From positions 62,001 to 126,000 of the forward strand of contig NZ_BBAD01000001.1 of assembly GCF_001311075.1 (NCBI RefSeq): a stretch of 64,000 nt of DNA. Direction: 5' to 3'. The notes under the pieces are model-generated. The model worked only from the letters and a program-made list of their open reading frames with translations. It searched no databases and was not told where the DNA came from. Shown here piece after piece: positions 1-64,000 of the stretch (positions within the stretch are counted from its first letter, which is position 1; every line of letters starts with the position of its first letter). This DNA is from Secundilactobacillus similis DSM 23365 = JCM 2765 (GTDB lineage Bacteria > Bacillota > Bacilli > Lactobacillales > Lactobacillaceae). The translations under genes were made by a program, and so were the position numbers.

Positions 1-48
1 CGGGTTTTCCGTTCGCATGATCAGCCAGTGAAAGCGTTGATGATCCAC
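1..48 (-). CDS. 5' end of an unidentified gene running off the window
   Basis: An AGGAGG ribosome-binding site (complement of 56-61) precedes a GTG codon at 48-46, followed by sixteen open codons (V/M-D-H-Q-R-F-H-W-L-I-M-R-T-E-N-P) up to the window edge. It lies 23 bases downstream of the EamA transporter on the same strand, so the two are probably co-transcribed. Too little is visible to name a family. Confidence 0.5.
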   Translation of the reverse strand, partial: MDHQRFHWLIMRTENP

Positions 49-71
49 GAAAATCCCTCCTAATTGATGTG

Positions 72-977
72 TTATGGCTCACGCAGCGTCAAGCCGACGC
101 CTGCGAAAATCAACAGGCAGCCGACGACAAAGCTGACGTGCAGCGCCTCGCCCAGTACGAGCCAGCCCAACAAACTGCCAACGAGGGGCTGGAAAAAGAA
201 GAAGAGTCCGGACTGACTGGCACGTAAATACTGCAGGCCCTTATTCCAGAGCACGAAGGCCACGGCGGTTGAGATGATGCCGAGGTACAGAATGCCGGCA
301 CCAACTTTGGGGGTAGTGAGCACCGCCCAGTTGAAGTGCGGGTAGCCGATGAAAATCATCGGGGTTAAACCAATCAACGCAACGGCAGTGCCAACGGTGG
401 TTACTTGGAGCGCTGGGTAGCGCGCGGGCACCTTCTTCAGCAAGACGGACATCAGGGCCCAGGTCAGGGCGGCAATCGTCAGTGAACCGACGCCGAGTAG
501 CTGTTGCGGTTTCACGTGAAAGCCGCCACCGGCCAGTACCACGCCAGTCGTAGCGCTGGTAACGGCAAGTAGTTGCTGCCAGCTGAGCTTTTCTCTGAGC
601 AACCAAGCGGCGAATAGCGTCATGAACGCTGGGGTCGTTGCGGTGACAATCGAGCCAATTTGCGCGTTAGCCAGCATGGTTCCGGTTTCTTGAAAGACGA
701 TACTAGCGAGTTGCCCAATCAGGCCGATGCCGATGAGTAATGGCCAATCCCGTTTAGCGATGTGCCAGTCGACCTTTTGTTGTAAGCAAAATAGCACCAA
801 GGCGATAATGGCGATCAAATACCGCGACCACACCAGAATCATCGGCGGCACGCTGGGCACAACGATTTTCACCACCACAAACATCCCGCCCCAGATACTA
901 GCGGCGATGGTGAGGTAGAGGCTGCCCTTGAGTTTATCGTGGGCGGATTGAGACGCTGATTTTAAATTTTGAGACAT
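72..977 (-). CDS. EamA/DMT-family transporter
   Basis: A 301-residue protein made almost wholly of hydrophobic segments, with two EamA repeats (about residues 17-150 and 163-297) giving the ten-helix drug/metabolite transporter layout. The first repeat opens with the usual IWGGMFVVVK-type helix; the second ends in a helix rich in G and L just before the charged C-terminus. Family members export amino acids, metabolites or drugs at the cytoplasmic membrane; the substrate cannot be read here. The start is chosen for GGAGTG upstream. A short leader ORF with a stronger ribosome-binding site lies in its 5' region, which may influence expression. A second EamA gene lies at 17.3 kb. Confidence 0.9.
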   Translation of the reverse strand: MSQNLKSASQSAHDKLKGSLYLTIAASIWGGMFVVVKIVVPSVPPMILVWSRYLIAIIALVLFCLQQKVDWHIAKRDWPLLIGIGLIGQLASIVFQETGTMLANAQIGSIVTATTPAFMTLFAAWLLREKLSWQQLLAVTSATTGVVLAGGGFHVKPQQLLGVGSLTIAALTWALMSVLLKKVPARYPALQVTTVGTAVALIGLTPMIFIGYPHFNWAVLTTPKVGAGILYLGIISTAVAFVLWNKGLQYLRASQSGLFFFFQPLVGSLLGWLVLGEALHVSFVVGCLLIFAGVGLTLREP

Positions 978-1020
978 TGTAAGTCACTCCGTTATTTTAG
1001 TATAGGCAAACTGGTTAGGC

Positions 1021-1098
1021 CTAACAGAGCGATGACGGCCGTGTTAGGCGATTAGCTACGGATGGCACGTCGTTTTCGAATTGGGTTGCAAATAACAT
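1021..1098 (-). CDS. Possible 25-residue leader ORF ahead of the EamA gene
   Basis: A very strong site (AAGGAGG, complement of 1105-1112) stands 6 bases before an ATG that opens a 25-codon frame beginning MLFATQFEND and ending in TAG. It closes 43 bases before the transporter start. The last third of the frame overlaps a hairpin with CCTAAC/GTTAGG arms (1019-1024 and 1043-1048). No codon run typical of amino-acid attenuation is present. It may be a regulatory leader peptide or a small protein; only the ribosome-binding site and position support it. Confidence 0.4.
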   Translation of the reverse strand: MLFATQFENDVPSVANRLTRPSSLC

Positions 1099-1133
1099 GT
1101 GATAGCCTCCTTGCGATAAGTTCAATAGGGACT

Positions 1134-1139
1134 ATTATA
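1134..1139 (-). promoter_or_regulatory. -10 box for the leader ORF/EamA transcript
   Basis: A perfect TATAAT on the minus strand about 35 bases upstream of the leader ORF. The -35 region at 17 bases (GTGAAA) is poor, so strength is uncertain. Confidence 0.4.
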
Positions 1140-1243
1140 CGGCATTTTTTAACTGATTTCACAGGCTTTCAGGAGGCTGGGTCACTGCTAAGCGCTTTCT
1201 TCTTCGAAAAATTTGGCGTAAGATAACTGCGAGGTGATAAATG

Positions 1244-2041
1244 ATGAAATTAGCAATGTTACATAACCGCCCATTTGTGATTGAGGGCGAAACCACTGGT
1301 CGAATGATCAAGAACGCCGCAACGATTCTGGAAGCGCTGGAGGTCAAAGCGACTTGGCAGTTGGGTGAGATTCAACCCTACACGATGGCCGAACTGGACG
1401 CGCCGATTCAAACGCCCCAGCAGATCTTTGCGGTGGGGATGAACTACCGGGATCACTCGGCGGAGATCCACATTGAGTTGCCGAAAGCGCCAAGTATTTT
1501 TACTAAATTCAGCAGTTCGATTGCAGCGCCGGTGGTGGACGTTAAGGCTCACGGTCCGCAAACCGACTGGGAGACTGAAATCGTGGCGGTCGTTGGCCAA
1601 ACTGGCCGTGACATTGCGACTGAAGACGCCATGAACTACGTGGCTGGTGTGATGGTCGGTGAAGACCTCTCCGACCGGGAAGTTCAATTCCAAAACGCCA
1701 AGCCCCAGTTTTCAATGGGCAAATCCTTTGAAAACTACGCGCCAATCGGTCCGTGGCTGACAACCGTGGACGAGTTGGGTAACCTAGACGACGAAGTCAT
1801 TACCACCAAGGTCAACGGGGCCGTGATGCAGGAAGCCCCGTTGAGTCAGATGATCTTCAAGATTCCAGAACTGGTGCACTACCTCTCGACCGTGGTTGAA
1901 CTCCGACCAGGCGACTTGATCTTCACTGGGACGCCAAGCGGGACTGGTGTCGGGCACGAACCACAGATTTTCTTGAAGCCCGGCGATGAGTTGACGGGTG
2001 AGATTACGCATCTGGGGCAGTTGCGGATGACGATTAAATAA
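1244..2041 (+). CDS. Fumarylacetoacetate hydrolase (FAH) family protein
   Basis: A 265-residue enzyme of the FAH superfamily, which cleaves or tautomerises 2-oxo/acylpyruvate-type acids using a bound divalent metal. Visible signatures are the AVGMNYRDH entry strand (near residues 65-72), the metal ligands E and E in WETEIVAV (near 110) and D in GEDLSDR (near 142), and the GDLIFTGTPSGTG loop near the C-terminus. GAGGTG lies 4 bases before a first ATG (1241) and 7 before a second (1244), so the second is preferred. It stands alone between a divergent EamA gene and a repeat palindrome. The exact substrate is unknown; acylpyruvase or oxaloacetate tautomerase are the usual alternatives. Confidence 0.88.
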   Translation: MKLAMLHNRPFVIEGETTGRMIKNAATILEALEVKATWQLGEIQPYTMAELDAPIQTPQQIFAVGMNYRDHSAEIHIELPKAPSIFTKFSSSIAAPVVDVKAHGPQTDWETEIVAVVGQTGRDIATEDAMNYVAGVMVGEDLSDREVQFQNAKPQFSMGKSFENYAPIGPWLTTVDELGNLDDEVITTKVNGAVMQEAPLSQMIFKIPELVHYLSTVVELRPGDLIFTGTPSGTGVGHEPQIFLKPGDELTGEITHLGQLRMTIK

Positions 2042-2050
2042 AAGAGCGGG

Positions 2051-2225
2051 CCAAAACTCGGTTAGGTTTCAGAATATAAAAAGTACAAATAACCGTAGAT
2101 TCCTGATTTTGGAATCTGCGGTTATTTGTGCTTATATGGTCGGGGTCTGAGTTTTGGATAGATAACAGTCTCGAATAGAAATAAAATTTTTAATTTATTT
2201 TGAGTTAAGAAGTGGGGTCGATCCT
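2051..2225 (+). repeat. Dispersed long-palindrome repeat, family R1, copy 1
   Basis: A roughly 107-base imperfect palindrome (2051-2157) opens with CCAAAACTCGGTTAGGT and closes with TCTGAGTTTTGG; its core is a 19-base stem (2085-2103 with 2111-2129). A conserved tail follows: TAGATAACAGTCTCGAA, then GAGT.AAGAA and TCGATCCT. The same ends and tail recur at 32.8 kb around a quite different inner stem. It probably also terminates the FAH transcript. Confidence 0.75.
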
Positions 2226-2369
2226 GACCAATCTAAAACTTTTTAAGCCTTTTGAGCTGACCATATCACTTATATGCTGTTAGTTTTCTTCGAATCGATA
2301 TGCTACGATGAGCTTATTAAAACGTGAAGGACGGGTGTTGGTCACGGCCAACTGGAGAGGAATTCTAAT

Positions 2370-2597
2370 ATGACATCAACGTTAGGTGCTCGGTTAAAAA
2401 CTGCTCGAAAGCAGGCGCAACTGTCTCAAATTGAAGCTGCTAAACTGATGAATGTTTCTCGGCAATCGTTCTCAAAATGGGAAAATGACTACAATTATCC
2501 GGATCTTGATAATTTGGTTAATTTAAGCGAGCTGTATCAGGTGTCATTAGATGATTTGCTGAAAGGCGGCGCAGACGGTAGTGAGTCAATTAGCTAA
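2370..2597 (+). CDS. Short XRE-family HTH regulator
   Basis: A 75-residue protein consisting of one Cro/C1-type helix-turn-helix (about residues 6-62): the LSQIEAAKLMNVSRQSFSKWE stretch is the recognition region and PDLDNLVNLSELYQVSLDDLL the closing helices. No effector domain follows, which is common for this subclass. GGAGAGG precedes the ATG by 9 bases. It converges on and overlaps by 8 bases the tail of the ABC permease gene; such pairs often regulate the neighbouring transporter, but that is inference. Confidence 0.88.
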   Translation: MTSTLGARLKTARKQAQLSQIEAAKLMNVSRQSFSKWENDYNYPDLDNLVNLSELYQVSLDDLLKGGADGSESIS

Positions 2598-3738
2598 CTT
2601 TTTGTTTAGTGTGAAAAAGTCGACTGCCTTCAATGAAGGTCGCACCATAAAGCAATGTCAGGATGATTAACGTACCGATAAGTAATACCCAACACCCATG
2701 CTGCCACGAAATGGCGGTATTAGTTAGCGTGACCGCCGTTTTTCCCGACACGATATCGGCAATGCTGAAATAAGTCATTGGTAACCAATCCGCAATCGGC
2801 GCTAATGGTGCGAGTAGCGTGGTTAGTACGTTGATTCCCGGTAGTAATAATAGCGAGACAAAAACGGTCGGCAGTGGTTTGCGAAGACCTTTAGCCACTA
2901 AGTTAACTATAGCTACGATAAAGCCAATACTAAGCACTTCAAGCAGAACGATTGGGCCAATGCCGCTACCTTGTTGGTGATAGGTGATGCCATGGTGATG
3001 CATTTCCCAGGGATAGGCGACTGAGCCAACACCAGAAATGATAGTTGCGGTTATCAACGAGAGACCGAATACAACGCCGGCACTAATCAGGGCGACTAAC
3101 CAGCTACTGAAGAAGGTTTGGCTAGTTAACATTGCCCGGGAAATTGGCAGCAGGGATGACTGATCAACACCTGCGTTGTAGGCCTTAGTTGCCAATTGAG
3201 CACAAATTAAGATGATCATTGATGTGATGAGAATTGGCGCTATCCAAGTTGCCAGCCAAAGGGTAAAGCCGATTCCAGTGGTTGGGTAGGCGGCTGATAC
3301 TTCGGGTGTGTTGAGCTTAGCTAAAGCGGTATACCAGTTGTTTTCTTGAATTAGACCGGCTCTAAGTGTGCTGTCATGATTACCGCTAGCCTGTCGATCA
3401 TTTTGAATGAGTGTTTGGTTTTGGCTGATTCGGAGATGATATGCGGCGGCCCACTTGTGTTGATTTAAAAGCGTGATAATCCGCTGATTGGTTTTGATAT
3501 CGGTTTGCTGGGCCTGAATGGCTGATTTATTGGTTGAGGTCGAGGATTGTTGCATCGACTTTAGTTGTTTAGTTTGAAAGGTGAGTTGATGTTGAACGTT
3601 AGACCGGAGTGTATCACGTTGTCGATTTTGAAAATTAAAACCAAAACAACTTAAACTGATGAGTAAGACGATTAGCGTTATCAGGCCGGTGACGGGATCT
3701 TTATAGGTTGATTTAACGAGAAATTTAGAATAGCTCAT
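2590..3738 (-). CDS. ABC-2 type transporter permease
   Basis: A 382-residue membrane protein: one helix near residues 15-35, a long polar, Q/T-rich extracellular region (about 36-160), then five to six C-terminal helices. This matches ABC-2 permeases with a large loop after the first helix. The frame is open further upstream, but the ATG at 3738 is chosen because it overlaps the ATPase stop as ATGA, the usual sign of translational coupling. It pairs with the (frameshifted) ATPase just upstream. Substrate unknown; peptide or lantibiotic-type export and immunity are possibilities for this arrangement. Confidence 0.8.
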   Translation of the reverse strand: MSYSKFLVKSTYKDPVTGLITLIVLLISLSCFGFNFQNRQRDTLRSNVQHQLTFQTKQLKSMQQSSTSTNKSAIQAQQTDIKTNQRIITLLNQHKWAAAYHLRISQNQTLIQNDRQASGNHDSTLRAGLIQENNWYTALAKLNTPEVSAAYPTTGIGFTLWLATWIAPILITSMIILICAQLATKAYNAGVDQSSLLPISRAMLTSQTFFSSWLVALISAGVVFGLSLITATIISGVGSVAYPWEMHHHGITYHQQGSGIGPIVLLEVLSIGFIVAIVNLVAKGLRKPLPTVFVSLLLLPGINVLTTLLAPLAPIADWLPMTYFSIADIVSGKTAVTLTNTAISWQHGCWVLLIGTLIILTLLYGATFIEGSRLFHTKQKVS

Positions 3739-4348
3739 GCTGGTAGAACCGCCATTGTTTGATTTTTGAGTTCGAGAATTTGGTCGGCAATTGGTGCGAT
3801 TTCGTTGCGGTAATGGGAAGTTAGGAGGATACATTTAGCTACCGATAACGTTTGGAGACGATCCAATAGTTTTTGACGACTGTTATCGTCGAGGCCGTTA
3901 CTGATTTCGTCCATGAATAAGTAGCTGGCATCGCTGATGATGTACATTGCGATGAGTAGTTTTTGTTTCATGCCAAGCGAATATTTCTTTATCGGTAGTT
4001 TGATGTAATCGGTCATTTGCCAATAGCGGATTTCCTCGGCGATGTTAACTTGCGACTGCCAGAGTTGTTTAACGAGTTTGAGATAATCCATTCCCGCCAT
4101 ATTTGGGTCAAACCAGTTTGATGATTCGTAATAAAAGACCCGCTGTTTTTGTTGCGTGAATGGTTGCTCATCAAACGTGACGGTGCCTTGGTCGATTGGG
4201 GTTAGGTTGACGAGTGCCCTAAAAAGGTGGTTTTGCCAGAACCATTAACTGCGGTGATCAAGTAGAGCTGCCCTAACTGAAATTGATGACTGAGATTTTG
4301 GAGAATGGGTTGGCGGGTTGAGAGGGTGAGGTTTTGGATACTTAACAT
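3735..4348 (-). pseudogene. ABC transporter ATP-binding protein, frameshifted
   Basis: From ATG 4348 (GAGGAGG upstream) the frame encodes an ABC N-terminus with the Walker A stretch AVNGSGKTTF, then stops early. The remainder, YSLGMKQKLLIAMYI signature and LFMDEISNGLD Walker B, continues in another frame. The break falls at a run of five A (4221-4225, T on the coding strand); adding one base restores TTFFRALVNLT and a 204-residue protein. It would energise the permease that follows with an ATGA overlap. A homopolymer miscount and a genuine knockout are both possible. Confidence 0.8.
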
Positions 4349-4434
4349 GGTGACCTCCTCGTGAATTTATCCTAAGTGTAACCTGAGTTCGTAGTTGAAA
4401 AAAGAACGGGTTAGTTGACATATTGAACAACAAA

Positions 4435-4480
4435 AAAGCGGTACCGCCATTCTTCTGCAAGAATGCAACGGCACCGCTTT
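4435..4480 (-). terminator. Rho-independent terminator after dps
   Basis: Arms AAAGCGGTACCG (4435-4446) and CGGCACCGCTTT (4469-4480), with a T run on the minus strand right after the Dps gene. Confidence 0.7.
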
Positions 4481-4488
4481 AAGTCTAA

Positions 4489-5049
4489 TTAATCTTCATC
4501 ATCGTCGTCATCATCAACTTCAACGAGCCCTTCCCAAGCGCTCTTGCCAAGCACAGCTTGGAGTTGTTGAATCGCGTAGTTGTTGGTACCCAGAAGCTTG
4601 GTGAGGGTGGCGGCCAAGGCTGGTCGGTCTTCCTTTTCAGCTAACTTAATTGCCCGGGTAATAAACAGGTTTTGGGTGTTGAAATCGTGAGCGGTGATGT
4701 CGACGATTTCGCTGGCGCTGAGGTACTTGTTGCGACCGTCTTCACTCAGCATCTTGTAGTTGTTGTATTCTTCAGTGGTCGAAGGTGGTAGTTCGTTTTC
4801 GTCCAAGAGGGCGTCAGCGACCATGTCGTAGTCGTGACGGGCTTGGTCGATGAATTGGTCGTAGAGTGGCTTAACGGCGGCACCTTCGAAGCCCTTTAAG
4901 AACCACTTGGCTTGGTGTAACTTAACGTCGTGGATTCGTAAGTTGGCAACGATGTGACCGGTCATGGCCCCGGCGGTTGGGGTGTGGTGGTCGATGTCGG
5001 CTTGTTTAACTTCTGCTTGGTATTTGGCTTCAATCGCTTCTGATGTCAT
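4489..5049 (-). CDS. dps: Dps-family ferritin-like protein
   Basis: A 186-residue protein of the Dps class, miniferritins that oxidise and store iron with peroxide and protect DNA. Visible are the LHQAKWFLKGFEG segment (near residues 44-56), which carries the intersubunit ferroxidase histidine-type region, and a downstream helix with DQARHDYDMVADAL (about 63-76) whose D/E residues would complete the site. The C-terminus ends in a run of acidic residues (VEVDDDDDDED), which is unusual and could bind metal. The start is set by AGGAGG 9 bases upstream of ATG 5049; the frame is open further upstream without a ribosome-binding site. It is the last gene of a metal block with a chaperone and a P-type ATPase. 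Confidence 0.85.
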   Translation of the reverse strand: MTSEAIEAKYQAEVKQADIDHHTPTAGAMTGHIVANLRIHDVKLHQAKWFLKGFEGAAVKPLYDQFIDQARHDYDMVADALLDENELPPSTTEEYNNYKMLSEDGRNKYLSASEIVDITAHDFNTQNLFITRAIKLAEKEDRPALAATLTKLLGTNNYAIQQLQAVLGKSAWEGLVEVDDDDDDED

Positions 5050-5155
5050 GGATGTGATCCTCCTAGAAAGTGAGTTTGATGTTTGGGGAAAATGCTTGGT
5101 GAGGGCTGCTTGCTTGAGTTTTTGAGAAATCGGGCGCGGCACTTCAGTAACGGAG

Positions 5156-5393
5156 TTAGGCGGTGACTTGGTCCTTGACCTTGATCTTCTTAACTTCGTA
5201 ACCTAACTTGTCAACGACTTGAGCGAGTTCGTCGGCTGAGACTTGACTGTCATCGAAGTCGGCCTTGACCTTGCTGGCGTTAAAGAGGACTTGGACCTTT
5301 TCAACCCCGGCCGTATGTGAAACGGCACTTTCGATTTTAGTCATACATGATGCAGGTGAGACCGTCTAAGGTTAAGATTGCACGTTTTGTCAT
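5156..5393 (-). pseudogene. CopZ-like heavy-metal-associated domain protein, frameshifted
   Basis: From ATG 5393 (AGGAGG upstream) the product begins MTKRAILTLDGLTC and then hits a stop; the rest (MTKIESAVSHTAGVEKV and the strand ending KKIKVKDQVTA) continues in another frame. Restoring two bases after the TGC codon gives the expected GLTC-x-SC metal loop and a protein of about 79 residues, the standard size of a metallochaperone. It lies between the P-type ATPase and dps on the same strand, so it would hand metal to the ATPase. The break sits inside the metal-binding loop itself. Confidence 0.72.
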
Positions 5394-5489
5394 AATTGAA
5401 TTCCTCCTGTTGTTTGAGTTACGTATGGTTCTATTGTAGCGAGCTTGGCTGAATTTGAACTTGACGCATATCAAGTTGGTGAAACTTTT

Positions 5490-7399
5490 TTAACTTAAAG
5501 CGTGAGATGACTTACCTTGCAGCTGTGGGGTGACCTTCAAGTTGCCGTAGCGAATCAGACGCATTGCGTTGAAGATGACGACCAGGATGCTGGCTTCGTG
5601 GACGAACATCCCGCTGGCCATGTAGATGAAGCCGAGGATCAAGCCGAGCAACAAGAAGAGGACGACGCCAATGGCGATAACGATGTTTTCCTTGGTGTTG
5701 CGAACGGTCTTCTTAGAAAGGGCGTAGGCGTGAACCAACGCTTCAAAACTAGATTGCATCAGACAACGTCGGAAGTTTCGATGGCAACGTCGGTCCCACT
5801 CCCCATAGCGATCCCAATTTGAGCCGTCGCAATGGCGGGGCTATCGTTGATACCATCGCCGACAAAGGCAACCGTACGACCGTCAGCCTTGAACTGTTTG
5901 ATGTACTCGACCTTTTGTTCTGGTAGGAGTTCGGCGTGAACTTCGTCGATGCCAACTTGTTCGGCAACGTACTGGGCGGTGATGTGGTTGTCACCGGTTA
6001 ACATAACCAAGTGCTTAGCACCGTGGTCGCGGAGGGCTTGGAGTTGGGCTTTAACTTCGGGACGGATGACGTCTGAGATGCCTAAGGTTAAGGCGAGGAC
6101 GTTGTCAACGGCCACCATGATGACGGAGCTGCCAGTCGCTTGAACGCTGGCGAGGTCGCTTGATTGGGCAGCGGTCAATTGCACGTTGTTGGCTTGCATG
6201 AGTTTCAGGTTCCCAACGAGGACGTGGTGTTGGTCGATGTCGGCCACGAGGCCTTGACCCTTGACCGTATCGTTATCAGTGACGTTGAGTTGTTCAAAAC
6301 TGAGGTCCTTACCGTTGACGTAGTCGATCACGGCTTTGCCAAGTGGGTGATCGGAGAGGCGTTCTGCCCGGGCAACTAAGGCGAGGGCGGTGTCAGCGTT
6401 GTCAGTGTAAGTCTTAACGGCGGAAACGGCGGTGTTCCCTAAGGTCAACGTCCCGGTCTTATCAAAGACGAAGGTATCGACTTTAGCGAAGTCGTTCATG
6501 ACCGCGCCACCCTTCAACAGGATGCCGCGCTTGGCGCCGTTACCGATGCCGGCAACGTTAGAAACTGGGGCGCCGATAACCAAGGCGCCGGGGCAACCAA
6601 GAACCAGAACAGTGATGGCCGTTGAGAAGTTCCGGGTAAAGATGTAAACCAGCGCTGCGATAACTAAGACGGCTGGGGTGTAGTACTGAGCGAATTTGTC
6701 GATGAAGGATTCTGCTGGTGACTTGGCGTCTTGGGCGTCTTCCACGAGTTCGATGATCTTACCAAAGGTGGTGTCTTCACCAACTTTGGTGGCTTCGACA
6801 GTGACGGTCCCGTTTCCAAGGATGGAGCCGGAGAACACATCGTCACCTTGATGTTTAGCAACTGGCTTAGATTCACCAGTGATGACGGCTTCGTCCAAAT
6901 ACCCGGAGCCGCTGACGATTTTGCCATCAACTGGCACTGAGGCGCCGGTCTTAACGAGCACGTGGTCGCCTTCGTCAACGTCGTCGATGTCAACTTCTTC
7001 TTGGCTGCCGTCTTCGTTGACGAGGATGGCGGTGGCTGGGGCCATTTCCGTTAAGGATTTGATGGATTCACGGGTCTTGCTGAGGGTCCGTTGTTCCAGG
7101 TAACTCCCAAAGAGAAACAGGAAGGTGACGATGGCGGATTCATTGTACTCACCGATGATGAAGGCGCCGATAACAGCGATGCTGACCAGTAATTCGATGC
7201 TGATGACTTTCACCCGAAGTGCTTGGTAAGCGTGGATCATAATTGGCACTGCGGCGATAATTGAAGCGAGGATAAACGACCAGTCGTAAACGATGGTTGA
7301 GTGAAGGACAAACTTTGCGAAAAATCCGAGGGCAATTAAAATGGCACTAGCGAGCGTGATGTGGGTTTGGTGTTGTTGGATAAAACGTTGGATTTTCAT
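5490..7399 (-). pseudogene. P1B-type heavy-metal ATPase, frameshifted near the C-terminus
   Basis: Residues 1-546 hold nearly all of a P-type ATPase: TGES (174-177), the intramembrane motif CPG (269-271, in LGCPGALVIG), phosphorylation site DKTGT (313-317), SDHPLGKA (around 348) and GDGINDSPA in the hinge. The frame breaks right after AIETSDVV; one missing C near 5762 restores VVLMQSSFEALVHAYALS and the last helices (89 residues), for about 636 residues in all. No N-terminal HMA domain is present; a separate CopZ-like gene follows. CPG in place of CPC/SPC leaves the metal uncertain; with Dps adjacent, iron or another divalent metal is plausible. Start: AAAGGAG before ATG 7399. Confidence 0.87.
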
Positions 7400-7652
7400 G
7401 TTGAACCGCTCCTTTATTGATTGATTGACTATAGTTTAAGCGGTTTCTGGTAGAAACGAATTGACGGGTGTCAAGTTGGGAGAAGAAAAGCCATCTTTTT
7501 AGAAATGAATTGAGATACTCAGTCACGTTAATCGGCTGAAAGCCTTGATATGACGGTGAAAATAACGATTCACGATTTCCAATCATTCACCTTGACGTTC
7601 GCCAGTAATTCCCCGAAAATAGAGACTGAGATAGATAAGTTAGGGGAAAATC

Positions 7653-8894
7653 ATGGTTAAACAAGACAAACAAGCAACACCCCGCGGAGCGCAGCCTGCG
7701 GTCACGGTACGACGGGAAGCCGTGCCAACCGATGGCGAAGTGACGGTGAAGATGACCTTGCCTGCGCGGGTTGTCGATCAACTGAAGGTGTCAGCGGGCG
7801 ACACGGTTAAATTAGAACTCCGGAATCACAACGTGTTACTGCAGAGTGCGGATAGTGAACGGTCGCTGTTTCAGCGAATCTCACTTTGGTGGTACCTTGC
7901 GCCGGGACTGTTCTGCAGTATCCTGTTCAACATCTTTTTTGCGGTGAAAAATCAGAACCAGATCCCGCTGTCTGGTGAGACGTCCTTAGCTACAACGGTG
8001 ATTTTGATGGGTGTCATTATGGGAACGATTTTATTCGGCATCTTCTTTATTCGTGAGCGGCGTAATCAGACCAAACGCCTTCTCAAAAAACGTTTATTGG
8101 CGAAATTTTCCGGTCGTGATTTTATCCTTTGCGCTTATTTTAGGGATTGCCTGATGGGTGTTTTTTGGCTATTTAACGCCATTTTTAACGGCGCGACTTT
8201 TGACCGGTTAACGGCGACGATTATCTTCTTTGTGTTCGAAACGATGATCAACTACGTCATGATCTTTGCGGCGTTTTCGCTGTCTTCGCGAACGCTGATT
8301 CGGCTGTTTACCGCGGTGATCGTTGGCGGGGTCGTTATCTCGATGGCGACCAATAGCTCGCGGCGCTGGTGGCAGTATAACCTAAGTTTTCTCGGGACGC
8401 ATTTGGCGCAAAATAGCTGGCAGTTTAATATGACCTTGATGTTTTCGGCGTTGTTGATGGTGGCGCTGACCGACTACATTTTCGTCTCATTGGCGGCGAT
8501 TTATCCTCGTTCGCTGCGGTTGTTGACGTTGCGGATCGTGATTACGCTGATGGCCGTTGATCTTGGCGCGGTGGGGTTCTTTCCGAATAACCAGCGTTTT
8601 CACTTCCTGCATGATCAGGTGGCGGGATTCTTGGTTTACTTCATTATTGGACTGATTGTTGGCATTCGCTGGTTGTTGCCCGGCATCAGTAAGGAATTTT
8701 TGCGGATGTCTTACACCGTTGGCGCTATTTTGGTGGTGGCGGATGTGTTGTTTCAGTTCGTGGGGTATTTGTCGCTTACGGCCTTTGAAATCATCGGCTT
8801 TGCGTTGGCCTTTGGCTGGGTCATCGTCCTGTTTCAGTTGTTACAGGAGCTGATCGATCAGGGGACCCGGTTGTTTGAGGTTGAAGTGGAATAA
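7653..8894 (+). CDS. AbrB-like domain fused to a DUF998-type membrane protein
   Basis: A 413-residue protein. Residues about 28-66 (VKMTLPARVVDQLKVSAGD and following) look like a SpoVT/AbrB swapped-hairpin domain as found in MazE and AbrB. From about residue 75 the chain is membrane-embedded with eight or more helices; FLGT and LGAVGFFPNN...FHFLHDQVAGF match the DUF998 pattern. Such proteins may sense something at the membrane and act on DNA or a partner, but no function is established that I can cite. It stands alone, divergent from the metal ATPase operon and followed by a strong terminator. Confidence 0.7.
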   Translation: MVKQDKQATPRGAQPAVTVRREAVPTDGEVTVKMTLPARVVDQLKVSAGDTVKLELRNHNVLLQSADSERSLFQRISLWWYLAPGLFCSILFNIFFAVKNQNQIPLSGETSLATTVILMGVIMGTILFGIFFIRERRNQTKRLLKKRLLAKFSGRDFILCAYFRDCLMGVFWLFNAIFNGATFDRLTATIIFFVFETMINYVMIFAAFSLSSRTLIRLFTAVIVGGVVISMATNSSRRWWQYNLSFLGTHLAQNSWQFNMTLMFSALLMVALTDYIFVSLAAIYPRSLRLLTLRIVITLMAVDLGAVGFFPNNQRFHFLHDQVAGFLVYFIIGLIVGIRWLLPGISKEFLRMSYTVGAILVVADVLFQFVGYLSLTAFEIIGFALAFGWVIVLFQLLQELIDQGTRLFEVEVE

Positions 8895-8920
8895 TTAATA
8901 GGCGTCTAGAGCAATTGAGT

Positions 8921-8971
8921 AAAAGCTCATGCTTGCATGTTATAAAACATAACATGCAAGCATGAGCTTTT
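8921..8971 (+). terminator. Strong perfect-stem terminator
   Basis: A perfect 23-base inverted repeat (8921-8943 with 8949-8971, loop AAAAC) ending in a T run, just downstream of the AbrB-DUF998 gene. Confidence 0.9.
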
Positions 8972-9153
8972 TTATTTTCAAAATTGGCATAAATGCTGAA
9001 AAAACAATGGATTGACAAATTGGTATAGGTAATCAGCAGCTGACATCGACCCTGTTTTACCTAAAATAACCTTGATTAATTTACTTAATGGTCTATTATT
9101 TCTAACAAGATGTTATATTATCTAACGTCTAATTAACGAATAGGGGCGATTGT

Positions 9154-10551
9154 ATGCGCATTGAACAGGATTGTATTGGTCGATTAGCAATAGATGATCA
9201 GGCCTTGTATGGTATCAACAGTGTTCGGGCGGCTCAAAACTTTCCGATTTCAACCGAGAAACTAAATCCGCTATTGATCGAAAGTTTGGTTCAAATCAAA
9301 AAGGCCGCCGCTCAAGTTAATCGCGAAGCCGGGACGTTATCACTGGCAAAAGCCAACGCCATCATCGCGGCTTGCAATCAGTTATTACTTGGCCAACACG
9401 CTGACGCATTCATTGCGCCGGCGATTCAAGGCAGCGCAGGGACTTCAGCGAATATGAACGTCAATGAAGTGGTCGCCCACTTGGCTGAACGGTTGAACCC
9501 GGGTGTTAAAGTGCACCCAAATGATGACGTTAACCAATCACAATCAACGAACGACACGTTTCCAACCGCTGGCAAAATGGCAATGTTAAAAAAGCTGCCG
9601 GCGTTGATCAAGAGTGTTGAACTGCTGCGAACGGCCTTGCAAGATCGGGCTACTACATTTGATGACGTCATTAAAGTGGGACGAACGCAACTACAGGATG
9701 CCGTTCCCACTACGTATGGTCGTACTTTTCGTGCTTATCACACGATGTTTACTCGAGATTTGGAGCGATTGAAAGCTGCTAAAGCTGGCCTAGAGGTTGT
9801 CAACCTTGGTGCAACAGCGATTGGGACGGGCGTTAACGCTACCGCACAATACCAAGATACAATCGTTCCGGCGGTTAATGCCATTTCACGACTCAGTCTT
9901 ACGCAGGCAACGGATCTCGTTGATGCAACTCAAAACTGCGATGCCGAGGTCGTCTTCTCTGGGACGTTAAAAGCACTGGCAGTGGATCTTTCTAAGTTTA
10001 GCAATGATCTTCGACTGTTAGCGAGTGGTCCGCAAGCTGGGTTGGGTGAACTGCATTTACCCGCGCAACAGGCTGGTTCGTCAATCATGCCGGCCAAGGT
10101 TAACCCGGTGATTCCAGAGGTTGTGAACCAGGTGGCCTTTGAGGTGATCGGTAACGATACAACGGTGACGTTGGCTGCTGAGGCTGGGCAGCTGGAGTTG
10201 AATGCATTTGAACCCATTATGTTTCGGGATATTTTAGCAAGCGAAACGTATCTGGAACGCGCAATCAGTACGTTGGCAACGCGGTGTGTATCGGGGATTG
10301 AGGTTGATCGAGAACGCTGTGCAACTGAAGTCGATCGTTCTGCCATAACCGCAACGCTGCTGTCACCATACTTGGGTTACGCTAAAACCACGGCCATCGT
10401 TAAACGAGCGGTGCGTGAAAATTGCTCGGTTCGTAGTTTATTGCTGCACGAACAGCTTATGGCACCGGAATTGGTTGATAGCTTGTTATCACCGGCAAGT
10501 CTCACGGGTAGTAGAAAACCAACTGATTCGGCACACGTTTCTGGTCGGTAA
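9154..10551 (+). CDS. aspA: Aspartate ammonia-lyase (aspartase/fumarase superfamily)
   Basis: A 465-residue lyase that would convert L-aspartate to fumarate and ammonia in the cytoplasm. Superfamily regions are in order: GSAGTSANMN (93-102), NQSQSTNDTF (127-136), VGRTQLQDAVP (175-185) and the signature loop GSSIMPAKVNPV (308-319) carrying the catalytic serine. Length fits aspartase. The alternative is class II fumarase, which shares all motifs; aspartase is favoured by the aminotransferase and peptidase that follow on the same strand. AGGGG stands before the ATG. Fumarate produced here could feed the fumarate-reductase-type flavoprotein at 20 kb; that link is inference. Confidence 0.85.
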   Translation: MRIEQDCIGRLAIDDQALYGINSVRAAQNFPISTEKLNPLLIESLVQIKKAAAQVNREAGTLSLAKANAIIAACNQLLLGQHADAFIAPAIQGSAGTSANMNVNEVVAHLAERLNPGVKVHPNDDVNQSQSTNDTFPTAGKMAMLKKLPALIKSVELLRTALQDRATTFDDVIKVGRTQLQDAVPTTYGRTFRAYHTMFTRDLERLKAAKAGLEVVNLGATAIGTGVNATAQYQDTIVPAVNAISRLSLTQATDLVDATQNCDAEVVFSGTLKALAVDLSKFSNDLRLLASGPQAGLGELHLPAQQAGSSIMPAKVNPVIPEVVNQVAFEVIGNDTTVTLAAEAGQLELNAFEPIMFRDILASETYLERAISTLATRCVSGIEVDRERCATEVDRSAITATLLSPYLGYAKTTAIVKRAVRENCSVRSLLLHEQLMAPELVDSLLSPASLTGSRKPTDSAHVSGR

Positions 10552-10589
10552 CCCTTGATTGACAACATTCGACTTGGAGGTCATTAAAT

Positions 10590-11762
10590 ATGGAAGAAAA
10601 CCAACTGAATCCAGACGTTTTAGCAGTCACCCCGTCAGCCCTTCGTCAGTTTGATCATGAAATCAGCGCAGATCCCCAAATCGTAAAGCTGACCCTTGGC
10701 GAACCGGATTTTAACGTACCAGAACACATTCAAATTGCGGCAATTCGGTCAATTAAAGCCAATCAATCGCACTACCCCTATTACTGGGGCATTCAAACGT
10801 TGCGTGAAGCTGCGTCAACCTATTACCGAGACAAATTTGGCTATCGTTACTCGGCTGACCAAATTATCTGTACGGTTGGCGCAACGGAGGGACTATCCGC
10901 AACGTTCAAAGCACTATTTCACGCGGGAGATGCCGTGCTGATTCCTACGCCGGCTTATCCGGTTTATCAAGCCCTGGCCATCTTAAATCACGTGACGCCG
11001 ATTCTTGTCGATACCACCGAAACTGGCTGTGTGCTAACGCCGCAACAAGTCACCGCTGCCATTAAGTCACATCTGGAAGTGACGATTAAAGGCGTTGTGA
11101 TCACTGATCCGTCTAACCCAACGGGGGTTGTTTACACCGAACAACAATTAGCTGATTTAGTGCCAACGCTACGTGAAAATCAACTTTGGATCATTAGCGA
11201 TGAGATATATGGCGAACTCACGTATGGGGTTGCACACTACTCACTTTCACGTTGGTTACCAGACCCAACCATTATCATCAACGGTTTGTCGAAATCCCAC
11301 GCTATGACCGGTTGGCGGATCGGCTTTGTTTTTGGCCCTAGTAACGTGATCGGTCAAATTGCGAAAGTGCACCAGTTTATGGTGACAACACCAACTTCGA
11401 TCGTTCAATACGCGGCTGTTGAAGCCCTGACAAATGGGCAAAACGATGCGGCGGTGATGCGCAAAGTTTATCAAAAACGGCGAGATTATTTGAAAAAGGC
11501 CCTGACTGAGTTGAACATGACGTTTGTTGCACCGATGGGCGCATTTTACATTTTTGCTAAAATTCCGACGGCTTATCATCAGGATAGTTTTGCGTTCGCC
11601 CGCCAATTGGCGCGTGACTACCACGTTGGCGTCATGCCCGGTACGCCATTTGGTGACCCGACAGCCATTCGAATCAGTTATGCGTCAAGCGATGAGAACT
11701 TACGGGCTTTGGTGGCGGCGCTGGCGAGTTTGAATCGGGCGAAGCGGGTGGCTGAACGCTAG
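10590..11762 (+). CDS. Class I/II PLP-dependent aminotransferase
   Basis: A 390-residue fold-type I aminotransferase transferring amino groups between an amino acid and a 2-oxo acid. Visible: LGEPDFNVPEH (37-47), the SNPTGVVY loop (175-182), DEIYGELTY (204-212) and the PLP lysine K235 in NGLSKSHAMTGWRIG, with a C-terminal IRISYASS arginine region. The sequence resembles the PatA/AspC-like group of lactobacilli; substrate is not resolvable. GGAGG lies before the ATG; it starts 38 bases after aspA and probably forms one transcript with it and the dipeptidase gene. Confidence 0.88.
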   Translation: MEENQLNPDVLAVTPSALRQFDHEISADPQIVKLTLGEPDFNVPEHIQIAAIRSIKANQSHYPYYWGIQTLREAASTYYRDKFGYRYSADQIICTVGATEGLSATFKALFHAGDAVLIPTPAYPVYQALAILNHVTPILVDTTETGCVLTPQQVTAAIKSHLEVTIKGVVITDPSNPTGVVYTEQQLADLVPTLRENQLWIISDEIYGELTYGVAHYSLSRWLPDPTIIINGLSKSHAMTGWRIGFVFGPSNVIGQIAKVHQFMVTTPTSIVQYAAVEALTNGQNDAAVMRKVYQKRRDYLKKALTELNMTFVAPMGAFYIFAKIPTAYHQDSFAFARQLARDYHVGVMPGTPFGDPTAIRISYASSDENLRALVAALASLNRAKRVAER

Positions 11763-11825
11763 GCGCTATTTAAAATATGTAGCGAGTAGCTAACCGCTAG
11801 GGCCTAAGTCGAAGGGAGTTTCAAA

Positions 11826-12586
11826 ATGACCATTAAATTAATTCAATTTGAAAAGCCGATTCCAATCGTAACTGATTCTTGGGACTGGCAACGTGCGCAC
11901 CAACCTAAAATTATCGAATGTCATGAACCGTTAGTTAATGCAGGATTTTGTCCCGAACGGATTGTTGCTAGTCCTGAATATTTTAATCAAGGCATCGGCG
12001 GCACAACGGCCACAACCTACAGTCGTCGGAATGTTTACCGTCGTTTAGTCTTAGCAGCTAATCAGTTGCCAGTGGGGTATAAATTGGTTCTACTGGATGC
12101 TTGGCGATCTAATGAAGCCAGACGCAATTATTTGAACTATTGAAACAAACGCTCACCGAGCAAAGTCCCGATTTAACTGAATCCCAAGTGCTGAAACGAA
12201 CTTTGACCAACGTAGCACCGCCGACAAGCGACATCGTTCACCGACCGGCACCCCATAATACTGGTGGCGCAGTTGATTTGCTAATTGTTGACGATTTGGG
12301 GGTGCCGCTTGATTTTGGAACCCCGTTTGATGACCATACCGAAGTTGCCCGCACATCGTATTTTGAAGAAAAACAGACCCGGACTGAACTTGATTCGGCC
12401 GAAATTGCTTATCGTGATCATCGGCGGTTGCTCTACAACGTGATGGTCAGCGTTGGGTTCACGAACTATACGGATGAATGGTGGCACTTTGATTATGGTA
12501 ACCAAAACTGGGCTTGGCAATCAGGTGCCGACCATGCGATTTATGGCACGATTGAGCCACCGTTTACGTGGCGGAAGCCGTATTAG
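11826..12586 (+). pseudogene. D-Ala-D-Ala dipeptidase (VanX/DdpX family), frameshifted
   Basis: The N-terminal 105 residues (to RRNYLNY) and C-terminal part lie in two frames; adding one T in a three-T run near 12131 gives RRNYFELLKQTLTEQ and a 253-residue protein. The C-terminal part holds the zinc site: H and D in APHNTGGAVDLLI, and EWWHFDYG with the catalytic E and third ligand H. The enzyme cleaves D-Ala-D-Ala, here more likely for cell-wall turnover and nutrition than vancomycin resistance, since no vanHA genes are near. It follows the aminotransferase by 63 bases. Confidence 0.82.
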
Positions 12587-12676
12587 GTGATGGATATTAC
12601 AGTGGATTTCTGGTTACTCAAGAGCATGCAAATACATCGAAAAAATAGATAGTTAAGTGATCTGCACTTACAAAAG

Positions 12677-12711
12677 AGACCGCCTCAAGCTTTAATGAGG
12701 CGGTCTTTTTT
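12677..12711 (+). terminator. Terminator after the aspA-aminotransferase-dipeptidase group
   Basis: Arms AGACCGCCTC (12677-12686) and GAGGCGGTCT (12697-12706), then a T run. Confidence 0.85.
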
Positions 12712-12714
12712 GTT

Positions 12715-13147
12715 GTCAGGAGGGTGTTGTTAAAAACGGCTATCACGGTCGTTAGATGTTGCGTTCACGGTTGGGTGAATTGGTGTGATTAGTAATAGTG
12801 AACGACTGTTCAAAGCGAGTTTGAGCTTAGCGGATGACTTAAATGAAGACCAAAATACGCGCTTACAGCGTGAAAACCAAGTTTGGTAATGATTGTCATG
12901 ATAGCGTTTGGAAGAGTAATGGCGGGCTAAATGATGGCTAAGGCGAGCGGAAATTAAGAAGCTTTGAATTAGTCTAACGCTGAGCATATTTTTGAATGGC
13001 ATATCATTTGGACACTAAAACTCAGGAGTCTAAGGCGGCGTTGATGCTAAAATGATGCAAAAAAGAATTGTGGCTTTCTAAATCAGGAAGCGACAATTCT
13101 CATTAGTTTTTCAAATATTAGTTATTTAACCATGAACGAGTTTCGAA
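12715..13147. other. 433-base stretch without a confident gene
   Basis: Plus-strand frame 12734-12889 reads KRLSRSLDVAFTVG-stop-IGVISNSERLFK and on to QRENQVW-stop, which looks coding-like apart from one TGA, and may be debris of a lost gene. A 90-codon frame on the minus strand has no ribosome-binding site and an unlikely composition. Nothing else is recognisable; the 3' end leads into the permease terminator region. Confidence 0.3.
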
Positions 13148-14536
13148 TTACCGCTCCGTCGACATTGTCGGCACCGTTGATTTCTCCCGTGATGCGAAGA
13201 ACCCGAAGCCGGCACACCAGACGATACCTAAAACGGCAGGAACGAGGTTGCTGGTATCGAAGAAGAGGCTAAGATAGATGACGCCGAAGAAGACGATCAA
13301 TAGCGGATCAAGGACCTTGTAGGCGGGCATCAGGAAGCCGTCTGGCATAAAGTCCGTTGATTGGCGGTAGCGATAGTGGGCAACAACGGTGAGGGCGTAA
13401 ACAATGAGGTAGAGGTCGCTGGAAGCGGCCGTGATCAAGCTGAAGGCATTTGACACCGCTGGCAAGGCACTGATCACTGGGGCAAACAGGATCAACACTG
13501 CTGAAATTAAGATGCCGTTAGCCGGAACACCGTGCGTTGAAATCGTTTTGAAATGGCGCATTAGTGGGCTGTGTGATTCGGTGGCCAGCTGATAGAAGTG
13601 ACGTCCGGATGAGTAGATCATGCTATTCAGCGATGAGGCGGCAGAGGTTAAGACTACGAAGTTGATGACCGCGGCCGCTGCTTTTAGCCCAACTAACGCG
13701 AAAACTTGGACGAACGGACTTTGGTTCGTTGAGAGACTGTGCCAAGGATAAATCATCATAATGACGAGTAACGCACCAATGTAGAATAGTAGGATTCGGT
13801 AGATGATCTCGTTGATTGCTTTGGGTAAGACGTGTCGCGGATTCTTCGTTTCCGCCGTGGTGATGCCGATGAATTCCATGCCGAGAAACGCGAAGAACAC
13901 CATTGGAAATGCGCCGATAAAGCTGTGAATACCATTTGGAAAGAGCGTGAAGCCGGTCGTCAGATTGCTCAAGCTGACCTGACCAGTCGGCGTTTTGAAT
14001 TGAGAAAATACCATGAAGACGCCGGTGGCAATCATTGCCAAAATAGCTACGATTTTAATCATCGCAAACCAGAATTCGGCTTCACCGAAGAGTCGGACGG
14101 CAATCAAATTAACGCTGGTTAACACAGCTAGGAAGATGACTTGAATCACCCAACTAGCTGCATGGGGGAACCAAAACTGAACGTAAGTGGCAACGGCCGT
14201 TAACTCAGCCATGCCGACAAAGATTAACCCAATCCAGTAGGTCCAACCCGCAAAATAGCCGGTGCGTTGCCCCAAGTAACGACTAATAAACGCAATAAAC
14301 GTATGTTGTGACGGGTCCTGGTAGAGCATTTCGCCAATACCGCGCATCATTAAGAAGAAAAAGAAGCCAATAATCAAATAGACCAAAATGATCGACGGCC
14401 CAGTTTTAGTAATTGACGTACTTGCCCCTAAGAAGAGACCGGTGCCAATCGTGCCACCAAGCGCAATCATTTGAACGTGTCGGTTAGATAAAGTCCGTTT
14501 CGTGCCATCAACATTTGTATCCGAATGTTTATCCAT
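13148..14536 (-). CDS. Amino acid permease (APC superfamily)
   Basis: A 462-residue, twelve-helix transporter. The N-terminus has the amino-acid permease signature IALGGTIGTGLFLG (about residues 25-38) with the GTG substrate loop, followed by the conserved first helices and WTYWIGLIFVGMAELTA (around 100-116). These permeases import amino acids with protons. Specificity cannot be read; GabP/RocE/AAP-type members look similar. GGAGTG stands before ATG 14536. It is divergent from oppA across an AT-rich intergenic region. Confidence 0.9.
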   Translation of the reverse strand: MDKHSDTNVDGTKRTLSNRHVQMIALGGTIGTGLFLGASTSITKTGPSIILVYLIIGFFFFLMMRGIGEMLYQDPSQHTFIAFISRYLGQRTGYFAGWTYWIGLIFVGMAELTAVATYVQFWFPHAASWVIQVIFLAVLTSVNLIAVRLFGEAEFWFAMIKIVAILAMIATGVFMVFSQFKTPTGQVSLSNLTTGFTLFPNGIHSFIGAFPMVFFAFLGMEFIGITTAETKNPRHVLPKAINEIIYRILLFYIGALLVIMMIYPWHSLSTNQSPFVQVFALVGLKAAAAVINFVVLTSAASSLNSMIYSSGRHFYQLATESHSPLMRHFKTISTHGVPANGILISAVLILFAPVISALPAVSNAFSLITAASSDLYLIVYALTVVAHYRYRQSTDFMPDGFLMPAYKVLDPLLIVFFGVIYLSLFFDTSNLVPAVLGIVWCAGFGFFASREKSTVPTMSTER

Positions 14537-14850
14537 AGACTCACTCCTTTTAATTAAGCTTATTTAATCACTAAACGGTAAAATATTCAATAACTAAATT
14601 AAAAAATAATTAGAAATATTAATAGAAACATTGAAGATAATTTGTTATAATCCCTGTTAAATTAGCATTTATTAGATATTTAACCGCAGATTAATTTAAT
14701 TTTAATTAAATGGTCAATCATTTTTATATGAATAATTAGTTACATTGGCGTGTGAGGTTCCGTTTCAATCTGGTTGAATCCGATAGTCCTTAAACCCGGT
14801 CGCTTTACCTTGAAAGCTAATCATCGATTGAAAGCAGTCACGCCCCGTGG

Positions 14851-14960
14851 TCATGTCATGAGTGTTGTTCCACGGATGATTTCGACTTTAAACGGGTAGC
14901 GTGATAAAAAATTTCAATCACGCGATAGAGATGATTGGCCAAATCTCGATGAGTTAGGTA
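14851..14960 (-). pseudogene. Possible C-terminal remnant of a LacI-family regulator; rest of gap AT-rich
   Basis: On the minus strand two adjoining frames read RDLANHLYRVIE and FLSRYPFKVEIIRGTTLMT-stop; one base in a T run separates them. The VEIIRGTT ending resembles the C-terminus of LacI/GalR regulators, but no N-terminal part exists. The flanking 14537-14850 is AT-rich and holds promoter-like sequence for the divergent permease and oppA; I see no riboswitch match there. Confidence 0.3.
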
Positions 14961-15004
14961 AGATGAAGACAACGCAATGGTTAAACGAAAGTGGGGGAAT
15001 CATT

Positions 15005-16623
15005 TTGAAACAATTTAGGGGCCTCATCGCTGGCACGACGGTCTTAATCGCCGGACTGGTTTTAGCTGGCTGTGGGAAGAGCAGTACGCAGTCAAGTAAG
15101 CAAAGCATTTCACTGATGCAGACGTCCGACCTGACCAGCTTGGATAACACGAATCAGGCAACGATGCCGGAGTTCAACACGTTAACGAACATCTCAGAAG
15201 GCTTGTATCGATTAAATGACAAGGATCAACCGGTGGCTGCTATGGCAACGCAAGTGGAAAAGCCAACGAATAACGGGACGAAGTACACTTTCCACATTCG
15301 TAAAACGGCTAAGTGGAGCAACGGTGACCCAGTAACGGCTGCCGACTTTGAATATTCTTGGAAACGGTCGCTCAATCCGGCCAATAATCCGGTGTATACC
15401 TATGTCTTTAGTGGTATCAAGAACGCCGATGCCATTATTGCTGGTAAGAAGTCTTACAAGACGCTGGGCATTAAGGCAACGGCCAAGCGGACGCTGACGA
15501 TCACGCTGGATCACCCGATGGCCTACTTCAACAAGCTGGTCGCCATGCCAGTCTTCATGCCGCAGGATAAGACTTTCGTGCAAAAGGTTGGGGTTAAAAA
15601 ATACGGGACCAACGCAGCCAACACCGTGTCTAACGGCGCCTTTAAAATCAGTGGCTGGACTGGGACTAACTCCAGTTACAAGTTGGTTAAAAACAACTAC
15701 TACTGGGACAAAAAGGCAATTAAGCTGGATCAGATCAACTATCAAACGGTTAAGGACGCCAATACTGCGCATAACCTGTTTACTTCGGGTAAACTGGACG
15801 ACGTCACGATTTCTGGGGTGACGGCGAAGAACCTTCAAGGCAACAAAAACTTGAAGCGAGTACCAAAGGCTTGGACCTACTACTTACAGTTGAACCAACG
15901 TAACGGCCAACCATTGGCGAACCAAAAGTTGCGTGAAGCACTCTCGTTGGTCATCAACAAGCGTCAGTTAGTGAACCAAGTCTTGGCAGATGGCTCTACC
16001 GCTGCCAGCAGTTTTGTCAGTCCGGGAACGGCAACTGACCCAACGACTGGTAAGGACTTCAGTGCCGAAACCAGTACCAGCACGGCACGGAATGTGACGC
16101 GGGCTAAGCAACTCTGGGCACAAGGGCTTAAGGAAGCTGGCATCAGCGGCACGGTCAAATTGTCAATTATTGGTGACGACCAAGACGTGACCCGAAACGT
16201 GGCCCAATTTGTTCAGAGTCAAGTCCAAGAAAATCTCAAGGGTGCCAAGGTCGACATCAACAACTTGCCAGATAAGGGTTTCCAGGATCGGAAAACGACT
16301 GGGAAGTTTGCGATGAGTCAGTGGTACTGGTTGGCGGACTTTGCGGACCCAATCAACTACTTGGGCATCTTAACGAGTGGCAATGCATGAATCCAGGTCA
16401 CTATAGTGATAAGGTTTACGACAGTTACGTGGATAAGGCTAAGTCAGCAACGACGACGGCCGCTTACTGGTCAAACCTGCGTCATGCGGAAGCACGGTTG
16501 CAGTCACAGGCGGGGATTATTCCACTGTACTACGTGAAGGAATCACACTTGGTTAACGACAAGCTAACGGGGGTTGCCTATCATATGGCGGGCTTTGCGG
16601 ATTATACGCGGGCGTCGAAGTAA
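15005..16623 (+). pseudogene. oppA: Oligopeptide ABC transporter substrate-binding lipoprotein (OppA), frameshifted
   Basis: From TTG 15005 (GTGGGGGAATCA upstream) the protein starts MKQFRGLIAGTTVLIAG and carries a lipobox, LVLAGC, so it would be lipid-anchored on the cell surface. The SBP family 5 region follows (NISEGLYRLND, WSNGDPVTAADFEYSWKR), typical of peptide-binding proteins. The frame breaks after LGILTSGN; one missing base near 16383 restores SGNCMNPGHYSDKVYDSYV and the C-terminus, for 539 residues, normal for OppA. No permease or ATPase genes accompany it, so it is an orphan binding protein. An in-frame ATG at 14963 lacks a ribosome-binding site. Confidence 0.85.
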
Positions 16624-16651
16624 CGCATTGTTAGCGTGAAAATTGGAAAAT

Positions 16652-16704
16652 AAAAAGGCTAGTCCTGAATACCTCTTTTGAGATATTTAGCGACTAGTCT
16701 TTTT
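16652..16704. terminator. Bidirectional terminator between oppA and the XRE gene
   Basis: Arms AAAAAGGCTAGTC (16652-16664) and GACTAGTCTTTT (16692-16703) with A and T tracts on both sides, serving two convergent genes. Confidence 0.75.
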
Positions 16705-16720
16705 AAATTTTAAAATCGAT

Positions 16721-17077
16721 TTATTTAAATGCCCGCACGATCTCTGGCACAAACCATGTCAGCCAACCACCAATCGCGAAAATCAACCACCAGTATTTGG
16801 CCGCAAATTCCCAGAAGTTCATGTGGTGTTCTGGCATGGTGGAGGTAGTTGGTGCGGTAGCTGCTGGCGATGCTGGTGCATCAACGCCCTTCACCAAACT
16901 ATCCAAACTCACTTGGAACAGGTCGCTCATCTGAACGAGCCGTTCAACGTCGGGGTAGGCGGTGCCCAGTTCCCACTTGGAGATTGCTTGGCGACTAATG
17001 TTGAGTTTGTCGGCTAGGGCGTCTTGCGTCCAAGCCAACTTTTCCCGTTCCGTTTTGATGCGTTGTCCTAGTAGCAT
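16721..17077 (-). CDS. XRE-family regulator with C-terminal membrane helix
   Basis: A 118-residue protein: Cro/C1 helix-turn-helix at about residues 5-60 (TQDALADKLNISRQAISKWE), a proline/alanine/threonine linker (about 68-85), and one hydrophobic helix (about 92-112, AAKYWWLIFAIGGWLTWFV). Membrane-tethered XRE proteins of this build are common in lactobacilli; the role is unknown. AGGAGG precedes the ATG. It resembles the 26.3 kb regulator in plan but is much shorter. Confidence 0.88.
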   Translation of the reverse strand: MLLGQRIKTEREKLAWTQDALADKLNISRQAISKWELGTAYPDVERLVQMSDLFQVSLDSLVKGVDAPASPAATAPTTSTMPEHHMNFWEFAAKYWWLIFAIGGWLTWFVPEIVRAFK

Positions 17078-17287
17078 CGTGTCGTCCTCCTATAAGTTGT
17101 TGGTATCTTCATTATCACGGACGGGTGGGGAAAATGCACGCGATTTGCTGATGCGTTTTTTGCCACCTGCAGTTGCGCTTATAATCGTTGAGTTACCAGT
17201 GTTTTAACGTGGTTGCGCAACTCAAAATAGCGTGAAATGGTGAACTCGTGATAGAAATATTAGAAGGGGGTTTACTTTGACGCGAAA

Positions 17288-17335
17288 ACTTTCTAAACTG
17301 ATACTCATGACATTTTAATTTAGAAAGTGAGGTGG
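17288..17335 (+). promoter_or_regulatory. Inverted repeat overlapping the EamA ribosome-binding site
   Basis: Arms ACTTTCTAAA (17288-17297) and TTTAGAAAGT (17319-17328) flank 21 bases; the second arm abuts GAGGTGG (17329-17335), the likely ribosome-binding site. It could be an operator or an mRNA hairpin limiting ribosome access. Confidence 0.4.
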
Positions 17336-17340
17336 CACGG

Positions 17341-18267
17341 ATGACGGATAAAACAAAGGGCCTGTGGTTAGCGATTTCTGGTTGTACTTGTTGGGGCATG
17401 TCAGGGGTTGCGGCGCAGTATCTATTCACCAAAACGACGGTTACACCGATGTGGTTGGTTGGCGTTCGACTCTTCATCGCGGGCATCTTATTGATTATTT
17501 GGGGCCTGGTGACATCACCCAAGACAGTTTTCGGTGTCTGGCGGCACTGGCAAGACGCCGTAATGATCGTGGTGTTTGCGTTTTGCGGTATGATTCCGTC
17601 CCAGTTTTCGTATTTTATGGCGATCAAATACGGTAATGCGCCAACTGCCACCATTCTGCAGTTCCTCGGACCACTCTTCATCATCGCCTACATCGCCATT
17701 GCGCACTGGCGGTTACCGCGGCGAATCGATGTGGTGTCGATGGCAATTGCGCTGTTCGGCACCTACCTGTTGGTGACCAAGGGCCAATTTGACAGCCTAG
17801 CGTTAGCGCCAATTGCGGTTTTCTGGGGCGTAATGGCTGCAGTTGGTCAGGCATTGTACACGTTAACGCCGATTCGGTTACTAAAGCAGTTCGATGCCAA
17901 ATTGGTGACCGGCTGGGCAATGTTAGTTGGCAGTTTAGCGTTTATGCCCCACGTGGTAATCGGCCCAATGCCGCATTTATCTGCGTTAGGCTGGGGTGCA
18001 GTGCTGTTTGTGGCGACGATTGGGACGATGCTGGCGTACATGCTTTATCTGCAGAGTCTCAAGTACATCTTGCCGGCAACGACTGGGATGTTAAGCTCAT
18101 TTGAACCCCTCACCGCAACCGTGTTGTCGATCCTTATTCTACATACGGCGTTTGGTTTGCCGGAGATGCTGGGTGGCTTATTCATCCTAGCCACCGCATT
18201 CATACAGGCGTGGGCGGTGCACCGGGTACCAACGGTTAAAAAGAAGCGTCGGCCAAACCGCGTTTAG
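17341..18267 (+). CDS. EamA/DMT-family transporter
   Basis: A 308-residue, ten-helix exporter-type transporter with two EamA repeats (about 8-140 and 155-290). The N-terminus KGLWLAISGCTCWGMSGVAAQ is typical of the RhaT/EamA group, and the second repeat carries the ATTGMLSSFEPLTATVLSIL motif. GAGGTGG sits 5 bases before ATG 17341; the GTG at 17332 overlaps that site and is less likely. It is monocistronic, with a palindrome in its leader and a terminator after it. Substrate unknown. Confidence 0.9.
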   Translation: MTDKTKGLWLAISGCTCWGMSGVAAQYLFTKTTVTPMWLVGVRLFIAGILLIIWGLVTSPKTVFGVWRHWQDAVMIVVFAFCGMIPSQFSYFMAIKYGNAPTATILQFLGPLFIIAYIAIAHWRLPRRIDVVSMAIALFGTYLLVTKGQFDSLALAPIAVFWGVMAAVGQALYTLTPIRLLKQFDAKLVTGWAMLVGSLAFMPHVVIGPMPHLSALGWGAVLFVATIGTMLAYMLYLQSLKYILPATTGMLSSFEPLTATVLSILILHTAFGLPEMLGGLFILATAFIQAWAVHRVPTVKKKRRPNRV

Positions 18268-18280
18268 GTTCCGGAATATA

Positions 18281-18331
18281 AATAAAAGTGACGTTGTCCT
18301 TCGTTTATGGGAAGGCAACGTCATTTTTATT
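18281..18331 (+). terminator. Terminator after EamA; possibly a degenerate R1 repeat
   Basis: Arms 18281-18302 and 18311-18331 pair almost fully and end in T-rich sequence. The sequence just before (GTTTAGGTTCCGGAATATAA) resembles the left end of the R1 palindromes, but the right end and tail are not conserved. Confidence 0.7.
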
Positions 18332-18386
18332 TTACCTGACTGGAACTGGTGGGTTGAACCCTATTTAGGCCAGATACTGAGACCGC

Positions 18387-18823
18387 TTATTTAATTAGAT
18401 GAGCAGTATCGGTGTGCTTAAAGCCGTGCTTTTGGTAATAACTGTAGGAAGTTAGCTTCAGGTGCTTTCCCTTACGATAGATCATGTAGTTCTCAGTACC
18501 ACCCAAGTACATGCCGGACTTGATACCGGTGCCTTGAGGTGGTAATACTTGCCACGCTTGACGTAGTAGGTGTTTTTAACCTTAACCTGAGGCATCCCGG
18601 AAGCTTGGTCAATTAGGTATTTGGCATTAATAGTAATGGTTTCGCCGAACCCGAGGGCGGAATGCTTTGGCAGATTGTACTGAAACTTGCCACGGAGTGC
18701 TTTGGGCGTGCCCTTAGTAACGGCACTGGCGGTGGTAGGTTGCTGAGTCTCAACGATGGCTAGGCCACCAACGAGTGCGACTAGGACTAACGAACCGGAC
18801 AGTAGGTGCTTTGCTTTAATCAT
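18387..18823 (-). pseudogene. Small secreted protein, frameshifted; paralogue of the 51.8 kb gene
   Basis: Signal peptide with hydrophobic core GSLVLVALVGGLAIVET and an A-S-A-type cleavage region (about residue 33), followed by TPKALRGKFQYN. The frame shifts after KRGKYYHLKA; adding one base near 18530 continues into TGIKSGMYLGGTENYMIYRK and ends HTDTAHLIK-stop at 18387, giving 145 residues. The TP.A.RG.F start of the mature chain is shared with the secreted protein at 51828. Function unknown; probably surface-associated. GGGGGAAATCAC precedes the ATG. Confidence 0.7.
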
Positions 18824-18904
18824 GTGATTTCCCCCAATGGTTGTAATCGCCGTAACAACGGCAACTTTATTATAGCGCCGATTGGTAACGGTGACGAAAG
18901 TGAT

Positions 18905-19813
18905 TTACGCGTCTTTTTTGCTGCTCATAATCGCTAACAACCGCTTCAACATCGGGTTCGCATTTCCCGGGTTATGTAACGCGACAATCTGATAAGCCTG
19001 CGACACGTCACCCGCCATTGGCAAATACCGCACCTGCCCATCAGCACTCTGGTGGTTGTCAGCCATTAACCCACTAGGATAAAACGCGAACGCTTGGTTC
19101 AACGCGACTAATAGGTGCATCTGTTCCGCACTGCTGACCCGTTGAATCTGGTCGTAGTCGTGCAGAAAGCTCATACTGGCGAGAAAACTCTCCAGCAAAA
19201 AAGTGGAACTTTCAGGACTGTAGTAGAGGATTGGGCGTTCGGTCAGGTCTTCAGGCAGCAACTCGGCCTTTTGACTGAGCGGGTTCAGCGTGCTCACACC
19301 CATCACCATGGTGCTTTCGAACAGTGACTGTGAGACCAACTCGGAGGTCGTTTCAACCGCGGACTTTCCGTAGCTGATGGACAACGCTAAGTCGAGGTTC
19401 CCGTTGCGGACACTCTGAGTCAGGTGTTCGTTACTGCCTTCAGTGACAGTCAGCGACAAATCGGGAACTTCTTTCAATAGCGTAAATAGCGGTTGCTGCA
19501 GGAGTGGTTGCTCGAAAGCGGAAAAATAGCCCACCCGTAATGTGTGCTGGGTATCGTTAAATTGTTGTAAATCTGTAAGCGCACTCACGTAATGATTCAC
19601 AATGTCTTGCGCGGAAGACAGGAAGAGGTGGCCCTGTGGGGTGAGGGTGATTTTGTTTTTTCCTCGCCAAAACAGCGTCACTCCAAGTTCGACCTCTAGC
19701 TGGGTAATTTGTTTGGAAATGGCGCGTTGTGAAATGAATTCACGTTCAGCAACTTGTTTGAAACTACCATATTGTGCAACTTTAAGAAACGTTTGGAGCC
19801 GGTTAATATCGAT
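18905..19813 (-). CDS. LysR-family regulator with an apparent non-canonical start
   Basis: The chain INRLQTFLKVAQYGSFKQVA...ISQRAISKQITQLEVELG is an intact LysR winged helix-turn-helix in the same frame as the effector domain (residues about 90-300). Yet no ATG, GTG or TTG exists between the upstream in-frame TGA and codon GTG 19681, which lies after the HTH. By family alignment the start should be the ATC at 19813 (expected MDINRLQTF), 6 bases after GGGTGA; a rare start codon or one wrong base would explain it. Full length would be 302 residues, normal for the family. It is divergent from the flavoprotein gene and probably controls it. Confidence 0.82.
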   Translation of the reverse strand: MDINRLQTFLKVAQYGSFKQVAEREFISQRAISKQITQLEVELGVTLFWRGKNKITLTPQGHLFLSSAQDIVNHYVSALTDLQQFNDTQHTLRVGYFSAFEQPLLQQPLFTLLKEVPDLSLTVTEGSNEHLTQSVRNGNLDLALSISYGKSAVETTSELVSQSLFESTMVMGVSTLNPLSQKAELLPEDLTERPILYYSPESSTFLLESFLASMSFLHDYDQIQRVSSAEQMHLLVALNQAFAFYPSGLMADNHQSADGQVRYLPMAGDVSQAYQIVALHNPGNANPMLKRLLAIMSSKKDA

Positions 19814-19875
19814 AAGGAGTCACCCACTTTAGTAGAACTAAAAGTTCGCCTGAGGAACAATTCGGCGGTTTAAGT

Positions 19876-19922
19876 CCGTCACCCGACTCGGTATGATTGA
19901 GGAGAAATCAAGTGAGTGACGG
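19876..19922. promoter_or_regulatory. Inverted repeat in the LysR/flavoprotein intergenic region
   Basis: CCGTCAC (19876-19882) and GTGACGG (19916-19922) face each other across 33 bases between the divergent genes, a possible LysR operator pair. Confidence 0.3.
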
Positions 19923-19999
19923 TTACCATTCATTATACGGATGTGTTTTTTTAGCGTCAAATGCTCACTAATACACTTACCAATCAGGAGGACTCATCC

Positions 20000-21474
20000 A
20001 TGTCATTTACTAAACAGGAACGCTACGATGTTGTCGTTGTCGGCACCGGTGCCGCCGGAACCAGTGCTGCGTTAGAAGCTGCCCAACACGGTGCCTCAGT
20101 GCTGTTGTTAGAAAAGGGCCGTCACACGGGCGGTAGCAGTAACTACACCGAAGGCCTGTTTGCAGTTGATTCGTATTTGCAAAAGGAACAGGGCATCAAG
20201 GTTTCTGGGACCGATGTGTTGAAGGAAGAAGTCGAATACTCGAAGTACAAGGCCGATTCTCGCATCTGGCGCAACTACGTGGATGACAGTGCCAACACCG
20301 TGCAATGGTTGAAGGACCAAGGCGTTAAATACGAAGCGTTCAAGCCATGGGTGCCGGCGAAGCCACTTGGCACATCTACGAAGGCATGGGCCAATCAGTG
20401 TTACACGATGCGCTCTTACCTCAAGCAGAAAAGTTAGGCGTTGAAGTCCGGACGTTGACGACCGCCATTGCGCTTCACCAGGATGCCGATGGTGCCATTA
20501 ACGGTGTGACGATTCGCGATGAAGCCAGTCAAGAGACGCAAGACGTTGCTACGGGCGCAGTTGTGTTAGCCGCCGGTGGGTATTTGAACAACCCCGACAT
20601 GATGGCTAAGTTGACCCAGTACGACACATCACGGTTGATCCCAGTTAGTTCTGGTAAGGGAACCGGTGATGGCTTGCAATTAGGCTGGAAGGCTGGTGCA
20701 AAGCAATACGGGACCGGGATGGCCATGCTGTTTGGTGGTTACTTAAAGGATCCAGACGAACCCTCATTTAAGTTCATGGCTTCGCAAATGAATACGGCCG
20801 CTGGCCAACAACCACTGCTGTGGGTCAACGAGCACGGCGAACGGTTCGTGGATGAATCCGTTGTTTATAACTTCTCATACGCAGGTAACGCACTGTACAC
20901 CCAAAACCAAGTTTACAGTATCTTAGACCAAGGCGTGATCGACAAGATGGCCAAGGACGGGAACTTCATGGGCTTAGGTGTATACGTTAAGCGTGGCGAA
21001 AAGATGGACAAGTTACAAGCTGAAATCGATGGTGCGGTTGCAGCTGACAAGCCATTCATTTTCAAAGCTGATACCATCGAAGCATTAGCCGAAAAGATGA
21101 ACGTGCCAGTTGACCAATTGACTAAGACCATCACTGACTACAACGATTACTGTGAAGCCGGCGATGACAAGGCGTTCGGTAAGGATACTGAATACTTAGT
21201 TAAAGTTGCAGAAGGCCCATTCTACGGCTTCAAGTTAAACGTTGGTGCGTTCTGTACCATGGGTGGCTTACAAGTCACGACCAGCAACGAAGTGTTAGCT
21301 GAAAACGGTTTGCCAGTGGCTGGCTTATATGCCGCTGGGAATGACGCTGCCGGCTTGACCGGTGACACTTACGGTCCTAACATGCCCGGAACTTGCGTGG
21401 GTTACGCCTTCTACTCAGGCCGTAACTCAGGAAAGCACGCAGCCGCCTACGCCAAAGCAGGGGTGACAGCATGA
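20000..21474 (+). pseudogene. FAD-dependent fumarate reductase/urocanate reductase-type flavoprotein, frameshifted
   Basis: From ATG 20000 (CAGGAGGACTCATCC upstream) the product has a dinucleotide-binding start, YDVVVVGTGAAGTSAALEAA, then LLLEKGRHTGGSSNYTEG. The frame breaks near EAFKPW; one missing base near 20348 restores GAGEATWHIYEGMGQS and the rest, including the C-terminal FAD loop GNDAAGLTGDTYGPNMPGT. Total 491 residues. Soluble members reduce fumarate or other enoates as an electron sink. It overlaps the FMN reductase gene by ATGA, and the LysR gene is divergent. Confidence 0.85.
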
Positions 21475-22018
21475 AGTTAATTGGATTAGTCGGGAACAAC
21501 GCCAGTCAGTCCTATAACCGGATCTTGTTGCAGTACATGGCTCGCCATTTCGGCCCAGAAGTCGAGATTGAAGTTCGTGAAATACAGGACTTACCACTGT
21601 TCAACGAGGACATTCATGATGCACCAGCAGTGTCATGGACTTGGCAGCTGCAATCGAAGCCGCAGATGGCGTCATCATTGCGACACCGGAATACGATCAC
21701 TCGATTCCAGCTTGCTTGAAGAGCTGCATCGAATGGTTATCGTACGCCGCCCACCCGTTGACCGATAAAGCTGTGATGGTCATTGGCACTTCGCTGGGGC
21801 AACAGGGGACGTCGTTTGCACAAACCCAACTTCGCGAAATTTTGAACTCACCCGGCGTTAACGCACGGGTGTTGTCCGGTCACCAGTTTATGCTGGGATT
21901 TGCCAAGAAGCAGTTTGACGAGGAACAAAACCTGATGGATGCCCGGACGGTGTCGTTCTTGGAACAGTGCTTTGACGCGTTCAAGGCGTTTGTCAACGCT
22001 GTGCCGGTAACTGAATAG
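21471..22018 (+). pseudogene. NADPH-dependent FMN reductase, frameshifted
   Basis: The start (KLIGLVGNNASQSYNRILLQ) and later TPEYDHSIPACLKSCIEWL are hallmarks of the flavodoxin-fold NADPH:FMN reductase family. The frame breaks at APAVS; one missing base near 21633 restores SMDLAAAIEAADGVIIATPE, giving 182 residues. Coupled by ATGA to the flavoprotein gene, it likely supplies reduced flavin to that reductase. Followed by a strong terminator. Confidence 0.85.
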
Positions 22019-22074
22019 CGTTTTTGGCTAGATAGCGGTCACTAAATAATTATTGCTATTGCTTACAAGCATAC

Positions 22075-22112
22075 AAAACTGCCCTCAGACAATTTGGTCT
22101 GAGGGCAGTTTT
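22075..22112. terminator. Terminator between FMN reductase and PrsW-like genes
   Basis: Perfect 16-base arms, AAAACTGCCCTCAGAC and its complement (22097-22112), usable by both convergent genes. Confidence 0.88.
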
Positions 22113-22172
22113 GAGTTAAAGGTTATCGGATCAAGGGTTGTCGCAAAAACGTTTGAATAAACGATGAATGGC

Positions 22173-23327
22173 TTAACTAGCAGTGTGTTTCAAACGCGCA
22201 ATTTCTTTTAAGCCCGCGTTCATCAATACGAAGACAATAATCCATGCAACGATAATTAATAAAATGTATTTCGAATAGCCGCTGCCTAGAATTGGAAGAT
22301 CCCAATCCCAAACGGCATGCAACGCAATGGCTAACGCAAAAAAGATTAAGAACCTTGAATCTAATAATTGGCTGAATCGGAACGGTTTTTCACGTTTAAC
22401 AACTAGAAGCGCACCGCCGGCAATTGCTGCCCAGACAAGGTGGCCACCAACTGCAGTCCAACCTCTTACAATAGCAACACTAACCAAATCATTACCAGCG
22501 CGATAGATGTAGCCAGCGGTTTCGAAAGCGGCAAATCCGGCCCCGACCGAGGCGCCGACTAGCATGCCGTCTAAGATATGACTGACGTTTAATTGACTAA
22601 TAAAGTAACTTGTAATTAAGACTTTACCTAGTTCCTCCACAACGCCAATTGAAACCGCATCTCGAAGTTCTAAATTGCCTGTCATTTGGCTGTAGAAGCT
22701 AAAGTGAACGAATTCGTAGAGGAATAGGGTAATGAGTAGTGAAAAAATACCACCAATGAAAAAGATTTTGATCACTTGAAATAAACTAATGTTTTTAAAG
22801 GCGTTCGCTTCAAAAAAGAAGACCAGGCCAGAGAACGGGACTGCAAAGGCGCCAACTAAAATTAAGCCGGGAATTGCGTTGTCATTATCGAACTGAGTCG
22901 CCATATACAATAACGCGATGAATGCGATTAAAAAGCCGCATAAAATTCGAGAGAACAGCCACGGCTTTGCCCATTCATCTGAAACGGCCGATAACGGTGG
23001 CGTAGTCGTCTTTGTACCAGCAATAAAGATTTCCTCAGCTTCATCCTTTGAATGGTGTTTGAAAACCTGAGAGAATAAATCGCTTAAGTTAACCGACACA
23101 TTCCCGGTTTCGCCAGTATAATGGGACAGCGATTCAGTTGCCGCAGCGTACAAAGAGCTTGGGGTGGCTTGTGGTGCCGCTGGCTGGGTCGGCTGAGTTG
23201 GTTGAGTTGGCGTCATTGCCGGGCCTTGAGTTGTTGGACTCGTCAGTGTGGGAAGCGCATTCCCACACTTTGAGCAGAATTTGGCACCTTCTTTAACCGG
23301 GCTGCCGCAATTTGGACAAAAATGCAT
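22173..23327 (-). CDS. Zinc-ribbon PrsW-family intramembrane protease
   Basis: A 384-residue protein. Residues 1-24 form a zinc ribbon (CPNCG...FCSKCG); a T/P/Q-rich linker runs to about residue 60; the rest is a multi-helix membrane domain with PrsW motifs: VEELGK (around 230), AGFAAFETAGYIY, GWTAVGGHLVWA and LHAVWDWDLP. PrsW proteases cut membrane proteins such as anti-sigma factors, in abortive Abi/CAAX-like fashion, with E and H residues at the active site. It is the last gene of a three-gene operon of zinc-ribbon proteins; only 11 bases separate it from the gene before. Confidence 0.87.
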   Translation of the reverse strand: MHFCPNCGSPVKEGAKFCSKCGNALPTLTSPTTQGPAMTPTQPTQPTQPAAPQATPSSLYAAATESLSHYTGETGNVSVNLSDLFSQVFKHHSKDEAEEIFIAGTKTTTPPLSAVSDEWAKPWLFSRILCGFLIAFIALLYMATQFDNDNAIPGLILVGAFAVPFSGLVFFFEANAFKNISLFQVIKIFFIGGIFSLLITLFLYEFVHFSFYSQMTGNLELRDAVSIGVVEELGKVLITSYFISQLNVSHILDGMLVGASVGAGFAAFETAGYIYRAGNDLVSVAIVRGWTAVGGHLVWAAIAGGALLVVKREKPFRFSQLLDSRFLIFFALAIALHAVWDWDLPILGSGYSKYILLIIVAWIIVFVLMNAGLKEIARLKHTAS

Positions 23328-23338
23328 GTAACCACTTC

Positions 23339-24819
23339 CTATTTTTCTAAGATTGTTTGATACAACTGTTCGCCTAACTGATTCATGGCACTGATTTGCT
23401 CATCACGATGGCCGTTTTCGGATAGGACGACAACAACAAAGGCACCGTGAGTATTTTCGATAATCGCAGCATCGTTTTGAATACCATAATCGTCATACTC
23501 ACCAGTTTTGTTATAGACCTTGGCCGTACTTGGTAAGTTCTGTGGCAGTTTGTCGTGATCATTGTTGGCTACCAGTATCGACAGCATCTCGCTATCAGCC
23601 TTCTTTGACACGAGTTGATGATTATAAAGTCGCTTGAGTGTCGTGCCCATATCTCGAGCAGAGGTCATATTATCAATGCCGTTATCTAAAGCGTCTGTGT
23701 CCATCATCATCCGCTTGAGTTTAGTACCAGTATCCCCCAAACTCTTGATTTTAGCGTTAATTGGATCGAAACCACCCAGTTTATCAATCATAATGTTAGC
23801 GCCAGTGTTATCGCTATCTACGATCATGTGCCGTAAAATGTCGCGATAAGTTAATTTAGTGCCATCTGCCATGTTTTGAATAACGCCAGTTCCGCCAACC
23901 TTGTCACTAGCAGTTAGGGTATAACTATCGTTGAGGTTAATGGTACCGGCTTTTTCCATCGCATACGCAGTTATCAAGATGAATAGTTTAATGCTACTAG
24001 CAGCGCTTTGAGAGCGATTGACAGTGAGAACGTTTTGCTGACCATTTACCGGAGACACGTATACAGAATTGGTACCCGCAATGTTACCCACTGTCTGATT
24101 GACGATGGTCTCACTTGCCCCTTATTGAAGGTAAGTGACGACTTAGCGGCTTTTGGTTGCTGAGCGTCAGATGATGATGATGTGATTGAACTAGTTGCTG
24201 ATTTTGATCCCGATTGATGAGTTGATTTGTGATTAAATAATAGATACCCACCAACAACCAGCACTAAAAGAATGACCACACTAGCCAAGATGTTGAGCCA
24301 ACGCCGGGGTGGCGTTGATTGTTGAGGTGCTGGTACCGACGTCGTTGGCGGGGTTGGGTTAGAAGCTGTTGAATCTGCTAGGGGTGGTTCAGTTGGTGTC
24401 ACGCTGGCCGTTTTTTCAGGAACGGTGGCGTCGTTAACTACCGGTTGAGGTTCAGATTGAATGGTGTCGTTAACCACCGAGTGAGGTTCAGGTTGAGTGA
24501 TGGGTTCTGGCTGAATAGTTTGAGCCACTGGTGTCTCGTTTGAAGGCTTGGGGTCCGGATTGTTCACTGGAACGTCAGAATCGTTAACTGATTGCACCGG
24601 TTCAGCGGTAGTTGGTTGCACGACCTGACTCTCCGTTGATGCTTGCACAGGTGTCAACGGATGCCCACAATTTTCACAAAATTGACTGCCATCTGCACTA
24701 ACGTGGCCACAATTTGGACAAGTTAATGGCGTTGAGGTGGTAGGGAGTTGTTGACCACAGTTTTCGCAAAAAGTCGCCGTTTCATCGTTTGGTGTCCCAC
24801 AATTTGGACAAAATTTCAC
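23339..24819 (-). pseudogene. Zinc-ribbon, membrane-anchored serine hydrolase (class A beta-lactamase fold), frameshifted
   Basis: GTG 24819 (AAGGGGGCAACAAC upstream). Two zinc ribbons come first (CPNCG...FCENCG twice, residues 4-60), then a long Q/P/T/S-rich linker, one transmembrane helix (WLNILASVVILLVLVVGGYL) and a serine hydrolase domain outside. A G run at 24118-24121 is one base short; restoring it joins the parts into 493 residues. Catalytic motifs: SSIK (S-x-x-K), SDN in VDSDNTGAN and KTG in YNKTGEYDD. In the omega-loop region (MMMDTDALDNG) I do not see the Glu expected at the class A position, so beta-lactam hydrolysis is doubtful and a cell-wall or peptide role is likelier. Confidence 0.78.
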
Positions 24820-24831
24820 GTTGTTGCCCCC

Positions 24832-25542
24832 TTAATCTTGGGCCGATGACACAAATGAGTGACCACAATTTGGACAGAATTTACTTTCAGCAGGTACTGA
24901 TGCTTGGCAATCAGGACACGTAATTGTTGCTGGTAGTTCGGGTTTGGAGGTTAAATCCGTGCCACAATTTGGACAGAATTTAGCGTTTAAACCTACTTGA
25001 GCGTGACAGTTGGGACATTCTTTCCCTAAGCTAGTCCCGCATGAGGCGCAGAACTTAGCTGACTTATTATTGACTGCCTGACAGTTTGGACAAACGACCT
25101 GATCATCACTGACGTCCGTTTCAGTAGCCATTGACACCGTAACGGATTGGCCACCGCTAATAATAAATTGTTCAATAAATGCAAATAATTCATCAGGAAG
25201 TTTCTTTTGATTCCAAGCACCAATTGCTGCAGTGACAGCCAGTGGTGCAAACACGATCATCCCCACTGTGGCAGCGCCGGCCTTATCAATCCACTTACCA
25301 GACCCGATGTTGACCATAATTTGATCATCACCAGATTTGAAAATTTGAATTTGAATGGCGGTATCCATTCCCATAAACTTCTTCCAACTATCTTCTTGCT
25401 TAGCTTGGACTAAGTAGCCTTGATTGGTAGGCATGCCTTCTGCATGGAGTTGCTTTTTTTCACGTAACCAGCCTTGGATGCCAATGCCGATGTTTTCGAT
25501 TGTAACGTCATTCGTTAATTGAAAAATTCTTGAATCTGCCAT
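24832..25542 (-). CDS. Multi-zinc-ribbon protein with N-terminal membrane-linked domain
   Basis: A 236-residue protein: an unrecognised N-terminal domain (about 1-130) with one hydrophobic stretch (ATVGMIVFAPLAVTAAIGAW), then three zinc ribbons, each C-x-x-C...FC-x-x-CG (CPNCQAV/FCASCG, CPNCHAQ/FCPNCG, CPDCQAS/FCPNCG). The ATG at 25542 has AGGGGGAACC upstream and is chosen over an earlier in-frame ATG. First gene of an operon with two further zinc-ribbon membrane proteins; likely a sensor or scaffold, function unknown. Confidence 0.8.
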   Translation of the reverse strand: MADSRIFQLTNDVTIENIGIGIQGWLREKKQLHAEGMPTNQGYLVQAKQEDSWKKFMGMDTAIQIQIFKSGDDQIMVNIGSGKWIDKAGAATVGMIVFAPLAVTAAIGAWNQKKLPDELFAFIEQFIISGGQSVTVSMATETDVSDDQVVCPNCQAVNNKSAKFCASCGTSLGKECPNCHAQVGLNAKFCPNCGTDLTSKPELPATITCPDCQASVPAESKFCPNCGHSFVSSAQD

Positions 25543-25656
25543 TATTGGTTCCCCCTCGTTATATGGATCTAACACTTATTGCAATAATCAACCCTAATCA
25601 TTGTTGTTCCTGTTCTTCCCATCATTTTTGGCGCAGTTATACTATCGAGTGAATGA

Positions 25657-25846
25657 TTAAGAATCCCCATTTAAGTCATCAACTGAAGTTGTTCTTAAAT
25701 CACTTACGATAATATAAATGTGATGGTAAGCTGAGCCGTAACTTTTTGGATTCAATTTAAATTGTCAGCATCATCTCCAACGTTAATAGTCCCGTAAACT
25801 GCTTGTCTATTGGGTATAACAACTTATGATTGACTTGTAATTTCAC
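25657..25846 (-). pseudogene. Small decayed or frameshifted ORF, unknown
   Basis: GTG 25846 follows a good site (GGGGAGGCC) and opens KLQVNHKLLYP; coding-like sequence then appears in neighbouring frames, NRQAVYGTINVGDDADNLN and PKSYGSAYHHIYIIVSDLRT, ending SVDDLNGDS-stop. Joined, these would be a protein of about 63 residues with two frame changes. No family recognised. The surrounding 25860-26060 is AT-rich and non-coding. Confidence 0.4.
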
Positions 25847-26067
25847 ACGTTGGCCTCCCCGTACTTAGTCTAAATTAAGTTTACCAATAATTAATGATTT
25901 AGTAACTATAATTAATGGATGATTTAGCAATTAAATTCAATATCATCTTAGTTGTTAGAAAATAATCGTTACATTAGTAACCTAATTGCGAGCATTAGTT
26001 AACTTACCTGCTATTATCAAGTAAGTTCATACTCGTCAATTCAGGATGATTGAGGCTAACTCACACA

Positions 26068-26105
26068 AAAATATCACCTGAACGATTAGGTTTAGGTGAT
26101 ATTTT
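26068..26105 (-). terminator. Terminator hairpin after a gene remnant
   Basis: Arms AAAATATCACCT and AGGTGATATTTT (26094-26105), with T on the minus strand after the stem; it lies just downstream of the remnant at 26139. Confidence 0.55.
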
Positions 26106-26138
26106 GAGTTTAAATTGAAATGGTCGTCCCGTTATAAC

Positions 26139-26264
26139 TTACGCTGAATCAATCGGTTCGGCTTCAATTGTGGGGACTTTCCGGTCCATGATTAAACGTA
26201 CAAGCAAGTCCAGACTTTACAAACTGCGTTGGAAGGCATCACTGCCAAAGAATTTTGACAGCAA
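26139..26264 (-). pseudogene. Remnant or small ORF interrupted by an in-frame stop
   Basis: Forty-two codons from TTG 26264 read LSKFFGSDAFQRSL, then TAA, then SLDLLVRLIMDRKVPTIEAE and PIDSA-stop, all in one frame. The text is protein-like on both sides of the TAA, so one nonsense change has split either a small gene or the last part of a larger one. No ATG and a badly spaced GAGGGG argue for a 3' remnant. Confidence 0.4.
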
Positions 26265-26313
26265 TCACCCCTCATACCTGTCATAATAAAGACAACGAAG
26301 GGAAGTGAGCACC

Positions 26314-26889
26314 ATGCGGTTAGGGAGCGTATTGGTTGAATACCGAAAGCAGGCTGGGTTGTCTCAGGAAGCGTTGGCGGAGAAGTTGTACGTGTCTCGG
26401 CAGACGATTTCTAACTGGGAAACGGGCAAGACGTATCCGGATGTGCAGAGTTTGGTGTTGTTGGCGACGATTTATCATACGACGGTGGATGTGTTGATCC
26501 ATGATGATGTGGGAGAAATCCAACGCCGGGGCATGCAGCAGCGGACGCGTTGGTTGATGATTGGGGTTCTCGGCTGTATCGTGGCGACTTATCTAGCGTT
26601 TTTGAGTCAACGGTGGTTATCACCGGTCATCAGTGCGCTGCTGATTGGGGCGTTCACAACGATTGGTATTGCGCTGATCGTGATCGGGAGCTTAACTGCT
26701 AAACGACTCCAGTTACACACGATGCGGCAGATTGCGGCTTATCTCAATAACGAGCCGGTGCAAGCGCACGACAAAGTGTCCCGAATTCGGGTTATTTCCC
26801 AGGCAATCTTGGGAGCCATTATCGGGTTAGCGCTAGGTGGCGGCTTGCTTTGGTGGTTGGCGACCACGTTTCTTGGGTGGTCATTTTAA
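26314..26889 (+). CDS. XRE-family regulator with membrane domain
   Basis: A 191-residue protein: helix-turn-helix at about residues 5-60 (LSQEALAEKLYVSRQTISNWE), then four hydrophobic helices (about 80-100, 103-125, and two near the C-terminus). Such XRE-TM proteins may couple membrane state to transcription. AAGGGAAGTGAG stands before ATG 26314; a GTG three codons earlier overlaps that site. Just upstream TGACAG and CTGTCA (26258-26283) face each other, a possible operator. It converges on the purine permease. Confidence 0.87.
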   Translation: MRLGSVLVEYRKQAGLSQEALAEKLYVSRQTISNWETGKTYPDVQSLVLLATIYHTTVDVLIHDDVGEIQRRGMQQRTRWLMIGVLGCIVATYLAFLSQRWLSPVISALLIGAFTTIGIALIVIGSLTAKRLQLHTMRQIAAYLNNEPVQAHDKVSRIRVISQAILGAIIGLALGGGLLWWLATTFLGWSF

Positions 26890-26907
26890 CAACAATAACG
26901 ACACGCA

Positions 26908-26948
26908 AAAAGGGTACCACCCGGTATATTTCCCGGGTGATACCCTTT
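26908..26948. terminator. Bidirectional terminator
   Basis: Stem of about 16 bases (AAAGGGTACCACCCGG with its near complement) between convergent XRE and purine permease genes, with A/T tracts on both sides. Confidence 0.75.
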
Positions 26949-26960
26949 AAACTTTATCAA

Positions 26961-28342
26961 TTAACGCCCAGTAACCTGAGCGGTGGTTTCAGAAGTTGAC
27001 TCAGTTTCGGTTTCAGTTGTTTCAACAGGCACTTTACTGCCCATAACTAAGTTCAAAATAATGGCGCTGATGGCGGCAATCGTAATTGGCGAACCCAACA
27101 GGTACTGCAACATTTGTGGGGCTTCACTCACGACCTTGCTTGGAATCAAGACGAGGGCCATGGTCAACACGATTGGGATGCCGATCACGTAGATGGCACT
27201 TTCGCTGGTCTTCAAGTCACGGATCACGTTCAAGCCGTTTAACATGATGATGACGCAGATGATGGAGTAAACGCCACCGATAACGGGGGCAGGAACGGCT
27301 GCGAAGAAGGCCGATAACTTACCGCAGAAGCCAAGGATCACGAACCAGATCCCGGCAGAAACGAAGACCCGCTTGCTGGCAACCCCAGTCACGGACACCA
27401 CGCCGGCGTTGGTTGAGTAACCCGTCATTGGCGTTGCCCCTAACAGGCTGAAATCAAACAGCTCAGGCCTTCACCAATGATGCCCATGTTCCACTGCTTT
27501 TTGCTGATCTTTTCACCGGTAACGGCACTCATGGCGAACCAGGTCCCGGTGGTTTCGGTGGTTAATACTAGATAGATGACTACAAAGGTTAAGATGGCAG
27601 GAACATTGAAGTTCAAGCGTAATGCAGTGAGGTGAATTTAGGTAAACTGAACCAATGGGCTTGTTGCACCGTTGACCAATCGAAGCGGCCCATGGCGGTT
27701 GCAACGGCTGAACCCACGATCAAGGCGATCACAATGGAGCTAACCTTGAGGGCTTTTTTCAGTTGTGGGACCCGAAGACTCAAAATAATGGCAATTAACA
27801 TGACAACGCCGGTGGTCCCAGCAATAATAATGTTTTGGTTGACGTTACCGGTTGCTTCAAAGATGTTGTCGTTTAAAGCACCAGGCAGAAGGGATAGTCC
27901 CACGCAGGTGATAATTGTGCCGCCAACGATGGCCGGCACAAGTTTGGAAATCACCTTTTGGAAGACGCCGGAAACCCCTAATGCAATCAGTAAGAACGAA
28001 CCAACGACTAATGACTAATACCGTCGCCATACCGCCATGAGCCCCGCCATTTGCGAGGTAGATGCCGGCAACGGCGCCAACGGGAACGAAGGATGGTCCT
28101 TGTGAAACGGGCAACTTCATGAAGAATCTAGTTTGTAAGATCGTGCCGATCCCACACGCGATAAAGGCGGCTTGTAAGAAGCCGGTCTTTTGCGCAGCGC
28201 CCATCGATAACAGTCCCGCCATGATGATTGGTGCGACGTAAACGTCCATCGCCAACACGTGTTGCAAGCCTAGAAAGCCGGATTGCACAACGGGTAACTT
28301 GTCTTCTGGTCCATACAGTAAGCCATTTTGTTTGCGGTTCAT
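26961..28342 (-). pseudogene. NCS2 xanthine/uracil-type purine permease, broken three times
   Basis: Parts of one nucleobase:cation symporter lie in successive frames: MNRKQNGLLYGPEDK...SQGPSFVPVGAVAGIY, then VVGSFLLIALGVSGVFQKVISKLVPAIVGG, then NVPAILTFVVIYLVLTTETTGTWFA, then LLGATPMTGYSTNAGVVSVTGV. The breaks are a tandem 7-base duplication (GACTAAT twice, 28006-28019) and two single-base losses (near 27630 and 27455). Undoing all three yields 458 residues, normal for the family. It follows 19 bases before from guanine deaminase on the same strand, so together they would take up and use guanine or xanthine. Being hit three times, once by a duplication, it is the best candidate here for a true pseudogene. 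Confidence 0.85.
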
Positions 28343-28361
28343 AATTTAGTTTATTCTCCCT

Positions 28362-29678
28362 TTATTTGACGGTTTTTCCTTGAACAAATACATGATCAAT
28401 CGTGTGCTTAGTCGTTTGAATCATTAGCTTTTCAAAGATGGCCGAGGCGCTATCAGGTGGAATGGGGGTCGATAGTGAGACGACCTGTAAGTCGGCTAAG
28501 TAGCCGGGGGCGATTCTGCCAGTTTTGAGGTGCAAACTTTCAGCACCGCCCACAGTTGCGAGGTAAAACGCGGTTCGAAGGCCGATTGCACTATCGGCAA
28601 CCCCGCGGTTAATCGGTGATAATTGGTTGTCAACGCCGTCAGTCAACTGTCTTGAGGACAGAACGGCTTGACGGATGTTTTGGTAGAGACTGGGTGAATA
28701 GCCACCAGAAATGTCAGTGCCGAGGCCCAACTTCACGTGGTGCGCCATGACCCGCTTAACGGGCAACACAGCGTTACCGAAGTAGACGTTTGAGATGGGA
28801 CAGTGTGCGATGGCAGTCTGTCGGTCGGCAAATAACTGGTAGTCGGTCTCGTTCAACATGGTGCCGTGCGCCATCACCGCTTTATCGGTCAATAACCCGT
28901 AACGGTCTAACACTTCAGCATCCCGGATGTGATAGTGCTCCCGGGCGTAACCATCTTCCCAGTCGCTTTCGCTGGCGTGGGATTGAACCGGCAAATCGTA
29001 TTTGCGGGCTAAATCACCTAAACCAGCGAGGCTTTCTGGCGTGCAACTTGGCACGAAGCGGGGCGTGATGACCGGCGTTTGTTTGAGGTCGGTCGTCCGG
29101 TTCAGTTCAGTTAGCTGTTGAATGAACTGTTCGGTGTCGGCAACCGCGCTGGCAGCTGACGCGTCCCGGTAGTACTCGGGCGTCTGGTCGGGGTTATCCA
29201 TGGCCACTTTGCCGATGAAGCCCCGTTGACCATTCTGGATACAAGCCTTGGCCAGTTCCAGATTAGCCGGATTGTGCACCGTGCCAAAATACAGCGCGGT
29301 GGTGGTCCCGTTGGCCAACAGTTCATGCACGAGATCCGCGTAAACCAATTTGGCGAAATCAGTGTCCCGATACTTGGCTTCTAATGGGAAGGTGTAAGTA
29401 TCGAGCCATTCATTTAGCGGTCGGTCTAACGCAAGACCGGCATTGGGCCACTGGGGCGCATGAATGTGAAGGTCGATGAAGCCGGGAAGTACGTACTGGT
29501 CATCGCGAAGCTCAGTCAACGTCTCGGCGTTGGCGGCCGCTTGCTTGACCGATGCATAATCGGCTTCAGATGAATCAATTAGGCGGGCGATATAACCACT
29601 CTCGTCAAAACAAATCAGTTGGTGCTGTTGAAACGCCACTTCAGTCGCTGATAGTGGTGTAAAAAAAAGAACCTGCAA
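28362..29678 (-). CDS. guaD: Guanine deaminase (amidohydrolase family)
   Basis: A 438-residue cytoplasmic zinc hydrolase that turns guanine into xanthine. Visible: metal motif LPGFIDLHIHAPQ (around residues 63-75), the GTTTALYFGT strand, the third ligand in PVQSHASES, the AHGTMLNETD and AHCPISN strands and the metal aspartate in GLGTDISGGYSPS. Only TTG is available as a start, directly after an in-frame stop. It is followed by the purine permease and preceded by a leader with PurBox-like sites, a terminator-like hairpin and a good promoter, so purine control is likely. Confidence 0.9.
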   Translation of the reverse strand: MQVLFFTPLSATEVAFQQHQLICFDESGYIARLIDSSEADYASVKQAAANAETLTELRDDQYVLPGFIDLHIHAPQWPNAGLALDRPLNEWLDTYTFPLEAKYRDTDFAKLVYADLVHELLANGTTTALYFGTVHNPANLELAKACIQNGQRGFIGKVAMDNPDQTPEYYRDASAASAVADTEQFIQQLTELNRTTDLKQTPVITPRFVPSCTPESLAGLGDLARKYDLPVQSHASESDWEDGYAREHYHIRDAEVLDRYGLLTDKAVMAHGTMLNETDYQLFADRQTAIAHCPISNVYFGNAVLPVKRVMAHHVKLGLGTDISGGYSPSLYQNIRQAVLSSRQLTDGVDNQLSPINRGVADSAIGLRTAFYLATVGGAESLHLKTGRIAPGYLADLQVVSLSTPIPPDSASAIFEKLMIQTTKHTIDHVFVQGKTVK

Positions 29679-29741
29679 TTACTCTTGAAAACGAAATGGG
29701 TCGTCGCCTCACTTTAACTTGAATTAAAAGCGCCGGGTATG

Positions 29742-29780
29742 AAAAAAGAGCCGAAGTTACGATCTGTATCCCCAACTCTT
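29742..29780 (-). terminator. Terminator-like hairpin in the guaD leader
   Basis: On the minus strand AAGAGTT pairs with AACT...CTCTT (a TCGG bulge interrupts) and six T follow, between promoter and guaD. This may attenuate the operon. Confidence 0.45.
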
Positions 29781-29801
29781 GGTTGACTCGGTTTTATAAC
29801 C

Positions 29802-29837
29802 ACGAACAAATAGAACTGATGCGAACGATTTGTTCGT
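29802..29837. promoter_or_regulatory. PurBox-like inverted pair (PurR operator candidate)
   Basis: ACGAACAAAT (29802-29811) faces ATTTGTTCGT (29828-29837) with 16 bases between. The CGAAC core and inverted spacing match known Firmicutes PurR boxes, and the downstream genes are purine salvage genes. It lies just downstream of the predicted start point. Confidence 0.55.
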
Positions 29838-29855
29838 AGAAATGCTTTGCAAGCT

Positions 29856-29884
29856 ATTATAGACACTATTTGATGACCGTTCAA
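29856..29884 (-). promoter_or_regulatory. guaD-permease promoter
   Basis: On the minus strand TTGAAC, a 17-base spacer and TATAAT. Confidence 0.7.
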
Positions 29885-30019
29885 TGCAATTTCACGAACT
29901 ATTTTGAATTCTAATTTGAACTGGTTTTTATCCTAAATTGAAAATTTTTTTGAGACCGTTTTAGCCGTTAGTGACAAGGGTTTAGACCACTTTTGTTGAA
30001 AATAATAAATAGTCGTTTC

Positions 30020-30065
30020 TTGAATAATTAGCCAAATTAGATTAGAATATTCTCTAATCTAATTT
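30020..30065 (+). promoter_or_regulatory. MHS transporter promoter with overlapping palindrome
   Basis: TTGAAT (30020-30025), 17 bases, TAGAAT (30043-30048). A perfect 13-base inverted repeat, AAATTAGATTAGA and its complement (30034-30046, 30053-30065), covers the -10 and looks like an operator. Confidence 0.6.
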
Positions 30066-30093
30066 TAATGTTTTTTAGGAGGTGCCGATACAT

Positions 30094-31419
30094 ATGGATA
30101 ATCCAACGGTTAAACGAAGTGAACGACAAATTGCAGCGAACATTTTTAAGGGCTCGCTGGGCAACATGATCGAATGGTTTGATTGGTACGTGTATGCGTC
30201 ATTTGCGGTGTATTTTTCAGTGGCGTTCTTTCCCTCAGAGAATAAAACGGCAGAGTTGCTGTCAACGGCGGCGGTTTTTGCGGTTGGGTTCTTGATGCGA
30301 CCACTGGGCTCATTTATCATGGGCCGGTTTGCGGATCGCCATGGTCGGCGGGCTTGCTTGACGTTGTCAGTCTCGATTATGGCGGTGGGGTCACTGATCA
30401 TTGCGGTGACGCCGGCATACCGGACGATTGGTATCTGGTCACCAATTATTTTGGTGTTGACCCGGTTGTTCCAAGGCTTGTCACTGGGTGGTGAGTACGG
30501 AACTTCAGCAACGTATTTGTCAGAAATGGCCTCACCTAAACGGCGGGGATTCTATTCCTCATTCCAGTATGTCACGTTGATTTCAGGTCAATTGGTGGCT
30601 TTGTTGGTTCAAATTGTGTTGCAACGCCTATTGACGGATGCGCAACTATACGCGTTCGGCTGGCGGATTCCCTTCGTGATCGGGGCCTTTGGCGCAGTTG
30701 GCGTTCTCTGGTTGCGGTTATCGATGGAAGAATCCGACCAGTTTACCGCGAAAAATAAGAAGAGCAAGAAGGCTGGGACGTTGACGTTACTGTTCCAGTA
30801 CCCCAAGCAGTTCTTCACGGTGGTTGGACTGACCTTTGGTGGGACGATCTGCTTCTACGCTTACACAACCTACCTGCAAAAGTTCATGATCAACACGACG
30901 GGGTTAAATACCCGGGTGGTCTCTGTCATCAACTTCTTCGCTCTGTTGATTATGCTGATCCTGCAACCAATCTTCGGTCACTTGTCAGATAAGATTGGCC
31001 GGAAACCACTGCTGTTGTGGTTCGGGATTGGTGGTACGTTGTTCACGGTGCCAATTTTCACCTTATTGGCGCACGTGAAGTCTGCTTGGGCGGCCTTCTT
31101 CTTGATGTTGGCTGGGGTTGTCATCGTGTCCGGGTATACGTCAATTAACGCCATCGTAAAGGCAGAACTGTTTCCAACTGAAATTCGGGCGCTGGGCGTT
31201 GGCTTCCCTTATGGCCTGACGGTTGCTATCTTCGGTGGAACCGTGGAGTACGTGGCCTTGTGGTTGCGGGCAGCTAACTTGGAGTCACTGTTCTTCTGGT
31301 ACGTGGCCTTCGCAACGCTGGTATCGTTGTTCGTTTACTGGCGGATGATTGAAACGTCGCACGTGTCGACGATTGATGCGGATGATGTGGCGCAGTCGAC
31401 GGAAGTGCAGCGTGGGTAG
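30094..31419 (+). CDS. MFS transporter, metabolite:H+ symporter (MHS) group
   Basis: A 441-residue, twelve-helix permease. Family signs: GNMIEWFDWYVYASFAVYF in helix 1, RPLGSFIMGRFADRHGRR in the loop after helix 2-3 (the MFS signature), FQGLSLGGEYGTSATYLSE in helix 4, and the second-half signature GHLSDKIGRKP. MHS members (KgtP, ProP, citrate, shikimate) import organic acids or osmolytes with protons; substrate not determinable. AGGAGG lies 11 bases before ATG 30094; the earlier GTG overlaps it. It is divergent from the guanine deaminase operon. Confidence 0.9.
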   Translation: MDNPTVKRSERQIAANIFKGSLGNMIEWFDWYVYASFAVYFSVAFFPSENKTAELLSTAAVFAVGFLMRPLGSFIMGRFADRHGRRACLTLSVSIMAVGSLIIAVTPAYRTIGIWSPIILVLTRLFQGLSLGGEYGTSATYLSEMASPKRRGFYSSFQYVTLISGQLVALLVQIVLQRLLTDAQLYAFGWRIPFVIGAFGAVGVLWLRLSMEESDQFTAKNKKSKKAGTLTLLFQYPKQFFTVVGLTFGGTICFYAYTTYLQKFMINTTGLNTRVVSVINFFALLIMLILQPIFGHLSDKIGRKPLLLWFGIGGTLFTVPIFTLLAHVKSAWAAFFLMLAGVVIVSGYTSINAIVKAELFPTEIRALGVGFPYGLTVAIFGGTVEYVALWLRAANLESLFFWYVAFATLVSLFVYWRMIETSHVSTIDADDVAQSTEVQRG

Positions 31420-31440
31420 ATTATAAAATGAATAATGAAT

Positions 31441-31487
31441 AAAAATGATGCTGACGGTTGTTGGAGTTGACCGTTGGCATCATTTTT
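31441..31487 (+). terminator. Terminator after the MHS gene
   Basis: AAAAATGATGCTGACGGT pairs with ACCGTTGGCATCATTTTT, then T. From here to 31690 no gene is visible. Confidence 0.85.
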
Positions 31488-31692
31488 TGTGACGTGAAGA
31501 TGTGAGGTATTAATATAGTAGGTTTTTATGTTTGATGAAGGTAATTTTTATAGGATGAGTGGTTGTGGGTGTTGAGAGTTGTTGGCGATGTGTGCTGCGG
31601 TTACTTGGGGTTCGAGTCTCTTGAAATTGGCTATTGTGCTTAATGGCAGCATAGAAGGGATATTCGTTTTTATTTCACACTCAATATAAAAA

Positions 31693-31717
31693 GCCCCACG
31701 AGAAAATTTCGTAGGGC
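31693..31717 (-). terminator. Terminator of the small 31.7 kb transcript
   Basis: GCCCCACGA and TCGTAGGGC arms (one mismatch) followed on the minus strand by TTTTTATATTG. Confidence 0.8.
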
Positions 31718-31734
31718 CTCTCTTATTACATCAG

Positions 31735-31788
31735 CTAGTTAACTGAAGTCTCCGTAGCTGATGCTATAAGACATATTCCTGTTGCCAA
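31735..31788 (-). CDS. 17-residue ORF with near-perfect ribosome-binding site on a short transcript
   Basis: AAAGGAGGTGAT, almost the full anti-SD complement, precedes TTG 31788, opening MATGICLIASATETSVN-stop. It sits inside its own unit: strong promoter (31819-31847) and terminator (31693-31717), a transcript near 125 nt. The frame also lies over a hairpin with CATCAGCTA/TAGCTGATG arms. The layout recalls lactobacillus Fst/holin-like type I toxin loci, which share this ribosome-binding sequence and short terminated transcript, but the peptide is short and only mildly hydrophobic. It may be a truncated relative or an RNA regulator. Confidence 0.45.
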   Translation of the reverse strand: MATGICLIASATETSVN

Positions 31789-31818
31789 ATAGCATCACCT
31801 CCTTTTTGAATTGTAGCT

Positions 31819-31847
31819 ATAATAACGCCTCCAATTCTGGAAGTCAA
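31819..31847 (-). promoter_or_regulatory. Promoter of the small 31.7 kb transcript
   Basis: On the minus strand TTGACT, a 17-base spacer and TATTAT; the only downstream gene before a terminator is the 17-codon ORF. Confidence 0.75.
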
Positions 31848-31883
31848 TGGTTTAGCTCGAAAAAGTTGTGAAAATTTACACAA

Positions 31884-32723
31884 TTAATCAAATTCCTCGT
31901 ATTCGTTAGGATCTTGGTTGGTTGTGCGGCCATCTGGCTTGGTTAACGCGTTGATGGCGGTCATTTCGTCTGGACTTAATTCGAAGTCGAAGAGGTCCAA
32001 ATTCAAACGTTGGTGCACCAAGCTGCTTGACTTAGGTACCGGAACTATTCCACGTTGCGTGTGCCAACGCAGAATGATTTGGCCGACGTTCTTACCATAC
32101 TTAGTTGCCAATTTTTGAATAAGTGGTTCTTGCAACACGGAACTGCCGCGGCCTAAGGGACTCCAAGCTTCCGTAACGATGCCACGGTCAGCGTTGGCTT
32201 GCACGTTCTTGGCGTTGATCCAGTAGGGGTGAATTTCGATTTGGTTCACAGCTGGGGTAACGCCGGTTTCGGTAATGATGCGGTCGAGGTGTTCGGGTTC
32301 GAAGTTGGAGACGCCGATTGACCGGATGAGCCCCAGCTTTTGAGCCGCAATCAAGGCCCGCCAAGCTTCAACGTAGTGGTCACGTTTTGGCAGTGGCCAG
32401 TGAATCAAGAAGAGGTCGAAGTAGTCCAGCCCCATCCGCGCTAGTGATTCTTGAATTGCCATTAAGGCGTCGTCATAGTGGTGGTATTTCCCGGGTAATT
32501 TTGACGTGACGTAGAGGTCACTGCGAGGCACCCCGGACCGGCGAATGGCTTCGCCCACGATGCCTTCGTTATCGTAGTTTGTGGCGCTATCAATGGCCCG
32601 GTAGCCATCGCGAATGGCGGAAACGATTTGGTCGATGCCTTGACCGCCACGAATCTGGTAGGTCCCCAGACCAATCATCGGCAGTTGGTGACCATCGTTG
32701 AGTAATACGTTTGGAATTGTCAT
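31884..32723 (-). CDS. Aldo/keto reductase
   Basis: A 279-residue NAD(P)H-dependent oxidoreductase of the AKR superfamily with the full tetrad D45, Y50, K75 and H108 (contexts AIDSATNYDNE, VTSKLPG and LFLIHWPLP). The C-terminal cofactor motif VPVPKSSSLVHQRLN is present. It would reduce aldehydes, ketones or 2,5-diketo-gluconate-type substrates. It stands alone; an AGAAGGCC site precedes the ATG. The exact substrate cannot be assigned. Confidence 0.92.
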   Translation of the reverse strand: MTIPNVLLNDGHQLPMIGLGTYQIRGGQGIDQIVSAIRDGYRAIDSATNYDNEGIVGEAIRRSGVPRSDLYVTSKLPGKYHHYDDALMAIQESLARMGLDYFDLFLIHWPLPKRDHYVEAWRALIAAQKLGLIRSIGVSNFEPEHLDRIITETGVTPAVNQIEIHPYWINAKNVQANADRGIVTEAWSPLGRGSSVLQEPLIQKLATKYGKNVGQIILRWHTQRGIVPVPKSSSLVHQRLNLDLFDFELSPDEMTAINALTKPDGRTTNQDPNEYEEFD

Positions 32724-32795
32724 GCTGTAAGGCCTTCTTTTTTTAGTATGGGTTTAGTGTACAAGTTAGAGGGGGGTGTAAGTCAAGAGAGCAGA

Positions 32796-32985
32796 GCGAT
32801 GCAAAACTCGGTTAGGTCCCAGAGTGTAAGCCAGTGAGGCCGTAAATTCCCGGACTTGGAATTTGCGGCCTCACTGGCTTACATGGCCGGGACCTGAGTT
32901 TTGCATCGCGTTTAGGCTAGATAACAGTCTCGAAGTTCATTGAAAAGTTTAACTGATTTCGAGTCAAGAAACCCAGTTCGATCCT
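32796..32985 (+). repeat. Dispersed long-palindrome repeat, family R1, copy 2
   Basis: A palindrome of about 114 bases (32796-32909) opens GCAAAACTCGGTTAGGT and closes ACCTGAGTTTTGC, with an inner 30-base-class stem (GCCAGTGAGGCCGTAAATTCC and complement) unrelated to that of copy 1. The tail TAGATAACAGTCTCGAA, GAGTCAAGAA and TCGATCCT matches copy 1 at 2159-2225. Confidence 0.75.
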
Positions 32986-33113
32986 TTTCAATATAACCGA
33001 CCGATTGACCACCAAATCCAAATTAAATTCAACAAAAAACCAACCAATAAAGTCCCGCTAAAATGCCGTTATACCAGTCTTCAAACCCAATCAAAATTTT
33101 ACAAGCACATTAA

Positions 33114-33157
33114 TTGACTCACGGGTCATTGACTTACCGGTCAACGAGATTTATACT
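33114..33157 (+). promoter_or_regulatory. TetR-type tandem operator over the ABC exporter promoter
   Basis: TTGACTCACGGGTCA (33114-33128) and TTGACTTACCGGTCA (33129-33143) are tandem, each self-complementary at its ends (TTGAC/GTCAA). The second provides the -35 TTGACT; after 17 bases comes TATACT (33152-33157). The TetR gene at the end of this operon is the obvious ligand. Confidence 0.7.
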
Positions 33158-33224
33158 ATCGGTGAAATCAAAATACAACCTGGTTGAGCGACCCAACTGC
33201 CGCTCCCCATAGGAGGGATTCACA

Positions 33225-34144
33225 ATGACACAAACGGTATTAAGTATTCAGCATTTACAAAAACACTTTGGTAAGTTTCAGGCATTATCCGACATTACGT
33301 TCGACGTGAACGCGGGGGAAGTTTTCGGGTTTATTGGGCCAAACGGGGCGGGTAAATCGACGACGATCCGGGTGCTGTTGGGAATCTTGAAGGCGAGCGG
33401 TGGCCAAGCAACGATTTTTAATCAAGATGTGTGGTCGCAGGCCGTATCGATCCATAATCGAATCGCCTACGTGCCCGGTGACGTTTATTTGTGGCCGAAC
33501 CTGACTGGTGGTGAGATGATCGATTTCTTGTTGAAGTTGAATCATCAAAAGCATACTGCTAAGACGGATGCGTTGATTAAAGAGTTTGAGCTTGATCCTA
33601 AGAAGAAGTCGCGGACCTATTCGAAAGGGAACCGGCAAAAAGTCGCTTTGATCGCGGCATTTTCAACCGAAGCCGATTTTTACATCTTTGACGAACCAAC
33701 GAGTGGGTTGGATCCGTTGATGGAAGAGATTTTTCAGAAGCACGTGTTGGCATTGAAAGAAAATGGTAAGAGCGTGCTACTATCCAGCCACATTCTGTCC
33801 GAAGTGGAACGGATGTGTGACCGAATCGGCATTATCAAAGCCGGTAAGATCGTTGAAACCGGGACACTGGACGAAATGCGTCAGTTGACCCGGACCCAAA
33901 TCACGGTCGCTACCCAGCAACCACTCGACGCAGTAGCCCAATTAGCAGGCGTTCACGCTTTACACCAGACGCCACTACCGCCAACAAGGCGACCTTTGCG
34001 GTGGATACGGCTCAGGTGGGTGCCGTGATGAGCCAGTTGGCGGACTACCAAATCGTGACCCTACAAAGCACGCCACCAACACTTGAAGACCTGTTTATGC
34101 GTTACTACAACGCTGAAGGGGAGGGCGATTCTCATGAAGCGTAA
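33225..34144 (+). pseudogene. ABC exporter ATP-binding protein, frameshifted near the C-terminus
   Basis: Walker A GPNGAGKST (near residue 42), a signature region given by YSKGNRQKVALIAAF, Walker B FYIFDEPTSGLDPL and SSHILSEVERM all lie in the first frame. After AQLAGVHALHQ the frame shifts; one missing base near 33979 restores ATTANKATFAVDTAQVGAVM and ends GDSHEA, 306 residues. The restored stop overlaps the permease start by 11 bases, which supports that reading. CCCATAGGAGGGATTCACA precedes the ATG. First gene of an exporter-TetR operon. Confidence 0.85.
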
Positions 34145-35753
34145 CCAAGAAACCGCGCAAACCGGGTACCTGACGCGGATGTATTTGCGCCGGGACCGAA
34201 TTGCTATTTTAATCTGGTTGTTAGGGATCGTTGGCGGGGCTGCTTCCGGTGCCAGCAAAATCATCGGTCTGACTGGCAACGATAAAGCGGTAGCGTCACT
34301 GGTCCACACGATGGATACGCCTGCGATGGCGGCGATGTTTGGGCCGTTCAAGGCCACTCAGTCTGCCAGCACAGCGTCAATTTTTTCAGCCACGATGATG
34401 GTGTTCATGGGACTCGCCATTGCCATCATGAACATCTACTTCGCCATCCGTAACACCCGAACCCAAGAGGACAATGGGGTGTTAGAAATGGTGCGGGCGC
34501 ACAGTGTTGGTCGTCAGAGCTCGCTGTTGGCAACGTTGTATGAACTAATTATCATTAACCTACTGAACGGCGTCCTCATGAGCGTCACGCTGCAAGCAAT
34601 GAACATGGACGGCGCTGATGCGACCGGTAACTGGCTGTTTGGCATGGGCTTAGCCGCTTGCGGCCTGATGTTTGGCGCCTTCACGCTACTGATCGCCCAA
34701 CTCGCCAGCAACGCCCGTGGTGCCACAACAATGAGTTACAGCTTACTTGGCATTCTGTACATTCTAAGAGCGTTAACCGACGTGCAAAATACCGACTATA
34801 CTTGGTGGACCGTATTCGGCTGGGTTGAAAAATTCGGCGTGTACGGCAAAAATAACTGGTTGCCGGCACTATACATGATTGCTCTCGCAGCCATTGTCTT
34901 AGTCATCACTTTCGTGGTCAGCGCACAACGGGACTTAGGCAGTGGCCTGTTACCAGACCGGCCCGGTCGTGCTCACGCTAGCGCCTTTTTAGCCGGCCCA
35001 ACTAGCTTGATTTTCCGGTTGGAACGCACGAGCTTGATTGCGTGGGTTGTTGGCCTGTTCATTTATGGCGCCAGCATGGGGTCATTATTTGATACAATTG
35101 GTGATATGATGAATAGTAGTCCAATGGTCGTTAAGATTATCGGTCCTGCAGCGGCTCAGGCGGCTGGGCGGACGATGACCTTGGAATTTGCGTCAATGAT
35201 GGCAACGGTGATGGCGATTGGGGCGAGTGTCCCGGTGATTGCCACGTTGCTTCGGTTAAATAGTGACGAGCAAAAGGGCTGGTTGGAGTCGATGCACGCT
35301 CGGCCAGTATCGCGGTTCCAGTTATTTGGGGCTTACAGTTTAGTGGCAACGGTCATTGGTTTGTTGACATTGTTTGCTGGTAACATTGGCATGGCAATCG
35401 GCAGTCAGGGCATGAAGCACGCCTTTAGTGTTGGCCGGTTGATGCGCGCCTTTTGGGGCTTTTCGCCAGCCATTTTAATGACGGTCGGTATTGCGGCAGT
35501 CGTTGTTGGTTTGTTGCCTCGGCTGCAGAAGCTGGCTTGGATTCTCCCGATTTACGCGTTGCTATCAATTTACTTGGGCGGTCTGTTGGACTTCCCAGAA
35601 TGGACGAAGAAAGTAACCCCGTTTGGCTGGATTCGCAAAGTACCGCTACACACGGTACAGTGGGATCAAGTGGGCTTGCTGGTCGTGGTCAGTTGTGTGC
35701 TGGTCTTGATCGGCTACAGCCTGTACCGCCGGCGGGATTTGATTGAAAACTAA
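34134..35753 (+). CDS. ABC-2-type exporter permease (polyketide/antibiotic exporter-like)
   Basis: A 539-residue membrane protein with about twelve helices, in two halves (1-260 and 295-539) that each look like a six-helix ABC-2 permease; the second half begins at GPTSLIFRLERTSLIAWVVG. This double-length form matches the tetronasin/polyketide-antibiotic exporter permeases. GGGGAGGGCGATTCTC precedes ATG 34134; the frame is open upstream without a ribosome-binding site. It works with the preceding ATPase; the TetR gene follows. Confidence 0.87.
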   Translation: MKRNQETAQTGYLTRMYLRRDRIAILIWLLGIVGGAASGASKIIGLTGNDKAVASLVHTMDTPAMAAMFGPFKATQSASTASIFSATMMVFMGLAIAIMNIYFAIRNTRTQEDNGVLEMVRAHSVGRQSSLLATLYELIIINLLNGVLMSVTLQAMNMDGADATGNWLFGMGLAACGLMFGAFTLLIAQLASNARGATTMSYSLLGILYILRALTDVQNTDYTWWTVFGWVEKFGVYGKNNWLPALYMIALAAIVLVITFVVSAQRDLGSGLLPDRPGRAHASAFLAGPTSLIFRLERTSLIAWVVGLFIYGASMGSLFDTIGDMMNSSPMVVKIIGPAAAQAAGRTMTLEFASMMATVMAIGASVPVIATLLRLNSDEQKGWLESMHARPVSRFQLFGAYSLVATVIGLLTLFAGNIGMAIGSQGMKHAFSVGRLMRAFWGFSPAILMTVGIAAVVVGLLPRLQKLAWILPIYALLSIYLGGLLDFPEWTKKVTPFGWIRKVPLHTVQWDQVGLLVVVSCVLVLIGYSLYRRRDLIEN

Positions 35754-35777
35754 CCCAATTTAAGAAAGGACGTTGTG

Positions 35778-36422
35778 ATGTTAGCCCTAAATCCAGAAGT
35801 ACCCAAGGATCCGGAAAAAGTTGACCGGATCATGAAAAGTGCCACCCATATCTTTGCAGAAAACGGCTACCTTCAGGCGAAAACGGCCGACATTGCGAAA
35901 GCAGCGTCCGTGTCGAAGGGCATTGTGTTTCGGTATTTTGGTGACAAAGGCCACCTGTATTTGGCCACGGTTGAATACGTGATTGAGCACCTGACGTCGA
36001 TTGCGGACTTCAGTGTGTGGCGCGACGCCAATGATTTAGGCGATATGATCGAACGAGCGGTTCGCTATAAAATTGAGCTACAGCTACAGTACCCGGACGA
36101 GTTTACACTTTCGGTGCGCTCGTTTGGTGAACTGGGCAGTTTGCCGGAAGAGATTCAGGGCGAGATTGCCGAATTGTGGCGCAATCAAACCACGATGGGG
36201 ATGCTGGAACTAGAGCAACCCGTCATTGACCGAATGCCGATTCGAGACGATGTGGATCGTGGCACGCTGCAACGCTTATTATCAGCGGTAGCGGACCAGG
36301 TCTTCGGCGATGCACAGCAGTTTATGCAGCAGCACCCGAAAGCCAAAATTGAGGATTTTGAGCCTATTATTCGACAGATTCAGGATGAGTATCGGATATT
36401 GGAGCATGGATTTTTGAAGTAG
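35778..36422 (+). CDS. TetR-family regulator of the ABC exporter
   Basis: A 214-residue protein with an N-terminal TetR helix-turn-helix (about 15-60: RIMKSATHIFAENGYLQAKT, DIAKAASVSKGIVFRYFGDK) and a helical ligand domain after it. The tandem palindromes over the operon promoter are probably its operators, making the operon autoregulated and inducible by an exported compound. AAAGGA precedes; GTG 35775 is an alternative start. Its TAG stop is directly joined to an R2 repeat end. Confidence 0.88.
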   Translation: MLALNPEVPKDPEKVDRIMKSATHIFAENGYLQAKTADIAKAASVSKGIVFRYFGDKGHLYLATVEYVIEHLTSIADFSVWRDANDLGDMIERAVRYKIELQLQYPDEFTLSVRSFGELGSLPEEIQGEIAELWRNQTTMGMLELEQPVIDRMPIRDDVDRGTLQRLLSAVADQVFGDAQQFMQQHPKAKIEDFEPIIRQIQDEYRILEHGFLK

Positions 36423-36477
36423 AGTGCGGAACAGGACGCCCTTATATGCAGCCTTCTGCTGTGTAGCACGTTTCGGC
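36421..36477 (+). repeat. R2 palindrome family, internally deleted copy
   Basis: The AGAGTGCGGA left end abuts the tetR stop, and the CTGTGTAGCACGTTTCGGC right end follows after about 40 bases; most of the left arm and core seen in other copies is missing. Confidence 0.65.
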
Positions 36478-36510
36478 TCGAGGACAGCAACGAACCAAAC
36501 ACTCAAACCC

Positions 36511-36557
36511 AAAAAGTGAGGTTAACCACCAACCAATGGTAGTTAACCTCACTTTTT
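36511..36557. terminator. Bidirectional terminator between tetR and the YczE-like gene
   Basis: Perfect 16-base arms AAAAAGTGAGGTTAAC and complement (36542-36557). Confidence 0.88.
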
Positions 36558-36571
36558 GAGTTAAAATTCAC

Positions 36572-37252
36572 CTAAACCGTCGGCGTCCCATCCCCCGAAG
36601 GCTTCACCCGGAAGTTATGGGTCAAATGCGGCCAGATCAATTTATCCGAGGTCGCAATCAAAATGCCATTACATAAGATTGAGAACACGGTCGCCACGTT
36701 GACTGACAAAATTTGGCCAGTCGCAAAGAAGGCGATGATGATCACAATGATCGGTGGCGCAAAGTCCAACAGTTGTGAGGCAGTTGCGTTACCCTTAACG
36801 TACATGAACCGCAGAATGTTAGTGGTGTCATCGTTGGGGTGCATCACGATGTTGGCCCGTTGATAAAGCGAAATGCCAACACAGAAGACCACAACCCCAC
36901 CAGCACTGATTAGAATCCGCACTGGAATCGAAGCGGTGTTCGCACCTAAGCCGTCCAGCCAACCCGCAAAGAATTGGACAAATGAACCGTAGAACATAAC
37001 AAAGATGACTTCGCCAATTAGTCGTTTCGGATCAAACCGCCGAATCAAAAGTTGGTTAGTTAACGCATTAATGATCCCGATACAGGTCAAAATCAAGCCC
37101 AGACTGACACCAGTCCAGTTATGTAAGTTCACCGCGGAAGCTGACCAGACCCCGCTACCCATATTACCGGAAATGGACATTGCATTCCCGAACGCGTTGA
37201 TGAATAAGCCCGCAACCAGGCCGATCCACCGTTCTTTTAGCGTGTTTTTCAA
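36572..37252 (-). CDS. YczE/YitT-type membrane protein
   Basis: A five- to six-helix integral membrane protein; RWIGLVAGLFINAFGNAMSI, GSGVWSASAVNLHNWTGVSLG and VGISLYQRANIVMHPNDDTT follow the YczE/YyaS/YitT pattern. B. subtilis YczE is linked to surfactin production, but general function is unknown. TTG 37252 is chosen (GTGAGGCG 8 bases upstream), giving 226 residues; the ATG at 37294 lacks a ribosome-binding site. Confidence 0.78.
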   Translation of the reverse strand: MKNTLKERWIGLVAGLFINAFGNAMSISGNMGSGVWSASAVNLHNWTGVSLGLILTCIGIINALTNQLLIRRFDPKRLIGEVIFVMFYGSFVQFFAGWLDGLGANTASIPVRILISAGGVVVFCVGISLYQRANIVMHPNDDTTNILRFMYVKGNATASQLLDFAPPIIVIIIAFFATGQILSVNVATVFSILCNGILIATSDKLIWPHLTHNFRVKPSGDGTPTV

Positions 37253-37369
37253 ATTGTTCGCCTCACTTCGTATGTTGATTAGTTTAGCATGCATCGCGTC
37301 AGATTTGAATGGTTGAGCGAGATGTTGAAATATTGAGCAAACTGGTTTGAAGCGAATTTGACGGCAGTT

Positions 37370-37703
37370 GTTGTCGCTTGTGCCCAGCGTAAGTGTTGGG
37401 TGTGATTTGGATGTAGGCTGTTTGTCGTCGCTGCGCTCGCCAAAGCCGCATGAAAACCGGCGCTCTCAGGCTACAAAATTCGGCGCCACTTAAACTGTTA
37501 TTTCTAGGGTTCCTGTCATTATAAGAACTTGTCAACCACGCGCTTTCTGGCCACCACGCCGAATGGTGCTGCGCGAGGCAGAAGGTTGCATGTAAGTTCG
37601 CCCCAGCCAACCTACCAAAGCCCGGTAGCTTCGCTGGGACGAACTTACACTCCACCTTCTAACCGCCTCGCTCCGCACACTTACGCTGGACACAAACGAC
37701 AGC
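37370..37703. repeat. Outer inverted repeat enclosing an R2 copy; no gene inside
   Basis: A 26-base sequence (37370-37395, ending CCAGCGTAAGTG) recurs inverted at 37678-37703 with 23 matches. Between them lie R2 copy 37558-37680 and GC-rich sequence (37420-37500) that also resembles R2 fragments. This looks like nested insertion. I find no coding sequence in this stretch. Confidence 0.5.
37558..37680 (-). repeat. R2 palindrome family copy
   Basis: Ends GCCGAATGGTGCTGCG and CGCTCCGCACAC; arm GAGGCAGAAGGTTGCATGTA pairs with TACACTCCACCTTCTAACCG and CCTC; core stem AAGTTCGCCCCAGC/GCTGGGACGAACTT. Confidence 0.75.
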
Positions 37704-37706
37704 AAA

Positions 37707-37734
37707 AAGCCCTGGAGAAAAACGTCCAGGGCTT
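37707..37734 (-). terminator. padR terminator
   Basis: AAGCCCTGGA/TCCAGGGCTT with a T run on the minus strand, 7 bases after padR. Confidence 0.85.
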
Positions 37735-37741
37735 CTGATAA

Positions 37742-38293
37742 CTAGTTTTCAGTTAAATTGTTCAACAGTTCCGTCAACCAACTCACATAATTGCGTTCCC
37801 GCTGAATCCCACGGGTCAACGTGAGGTAGTGGCCATAGTGCGCCTGAACCTCAGCATCAGTTGGAAAAACGATTTGTTGGCGCCCCTTAAGGTACTCGAG
37901 ACGTTCGGTACTCAACTGCAGTTGCTGTTGCAACAACGGCTTCAGTAACGGGCTATCCGGCTGATCCAAGAAAAACAGCTTCAGCGGAAATAACTCAGCA
38001 GAAGCTGTCGTCAACGGCTCCGCCAGCCAATCATGGAGTACCGCTTGACCAGTAGTGGTGAGCTGATAGTAAATTGGGTTTCGCTTGGAATCGGAGTTGG
38101 ATGACAACGTCACAGGCGTCAACCAACCATCATCGGTCATGCGTTGGAGCTCTGGGTAGATTTGGCTGTGAGAGGCCGTCCAGAAGTCACTGATTTCGTT
38201 TTTGAATTCCTGCATGATTTGGTAGCCAGATAACTGGTGGTTACTGTTGATCAGCCCCAGCAGGATGTAGGGGAGGGTACGTTTTTTTGGCAA
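37742..38293 (-). CDS. padR: PadR-family repressor
   Basis: A 183-residue winged-helix regulator: KKRTLPYILLGLINSNHQLSG start, the YQIMQEFKNEISDFW helix, and TASHSQIYPELQRMTDDGWL recognition/wing (about 38-57), then a long C-terminal dimerisation helix. The start is TTG 38293 with GGAG 9 bases upstream. Its neighbour padA and the palindrome before padA make it the phenolic-acid-responsive repressor of that gene; the known mechanism is release from DNA on binding p-coumarate or ferulate. Confidence 0.9.
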   Translation of the reverse strand: MPKKRTLPYILLGLINSNHQLSGYQIMQEFKNEISDFWTASHSQIYPELQRMTDDGWLTPVTLSSNSDSKRNPIYYQLTTTGQAVLHDWLAEPLTTASAELFPLKLFFLDQPDSPLLKPLLQQQLQLSTERLEYLKGRQQIVFPTDAEVQAHYGHYLTLTRGIQRERNYVSWLTELLNNLTEN

Positions 38294-38355
38294 GGGTCAT
38301 CGCTCCAAAATTAGGATTTAATCCCATTATGGCAGGTTTTGGAAGTGGTGACTAG

Positions 38356-38892
38356 TTACTTGTTGATCCGCTTGTAGTCAGCGTCGAAGTAACGGCCTTC
38401 ACGGATGTCGTCAACGATGCCATCGTATGGGGCTTCAGAGATCACGTCTTCGTTGTTTTGACCGGCGTTACCCATGTAAGTGATGTGGGCAAATTCTGGA
38501 ACAACCAGCTTAGGATAAGTCTCGTACTTTTCACGAGATTCTTCCATCAAGTCGATGTGTTCGTTTTGGTAAGTGACGGTGATTTCTGGGTGATCTTGAA
38601 CCCACTTGGGGAAGAAAATCGTGCCGTTCAACTTGAGTTCGTTTGGCACGAAGTCGAGCGCAACGTCAGTCCCGGTTGGTTCCGTCCAAGCAACTTTGTA
38701 GATCCCTTCAGTCAACATGGCGATGTGGGCTTCTTGGTCGGTTACCCAACGGCCAGCAACCATCCCGCCGTGGATCCGGTAGTCAACGGTGTGGTCGTTC
38801 TTCGCGTACCATTCGTATTCCCAACCGTTGTCGTAAGTGTAAATAAAGTGGGTGCCAAGGAAATCGTCTAACGTCTTAAATGTTTTCGTCAT
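38356..38892 (-). CDS. padA: Phenolic acid decarboxylase
   Basis: A 178-residue small beta-barrel enzyme that decarboxylates p-coumaric, ferulic and caffeic acids to vinyl phenols, detoxifying plant phenolics. Recognisable: [19 protein letters not shown] (catalytic tyrosines), [31 protein letters not shown] with the catalytic E, and [11 protein letters not shown]. Length and sequence fit the PadA/PadC family closely. It has its own promoter containing a palindrome, and padR follows on the same strand 62 bases later. Confidence 0.95.
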
Positions 38893-38917
38893 GTTTAAGG
38901 GCCTTCTTTTTGAATTG

Positions 38918-38969
38918 ATATGTCTATAACGACACTAATTACTATAAGTCGTTATCGACATATAGTCAA
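38918..38969 (-). promoter_or_regulatory. padA promoter with PadR operator candidate
   Basis: Minus strand TTGACT (38964-38969), 17 bases, TATAGT (38941-38946). ATATGTCTATAACGAC (38918-38933) is inverted at 38948-38963 with one mismatch, one arm in the spacer and one downstream, as fits PadR repression. Confidence 0.75.
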
Positions 38970-39095
38970 GCAAAACAATTTTTTAAATTTTTTTGTCATT
39001 AATTTAGATTGCGCAAAATTAAAGCGGCCGTAAGCGTGAGCACGGATCGTGATTCAAAAATTTAACCTCCGTGATTAAAAAACTTTAATTTAATC

Positions 39096-39124
39096 TTGAC
39101 ACTTACTCATCATCGCGCCATAAT
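39096..39124 (+). promoter_or_regulatory. Promoter of the methionine uptake operon
   Basis: TTGACA, 17-base spacer, CATAAT; the T-box leader follows at once. Confidence 0.75.
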
Positions 39125-39130
39125 AAGCAC

Positions 39131-39448
39131 CAGTCATTTATACGAAACGAAACGCAAGGATGAGTAAGTTACCGATGATCTTAAGAGAGCACCGTTTGGT
39201 GAAAAGGTGTGTTGATCGTTAACCGAATATGGTCCGTTAGCGCGTTCCACTGCTGAACCTGTTGGGCAAAGTGGTGGCGGGTACGCCCGTTACAGGGTCA
39301 GGGTATGCACGTAACAGTAAGTACTATCACCGTTAGTTTGTCGCGTACTCAATGAGGAATTGCCTGTGAGGGCGATTTAAACTAAGGTGGTCCACGGAAG
39401 CATTTTCGTCCTTAAATCAATTGATTTGAGGATGGAAATGCTTTTTTT
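39131..39448 (+). ncRNA. T-box riboswitch, methionine-specific
   Basis: Stem I features AGTAAGTTACCGATGAT and AGAGAGCACCG with the GGTG loop are followed by a specifier region CCGAATATGGTCC holding ATG (39229-39231). The T-box core AAGGTGGTCCACGG is at 39384-39397. The terminator is a 19-base stem (39400-39418 with 39423-39441) and seven T. Uncharged tRNA-Met would favour antitermination of the downstream operon. Confidence 0.9.
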
Positions 39449-39481
39449 GTTTTTATCAAGTTAAACGGGGAGGCAACAACG

Positions 39482-39955
39482 ATGAGTGAGAAAACGGAAC
39501 GTTATGAACTATTAAAATTACAGGCAGCGGGCCTTCTAGAAAATGAATTTGACCTGGTTGCCAACATGAGTAACTTGGCATCGTTGATTTTCAACAGCCT
39601 GCCAGACTTGAACGGGACCTCGTTTTACCGCTTTAAAAACGGCGAGTTGATCCTCGGTCCGTTCCAAGGCAAGCCAGCCTGTATGCATATCGCGGTTGGA
39701 TCCGGCGTGTGCGGCACGGTGGCGCAAAACTTGAAGTCGGAAGTGGTGCCAAACGTGCACGAGTTTAAAGGTCACATCGCTTGTGACAGTGCTTCAAATT
39801 CTGAAATTGTTGTGCCGATTTTCCATGATGATCAGTTCTGGGGCGTACTTGATTTGGACAGTCCCAAGTTTAATACCTTTGATGAAATCGATAACCAATA
39901 CTTAAGCGACATCGCCCCGATCGTCTTCGGGGTCGCAACGAAAGGACGTGAGTGA
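39482..39955 (+). CDS. msrC: Free methionine-(R)-sulfoxide reductase (GAF domain, fRMsr)
   Basis: A 157-residue GAF-domain enzyme that reduces free methionine-R-sulfoxide to methionine. The three family cysteines are C67, C77 and C101 (in [19 protein letters not shown] and [18 protein letters not shown]). GGGGAGG precedes the ATG. It is the first gene after the Met T-box and overlaps the metN region, so imported or oxidised methionine is repaired by the same operon. Fits family length exactly. Confidence 0.92.
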
Positions 39956-39956
39956 G

Positions 39957-41031
39957 ATGCCAGAAGCAACCCAAAACGCAATTGAATTAAAGGACATTTC
40001 AGTCACCTTCAAAAACAGTGGTCAGGAACTCCACGCGGTTGACCACGTTGATGTTCAAATCAAACGCGGTGACATCTACGGCATCATCGGATATTCCGGT
40101 GCCGGTAAGAGTACGCTGGTTCGGGTGATCAACCTGTTGCAGCGGCCGACTGAAGGGACCGTTACGGTGAACGGTGAGGAGATTCAAAACTTGCCGGCTG
40201 CCGGGTTACGTCAGGCGCGTAAAAAAGTTGGATGATCTTCCAACACTTCAACTTGATGAAGTCCCGAACCGTGTTAGGCAACGTTGAGTATCCGCTACTG
40301 AGTCAAAAAATTAGCAAACGTGATCGCATCGACCGAGCTCAGGAGTTGCTCAAGTTGGTCGGCTTGGAAGAATACGCGGATACCTATCCTAGCAAACTTT
40401 CCGGTGGTCAAAAGCAACGGGTCGCCATTGCGCGGGCCCTGGCCAGCAACCCAGAGATCCTGATCTCTGACGAAGCCACCAGCGCCTTGGATCCTAAGAC
40501 CACGAAGTCGATTCTGGAACTATTGAAAAAGCTGAACGATGACTTAGGTTTGACCATCGTGTTGATCACCCACGAAATGCAGGTGATCAAGAGTATTTGT
40601 CACAACGTGGCCGTCATGGACGCGGGCCGAATCATCGAACGTGGGCCGGTTGCCAAGGTCTTCACTGATCCACAGGCACCGTTGACTAACGACTTCGTGG
40701 AAACCTCCACGAACGTCAAGGACGCTATCGAGCGGATCACGAGCACAATCGATATTGAAGGCTTCAATGATGACCAAGAGTTGATGTATTTCAACTTCAT
40801 CGGCAATTCGACGCAGCAAGGGATCGTGTCGCAGTTCTCGCAACAGTACAAGGTGGACGTCAATATCTTGTTTGCCAACATTGACCAAATTGATGGTCAA
40901 AACGTGGCTACATGATCGCCGTGATCACCGGGAACCTTGAGGTGTTCAACGATGCGATCCGCCAGTTGAAGGGTGAAGGCGTGAAGGCCCGCATCCTCAA
41001 CGGCAAAGCAACGAAGGGGGTTGAGGTTTAA
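39957..41031 (+). pseudogene. metN: Methionine ABC transporter ATPase MetN, two frameshifts
   Basis: Walker [10 protein letters not shown], signature LSGGQKQRVAIARAL and Walker B ILISDEATSALDP are all present, with a C-terminal NIL domain (QELMYFNFIGNSTQQGIVSQ, then MIAVITGNLEVFNDAIRQL). Frames break at KKVG/MIFQHFN (near 40233) and QNV/MIAVITG (near 40913); one base at each restores 358 residues, normal for MetN. AAAGGA lies 10 bases before ATG 39957. Its restored stop overlaps the metI start. Two independent breaks in an otherwise conserved operon point to sequence error. Confidence 0.88.
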
Positions 41032-41702
41032 TGGCAGCGTTAATTCCAAACGTGTTAGCAATGAAGGGCGAATTTATTCAGGCAATCTATGCCACGTTGT
41101 ACATGACCTTCTTTTCAGCAATCGTTTCAGCGGTATTGGGGTTACTCTTCGGGGTTTTACTGGTGATCACCCAACCAGGTGGCATCTTGGAAGACAAGCT
41201 GACCTACTCGGTACTGGATAAAGTGGTCAACCTGTTGCGGTCGATTCCGTTCATTATCTTACTGGCCGTGATTTCACCAGTCACCAAATTCCTGGTGGGG
41301 ACCACCGTTGGGATGACAGCGTCACTGGTCCCATTGATTTTCGGGATCTTCCCGTTCTACGCGCGGCAGGTACAAAATGCCCTGCTGGACGTGGACCGCG
41401 GGGTGGTTGAAGCGGCTGAAGCCATGGGTTCTAGTCCGCTGGAGATCATTTTCCGAATCTACCTCCGAGAAGGCCTCGCCGATATCTTGCGGGTCTCCAT
41501 CGTGACCATCATCAGTTTGATTGGGTTGACCACCATGGCCGGTGCCATCGGTTCTGGTGGGTTAGGGGACGTGGCTATCAACATCGGCTATGCCCGGTTT
41601 GAAAATGACATTACCTTTATGTCAATGATCGTCATTTTAATTTTGGTGTTTGCAGTTCAACTGATTGGCGACTGGATCGTCCGGCGAGTTGAGCGGTATT
41701 AA
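41031..41702 (+). CDS. metI: Methionine ABC transporter permease MetI
   Basis: A 223-residue permease with five or so helices and the EAA loop EAAEAMGSSPLEIIFRIYLRE compatible with MetN docking (the first 20: EAAEAMGSSPLEIIFRIYLR). FYARQVQNALLDVDRGVVEA precedes it. It forms the membrane channel of the MetNIQ importer. The start overlaps the metN stop as TAATG. Confidence 0.92.
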   Translation: MAALIPNVLAMKGEFIQAIYATLYMTFFSAIVSAVLGLLFGVLLVITQPGGILEDKLTYSVLDKVVNLLRSIPFIILLAVISPVTKFLVGTTVGMTASLVPLIFGIFPFYARQVQNALLDVDRGVVEAAEAMGSSPLEIIFRIYLREGLADILRVSIVTIISLIGLTTMAGAIGSGGLGDVAINIGYARFENDITFMSMIVILILVFAVQLIGDWIVRRVERY

Positions 41703-41736
41703 ATAAGAGAATTTAAGAGAGTGGGAGTGTTGTATT

Positions 41737-42597
41737 ATGAAGAAAAGTGCTTATTGGTTAATTGGAATTGTGGTGGTCATTATCGTGGCCGCCTTCGGGA
41801 TTCACAGTATCAGCAGTAGTCATTCGGCAAGCAGTGCCAAGTCCAACAAGATCACCATCGGGTCTGAAGGCTCTGACATTGATATTTGGAAACACATTGC
41901 GAAAACGGATGATGCTAAGAAGTTAGGCTTGAAAATCACCGTTAAGAACATCGCTGATGGGGTTCAGTTGAACAAGGCCACCGCCGATGGTGACGTGGAT
42001 GTCAACGCCTTCCAGTCATGGTCTTACTACGTGACTTACAACCAACAAAATAAGAGTAACAAGTTGGCCGCATTAGGGACGACCTACTTGGAACCAATGG
42101 GGATCTATTCTAAGAAATACAAGAACGTTAAGCAGATTCCAGATGGTGCAACGATTGCTATCGCCAACAACCCATCACAAGCTGCTCGTGGGTTGTTACT
42201 CCTTCAAAAAGCTGGTTTGATCACCTTGAAGAAGAACTTCGGCATGCTCGGAACGGTTAAGGATATCAAGAGTAACCCTAAGAACATCAAGTTCAAGGAA
42301 ATCGACGATACCACTGGTCCTCGGATCATCAACGATGTTGACGCCGTCTTGATCTCCAACACGGTTGCCCTGGAAGGTCACTTACACGTATTGACCGATT
42401 CAATCTTCCACGAAAAGGTTGACCAAAGTACTAAGGACAACATCAACATCTTGGCAACGTCTGCAAAGAACAAGAACAACGCCAACTACAAGAAGCTGGT
42501 TAAGCTCTACCACAAGAAGGACATCCAAAAGTACATCAAGGACAAGTACTACGGCACCAAGATCGAAGTTAACAAACCATTGTCATACTTGAAGTAA
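41737..42597 (+). CDS. metQ: Methionine-binding protein MetQ, membrane-anchored rather than lipoprotein
   Basis: A 286-residue NlpA/MetQ-family protein: KITIGSEGSDIDIWKHIAK start of the mature domain, LNKATADGDVDVNAFQSWSY and IAIANNPSQAARGLLLLQKA motifs of methionine-binding proteins. The N-terminus MKKSAYWLIGIVVVIIVAAF is a hydrophobic helix with no cysteine after it, so no lipobox exists and the protein is probably held by an uncleaved helix or released. Last gene of the transporter; GGGAGTG site. Confidence 0.9.
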   Translation: MKKSAYWLIGIVVVIIVAAFGIHSISSSHSASSAKSNKITIGSEGSDIDIWKHIAKTDDAKKLGLKITVKNIADGVQLNKATADGDVDVNAFQSWSYYVTYNQQNKSNKLAALGTTYLEPMGIYSKKYKNVKQIPDGATIAIANNPSQAARGLLLLQKAGLITLKKNFGMLGTVKDIKSNPKNIKFKEIDDTTGPRIINDVDAVLISNTVALEGHLHVLTDSIFHEKVDQSTKDNINILATSAKNKNNANYKKLVKLYHKKDIQKYIKDKYYGTKIEVNKPLSYLK

Positions 42598-42688
42598 GGT
42601 TAAATACGTTAACGAACGCCGCATCGTTTGCGGTATTTAAAAAAATTAGTCGCCTCGAGCGACACTAAATTAAAGGGAGATTTTAATT

Positions 42689-43162
42689 ATGGCTAAAGTT
42701 GAAAGTTTTACGTTGGATCACACAAAGGTTAAGGCACCATACGTTCGGTTGATTACTGAGGAACACGGGACCAAGGGCGACCTGATCAGCAACTACGATT
42801 TACGGTTGGTTCAACCGAATGAAAATGCCATCCCAACGGCCGGCTTGCACACTATCGAACACTTATTAGCTGGCTTGCTTCGTGACCGCTTAGACGGCGT
42901 TATCGACTGTTCACCATTTGGCTGCCGGACCGGTTTCCATTTGATCACTTGGGGTCAACATTCAACCACTGAAGTTGCCAAGGCCTTGAAGGGCTCATTG
43001 GACGAAATTGCCAACAAGACGACTTGGGAAGACGTTCAAGGCACTGACATTTACAGTTGTGGCAACTACCGCGACCACTCATTGTTCTCTGCTAAGGAAT
43101 GGTCAAAGAAGATCTTGGACGAAGGTATCAGTGACGAACCATTCGAACGCCACGTGATCTAG
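42689..43162 (+). CDS. luxS: S-ribosylhomocysteine lyase LuxS
   Basis: A 157-residue enzyme of the activated methyl cycle; it splits S-ribosylhomocysteine to homocysteine and the AI-2 precursor. Metal ligands H54 and H58 ([11 protein letters not shown]) and C124 ([11 protein letters not shown]), and the catalytic Cys (C79, [10 protein letters not shown]), are present. It has a good ribosome-binding site and lies 91 bases after metQ, probably in the same methionine regulon. Confidence 0.96.
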
Positions 43163-43192
43163 TTAATTAATTTAGAAAGAAGGTAATTCATA

Positions 43193-43975
43193 ATGGCAAA
43201 TGCAGACGCAAAACTCGCAATTATCACTGGTGCTGGTCAAGGAATCGGCGAGGGCATCGCCCACCGGTTAGCAAAGGACGGCTACAGTATCGCCGTCGCT
43301 GATATTAATGATGAAACGGCTCCCAAAGTCGCTGCTGATTTAGTGGCTGAAGGTTATCAGGCAAAGGCCTACCACGTTGATGTGGCCCACCGGGACGAAG
43401 TGTTTGCGTTAGTTGACGCCGCCGTGTCAGATTTCGGTGATCTGGCCGTCTACGTTAACAACGCCGGAATTGCCTTCATTGATAACTTCGTGGATTCAAA
43501 ACCAGAGGACGTGGAACGCTTACTGGACGTGAACTTACGGGGCACGTACTGGGGCATTCAAGCGGCTGGCAAGCAGTTCAAGAAGCAGGGCAACGGCGGC
43601 CGCATTGTTAACGCGGCTTCATTGGCCGGCTACGAAGCCTCAGCACTCCAAAGTGCCTACTCAGCCTCGAAGTTCGCGATCCGCGGCTTAACCCAATCCG
43701 CCGCAAAGGAATTTGCGAAGGATAAGATCACGGTCAACGCCTACAACCCAGGTATCGTGCGCACCAAGATGCGTGACGCCATCGATAAAAAGACGGCCGC
43801 TATCAAGGGCAAGACGATCCCAGAACAACAAGCAGATTGCTTAAGTGAAATCGCGATCGGCCGAGAAGCAACCCCAGCGGATGTCGCAGAAGTCGTTGCT
43901 TGGTTCGTGTCACCGGCTGCGGGTTATATTACGGGGCAGTCGTTGCAGGTTGATGGGGGGATGAGATTCCATTAG
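43193..43975 (+). CDS. Short-chain dehydrogenase, diacetyl/acetoin reductase-like
   Basis: A 260-residue SDR: cofactor motif TGAGQGIGEG (12-21), NNAG (89-92), active-site S143, Y156 and K160 (NAASLAGYE, SAYSASK) and C-terminal ITGQSLQVDGGM. The overall sequence resembles (S)-acetoin-forming diacetyl reductase (BudC/ButA), which uses NADH to reduce diacetyl and acetoin. Other SDR substrates cannot be excluded. It lies 30 bases after luxS. Its TAG stop joins the end of an R2 repeat. Confidence 0.87.
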   Translation: MANADAKLAIITGAGQGIGEGIAHRLAKDGYSIAVADINDETAPKVAADLVAEGYQAKAYHVDVAHRDEVFALVDAAVSDFGDLAVYVNNAGIAFIDNFVDSKPEDVERLLDVNLRGTYWGIQAAGKQFKKQGNGGRIVNAASLAGYEASALQSAYSASKFAIRGLTQSAAKEFAKDKITVNAYNPGIVRTKMRDAIDKKTAAIKGKTIPEQQADCLSEIAIGREATPADVAEVVAWFVSPAAGYITGQSLQVDGGMRFH

Positions 43976-44094
43976 AGTGCGGAGAAAAACGTTTTGAGAG
44001 CGGAGTATAAGCGAACCCGGTGAAAAGCCCGGGTTTGGCTTTTTACCGGGTTGCGCTTATATGCAGCTCTCAGTTTTTCGCAGCACGTTTCGGC
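43974..44094 (+). repeat. R2 palindrome family copy
   Basis: Left end AGAGTGCGGAGAAAAACG, right end GCAGCACGTTTCGGC; arms GAGAGCGGAGTATAAGCG and CGCTTATATGCAGCTCTC; core AACCCGGTGAAAAGCC with GGCTTTTTACCGGGTT. It begins within the stop codon of the dehydrogenase gene. Confidence 0.8.
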
Positions 44095-44258
44095 GCGGTG
44101 GCCTAAAAACTACTCCGCCGACAAACTACCCAATGAAATCGATCACCCGGAAAGACGAGTCTAACGAGGCGCCGAAAACAAAGTAACAGCAGTGCTCGTC
44201 GCCTCAAACGCTCACTCAAAGATAATAGTAGTAAACCGCAACAACTTAACAACAAACC

Positions 44259-44302
44259 AAAAAGCGTGCACCATCCCAACCTAGGGACGGCGCACGCTTT
44301 TT
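44259..44302 (+). terminator. Terminator downstream of the luxS/dehydrogenase genes
   Basis: AAAAAGCGTGC and GCACGCTTTTT arms with a T-rich end. Confidence 0.75.
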
Positions 44303-44635
44303 ATATAGGAAGTTTTTCGCCAAAACCCACGCCAAAACGATCATCCCACCCCAACCTCACATGCTCCTGTAATCTTTCACCTCAAAAAAGCGCCATGTAA
44401 GCGGTTATCTCCCCCGAAATGTCACCAACTAAGCACTAACAATCACGAAATATCCATTGCTCACAATCTAATTATTCATTTTGAAAGATGTAATAATTAC
44501 TAACATCGCCAAAACTATTGATATAACAGCAATAACCGCCATATCACAAAATGAATGTTCTGAATAATAATGAATATCATGTAATAATATTTGATTTTAA
44601 TTTATTTTTAATTTAGAATACAAGTAATCCGAAAG

Positions 44636-44664
44636 TTGACCCTAAGATAAACCTCATCTAATAA
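44636..44664 (+). promoter_or_regulatory. Candidate promoter of the pxp operon
   Basis: TTGACC, 17-base spacer, TAATAA, about 85 bases before the pxpB start. Confidence 0.5.
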
Positions 44665-44752
44665 CGATGACTAGTCAACGTTCCTAACGATCAATAATGA
44701 CTAAAGTCCCCGGTTAAATAACCATGACGATGAATGAAAAGGAGGCCATGAC

Positions 44753-45496
44753 ATGTTGGCATATCAAATTTTACCCGCTGGTGATACTGCGGTGAACGTG
44801 ACATTCGAGCGGCAGGTGAGTGTGGCGATCAATCAACAGATCGCGCAACTGCAACAGCGATTAGTCCAATTAGCCGTCCCAGGAATTCGGGGGTTTTTAC
44901 CCGCGTTCCGGACGTTAACGATTTTCTATAACCCAGCTCAGTTGAACTTAAAACAACTGAAAGCGACCGTCAACACGGCGATGTTGGACGGACGCCAAGC
45001 AGCCGTGGCCACCGTTAAGCGGGTCCACATTCCAGTGTGCTACGACACTGAATTTGGCCCAGACATTGAAACGGTTGCCAAGCAGGCGCATTTAGACGCC
45101 GCAACCGTGATCGAACGGCATAGTGAACCTGATTACCTGATTTACATGTTGGGCTTCTTACCCGGATTTGCGTACCTTGGCGGGTTGGCGCCAGAACTGG
45201 CAACGCCACGGTTAGCAACGCCGCGATTGAAAATTGCGCCGGGTTCGGTAGGCATTGCGGGTGAACAAACCGGCATGTATCCAATTGAATCACCTGGTGG
45301 CTGGCAGATCATCGGTCGAACGCCGCTGCAACTGTTCCAGCCGGATAAGCGGCAACCGTTCTACTACCAAACCGGCGATTACATTCACTTTGATGTGATT
45401 TCAAAGGCCGAGTACAGCCATATTGCGGCGCACTTAGATGAGTATCAGGTGCTAACGGAACCGGTCACAGAAGAGAAGGTGCAACATGGCGCTTAA
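44753..45496 (+). CDS. pxpB: 5-oxoprolinase subunit PxpB (KipI-like)
   Basis: A 247-residue protein of the AHS1/KipI family: LPAGDTAVNVTFE start, then LGFLPGFAYLGGL and PRLKIAPGSVGIAGEQTGMY, the family hallmarks. With PxpC and PxpA it forms the ATP-dependent 5-oxoprolinase that opens pyroglutamate to glutamate. AAAAGGAGG precedes the ATG. It overlaps pxpC by 11 bases and heads an operon also holding biotin-carboxylase subunits. Confidence 0.92.
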   Translation: MLAYQILPAGDTAVNVTFERQVSVAINQQIAQLQQRLVQLAVPGIRGFLPAFRTLTIFYNPAQLNLKQLKATVNTAMLDGRQAAVATVKRVHIPVCYDTEFGPDIETVAKQAHLDAATVIERHSEPDYLIYMLGFLPGFAYLGGLAPELATPRLATPRLKIAPGSVGIAGEQTGMYPIESPGGWQIIGRTPLQLFQPDKRQPFYYQTGDYIHFDVISKAEYSHIAAHLDEYQVLTEPVTEEKVQHGA

Positions 45497-46487
45497 AATA
45501 CTAGTGAGCGGGCCACTAACGACCGTTCAGGACCGGGGCCGAACCGCAACGCAGAGTAGCGGCTTTTCGGTTTCTGGTGTGATGGATCAGGATGCGGCCA
45601 ACGTGGCGAACCGACTTGTCGGTAACGGGCTGGATGCGGCGGTCTTAGAAAGTAGTTTACAGGGGCCAACGTTGACCTTTACGCAGAGCAGTCATTTTGC
45701 GGTAACGGGTGCCAACGCAACAGTCACCCTAAACGGCCAACCGATTCAGGCTTATCGCAGTTACTTTGCGCGTCGAGGTGACAAGTTGGCCATCGGTATT
45801 TATACCACGGGGCGGTTTGGCTACCTTGCCGTCAGCGGTGGGATTCAAGTGCCCATTGTGATGGGCAGTCGGTCGACCAGTTTACGTTACCAGCTGGGTG
45901 GCTATCATGGCCGGCAGTTACAGGCGGGTGACTTATTGCAAACGGTACGCGATGTGATTGATCACCCCGCTTACCAGCAAGCAACCGCCTATCCGTACAG
46001 CCAAGAAGCTATCACGAAGATTCGGGTCACCCCCGGGCCACAAGCACGGGATTTTCCGAGTCAACAGCGGCAACAGTTTACCCACCAGACGTTTGAAATT
46101 AGTCAACAATCTGACCGAATGGGCGCCCGGCTAAGCGGCACGGCCATTGATACCAGTCGAGTGGCGGAAATGCTATCCGAAGGCACGGTGTTAGGTGGCA
46201 TTCAAATGCCGCGCAGTGGCCAGCCCATCGTGCTACTTGCTGACCGCCAAACGACCGGCGGCTATCCCGTGATTGCGGTGGTCGCCCGGGTGGATTTGCC
46301 GAAACTGGTTCAACTGGTGCCGGGGCAACAGCTTCAATTCCAGTGGTTGGACTCAGAAGCCGGCCAACGATTATACACCCAACAGTGCGGTAGCGTTACC
46401 GCCATTGAAACGACCCACCAGTTCCGGACGGTGCCCATCACTACGCGGCAGGTCGCGGACCGGGTCGCCACACTCTTTTCGAATTAA
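45486..46487 (+). CDS. pxpC: 5-oxoprolinase subunit PxpC (KipA/AHS2-like)
   Basis: A 333-residue AHS2/KipA-family protein: LTTVQDRGRTATQSSGFSVS (near residues 11-30), GYLAVSGGIQVPIVMGSRST, and the late IQMPRSGQPIVLLADRQTTGGYP motif. It pairs with PxpB; the same two folds are fused in urea carboxylase and allophanate-type enzymes next to a biotin carboxylase, here encoded by following genes. Translationally overlapped with pxpB. Confidence 0.92.
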   Translation: MALKILVSGPLTTVQDRGRTATQSSGFSVSGVMDQDAANVANRLVGNGLDAAVLESSLQGPTLTFTQSSHFAVTGANATVTLNGQPIQAYRSYFARRGDKLAIGIYTTGRFGYLAVSGGIQVPIVMGSRSTSLRYQLGGYHGRQLQAGDLLQTVRDVIDHPAYQQATAYPYSQEAITKIRVTPGPQARDFPSQQRQQFTHQTFEISQQSDRMGARLSGTAIDTSRVAEMLSEGTVLGGIQMPRSGQPIVLLADRQTTGGYPVIAVVARVDLPKLVQLVPGQQLQFQWLDSEAGQRLYTQQCGSVTAIETTHQFRTVPITTRQVADRVATLFSN

Positions 46488-46502
46488 TAGAGGAGGATCA
46501 CT

Positions 46503-46925
46503 TTGGAAATCACACAAATTGAACAATTGATGAAGTTGATGACGGCCAATGGCATCAACGGGTTAAAGTACAAGACTCAAGACGAAACCATTGAACTGTC
46601 ACGAGGGGCAGCCAACGTCGCTCCGGTTGCGGCACCAGCAGTTGCACCGGCCCAAGCGACGCCAACTGCCGAACCGGCAACCAGTGCGCTCACCATTAAG
46701 GCACCGTTTGTCGGCACGTTCTACACGGCAGCTAGTCCAGACGATGCGCCATTCGTACAAGCGGGTGACACGGTGAAGGCGGGGCAGACGATTGCGGTTG
46801 TTGAAGCTATGAAGATGATGAACAACGTGACGGCAACGCAGGATTGCCGCATCGTGAAGGTGTTGGTCGATAACGAGGATCTTGTGGAATTTGATCAGCC
46901 GTTGTTTGAGATTGAGGCGTTGTAG
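46503..46925 (+). CDS. accB: Biotin carboxyl carrier protein
   Basis: A 140-residue biotin carrier: N-terminal helix, a P/A/T-rich linker (about 37-62), and a biotinyl domain with K104 in the motif VVEAMKMMNNV. TTG start at 46503 with GGAGG 6 bases upstream. Located inside the pxp operon between pxpC and a biotin carboxylase, it probably serves that complex rather than fatty acid synthesis, though that is inference. An R2 repeat lies between it and accC. Confidence 0.9.
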   Translation: MEITQIEQLMKLMTANGINGLKYKTQDETIELSRGAANVAPVAAPAVAPAQATPTAEPATSALTIKAPFVGTFYTAASPDDAPFVQAGDTVKAGQTIAVVEAMKMMNNVTATQDCRIVKVLVDNEDLVEFDQPLFEIEAL

Positions 46926-46940
46926 CGGGCTAGCTCAACA

Positions 46941-47065
46941 TAGCCGAAACGCGCGTAGGGAAGCAGGAGACTGCGTGTAACGGGAAATAAACGAAAATCC
47001 AAGACCGGGATTTTCGTTTATTCCCCGTTACACACTGTCTCCTAACCGCTTCCCTACGCGCTCTA
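46941..47065 (+). repeat. R2 palindrome family copy inside the pxp operon
   Basis: TAGCCGAAACGCGCGTAGGG opens and CCCTACGCGCTCTATTA closes; the arms GTGTAACGGGAAATAAACGA and TCGTTTATTCCCCGTTACAC pair. It fills the accB-accC gap and leaves the accC ribosome-binding site free. Confidence 0.78.
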
Positions 47066-47083
47066 TTACAAGGAGTGTCACAC

Positions 47084-48397
47084 ATGGAAAAAGTACTAAT
47101 TGCAAACCGGGGTGAGATTGCGGTGCGCATTATCCGAGCTTGTCAGGAGTTGGGGCTTAATACCGTTGCCGTGTACTCAACGGCCGACCGGGACGCGTTA
47201 CACGTTAAACTGGCGGATGAGGCCGTTTGTATCGGTGCCGCTAGTCCGACCAAGAGTTATTTGAACATGACTAACTTGCTGGGGGCGGCCCAGATCACCG
47301 GTGCGGATGCGATTCACCCGGGTTATGGGTTTTTGTCTGAAAATGCCGAGTTCGCGGAACAGTGTCTGAAGGCCGGTTTGACCTTTATCGGCCCTCGTCC
47401 AGAAACGATGCGATTGCTGGGGGATAAGGCCCGGGCGCGTGAAGCCATGAAGGCCGTTGGCGTCCCCGTAACGCCTGGGAGTGATAAGGAACTCACTTCG
47501 GTGACGGAAGCGCAAGCCATCGCTACCGAAATCGGCTACCCAGTGATGGTCAAAGCCGCTGCTGGCGGTGGCGGTAAGGGGATGCGCTTAATTGAAACGC
47601 AAGCGCAGCTTCAAGAAGGGTTCACCATGGCGCAAAATGAAGCCGTGAAGGCCTTTGGTAACAACGAAATGTACCTTGAAAAATTCATCGAACGGCCTCG
47701 ACACATCGAAGTTCAGGTGCTGGGATTAGCTGATGGCACCGGAATCGCGATCGGTGAACGGGACTGTTCGTTACAAAATCACCACCAAAAAGTGGTCGAA
47801 GAAGCCCCAAGCAACATCGATCCCGCAACGCGTGAACACTTATTAGAAGTCTCGAAGCGGGCGGTTGAAGAACTGCACTACCTTGGTGCGGGGACGCTGG
47901 AATTTCTTTACACTGGCCCAAACCAAGTCTACTTCATGGAAATGAACACCCGGATCCAAGTGGAACACCCAATCTCAGAATTGGTTTCTGGCTGGGATCT
48001 CGTGAAGGCCCAACTGTTGATTGCGGCCGGTAAACCATTGCCGGAGCGAACCGCCACCAACGGCTATTCCATCGAGTGCCGGGTCAACGCGGAGAGCGCC
48101 GGGACGATCACCGGACTGCATTTACCAGGCGGCAACGGCATTCGGGTGGACACCGCGCTGTATCAGGGTTACAAGGTACCACCGAACTATGATTCAATGA
48201 TCGCTAAAATCATCAGCTACGCGCCAGACCGGGAAACCGCTCGCCGCAAGCTGATGGTGGCTATCAACGAAACGGTGATCAGCGGCATCCAAACGAACTT
48301 GGACTTTTTGAACGAATTACTGCAAACGGAACAGTTTAAGCAAAATGATTTCGACATTGACTTTATTGAACGCGAATTACTGCCGCAACAGGCGTAG
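47084..48397 (+). CDS. accC: Biotin carboxylase subunit
   Basis: A 437-residue ATP-grasp biotin carboxylase: KVLIANRGEIAVRIIRACQE start, IHPGYGFLSENAEFAE (near 78), GYPVMVKAAAGGGGKGMRLI ATP loop (near 154), NHHQKVVEEAPS and EMNTRIQVEHPISE catalytic regions. It carboxylates biotin on AccB using bicarbonate and ATP. AAGGAG lies before ATG 47084. Position within pxpBC...pxpA suggests a dedicated carboxylase component. Confidence 0.95.
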   Translation: MEKVLIANRGEIAVRIIRACQELGLNTVAVYSTADRDALHVKLADEAVCIGAASPTKSYLNMTNLLGAAQITGADAIHPGYGFLSENAEFAEQCLKAGLTFIGPRPETMRLLGDKARAREAMKAVGVPVTPGSDKELTSVTEAQAIATEIGYPVMVKAAAGGGGKGMRLIETQAQLQEGFTMAQNEAVKAFGNNEMYLEKFIERPRHIEVQVLGLADGTGIAIGERDCSLQNHHQKVVEEAPSNIDPATREHLLEVSKRAVEELHYLGAGTLEFLYTGPNQVYFMEMNTRIQVEHPISELVSGWDLVKAQLLIAAGKPLPERTATNGYSIECRVNAESAGTITGLHLPGGNGIRVDTALYQGYKVPPNYDSMIAKIISYAPDRETARRKLMVAINETVISGIQTNLDFLNELLQTEQFKQNDFDIDFIERELLPQQA

Positions 48398-48415
48398 AAC
48401 GGGGAGGTTCTCATT

Positions 48416-49165
48416 GTGACACAGGTTGATTTAAATTGTGATTTAGGGGAGAGTTTTGGCCGTTACACGCTGGGACTGGACGAGCAGGTGTTGCCATACA
48501 TTACGTCGGCCAACATTGCCTGTGGCTTTCACGCCGGTGATCCAGAAGTGATGCAAAAAACGGTTGATCTGGCCGTAGCGAACAACGTTGCGTTGGGCGC
48601 GCATCCGGGGCTTCGGGACTTAGCGGGTTTTGGTCGCCGGAAGATGCAGATTGCCCCCGCAACCGCCAAGGCGGAGGTCAAATACCAAGTCGGCGCCCTT
48701 CAAGCATTCGCGCCAACCCACCGCTTGCACCACGTGAAGCCGCACGGCGCGTTGTATAACATGGCGGCGAAGGATTACGACTTAGCCTACGCGATTTGCG
48801 AAGGCATCAAGGAAGTGGATCCTGAAATCAAGTTGGTGGGACTTGCTAACAGTGAGCTGATTCGGGCGGCTCAGGCGATTGGGTTGCCGTACGAACAAGA
48901 GGTCTTTGCTGACCGCGCTTATGAAGCGGATGGCAGTTTAGTGTCCCGCCAGAAGCCGGGCGCTGTGATCGAAGATACGCAAGAGGCCGTTGAGCGGACA
49001 ATTGCAATGATCAAGACCCACCAAGTGACCACGATTGACGGACAGACGATTGCGATTGAACCCGACACGGTTTGCGTGCACGGCGACGGTGTGAAAGCTG
49101 TGGCCTTTGTGAAGCAGATCCATCAGGCGTTGCTGGATAACGGCATCAAGGTCATCGCAGGTTAG
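48416..49165 (+). CDS. pxpA: 5-oxoprolinase subunit PxpA (LamB/YcsF family)
   Basis: A 249-residue LamB/YcsF protein: [17 protein letters not shown] start, [16 protein letters not shown] (near 30-45), [32 protein letters not shown], and [20 protein letters not shown] start with GGGGAGG upstream, 18 bases after accC. Completes the three-subunit oxoprolinase. Confidence 0.94.
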
Positions 49166-49182
49166 AATAAAGGAGCATGAGA

Positions 49183-50391
49183 ATGAAAGAGACGACCCCA
49201 GTAACGAAGAAACGCTCGCCATTTAGCGTCGCCATGGGCGCGGCCTTTATGATGGCGATGGCCGCCGTTGGACCGGGATTTTTAACCCAAACTGCCATGT
49301 TTACCGGGCAGATGGGGGCTAACTTTGGCTTTGCAATTTTACTCTGTATCATCGCGGATATTATCGTGCAATTGAACATCTGGCGCATTATTATCGTGTC
49401 CGGCAAACGGGCACAGGTGTTGGCAAACGAAGTCGTTCCGGGCCTCGGCTATGTGCTGACGGGCCTCATTTTTATTGGTGGCTTCTTCTTTAACATCGGC
49501 AACATCGGTGGGGCCGGCCTTGGCCTCAACGTGCTGTTTGGCATCGACCCGAAGAACGGGGCGCTGATTGCGGCCGCGATTGCGATCACGGTATTTGTGG
49601 TGAAAAATGCCATGACGGTGGTCGATCGCACGGTGCAATTCCTAGCCGTGATCAAAATTGCCGTGTTGATCTACATCTTGGCCGTAACGACTGTGCCAGT
49701 GGCAACGGCCGTTCACCATACCTTTATGCCAACTGAGATTAACTTCTACTCCATCGTGACGATCGTCGGTGGGACCGTTGGGGGATACATTTCCTTCTCT
49801 GGTGGGCACCGCTTGCTGGAAGGTGGCGTGCGCGGGCAAGAAAACATCCGCTACGTCAACGAAGGTGCGTTAACCGGGATCGGGGTCGCTTCGGTGATCC
49901 GGGTCATGTTATTCCTAGCCGGTTTAGCCGTTGTGCTGGCGGGTCACACGTTGGACCCAGCCAACCCAGCAGCATCGATTTTCCAAATTGCTGCGGGTAA
50001 CTTTGGCTACAAGTTCTTCGGTCTATTGTTGCTAGCAGCCGGGATGACCTCGACGTTGGGCTCAACCTTTACGTCGATCTCCTTCTTGAACTACTCCCAA
50101 AACAAGGAGTCATGGGTGAACAAGTACCGCTCAGCGCTGATCATTACCTTCATCCTCGCCTCAACGCTGATCTTCTACTTCATCGGTAGCCCAGCCAAAG
50201 TGCTGGTTGTTGTGGGCGCCATGAACGGGATGATCTTGCCAATCGCGTTGGCCATCCTGTTGGTCGCCGCTGTGAAGAAGAACATCATGGGCACTTACCG
50301 CCACCCAAAGTGGTTGCTGTTTACGGGCTGGATCGTTGTGGCCTTTATGGCTTATGCGGCGGTACAGACGTTGTTGACGATTAAGTTATAA
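49183..50391 (+). CDS. NRAMP-related transporter (YcsG-like), atypical
   Basis: A 402-residue, eleven-helix protein with the LeuT/NRAMP-like fold. Where metal NRAMPs have D-P-G-N in helix 1, this has AAVGPGFLTQTAMFTGQMG, so the metal ligands are absent. It shares context with B. subtilis ycsG beside ycsF. Together with pxpABC and accBC it probably imports 5-oxoproline or a related small compound rather than manganese; that is inference. ATG 49183 is preferred (7 bases from AAGGAG) over ATG 49177. Confidence 0.82.
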   Translation: MKETTPVTKKRSPFSVAMGAAFMMAMAAVGPGFLTQTAMFTGQMGANFGFAILLCIIADIIVQLNIWRIIIVSGKRAQVLANEVVPGLGYVLTGLIFIGGFFFNIGNIGGAGLGLNVLFGIDPKNGALIAAAIAITVFVVKNAMTVVDRTVQFLAVIKIAVLIYILAVTTVPVATAVHHTFMPTEINFYSIVTIVGGTVGGYISFSGGHRLLEGGVRGQENIRYVNEGALTGIGVASVIRVMLFLAGLAVVLAGHTLDPANPAASIFQIAAGNFGYKFFGLLLLAAGMTSTLGSTFTSISFLNYSQNKESWVNKYRSALIITFILASTLIFYFIGSPAKVLVVVGAMNGMILPIALAILLVAAVKKNIMGTYRHPKWLLFTGWIVVAFMAYAAVQTLLTIKL

Positions 50392-50415
50392 GATTAAGTT
50401 TCAGCAGTCAAAATA

Positions 50416-50458
50416 AAAAATCGCGTGATCTCTTGTATTTAGAGGTCACGCGATTTTT
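50416..50458 (+). terminator. pxp operon terminator
   Basis: AAAAATCGCGTGA and TCACGCGATTTTT arms with a second inner stem CTCT/AGAG. Confidence 0.88.
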
Positions 50459-50501
50459 GTTGATTGTCGTAAATGAAATAGCACAGCTTTTCGGTTAAAC
50501 C

Positions 50502-51620
50502 TTAATTCGTTTTGCCAATGGCTAAGCTATACCAAGCCGTTTTTCCTTCACCATTGTTGTCAATAGAGATGTTGTTAATGTTATAAATCCCTAACTTATA
50601 ATCAGTCAGTTTAGCGCGCTTAGCCGCCGGATAACCCGCTGCAGCAAGCAACTTCTTCACGCCCGCAATTTTAGTGGCATTTGACGCCGTTCGGTGATTG
50701 TACAAATAGGCGACAACCGATTTAAACGGCACGATGTCAGTATAACCCGATTGGTCGAGTGGGTCTAAATCGCTATCACCATCTTCGATGGTCTTTGCCC
50801 CATAGGTATACGCCGCAATTTGTGATAAACCGAGATCAACGGGAGTGTTTGGGAATAACGCCATTATTTCCTGAGTTAATTTTTGATACTTACTCTGTTT
50901 GATGTAGTCGAGATAGTTTGCCGTTGTTGCGAAGGTTAACGGATCCCGCGCCGTCACACCCGCGTAATAGGTTGAATAACCCTTCTCAACTAAGCTTGCA
51001 GAGACGTAACCCGAAACGTCGCCTTTGGCGGTTTTAACGGTTGTGTAGTAGTACGTTCCTTTTTGGCCATTATGTTGCATCACAACGGTATGGCTCCGAA
51101 GCAAACTTTGATTGAGATAGTGCTTCAAATTGACCCGTTTCTTGGTGTGAGACCAATCCCAGAGGTAGGCATTCTTTTGGGAACTAGTAACATGGTAGAA
51201 CCCCTCACCGTAACAGGGGCCAAACCGCTTGCTAATAACTTGGTACCCCTGAGTGTTATAGCCTTTTTTTAAATAGCCGCTCCAAATCCAACCCTTGATC
51301 GTCTGAGACTCATTGGAAACTTGGATCCACTTGGCGTTGCCCTTCGTAGCTGTAGCCGTCTGGAACCAAGTGTAGGTTGGATGAGATTTAAGATTAGAAA
51401 GTTTCTTGGTGTGCGTGTCGTTCCAAATATAAGCTGACTGCTTAGTCGATTTTGCGTGGTAGGCGGTCACCTTCGTGTATTGGTTATACTCGAAGGTTGC
51501 GTCCGCTTTAATATTGCTAAATGCCGTCTTCGTAGTACTTGCTGAAGCTTGACTTGATAAGCCCGCTATACCAAGTGTGAGTGCAACCCCGCTTAAAATA
51601 ATTGCTAACATTCTTTTCAT
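50502..51620 (-). CDS. Secreted protein with two GW/SH3-like modules
   Basis: A 372-residue exported protein: signal peptide (hydrophobic core near 5-22, cleavage after ASA near 28), then two related modules with Y-H-(A/V)-x-S...W...THTKK.NLK (near 54-80: YHAKSTKQSAYIWNDTHTKK; near 141-166: YHVTSSQKNAYLWDWSHTKK). Such modules are GW/SH3-like and typically bind the wall. The C-terminal third (MALFPNTPVDLGL, DYKLGIYNINNI) is unrecognised. It is clearly paralogous to the 58.0 kb gene. No sorting signal seen. Confidence 0.8.
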   Translation of the reverse strand: MKRMLAIILSGVALTLGIAGLSSQASASTTKTAFSNIKADATFEYNQYTKVTAYHAKSTKQSAYIWNDTHTKKLSNLKSHPTYTWFQTATATKGNAKWIQVSNESQTIKGWIWSGYLKKGYNTQGYQVISKRFGPCYGEGFYHVTSSQKNAYLWDWSHTKKRVNLKHYLNQSLLRSHTVVMQHNGQKGTYYYTTVKTAKGDVSGYVSASLVEKGYSTYYAGVTARDPLTFATTANYLDYIKQSKYQKLTQEIMALFPNTPVDLGLSQIAAYTYGAKTIEDGDSDLDPLDQSGYTDIVPFKSVVAYLYNHRTASNATKIAGVKKLLAAAGYPAAKRAKLTDYKLGIYNINNISIDNNGEGKTAWYSLAIGKTN

Positions 51621-51827
51621 GGTAAATCATCCCCAATTATTATAGATTTATCAGGTGAAGCATATCATTAAACCGGTTAACGGGGCTGATTTTAAAGCAA
51701 AATTAAAGGAATATTAAGGCCACTGCTGTCAGCAATTAATTTAGTGAGCGGTTAAATCAAACCTAGTATCAAAAAACGCAGAAGCGTACACTAATGGGTA
51801 GATTCAATTGATGAGGGGGAGACGCAC

Positions 51828-52313
51828 ATGCAAATCAAGTCAATCATCGGGCTAGCACTCACTAGCGCCGTATTAGGATTAGGTATCAGTTCAGTTAACA
51901 GCAATCAAGCACAAGCCAAAACAACCGGTACCACACCAACTGCCATTCGGGGGACGTTCTACCGCTACAATGGCGCGCATACGTGGTCGAAAATTAAGGT
52001 TGCAGCACATTCAGCTTATATTCAAAATCCGGGTGAATCAGCTTTTAAAATCAAGTCGACGAGTAAGTCTAACGCACACAAGTTGGCTTATTCCGGGAAG
52101 TTGACTGGCAAGAAGTATTTCACGCTGCAGGCCACCATCAAGGCCAGTTACCTGAGCCCGTTTCCGGAACTGGGTTTTCGGTTGACCAGTCGGAAAATTA
52201 AGGGGCACAGCTATAAGGTGCTTCGGGGGTATCAGGGCGGTTACGGCTTTGATTACATCAAAGGCAAGAAGATTAGTCGGGACTATTCGCACCGGGCGGA
52301 TGGCAGTTATTAG
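51828..52313 (+). CDS. Small secreted protein, paralogue of the 18.4 kb gene
   Basis: A 161-residue protein with signal peptide (IIGLALTSAVLGLGISS core, cleavage near A-Q-A-K at 28-31) and a mature chain opening TTPTAIRGTFYRYNG. Basic and rich in K, Y and S, with no membrane anchor. The TP.A.RG.F opening is shared with the gene at 18.4 kb. Function unknown; likely bound to the cell surface by charge. GAGGGGGAGACGCAC precedes the ATG. Confidence 0.75.
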   Translation: MQIKSIIGLALTSAVLGLGISSVNSNQAQAKTTGTTPTAIRGTFYRYNGAHTWSKIKVAAHSAYIQNPGESAFKIKSTSKSNAHKLAYSGKLTGKKYFTLQATIKASYLSPFPELGFRLTSRKIKGHSYKVLRGYQGGYGFDYIKGKKISRDYSHRADGSY

Positions 52314-52327
52314 CGAGTATTAAGGGA

Positions 52328-52363
52328 CGACACGGGACTCAATTCGAGCACCGTGTCGTTTTT
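52328..52363 (+). terminator. Terminator after the small secreted protein
   Basis: CGACACGG (52328-52335) and CCGTGTCG (52351-52358) followed by TTTTTA. Confidence 0.8.
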
Positions 52364-52411
52364 AGTTTGCTGTTGCATCATACATTAAAACTTTGTGATA
52401 AAACAAACAAT

Positions 52412-52476
52412 TTTACATTAGTTCATCATAGATGTTTACAAATGTTCAAAAACACGATAAAATGTAACCGGTTACA
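52412..52476 (+). promoter_or_regulatory. deo operon control region: direct repeats, promoter and cre site
   Basis: Promoter TTTACA (52435-52440), 17 bases, TAAAAT (52458-52463). TGTAACCGGTTACA (52463-52476) is a perfect palindrome fitting the CcpA cre consensus and sits on the start point. TTTACATTAGTTCA (52412-52425) and TTTACAAATGTTCA (52435-52448) are direct repeats 23 bases apart, a likely DeoR operator. Confidence 0.7.
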
Positions 52477-52524
52477 AAAATACGCACGGCACCTCCGGAT
52501 CGGGGCGCCAAAGGAGAACTACTT

Positions 52525-53175
52525 ATGAAATTAGCTAAATACATTGACCACACCATTTTGAACGCCGATGCTACGCAAGCCGATGTCGATAAGGTGATCG
52601 AAGAAGCCATCAAGTACGATTTTGCGTCTGTTTGCATCAACCCATACTGGGTCAGCCGGACTGCCGCTGCGTTGAAGGATTCAACGGTGAACACTTGTAC
52701 CGTTATTGGCTTCCCTCTGGGGGCAACCTCAACGGCCAGCAAGGTGTTCGAAGCCCAACAAGCCATCAAGGATGGGGCGGATGAACTCGACATGGTGATC
52801 AACATTGGTGAATTAAAGGCCAAGCATAACGATGCCGTTGAAGCTGATATCAAGGCGTTAGCTGACGCCATTCACGCTGAAGGCAAACTCTTAAAAGTGA
52901 TTATCGAAACCTCATTATTGACCGACGAAGAAAAGGTTCGCGCTTGCGAACTATCAGAAAAAGCCGGCGCCGATTTCGTGAAGACTTCAACTGGTTTCTC
53001 AACTGCCGGTGCCAAGGTGCCTGACGTTGCTTTGATGCGCAAGACCGTTGGCGACCGTTTAGGTGTTAAGGCTTCAGGTGGCGTTCACTCAAAGGCCGAA
53101 GCTGAAGCAATGATCGAAGCTGGTGCCACTCGGATCGGTGCTAGCGCCAGCGTTAAAATTGTGACAGAAGACTAA
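52525..53175 (+). CDS. deoC: Deoxyribose-phosphate aldolase
   Basis: A 216-residue class I aldolase that splits 2-deoxyribose-5-phosphate to glyceraldehyde-3-phosphate and acetaldehyde. Schiff-base lysine K153 in [11 protein letters not shown], with the KVIIETSLL strand (124-132) and [10 protein letters not shown] near 180. AAAGGAGAA precedes the ATG. First gene of the deoC-deoB-deoD-deoR-pdp operon. Confidence 0.96.
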
Positions 53176-53193
53176 CGAAGGAGGTCCGTTGTG

Positions 53194-54384
53194 ATGCGGT
53201 TTAAACGAGTATTTGGAATTGTGATCGATTCTGTTGGGATCGGTGAAGCGAGTGATGCGAAGGACTTTGGTGACGTTGGTGCAGACACTCTGGGCCACAT
53301 TGGTGCCCACTTTAAGGGTGACTTGAACCTGCCAAACCTTGAGAAGATGGGGCTGTCCAACATTCGGGAAAACAACCCGATCGAAGGCGTCGCAGTGGTC
53401 GCTGCCCCGTCAGCGTTCTACGGTAAAATGCACGAAACTTCAGTCGGCAAAGACAGCATGGACGGCCACTGGGAAATGATGGGCTTACCGGTTACGGAAC
53501 CCCTCGGCTTCTTCCCACAAGGCTTCCCAGCTGAACTGGTCAAACAAATCGAAGACTTTAGCGGTCGCAAAGTCATCGTCAACAAGCCATACTCTGGCAC
53601 CGATGTCATTCACGACTACGGTGAACACCAGATGGCCACGGGCGACCTGATCGTTTACACGTCAGGTGATTCCGTACTCCAAATTGCGGCGCACGAGGAC
53701 GTTATTCCGTTAGAAGAACTCTACAAGATCTGTGAGTATGCGCGGTCGATCACCATTGACCAACCATACCGCATTGGCCGGATCATTGCGCGGCCTTACG
53801 TTGGCCCGGATAAGGATCACTTTACCCGGACAGCGAACCGTCATGATTTCGCCTTAGAACCAACCGATGAAACCGATATGGATCGACTTAAAGCAGCCGG
53901 TTACGACGTTTTAGCCGTTGGAAAGATTAACGATATCTTCTCCGGCCACGGCATCACTGAAGGCGTGCACACCGAAAGCAACGCTGACGGCATGCACCAC
54001 ACGATTGCCAATGCTGGAAAAGACTTTACTGGGTTTAGCTTTACCAACTTAGTCGACTTTGACGCGATGTATGGCCACCGCCGCAACCCACAGGGGTACG
54101 GCGAAGCACTGATGGCATTTGACCAACAACTGGGCGATCTGCTGGCGATTTTGAAGCCGGACGATCTGTTGATCATTACTGCCGATCACGGGAACGACCC
54201 TGGCTTTAAGGGTACCGACCATACGCGTGAATACGTGCCATTGTTGGCCTATAGTCCAAGCTTGCCAGAAGGTGCCTCGTTGGGTATTCGGCAGACTTAT
54301 GCGGACTTTGGGGCGACGGTGTTGGATAACTTTGAGGTTGATGGTAATGCGGTTGGGACTTCGTTTTTGGGTGAGTTGAGTTAG
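53194..54384 (+). CDS. deoB: Phosphopentomutase
   Basis: A 396-residue alkaline-phosphatase-superfamily enzyme moving phosphate between C1 and C5 of (deoxy)ribose. Metal-binding [20 protein letters not shown] (near 10), the phosphothreonine-loop equivalent [17 protein letters not shown] (near 87), [20 protein letters not shown] (near 327). AGGAGG lies 9 bases before ATG 53194; GTG 53191 is an alternative. The downstream gap to deoD holds two R2 repeats. Confidence 0.95.
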
Positions 54385-54459
54385 GGATTGCTGCCTATAT
54401 TTAGGGAAATAGTATCTAGTTGAAATGTGCTCCCTGATAGATTCAGGGATAATCAGACA

Positions 54460-54590
54460 TAGCCGAAACGTGCTCCACAAAACTGGGAGCTGCACCTAAG
54501 GGTCTTCCGACACAAAGCCGAAGACCACGACTTTATGTCGAAAGACCCTTAGGCTCCGACTTCAACCCGTTTTGCTCTGCACTCTGGCTA
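54460..54590 (+). repeat. R2 palindrome family copy (first of a tandem pair)
   Basis: TAGCCGAAACGTGCTCC opens, TTTGCTCTGCACTCTGGCTA closes; arms CCTAAGGGTCTTCCGAC and GTCGAAAGACCCTTAGG. A GTGCTCCCTGA...TCAGGGATAAT unit (54427-54453) stands before it and recurs before the second copy. Confidence 0.82.
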
Positions 54591-54626
54591 CAAGTGCTCC
54601 CTGACACCTTCAGGGATAATTAGACA

Positions 54627-54757
54627 TAGTCGAAACGTGCTCCGAGAAGCAGAAAGCTGCACGTAAGTGACGTTCACCACAACTCCCAAAACCCGGGAGT
54701 TCTGGCAAACGTCACTTACGCTCCGCTTTCTAACCGCTTCTCTCCACACTCTGGCTA
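54627..54757 (+). repeat. R2 palindrome family copy (second of a tandem pair)
   Basis: Same ends as the first copy 167 bases upstream (TAGTCGAAACGTGCTCC and CTCTCCACACTCTGGCTA), but the inner stem is different: GTAAGTGACGTT with AACGTCACTTAC around a CTCCCAAAACCCGGGAG loop. Confidence 0.82.
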
Positions 54758-54773
54758 CTAGGAGGACACTACC

Positions 54774-55480
54774 ATGAGTACACACATTGGCGCCGAAATG
54801 GGCGATATTGCAGAAACGGTTTTAATGCCAGGTGATCCGTTGCGGGCGAAATACGTGGCGGAAAACTTCTTGGAAGACGTAGTTCAATATAACTCAGTCC
54901 GGAACGCATTTGGCTACACTGGGACCTACAAAGGACACCGGGTATCCGTTCAAGGGACTGGGATGGGGATTCCTTCCATTTCCATCTATACTAACGAGCT
55001 GATCAAGTTCTTCGGCGTGAAGCACTTGATGCGGATCGGGAGTATCGGTGGGTTTGGCGAGTCCGTGAAGATTCGCGACATTCTGATCGCCCAATCGGCC
55101 TCGACTGATTCGGCCATCATCCAAAACACCTTCAAAGCGGGCGTTATCTACGCACCAACGGCGGACTTCAACATGCTGTTGACGGCGTACGAAGCCGCTA
55201 AAGCTGCCAACGTACCGGTTAAAGTCGGCAACATCTTCAGTGCTGACCGCTTCTACAATGACGAGATCGATTACCAACAACTGATCGATTACGGCGTCCT
55301 CGGGACCGAAATGGAAACCGCAGCCTCTACATGTTGGCGGCCAAGTATGGCGTTCAAGCATTGTCAATCAACACCGTAAGTGATAATCTAACCACTGGCG
55401 AAGCACTTTCCGCAGCAGAGCGGCAAAGCTCCTTCAGTGAGATGATGACGGTGGCCCTCGAAACGGCCATTAAACTATAA
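54774..55480 (+). pseudogene. deoD: Purine nucleoside phosphorylase DeoD, frameshifted
   Basis: MSTHIGAEMGDIAETVLMPG start, KYVAENFLEDVVQYNSVRN, and VQGTGMGIPSISIYTNELI (near 58-76) identify the hexameric DeoD type; VLGTEMETAA carries the active-site EME. Right after it the frame breaks: one missing C near 55327 restores ALYMLAAKYGVQALSINTVS and 235 residues in all, the usual length. It would cleave purine (deoxy)nucleosides with phosphate. TAGGAGG site. A break in a core operon gene suggests sequence error. Confidence 0.9.
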
Positions 55481-55503
55481 ATTGAGAATGGGTTGATGAC
55501 AAA

Positions 55504-56460
55504 ATGACTAAATCCGCAACTGACAAACGAATTTCAGATAGTATCCGGGTCGCACGGCTCTACTATGAGTCGAAACTGGGGCAGGCTGAAATTGCCGATA
55601 AACTGCATATCTCCCGGCCAACCGTGTCGCGATTACTGCAGTTTGCGCAGGATGAGGGTTATGTTCAGATCAAGATCGTCGACCCATTTTTAAGTGTCGC
55701 CAATTTGGAAGCGACCCTCCGGCAGCGGTACGGGTTAAAGGAAGCCCACGTGGTCTACACCAGCACGGCCGATTATCAACGACTGATAGCTGATTTGGGC
55801 AAATACACGGCGGACTACCTCACCCAAACCACGCAAAACAACGACGTGATCGGGGTCAGCTGGGGCCGCACCATGAACGCCGTCGCCAACCACTTGGGTG
55901 CCCAGCGGGCTGAAAACGTCCGCATCGTGGAGCTCAAGGGCGCGATGACTTATACCCCAACGCCAGTTTACGCGGAAGATATCGTGATGAAGTTTGGGGC
56001 CGCGTTCCAGACCTCACCAAGTATCATGCCGTTACCCGTGATTTTTGAAACCCAGACGACCCACGACATCGTGATGCAGGATCGCCACATCAAAAAGTTG
56101 ATTGAACTCGGTAGGCAGGCCAACGTTGCCATCTTTACGGTGGGGACGGTGCACGATGACGCACTGTTGTTCCAAACGGGGTATTTTTCCAAAACCGAAC
56201 AAAAACGGATCCAAACCAAGGCGATTGGCGACATCTGCTCCCGGTACTTTGATGACGCGGGGCAAGTGGCAGTACCCGACATTGATGCTCGCACGGTGGG
56301 CATTCAACTGGCGGACTTAAAGCAAAAACAAAAATCGATTCTGGTTGCAGGTGGTGACCGCAAGTACGACGCCATTTTAGGCGCCTTAGCTGGAGGCTAC
56401 ACAAACTGCTTGATCACCGATATTGATACAGCTCACCGGTTAGTGTCTCAACCAGATTAA
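55504..56460 (+). CDS. deoR: Deoxyribonucleoside regulator DeoR (SorC family)
   Basis: A 318-residue SorC/DeoR-type protein: N-terminal HTH (LGQAEIADKLHISRPTVSRL, near 27-46), then a sugar-phosphate-binding domain (DVIGVSWGRTMNAVA near 114-128; IFTVGTVHDDA; LVAGGDRKYDAILGAL near the C-terminus). B. subtilis DeoR of this type is released by deoxyribose-5-phosphate. It lies inside the operon it should repress, whose promoter carries matching direct repeats. Confidence 0.9.
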   Translation: MTKSATDKRISDSIRVARLYYESKLGQAEIADKLHISRPTVSRLLQFAQDEGYVQIKIVDPFLSVANLEATLRQRYGLKEAHVVYTSTADYQRLIADLGKYTADYLTQTTQNNDVIGVSWGRTMNAVANHLGAQRAENVRIVELKGAMTYTPTPVYAEDIVMKFGAAFQTSPSIMPLPVIFETQTTHDIVMQDRHIKKLIELGRQANVAIFTVGTVHDDALLFQTGYFSKTEQKRIQTKAIGDICSRYFDDAGQVAVPDIDARTVGIQLADLKQKQKSILVAGGDRKYDAILGALAGGYTNCLITDIDTAHRLVSQPD

Positions 56461-56473
56461 GGAGCGAATCACG

Positions 56474-57772
56474 ATGAGAATGGTCGATGTGATTGACCAC
56501 AAACGAAATGGAAGCGCTTTAACGAAGGCTGAAATTGAATTCTTCGTCAAAGGCGTCACCGATGGCAGCATGCCAGATTACCAAACCAGCGCGTTACTGA
56601 TGGCAATCTACTTTAACGGGATGGAAAATGACGAACAGGCTGAACTCGCGATGCAAATGCTGAAGTCGGGGGACCAATTGGACCTTTCCGATATTCCGGG
56701 CATCAAAGTGGATAAGCATTCTACAGGTGGTGTTGGCGATAAGACCAGCTTGCCACTGGCACCAATGATTGCAGCACTGGGGATTCCAATCCCAATGATC
56801 TCCGGTCGCGGCCTCGGCCACACCGGCGGGACGTTGGATAAACTGGAAGCCATTCCGGGATTCAACGTTGAGCTGAGTGAAGCCCAATTTAAGCAACAGG
56901 TCAAAGACATCAACTTGGCAATCGTTGGCGCAACCGGCAACATTGCCCCCGCCGACAAGAAAATCTACGCGTTGCGTGACGTGACCGACACCGTGGACTC
57001 AATTCCATTGATTGCCGGCTCCATCATGAGTAAGAAGATTGCTTCAGGGACGGATGCCTTGGTCTTGGACGTGAAGACCGGTTCTGGCGCCTTCATGAAG
57101 GATGAAGACGATGCGCGAGATCTGGCCAAAGCCTTAGTTGGTATCGGTCAAAGCGTTGGCATGAACTGCATGGCCGTGATTTCGGATATGAATCAACCGT
57201 TGGGCCGAATGATCGGGAATGCGCTTGAGATTCAAGAAACGATTTCAATTCTGAAGGGTGAAGGCCCCGACGATATTACCGACTTGGTCTTGACGCTTGG
57301 GAGCCAAATGGTGGTCCTTGCGAAGAAGGCGGATACGTTGGAAACCGCCCGGCACATGTTAGAAGGCGTCGTTGCGGATGGGAGCGCGTTGGAAAGCTTC
57401 CGTCAAATGGTGATTGCCCAAGGTGGCAATGGCGATGTTTGTGACGACCCAACCATCATGCCACAGGCCAAATACAAGGTTGAATTACCGGCGCAAACGA
57501 GCGGCGTTGTCGCTAAGATGACCGCCGATGAGATCGGAATTGCGGCCATGCTGCTAGGTGGCGGCCGTCAAACCAAGGACGACAAGCTGGATTACGCTGT
57601 AGGGTTAGAACTCCACAAAAAGGTGGGGGATCCGGTTCAAGCGGGCGAATCGCTGTTGACGATTTACGCTAACCGGGAAGAATTAGCGGACATTAAGGAA
57701 CTGCTGTATGCCAACATTGAGATTGCGGCGGAGGCGAAACCGATTAAGTTGATTCATGAGATTATTAGATAG
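56474..57772 (+). CDS. pdp: Pyrimidine-nucleoside phosphorylase
   Basis: A 432-residue enzyme of the thymidine/pyrimidine phosphorylase family cleaving uridine and thymidine with phosphate. Motifs: KVDKHSTGGVGDKTS (78-92), SGRGLGHTGGTLDKLE (near 113-128), SGTDALVLDVKTGSGAFMKD, and the C-terminal barrel with LLGGGRQTKDDKLDYAVGLE. AAGGAG lies 9 bases before the ATG. Last gene of the deo operon. Confidence 0.95.
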   Translation: MRMVDVIDHKRNGSALTKAEIEFFVKGVTDGSMPDYQTSALLMAIYFNGMENDEQAELAMQMLKSGDQLDLSDIPGIKVDKHSTGGVGDKTSLPLAPMIAALGIPIPMISGRGLGHTGGTLDKLEAIPGFNVELSEAQFKQQVKDINLAIVGATGNIAPADKKIYALRDVTDTVDSIPLIAGSIMSKKIASGTDALVLDVKTGSGAFMKDEDDARDLAKALVGIGQSVGMNCMAVISDMNQPLGRMIGNALEIQETISILKGEGPDDITDLVLTLGSQMVVLAKKADTLETARHMLEGVVADGSALESFRQMVIAQGGNGDVCDDPTIMPQAKYKVELPAQTSGVVAKMTADEIGIAAMLLGGGRQTKDDKLDYAVGLELHKKVGDPVQAGESLLTIYANREELADIKELLYANIEIAAEAKPIKLIHEIIR

Positions 57773-57811
57773 GTACATGTCATGGATTAAATGAGTTTTT
57801 AGGATATTAAG

Positions 57812-57860
57812 AATAGCACCGTAACTTCTGGGCGTTGGAACCGGGAGCTACGGTGCTATT
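57812..57860 (+). terminator. deo operon terminator
   Basis: AATAGCACCGTA and TACGGTGCTATT arms followed by TT. Confidence 0.8.
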
Positions 57861-58019
57861 TTGGTTGGTTTAGCGCAAATTGATGGTTCTTAAAAAACAG
57901 ATAAAAAAGTGCCATTTTTCACACGCTTATCAGCGGATTTGCTACACTATCAATGACAAAAACTCAAAACTGTCAGTTCAATGGGAGACTGTTAGGGGTC
58001 TCTAGGGGAGGAACTTCAG

Positions 58020-59141
58020 ATGCATAAACGATTAGGGTTAGTTGCAGCGAGCTTTGCTGTGGCGTTAGGGTTGCTGGGCCTTGCGGGGCAACCGGCGAGT
58101 GCGGCGGTGAAGACGGCATTTAGTAACATTCAGGCAAGTAGCGATTTTATGTACAATAGTTACACTAAGGTTGTGGCTTATCATGCGAAGTCGACGACGA
58201 AATCAGCCTATATTTGGAACGATACGCACACGAAGAAGTTATATAACTTAAAGTCATATCCGACTTACAGTTGGTACCAACTGGCGACGGCGACTAAGGG
58301 TCAATCGAAGTGGGTTCAAGTAACGAACTTCCCCGGCACAAAACGGGGCTGGGTTTGGCGTGGTTATCTGACGAAGGGCTACAATACTAAGGGGTATCAG
58401 GTGACGAGCAAACGATATGCGCAACCCACTTATGCGGGTGGCCAATATCACGTCACAAGCACAACGAAGAACGTCTACATGTGGGATTGGTCGCATACCA
58501 AAGTTCGGGCTAATTTAAAGAATTACGCCAATCAGAGTTTTGGCCGCCGGCATTCGATTCGCTTGCGGCATAACGGTACTGAAAGTTGGTATTACTATGT
58601 GGACATTAAAACGAACAAGGGGTACGTCTATGGTTACGTTGCTGCCAGCAATCTGGCAGAGGGCCAAACAACCTATCATAAACTGACCGACACGGTATTG
58701 CCGTATCAATTCGTGTCTTCCGCGGATTACATGAACTACATTAAGACGAATAACTATCAAAAACTGACCCGGGCAATGGTCGCACTATTCCCCAATACAC
58801 CAGTTGATTTAGACTTAACCAAAATCACGGCATATTCCTCACTTCTTGCTGAGCGGAATTTCCACGAAGACGATGATGATGACGTTGATGACACAAACTA
58901 TACTAAGCTTGTGTCGTTCCCAACGGTAACAAAATACCTCTATGATCACCGAACGGCTTCTAACGCCACGAAGATTGCGGCGGTGAAGAAACTGTTAGCT
59001 GAACAAGGCTACACTCAGGCGAAGCGCAATCAGTTAAGTGACTACAAATTAGGTATCTATAACATTAACAACATTATGGTCAATCAGTTGAACCCGAACA
59101 CCAAGACGGCTTGGTACGGATTGGCAATCGCTAAAGAATAA
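58020..59141 (+). CDS. Secreted protein with two GW/SH3-like modules (paralogue of 50.5 kb gene)
   Basis: A 373-residue exported protein: signal peptide (VAASFAVALGLLGLAG core, cleavage after ASA near 28), two modules YHAKSTTKSAYIWNDTHTKK and YHVTSTTKNVYMWDWSHTK, and a C-terminal part with MVALFPNTPVDLDL, an acidic HEDDDDDVDD run and DYKLGIYNINNI. Nearly collinear with the 50502-51620 gene; together they flank the deo operon in opposite orientations. Likely wall-associated; no catalytic motif seen. GGGGAGG precedes the ATG. Confidence 0.82.
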   Translation: MHKRLGLVAASFAVALGLLGLAGQPASAAVKTAFSNIQASSDFMYNSYTKVVAYHAKSTTKSAYIWNDTHTKKLYNLKSYPTYSWYQLATATKGQSKWVQVTNFPGTKRGWVWRGYLTKGYNTKGYQVTSKRYAQPTYAGGQYHVTSTTKNVYMWDWSHTKVRANLKNYANQSFGRRHSIRLRHNGTESWYYYVDIKTNKGYVYGYVAASNLAEGQTTYHKLTDTVLPYQFVSSADYMNYIKTNNYQKLTRAMVALFPNTPVDLDLTKITAYSSLLAERNFHEDDDDDVDDTNYTKLVSFPTVTKYLYDHRTASNATKIAAVKKLLAEQGYTQAKRNQLSDYKLGIYNINNIMVNQLNPNTKTAWYGLAIAKE

Positions 59142-59156
59142 GTTGATTGATGATTG

Positions 59157-59206
59157 AAAAGGCGCGTCACAACGGTAGCGGAGAGCTACGGTGTGACGCG
59201 CCTTTT
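59157..59206. terminator. Strong bidirectional terminator
   Basis: AAAAGGCGCGTCACAACG with its near complement and an inner GTAGC/GCTAC, between convergent genes. Confidence 0.88.
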
Positions 59207-59239
59207 ATTGAGTACTTTTAAAATTTAAATTGAGACACC

Positions 59240-59725
59240 CTAATACCAATCGCCACCATCGTGATCGTCCCCGTGCCACAGATTATATTCATCGTAGCCG
59301 GCATTGTAGCCATCCTCCCAGCTGTCGCTGTAGCCAGAACCGCCACCGCCACCACCGCCTTTACCAGAGAAGAGCCAATTAAGAATCAGTAAAATAACGA
59401 TAACGATCAGCCATGGTAAGGCCTCCAAAAAGATGTAGGCAATGAACAGGCCACAGAAGCGAATAGCTGTCCAGATTGGATGCCAAAAAATCACGCCTAG
59501 AACCAGTAAGATACCAAGAACCCAACCACGCGCGGAGTGTGTCTGTTGAGGGGCTGTCGCTGGTTGGACAGTAACAGGCACGGCTTGTCCTGCAGGCACA
59601 CTATGCCGAGGCTGATAAGGTTTCTTCTTATCCTGATGCAGCACAAAGTTATACTGCACCGGTTTGTCAGTCGCTTTGAAATTGCCACTGGGGATAATTT
59701 TAGGTTGTTTTGGAGACTCAGACAT
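59240..59725 (-). CDS. Membrane protein with Gly-rich cytoplasmic tail, unknown
   Basis: A 161-residue protein: polar N-terminus with basic DKKKPYQPRH, two or three hydrophobic helices (about 70-130), then a run of glycines (GKGGGGGGGSGYSD) and a tail alternating D/Y/G/H. No family recognised. ATG 59725 has AAGTGAG upstream; a GTG three codons earlier is possible. It stands alone. Confidence 0.65.
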   Translation of the reverse strand: MSESPKQPKIIPSGNFKATDKPVQYNFVLHQDKKKPYQPRHSVPAGQAVPVTVQPATAPQQTHSARGWVLGILLVLGVIFWHPIWTAIRFCGLFIAYIFLEALPWLIVIVILLILNWLFSGKGGGGGGGSGYSDSWEDGYNAGYDEYNLWHGDDHDGGDWY

Positions 59726-59839
59726 CGCGCTCACTTACTTTCTGATTAGTGGTTTGATTAGATGATTTAACTTACACCTACATTATATTACACTAATGTA
59801 GCTTTGGAACCCTAAAAGGCCAATTTCGAAACCAAACAA

Positions 59840-59881
59840 AAACAGCGTTACCACGTTGATGATGCAACGGGTAACGCTGTT
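59840..59881 (-). terminator. Terminator after the DUF2798-like gene
   Basis: AACAGCGTTACC with GGGTAACGCTGTT; minus-strand T run GTTTTTGTTT. Confidence 0.8.
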
Positions 59882-59889
59882 GTGAATGA

Positions 59890-60383
59890 TTAGTCTAATT
59901 CTTTTTCAGGTGCAGTTTCCTTAGCCTTATCAGCAGCGGCTTGCATCTTACCTAACACACCACGGGCGATTGGGCCAACGATGAGTAGTTGTAATGGCAA
60001 GGCAACGATGACGTTAAAGAGCCAAGCGTGACCGTAAGCGGCCCAGCCGAGGTTGTGGGCCATGATGATCCCGAAGAGTGACATGCATGATACCATTCCG
60101 AGGACCATCAAAACGGAAATTGTGATCCCGATGAAGATGACGTTTTTCTTCATGTAATCGTTAATGATGTATTTGAACGCCAAGCCCTTTGCGATTGGGC
60201 CAACGACTAACATATCCAAGATGATGGCGACCAACAGGCCCAGTGGGTAATCGGCGAGTGAGGCCAGCAACCAGCCTTGGTGAATCCTTGCACCAGCACA
60301 ACGTTATAACAGACCATCACGAAGACCATCAGGCCAGCCATGATGGCGGTAAATACAGCTTCTTCTTTAAAATTACGTGGCAT
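59890..60383 (-). pseudogene. DUF2798-family membrane protein, frameshifted
   Basis: From ATG 60383 (AGGAGAAAC upstream): PRNFKEEAVFTAIMAGLMVF, VMVCYNVVLVQGFT, then the frame shifts; one missing base near 60270 restores KAWLLASLADYPLGLLVAII and LDMLVVGPIAKGLAFKYI. Two repeated units, each a pair of helices ending L-x-VGPIA-(K/R)-G, are visible (VVGPIAKG and IVGPIARG), as in DUF2798. 164 residues. Function unknown. Confidence 0.78.
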
Positions 60384-60573
60384 TATATAGTTTCTCCTAT
60401 TATTCTATTCTCGACACAACGTTGGTTAGTGTAACAGAACAGGTAGGGGCTTCATAAGTAACAATTTGGTTACAAATTAGTAAGGGGTTACATAAATATC
60501 AGTTTTGGCTACTTAATTGGTGATTGATTAGCCGAGGATAAGTGATATTCTAACAATGAAGGGGTTGAAGTCG

Positions 60574-60687
60574 ATGTTGTTTGATATGATAGTGGGGCTA
60601 CTTGGGCCGGGTTGTGCGGCGGTTGTATTTTTTTTGCTGACGATAGCTGGGATTGCGTTGTTTATTGGGGTGATGATGACGAACTAA
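60574..60687 (+). CDS. Small hydrophobic membrane peptide
   Basis: A 37-residue ORF, MLFDMIVGLLGPGCAAVVFF and a second hydrophobic stretch LLTIAGIALFIGVMMTN, forming one or two membrane helices. AAGGGG lies 9 bases before ATG 60574; an in-frame ATG at 60556 would add six residues (MKGLKS). Nothing is known of it; it could be a small regulatory membrane protein. Confidence 0.5.
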   Translation: MLFDMIVGLLGPGCAAVVFFLLTIAGIALFIGVMMTN

Positions 60688-60771
60688 GAGTGGTCGAAAC
60701 GTGGTTAGCGTGTTAAACGTTTTTAGCTCAAGTATCATAATGATGCTATATAATAAGTGAAATTATACTAG

Positions 60772-60818
60772 AAAACGTGATGTCAAAAGGCTGAAAAGCG
60801 GTTTTGACATCACGTTTT
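60772..60818. terminator. Terminator of the 60.8-62.9 kb paralogue operon
   Basis: Perfect 17-base arms AAAACGTGATGTCAAAA and complement (60802-60818), with T on either strand. Confidence 0.85.
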
Positions 60819-60827
60819 TTGTGGTTA

Positions 60828-61244
60828 TTAGTTTTTAGGTTGTTCAGTGTTCTGATCATCGAATGGTTCCTCTAGTAGATCAGCGGCCAATTGGCGAATG
60901 TCGGTTGGAAAGTGAGGACTGCTTTTAACCTGACGCAGCCACCCGTATTTGTAGTCTCTAGCACGCAAGGCATGAATTTTCTTTGCAGCATGCTGATGCT
61001 CGATATCATGAGGAATCACTGACCATGAGCTATACATTAATTCATTCAGAGTTGGCATGATTAATTGGCGTAATTTCGCATCGGTTTCGGGTGTTTTGCT
61101 GAGTTCCCAGGCAATGTCTAATTGTTGGCATTTGGGCAATTCCAGACTCGAGTGAGGTGCATCTTTGAGAAATTGTTCGAGGGCTTCTTGGGGTGTGGTG
61201 GTAACTTTAACAAGTTTGTGATTGAAGTAGTAAGTTTGTGTCAT
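60828..61244 (-). CDS. Conserved-module protein D of an uncharacterised paralogue operon
   Basis: A 138-residue soluble protein, no signal or membrane helix. It shares a module with its neighbours: CQQLDIAWELSKTPETDAKL (near 44-63), LIMPTLNELM, and a C-terminal HFPTDIRQLAADLLEEP. The same pattern is in the 128-residue protein at 62560 and twice in the 333-residue protein at 61264. No known family. ATG 61244 has AAAGGAG; it overlaps nothing and follows the 333-residue gene by 19 bases. Last gene before the terminator. Confidence 0.75.
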   Translation of the reverse strand: MTQTYYFNHKLVKVTTTPQEALEQFLKDAPHSSLELPKCQQLDIAWELSKTPETDAKLRQLIMPTLNELMYSSWSVIPHDIEHQHAAKKIHALRARDYKYGWLRQVKSSPHFPTDIRQLAADLLEEPFDDQNTEQPKN

Positions 61245-61263
61245 GATGTTCTCCTTTGGATGA

Positions 61264-62265
61264 TTAGGCTTCAACTACCACCAACGGGTCGTTGAGTAAG
61301 TTAGCGGCGGACTGGCGGATGTCGAGTGGTAGGTAGTGATTATTGATAAGGCCCTGTAACCAACTGTCGCAATCGGCAATACTATTGATTGAAAAGCGGT
61401 GAGGGACGGAGATGACGGCATCGTTTTCCAGCCGACCCTCAGCTTTAGCGCGACCGTAAGCTAAAAGTGCCTCTCGTTTCTGGCTGATAAGGGCTAACCA
61501 AGGGGACAAAATCGCGCGAACGGCATCCCGGTCGGCGGCGGTTCGGCAGAGCTGCCATGCGATAGCGACTTCTCGGTCACGCGGTAATAAGTCGGCTTCA
61601 AGCGCGTTGGGTGAGTAAATGGTTTTGGCTGCGCGCCGTTGTTCAGCAATGAAATAATCCTGTAGTGGATCTAAATTTTCTTCGGATTTTTTGTGCAACC
61701 GATGATTGGCGTAGAAAACGGTGTGTGGTTGGTCATGGTTGATTGACGGTCCGCGAAAACCGGTCGTGCCTAAAATGCTGGCGACTTGCATGCGAACGTC
61801 CGGTGGAAATACTGAATCGCGGCCAATCTTTTGAAGCCACTTTTGCGCGTTGGTTAGCGTCAGGGTGTATTTCAACGAATAGAGGTCGTCTTCGTCCCGC
61901 GCTTGACCAGCCAAGCGGGTCCAGTAACTGCAAATGGACTCATGAGGGTGGCGTTTTAAATCAGGGTTGGTGCCGAGTTGTTGATTATAAGGGTCACGCC
62001 ATTCTCGTTGCAGATGGGCTTGGTTTTCCTTGAGTGGTGCCACGTACTGCGTGAAAAACCAACGGAAGTCAGCTTCTTGATGACGGGAGACGCAGAGTTC
62101 CCAGAATAAATGCAGTTGGTAAGGATCGAGGTGGTGGGCGCGCTGATCACCATCTTGATCGCGCCATTCTGAAACTTGGAACGTGCCCAGAAATTGGTTG
62201 ATGGCAGCACTGCCGGTGCGGACGTTGCTGTAGAGGTGGCCGTATGAGCTGTAGAATTTTTGCAT
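61264..62265 (-). CDS. Conserved-module protein C (two modules) of the paralogue operon
   Basis: A 333-residue soluble protein with two copies of the operon's module. First (about 47-170): LDPYQLHLFWELCVSRHQEA ... WLQKIGRDSVFPPDVRMQVA. Second (about 215-330): DREVAIAWQLCRTAADRDAV ... WLQGLINNHYLPLDIRQSAA then NLLNDPL. Helical and charged throughout; no catalytic motif. AGGAGGATTCATC precedes the ATG. Likely a gene fusion of two single-module proteins. Confidence 0.75.
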   Translation of the reverse strand: MQKFYSSYGHLYSNVRTGSAAINQFLGTFQVSEWRDQDGDQRAHHLDPYQLHLFWELCVSRHQEADFRWFFTQYVAPLKENQAHLQREWRDPYNQQLGTNPDLKRHPHESICSYWTRLAGQARDEDDLYSLKYTLTLTNAQKWLQKIGRDSVFPPDVRMQVASILGTTGFRGPSINHDQPHTVFYANHRLHKKSEENLDPLQDYFIAEQRRAAKTIYSPNALEADLLPRDREVAIAWQLCRTAADRDAVRAILSPWLALISQKREALLAYGRAKAEGRLENDAVISVPHRFSINSIADCDSWLQGLINNHYLPLDIRQSAANLLNDPLVVVEA

Positions 62266-62346
62266 GATGAATCCTCCTAGGGTTGAAGCATGGTGTGAGG
62301 CATTGACTATTGAGCGGAAAGGTTGAATTTGGTTTGATGAATTGAA

Positions 62347-62527
62347 TTAGACGGATAGCTGTGGCATTTCAAATTTATGCAATAGCTGGGGCCAACGGCG
62401 CTCATATAAAATTACCATTCAGGTTGAAAGTTTTTCGAAGCTTAAGCGACATGTCAGTGTTGATTGGGGCTGCTAGTGTGAATTGGATGACGCGATAGTT
62501 GGATAAATTGTTAAATGTGATCAGCAT
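62347..62527 (-). pseudogene. Small ORF B of the paralogue operon, frameshifted
   Basis: CAGGAGGCAATTTACC leads ATG 62527, opening MLITFNNLSNYRVIQFTLAA and then SLKLRKTFNLNG; the frame runs out at a TGA, but a neighbouring frame continues ILYERRWPQLLHKFEMPQLS-V-stop at 62347. Removing one base near 62410 gives about 59 residues. It lies between modules A and C on the same strand with a strong ribosome-binding site, so it is probably a real small gene. Confidence 0.5.
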
Positions 62528-62559
62528 GGTAAATTGCCTCCTGATTTGAGTAGATCGGT

Positions 62560-62946
62560 TTAATTGAGTTCTGCTAATAAGGCCAAAGCCCGTTGCCGTA
62601 AATCCGCCGGTAAATGCGACATTCGAGTCAAATCTTGCACCCAGTGGAATTCCTGATTCGCATCCTGAATATAGGTCATGAACTGGTCATGGGAGAGCGA
62701 CTGGTCGTTGGCATGCTGCACCGTTGGCCAGCCCTGTCTTTCTAACTTAGCGAGCGTCGGAATCACTAAATTGCGCAGTGCTCGGTCGTCTGCTGGGTAC
62801 TGACAGAGTTGCCAAGCGAGGTCGAGTTGCTGACAACTAGGCAGGGTGTCAGCTTGATGTTGTTGCTTGATGAAATTCATCAGCACGTCGGTGGGATTGT
62901 AGCGAACTTCATAAAGGGTATCGTGAATTGAAAAAATGTGTGTCAT
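62560..62946 (-). CDS. Conserved-module protein A of the paralogue operon
   Basis: A 128-residue soluble protein with one module: SCQQLDLAWQLCQYPADDRA (near 36-55), LRNLVIPTLAKLE, and FHWVQDLTRMSHLPADLRQR then ALALL. It is the first gene after the tandem leaders at 63.0-63.4 kb and has AGGAGG 8 bases before the ATG. No known domain. Its expression is probably set by the leaders' terminators. Confidence 0.75.
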   Translation of the reverse strand: MTHIFSIHDTLYEVRYNPTDVLMNFIKQQHQADTLPSCQQLDLAWQLCQYPADDRALRNLVIPTLAKLERQGWPTVQHANDQSLSHDQFMTYIQDANQEFHWVQDLTRMSHLPADLRQRALALLAELN

Positions 62947-63033
62947 GGTGGGAACCTCCTAATTTGGGTGAATGCGTTGTTGGAATACCGGTGTGACAGC
63001 ATTTAACTAGTCTATGATTGGAATTTAGCCAAC

Positions 63034-63152
63034 AAAAAAAGCCGCACGGATGCACGACTAGTTGGGTTGCATCCAATCTATGGCGGAGCACGTTGCCGCA
63101 GTTGCGGTACGTTGCTGGTTGGTCATTGTGCATAGTCACTACCAACACTCTA
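63034..63152 (-). promoter_or_regulatory. Candidate attenuator/riboswitch, proximal copy
   Basis: Minus-strand RNA: ACTATG pairs CATAG around a hairpin AGCA...TGCT with inner CCGCA/TGCGG (63087-63116). GGATGCA (complement of 63068-63074) can pair TGCATCC (complement of 63048-63054), which excludes the terminator stem GTCGTGC/GTGCGGC (63041-63058) with seven T. Sequence is about 75% like the distal copy with compensatory changes. Confidence 0.6.
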
Positions 63153-63182
63153 AATGCGGTATTCAGTTTTGTGGTTTGGCCG

Positions 63183-63213
63183 ATCCGTTCGGGCTGGTTG
63201 ATTTCGAACGGAT
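63183..63213. repeat. Hairpin between the tandem leaders
   Basis: Perfect 9-base arms ATCCGTTCG and CGAACGGAT. A 25-codon frame (63163-63240, minus, starting MTHGFKLRRIRSK) overlaps it with a poorly spaced ribosome-binding site and is doubtful. Confidence 0.5.
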
Positions 63214-63272
63214 GCGCCTCAGTTTGAATCCATGTGTCATCACTTCCTTAAAGCGAAGTAATGCAGAACATG

Positions 63273-63396
63273 AAAAAAGCCGTGCGAATGCACGGCTTAC
63301 TACGTCCAGTCTGCATCCTACTATGGTGGGGCACGTTGCCGTTCTCACGGTACGTTGCCGGTTGGTCATTGTGCATAGTCACTCGCAACACTCTTG
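63273..63396 (-). promoter_or_regulatory. Candidate attenuator/riboswitch, distal copy
   Basis: Minus-strand RNA: AGAGTGTTG, ACTATG/CATAGT stem, hairpin GGCA...TGCC with inner CCGT/ACGG (63330-63359), then GGATGCA that can pair TGCATTC (complement of 63286-63292) in competition with the terminator GCCGTGC/GCACGGC and six T. First element after the promoter. Confidence 0.6.
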
Positions 63397-63416
63397 ATAC
63401 ATATTTGATTGACACC

Positions 63417-63445
63417 AGTGTAGGCTGAGTTGGGGTGGATGTCAA
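63417..63445 (-). promoter_or_regulatory. Promoter of the leader/paralogue operon
   Basis: Minus strand TTGACA, 17-base spacer, TACACT, about 15 bases before the distal leader. Confidence 0.7.
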
Positions 63446-63609
63446 TGGAAATTTTTTAATGGTGTGATAAATTCGAGCCGATTATTAGCTGAAAATCGGG
63501 ATTATTCGGTAGTTTGGGTATCGAAATATTTTTAGATGATTTAGTATTAGAGGTGAAGAATGAACGGATAAATTTTAAGTAGATAATGCTAATTGTAGGG
63601 ATGGTAGTT

Positions 63610-64000
63610 ATGGCAGATGATCAGGATAAAAAGCACGGAATAGAACATCAAGTGACTGAGCAATCAGAGGGCCAATCTGCGGAAAAGTCGAGCATTAACT
63701 GGCACTATGTGGCGTTTGGTATCGGGAGTTTAATTGGCCTGATTATGGTTGTGCAGGATTATGGCTTTTCGCGGTCGTCGTTGACGTATTGGCGAAATTT
63801 TGGGATTGGGATTGTTGCGCTTTTTGCGGTGATTTTGCTGGTTCGTTGGTTGTGGCGGAAGTTGGTGAAGTGGGCTGGGGAGCAGTCGGAGGCGGATGAG
63901 GTGGAAGCTGAAACTGTAGCGGATGAGCGGCCTGTTAAACAGAAGAAGAAGGTTGCTGCTGTGGAACCTGCTGATAGTCCTAAAGTGCTAGTCGATAATC
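63610..64000 (+). CDS. Membrane protein with acidic/basic tails, 3' end beyond the window
   Basis: Open from ATG 63610 (an ATG nine bases upstream is in frame) to the edge: 130 residues seen. A charged N-terminus (MADDQDKKHGIEHQVTEQSE), two helices (WHYVAFGIGSLIGLIMVVQ and NFGIGIVALFAVILLVRWLW), then a region rich in E, A and K. Typical of small anchored proteins with an outer or cytoplasmic coil; family not recognised. Confidence 0.7.
   Translation, partial: MADDQDKKHGIEHQVTEQSEGQSAEKSSINWHYVAFGIGSLIGLIMVVQDYGFSRSSLTYWRNFGIGIVALFAVILLVRWLWRKLVKWAGEQSEADEVEAETVADERPVKQKKKVAAVEPADSPKVLVDN

Follow-up and report, generated by a model that had tools for sequence, protein, structure and literature searches.

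The locus lies on the minus strand near the end of the window, i.e., the whole stretch of 64,000 nucleotides that was analysed, and consists of a candidate promoter, two similar structured leaders in series and three genes, with the following features:

63417–63445, minus strand: candidate promoter TTGACA-17-TACACT (10/12 matches), whose position fits while its score alone is not above chance
63310–63403, minus strand: aptamer 1, very probably a SAM-I (S-box) aptamer without P4 (RF00162, 40.3 bits, E 2.3e-7)
63379–63374 with 63325–63320, minus strand: pseudoknot of aptamer 1, which further comprises P1, P2a/P2b with an internal loop, and P3
63312–63318, minus strand: 3' strand of P1 in copy 1, GGATGCA, common to P1 and the antiterminator
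63277–63298, minus strand: intrinsic terminator 1, containing TGCATTC (63292–63286), the partner of the P1 3' strand
63066–63160, minus strand: aptamer 2, a more divergent probable SAM-I aptamer without P4 (RF00162, 26.2 bits, E 0.0029)
63068–63074, minus strand: 3' strand of P1 in copy 2, GGATGCA
63040–63059, minus strand: intrinsic terminator 2, containing TGCATCC (63054–63048)
62955–62960, minus strand: Shine-Dalgarno sequence AGGAGG of gene 1, read from the sequence
62560–62946, minus strand: gene 1, a family-1 protein of 128 aa (model with a beta hairpin and helices, pLDDT 89.6)
61264–62265, minus strand: gene 2, 333 aa, with two family-1-like parts
60828–61274, minus strand: gene 3, a family-1 protein of 148 aa as listed, for which an ATG start at 61244 is more likely

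That two similar copies follow each other on this strand had been noticed in the original prediction, and this is borne out by a direct repeat of 74 nt (copies 86% identical, spacing 243), to which an extra terminator repeat of 25 nt (84% identical) is added. The base changes between the copies keep the stems in the way then described: in P3, GGCA/TGCC of one copy is AGCA/TGCT in the other, and a second compensation turns CCGT/ACGG into CCGCA/TGCGG. The proposed promoter is present as well (63445–63417), and the operon called unknown is real, its three genes being homologous to one another and belonging to an unnamed family. Consensus scans alone do not rise above chance, neither for promoters (3 promoter-like sites vs. 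4.3 expected in 3.2 kb) nor for terminators (2 terminator-like sites vs. 3.3 expected in 3.2 kb). Between the two copies, the segment 63163–63250 carries a ribosome-binding-like site and ATGACACATGG (from 63240), seven codons after which a stop occurs; ATGACACATGG opens with the same eight bases as gene 1, and this stretch is perhaps the remnant of a gene lost from a duplicated unit.

The class of the leaders, which had been left unnamed, was provided by a covariance search against Rfam. At curated cut-offs, the scan of the window returned nothing, and the class emerged only from a permissive scan (1301-base search), in which the best match of both copies was RF00162, i.e., SAM-I (S-box); one weaker overlapping match to an unnamed family of the same clan was set aside. 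The two scores lie below the curated cut-off of RF00162 (44.4 bits), which is why a standard scan misses both leaders. Copy 2 is the weaker one: U-G replaces C-G at the closing pair of P1 and UUUAGAG replaces UCAAGAG around J1/2, so that, considering its 26.2 bits, it may be impaired, even if it reaches 69.1 bits with our custom model R1, the training set of which included it. In the same genome, metK carries a SAM-III (S_MK) box (70.4 bits), and the S-box is thus not doing its usual metabolic work there.

Our alignment A6, made of 25 aptamers from 12 genera, displays P1, P2a and P2b with an internal loop, P3, and a pseudoknot between the P2 loop and J3/4, whereas P4 is absent. P4 being a peripheral helix of SAM-I, we file these leaders as a variant and not as standard SAM-I; by eye, J3/4 also deviates from the SAM-I consensus. 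The pseudoknot strand is separated from P1 by 1–5 nt in 25/25 rows, and the span from P3 to the end of the aptamer is 24–28 nt in 94 of 106 rows (the motif being missed or matched too early in 5 rows), compared to 38–39 nt in the seven rows of genus g33, in which P4 is present (by eye). Pairing is conserved throughout A6, with 94.9% of the cells paired and 19 of 29 pairs changed on both sides, and it is complete in the pseudoknot (100% of cells paired, 5/5 pairs covarying), while a slid control, where the partner is shifted by 1 to 3 columns, never exceeds 41.0%. Even the six family-1 leaders alone yield four covarying pairs, two of which are in the pseudoknot. The ten SAM-contact positions, numbered after the solved SAM-I structure, are intact in 24 of the 25 rows, including both copies of the window, the sole exception being one metK leader that differs at A46. 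The folding of single copies is not exceptional (z-scores of -1.34 and -0.87, with 18 and 35 of 200 shuffles equal), and the significance of the element comes from the E values of the Rfam matches, the covariation in relatives and the comparison of the relatives' terminators with shuffles.

The prediction of a tandem riboswitch in which terminator and antiterminator exclude each other is supported. In both copies, GGATGCA can pair into the terminator, as had been proposed (63318–63312 with TGCATTC 63292–63286, and 63074–63068 with TGCATCC 63054–63048). In copy 1, the antiterminator duplex amounts to -9.4 kcal/mol and the terminator to -15.2 kcal/mol, vs. -12.3 and -8.6 kcal/mol in copy 2, duplex and hairpin energies being only roughly comparable; with a strong terminator in the first copy, and a weak terminator plus a strong antiterminator in the second, the set points of the two copies may differ.

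The same layout recurs in the relatives, among which we considered 44 distinct non-metK aptamers (repeats of identical aptamers, the seven g33 loci, the broken genes L070 and L117, and the metK loci L019, L023, L048, L051, L054 and L058, for which the ORF had been wrongly picked, were left out). The terminator starts 4–19 nt past P1 in all 44, and it reaches -8.5 kcal/mol or lower in 44/44, a level that 5 of 880 mononucleotide shuffles of these sequences attain. Sorted by hand, the 3' strands of P1 fall into six sequence types. Duplexes between these strands and their own terminators average -8.92 kcal/mol, vs. -4.73 kcal/mol with the terminators of other types, and are the stronger ones in 42/44 cases. 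The own type is best for five of the six types, and with one representative per type, the true matching alone is the strongest among 720. For the GGATGC type, which is that of the window, the single AATAACC terminator gives a slightly stronger average pairing than the type's own terminators. When own terminators are ranked against those of other genera, only 20/44 reach the top 10%, which is due in part to P1 types occurring in more than one genus. These terminator-targeted tests supersede a search for the longest complement anywhere in the downstream stretch, which was only weakly positive (17/57). That aptamers and expression platforms match in this way speaks for an off switch operating through a terminator and an antiterminator.

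Read from the sequence, the mechanism would be as follows. When SAM is ample, P1 of either copy would be stabilised and its 3' strand withheld, so that the terminator forms and transcription ends; when SAM is scarce, the 3' strand would instead pair into the terminator and RNA polymerase would continue. Each copy having its own terminator and a matching antiterminator, SAM should turn the genes off, and these would be expected to be on when methionine or SAM is scarce. RNA polymerase would have to clear both copies in series, and tight repression is expected. It is thus very probable, in our view, that P4-less tandem SAM-I riboswitches, each with its own terminator, repress the operon of three homologous genes in response to SAM. 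In genera g15 and g38, four near-identical riboswitch-gene units (L086, L093, L094 and L095) have bases past P1 able to form 11 pairs with the Shine-Dalgarno region, possibly as a second, translational lock.

At E 0.01, RF00162 finds matches in 77 of 397 Lactobacillaceae genomes, 42 of them above the cut-off. The custom covariance model R1, built from 25 loci of that same family, extends this to 113 of the 397 genomes, spread over 18 of 40 genera, with 141 matches when the table is summed, and the relatives are found ahead of genes with their pairs kept or covarying, as anticipated. A search of the 84,980-species collection with the exact non-metK-type pattern returned 34 stretches, of which 33 belong to Lactobacillaceae and one to a Faecalicatena assembly, while the exact aptamer pattern had no match in the viral contigs of IMG/VR. 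The Faecalicatena absiana contig (L124, labelled as Lachnospiraceae) bears a family-2 unit resembling those of Leuconostoc and Lactobacillus, owing to either a recent transfer or contamination.

The downstream gene was read for 106 rows, one locus being counted twice: 43 rows are ahead of metK (in eight genera), seven are in g33 and 56 are ahead of other genes (in 14 genera). The latter mostly encode proteins of 85–160 aa, although lengths as extreme as 44 and 407 aa occur, and some of these genes are broken. A classic SAM-repressed gene, metK is preceded in its eight genera by P4-less leaders of the A6 type. The g33 loci (L007–L012 and L072) have a P4-bearing SAM-I (58–76 bits) before a conserved ORF of 48–52 aa starting with MRLxEENFR, two members of which gave nothing convincing against Pfam. 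In Lacticaseibacillus sharpeae, three riboswitch-gene units are consecutive and a fourth is on another contig.

At E up to 1, gene 1 matches nothing in Pfam, NCBIfam or PHROGs, and the part of the S-box genes that was scanned against these three collections yielded only weak, inconsistent matches below the cut-offs; the lowest E value for any gene of the window is 0.0019 (gene 2 to NF041728, below cut-off). An AlphaFold2 model of family 1 based on 20 sequences is confident (pLDDT 89.6, pTM 0.76) and shows a beta hairpin followed by helices. A sequence search of the PDB returned nothing convincing, and the best structural matches remained at E 0.53 and 0.81 with Foldseek, and at Z 7.5 (rmsd 4.2, 112 aligned) and 8.4 (rmsd 6.0, 97 aligned) with VIA-align, which is within the range of helical bundles. 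A C-terminal motif common to families 1 and 2 had been seen by eye, but it is unsupported by profiles (hhalign probability of 10, falling to 3.7 once sequences were added), and the helix order, though alike in the models of the two families, is common among helical bundles. No relative was recovered when genomes were scanned with one protein of the window, nor when plasmids and phages were searched by tblastn with a single protein each, even though a distant relative does sit on a plasmid. The family-1 profile matches seven other genomes, four of which (G008, G303, G386 and G394) have the riboswitch just upstream; the three remaining matches (G093, G106 and G317), in other genes or broken frames and devoid of riboswitch, are apparently due to chance. 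In five loci of Lacticaseibacillus and the plasmid (L076, L079, L083, L084 and L157), a second gene lies behind the riboswitch gene; its product begins with MSK[PK]R[SR]KR and, in L076 and L079, has an acidic tail, DEQxAYGDDWDG.

The fold of SAM-I might be kept while another ligand is sensed, as in the spermidine variants, and this would explain the unusual genes. According to PMC10853860, there exist SAM-I variants that reject SAM and bind spermidine, and these share with our leaders the fold, an unusual gene set and an off switch by termination; moreover, P4 is absent and J3/4 altered in our case, and the scanned non-metK genes show no link to sulphur metabolism. Yet the spermidine variants are altered in the contacts of J1/2 and of the P3 internal loop, as stated in a figure legend of PMC10853860, whereas the leaders of the window keep the contact positions, even if positions 8 and 9 are changed in copy 2. 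Leaders equally deprived of P4 precede metK, and we hold a change of ligand to be quite improbable.

Still less probable is that the copies regulate nothing, being decayed or mobile repeats. Consistent with this are the weakness of copy 2, the patchy distribution of the element (2 of 15 genomes in the genus of the window strain, a third having a chance-level match at E 0.918), the plasmid location of one copy and the family-2 genes that are broken behind an otherwise kept riboswitch in L070, L117 and the second copy of L087. Against it speak the covariation, the terminators that far exceed shuffles, the antiterminators matched by type and the genes located directly downstream. The latter are under purifying selection, with dN/dS values of 0.05–0.40 in six distinct pairs with dS > 0.1 (closer pairs, at 0.75–1.39 or without synonymous change, being uninformative). 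A mobile repeat without genes, or homologues losing their base pairing, had been named beforehand as outcomes at odds with a riboswitch, and what we observe is an element that precedes genes and pairs that are kept or covary.

As for SAM-I/IV, SAM-IV, or a leader-peptide or tRNA attenuator, we give them hardly any credit: SAM-IV likewise lacks P4 (PMC6890682) and one weaker same-clan match, of unnamed family, did overlap, but RF01725 (SAM-I/IV) and RF00634 (SAM-IV) are not matched anywhere in the genome at E up to 10, a P2 divided into P2a/P2b together with a PK-1 sets the leaders apart from SAM-I/IV as described in that paper, and the P3 loop is short and variable, with a terminator within 19 nt of P1 that leaves no room for the P5 and PK-2 of SAM-IV. 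SAM-I, SAM-I/IV and SAM-IV have the SAM-binding core in common, but SAM-IV possesses P5 and PK-2 besides lacking P4, and SAM-I/IV has an unsplit P2 (PMC6890682 and PMC2864571), so that the present form is a SAM-I without P4 and without the additions of SAM-IV.

Compared to the common form of SAM-I (RF00162), the leaders of the window possess, as judged from their sequence, the same P1, P2a/P2b with internal loop, P3, PK-1, contact nucleotides and terminator/antiterminator output, but they differ by the missing P4, the two copies in series, the sub-cut-off scores, and the control of genes for unnamed small proteins instead of methionine genes. The metK leaders of Leuconostoc, Weissella, Fructobacillus and relatives are equally P4-less and partly above the Rfam cut-off; in contrast to ours, they control the SAM synthetase, and their aptamer and protein diverge in step. 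SAM-III (RF01767) also senses SAM in Lactobacillales, and precedes metK here, but its fold is unrelated. Several aptamers per leader are likewise reported for the triple c-di-GMP riboswitch (PMC4759541) and for SAM-II/SAM-V (PMC11508383), whereas the window has two copies of SAM-I, each with its own terminator.

Where the leaders of the window stand apart is in the relationship between sensor and protein, which we compared for pairs with at least 60% aptamer identity. Among the 17 loci of the window type, the median identity between proteins is 33% for pairs whose aptamers are 95–100% identical (22 pairs, range 22–95; some pairs are lowered by L100, a 407-aa protein outside family 1), vs. 95% for metK in the same aptamer band (19 pairs, range 86–99). 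For instance, copy 1 of the window and the aptamer of S. odoratitofui are 98% identical, while the first proteins are only 34% identical; the third protein of the window is 47% identical to the S. odoratitofui protein. This could come from proteins that evolve rapidly while their sensor stays constant, or from a sensor that is swapped from one unit to another. A near-frozen riboswitch next to a rapidly changing protein is unusual and calls for an explanation.

Defence genes are found next to some of these units. In S. odoratitofui, Cas3 and a CRISPR array lie to one side of the locus, and a C5 DNA methyltransferase and an SNF2/PLD helicase to the other; the plasmid copy adjoins a PbeC-like protein and AbiH, and D12 methyltransferases are found at two loci. 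With PADLOC, 187 families were matched by 137 neighbour ORFs, vs. 107 families by 137 of the 180 ORFs of 40 arbitrary regions, a control that did not bring out an enrichment. Restriction-modification genes are present in both sets, and since the control regions too contain type I restriction-modification genes and BrxL, we do not claim a link to defence.

The operon is best interpreted as encoding small proteins that SAM represses and that serve the cell when SAM is low. One may hypothesize a role in conflicts with phages, which would fit the patchiness, the plasmid copy close to defence genes, the neighbours in S. odoratitofui and the fast change. Going further, SAM-I could have been freed from methionine metabolism in Lactobacillaceae to become a constant trigger for mobile, fast-diversifying small effectors that come on when SAM collapses, a generalization that we consider unlikely. 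Were it true, the collapse could be due, e.g., to a phage degrading SAM to escape restriction, or low SAM might alternatively leave the host DNA undermethylated, and effectors that vary behind an unvarying sensor would be the signature of an arms race.

Whatever their function, a SAM sensor before many different fast-changing small proteins of lactic acid bacteria is an unexpected job. According to an earlier survey (PMC3766115), SAM riboswitches have been lost from almost all Lactobacillus genomes, vs. 113 of 397 genomes of the family possessing them here, mostly in a P4-less form and many controlling proteins of no known family. Among the matches listed in our literature search, none dealt with these genes or with P4-less SAM-I in Lactobacillaceae. 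Usually, a metabolite sensor reveals the role of the gene that it controls; here, it signals "needed when SAM is low" for unnamed proteins, the function of which thereby becomes testable. In one Lacticaseibacillus (G279), the riboswitch precedes a 407-aa protein (L100:2173–3396) with sigma-70 regions 2 and 4 (Pfam E values of 6.6e-14 and 8.1e-18), and a 321-aa relative (by eye) follows the riboswitch in a Lactobacillus MAG (L146:375–1340); a sigma factor under the control of SAM would be notable.
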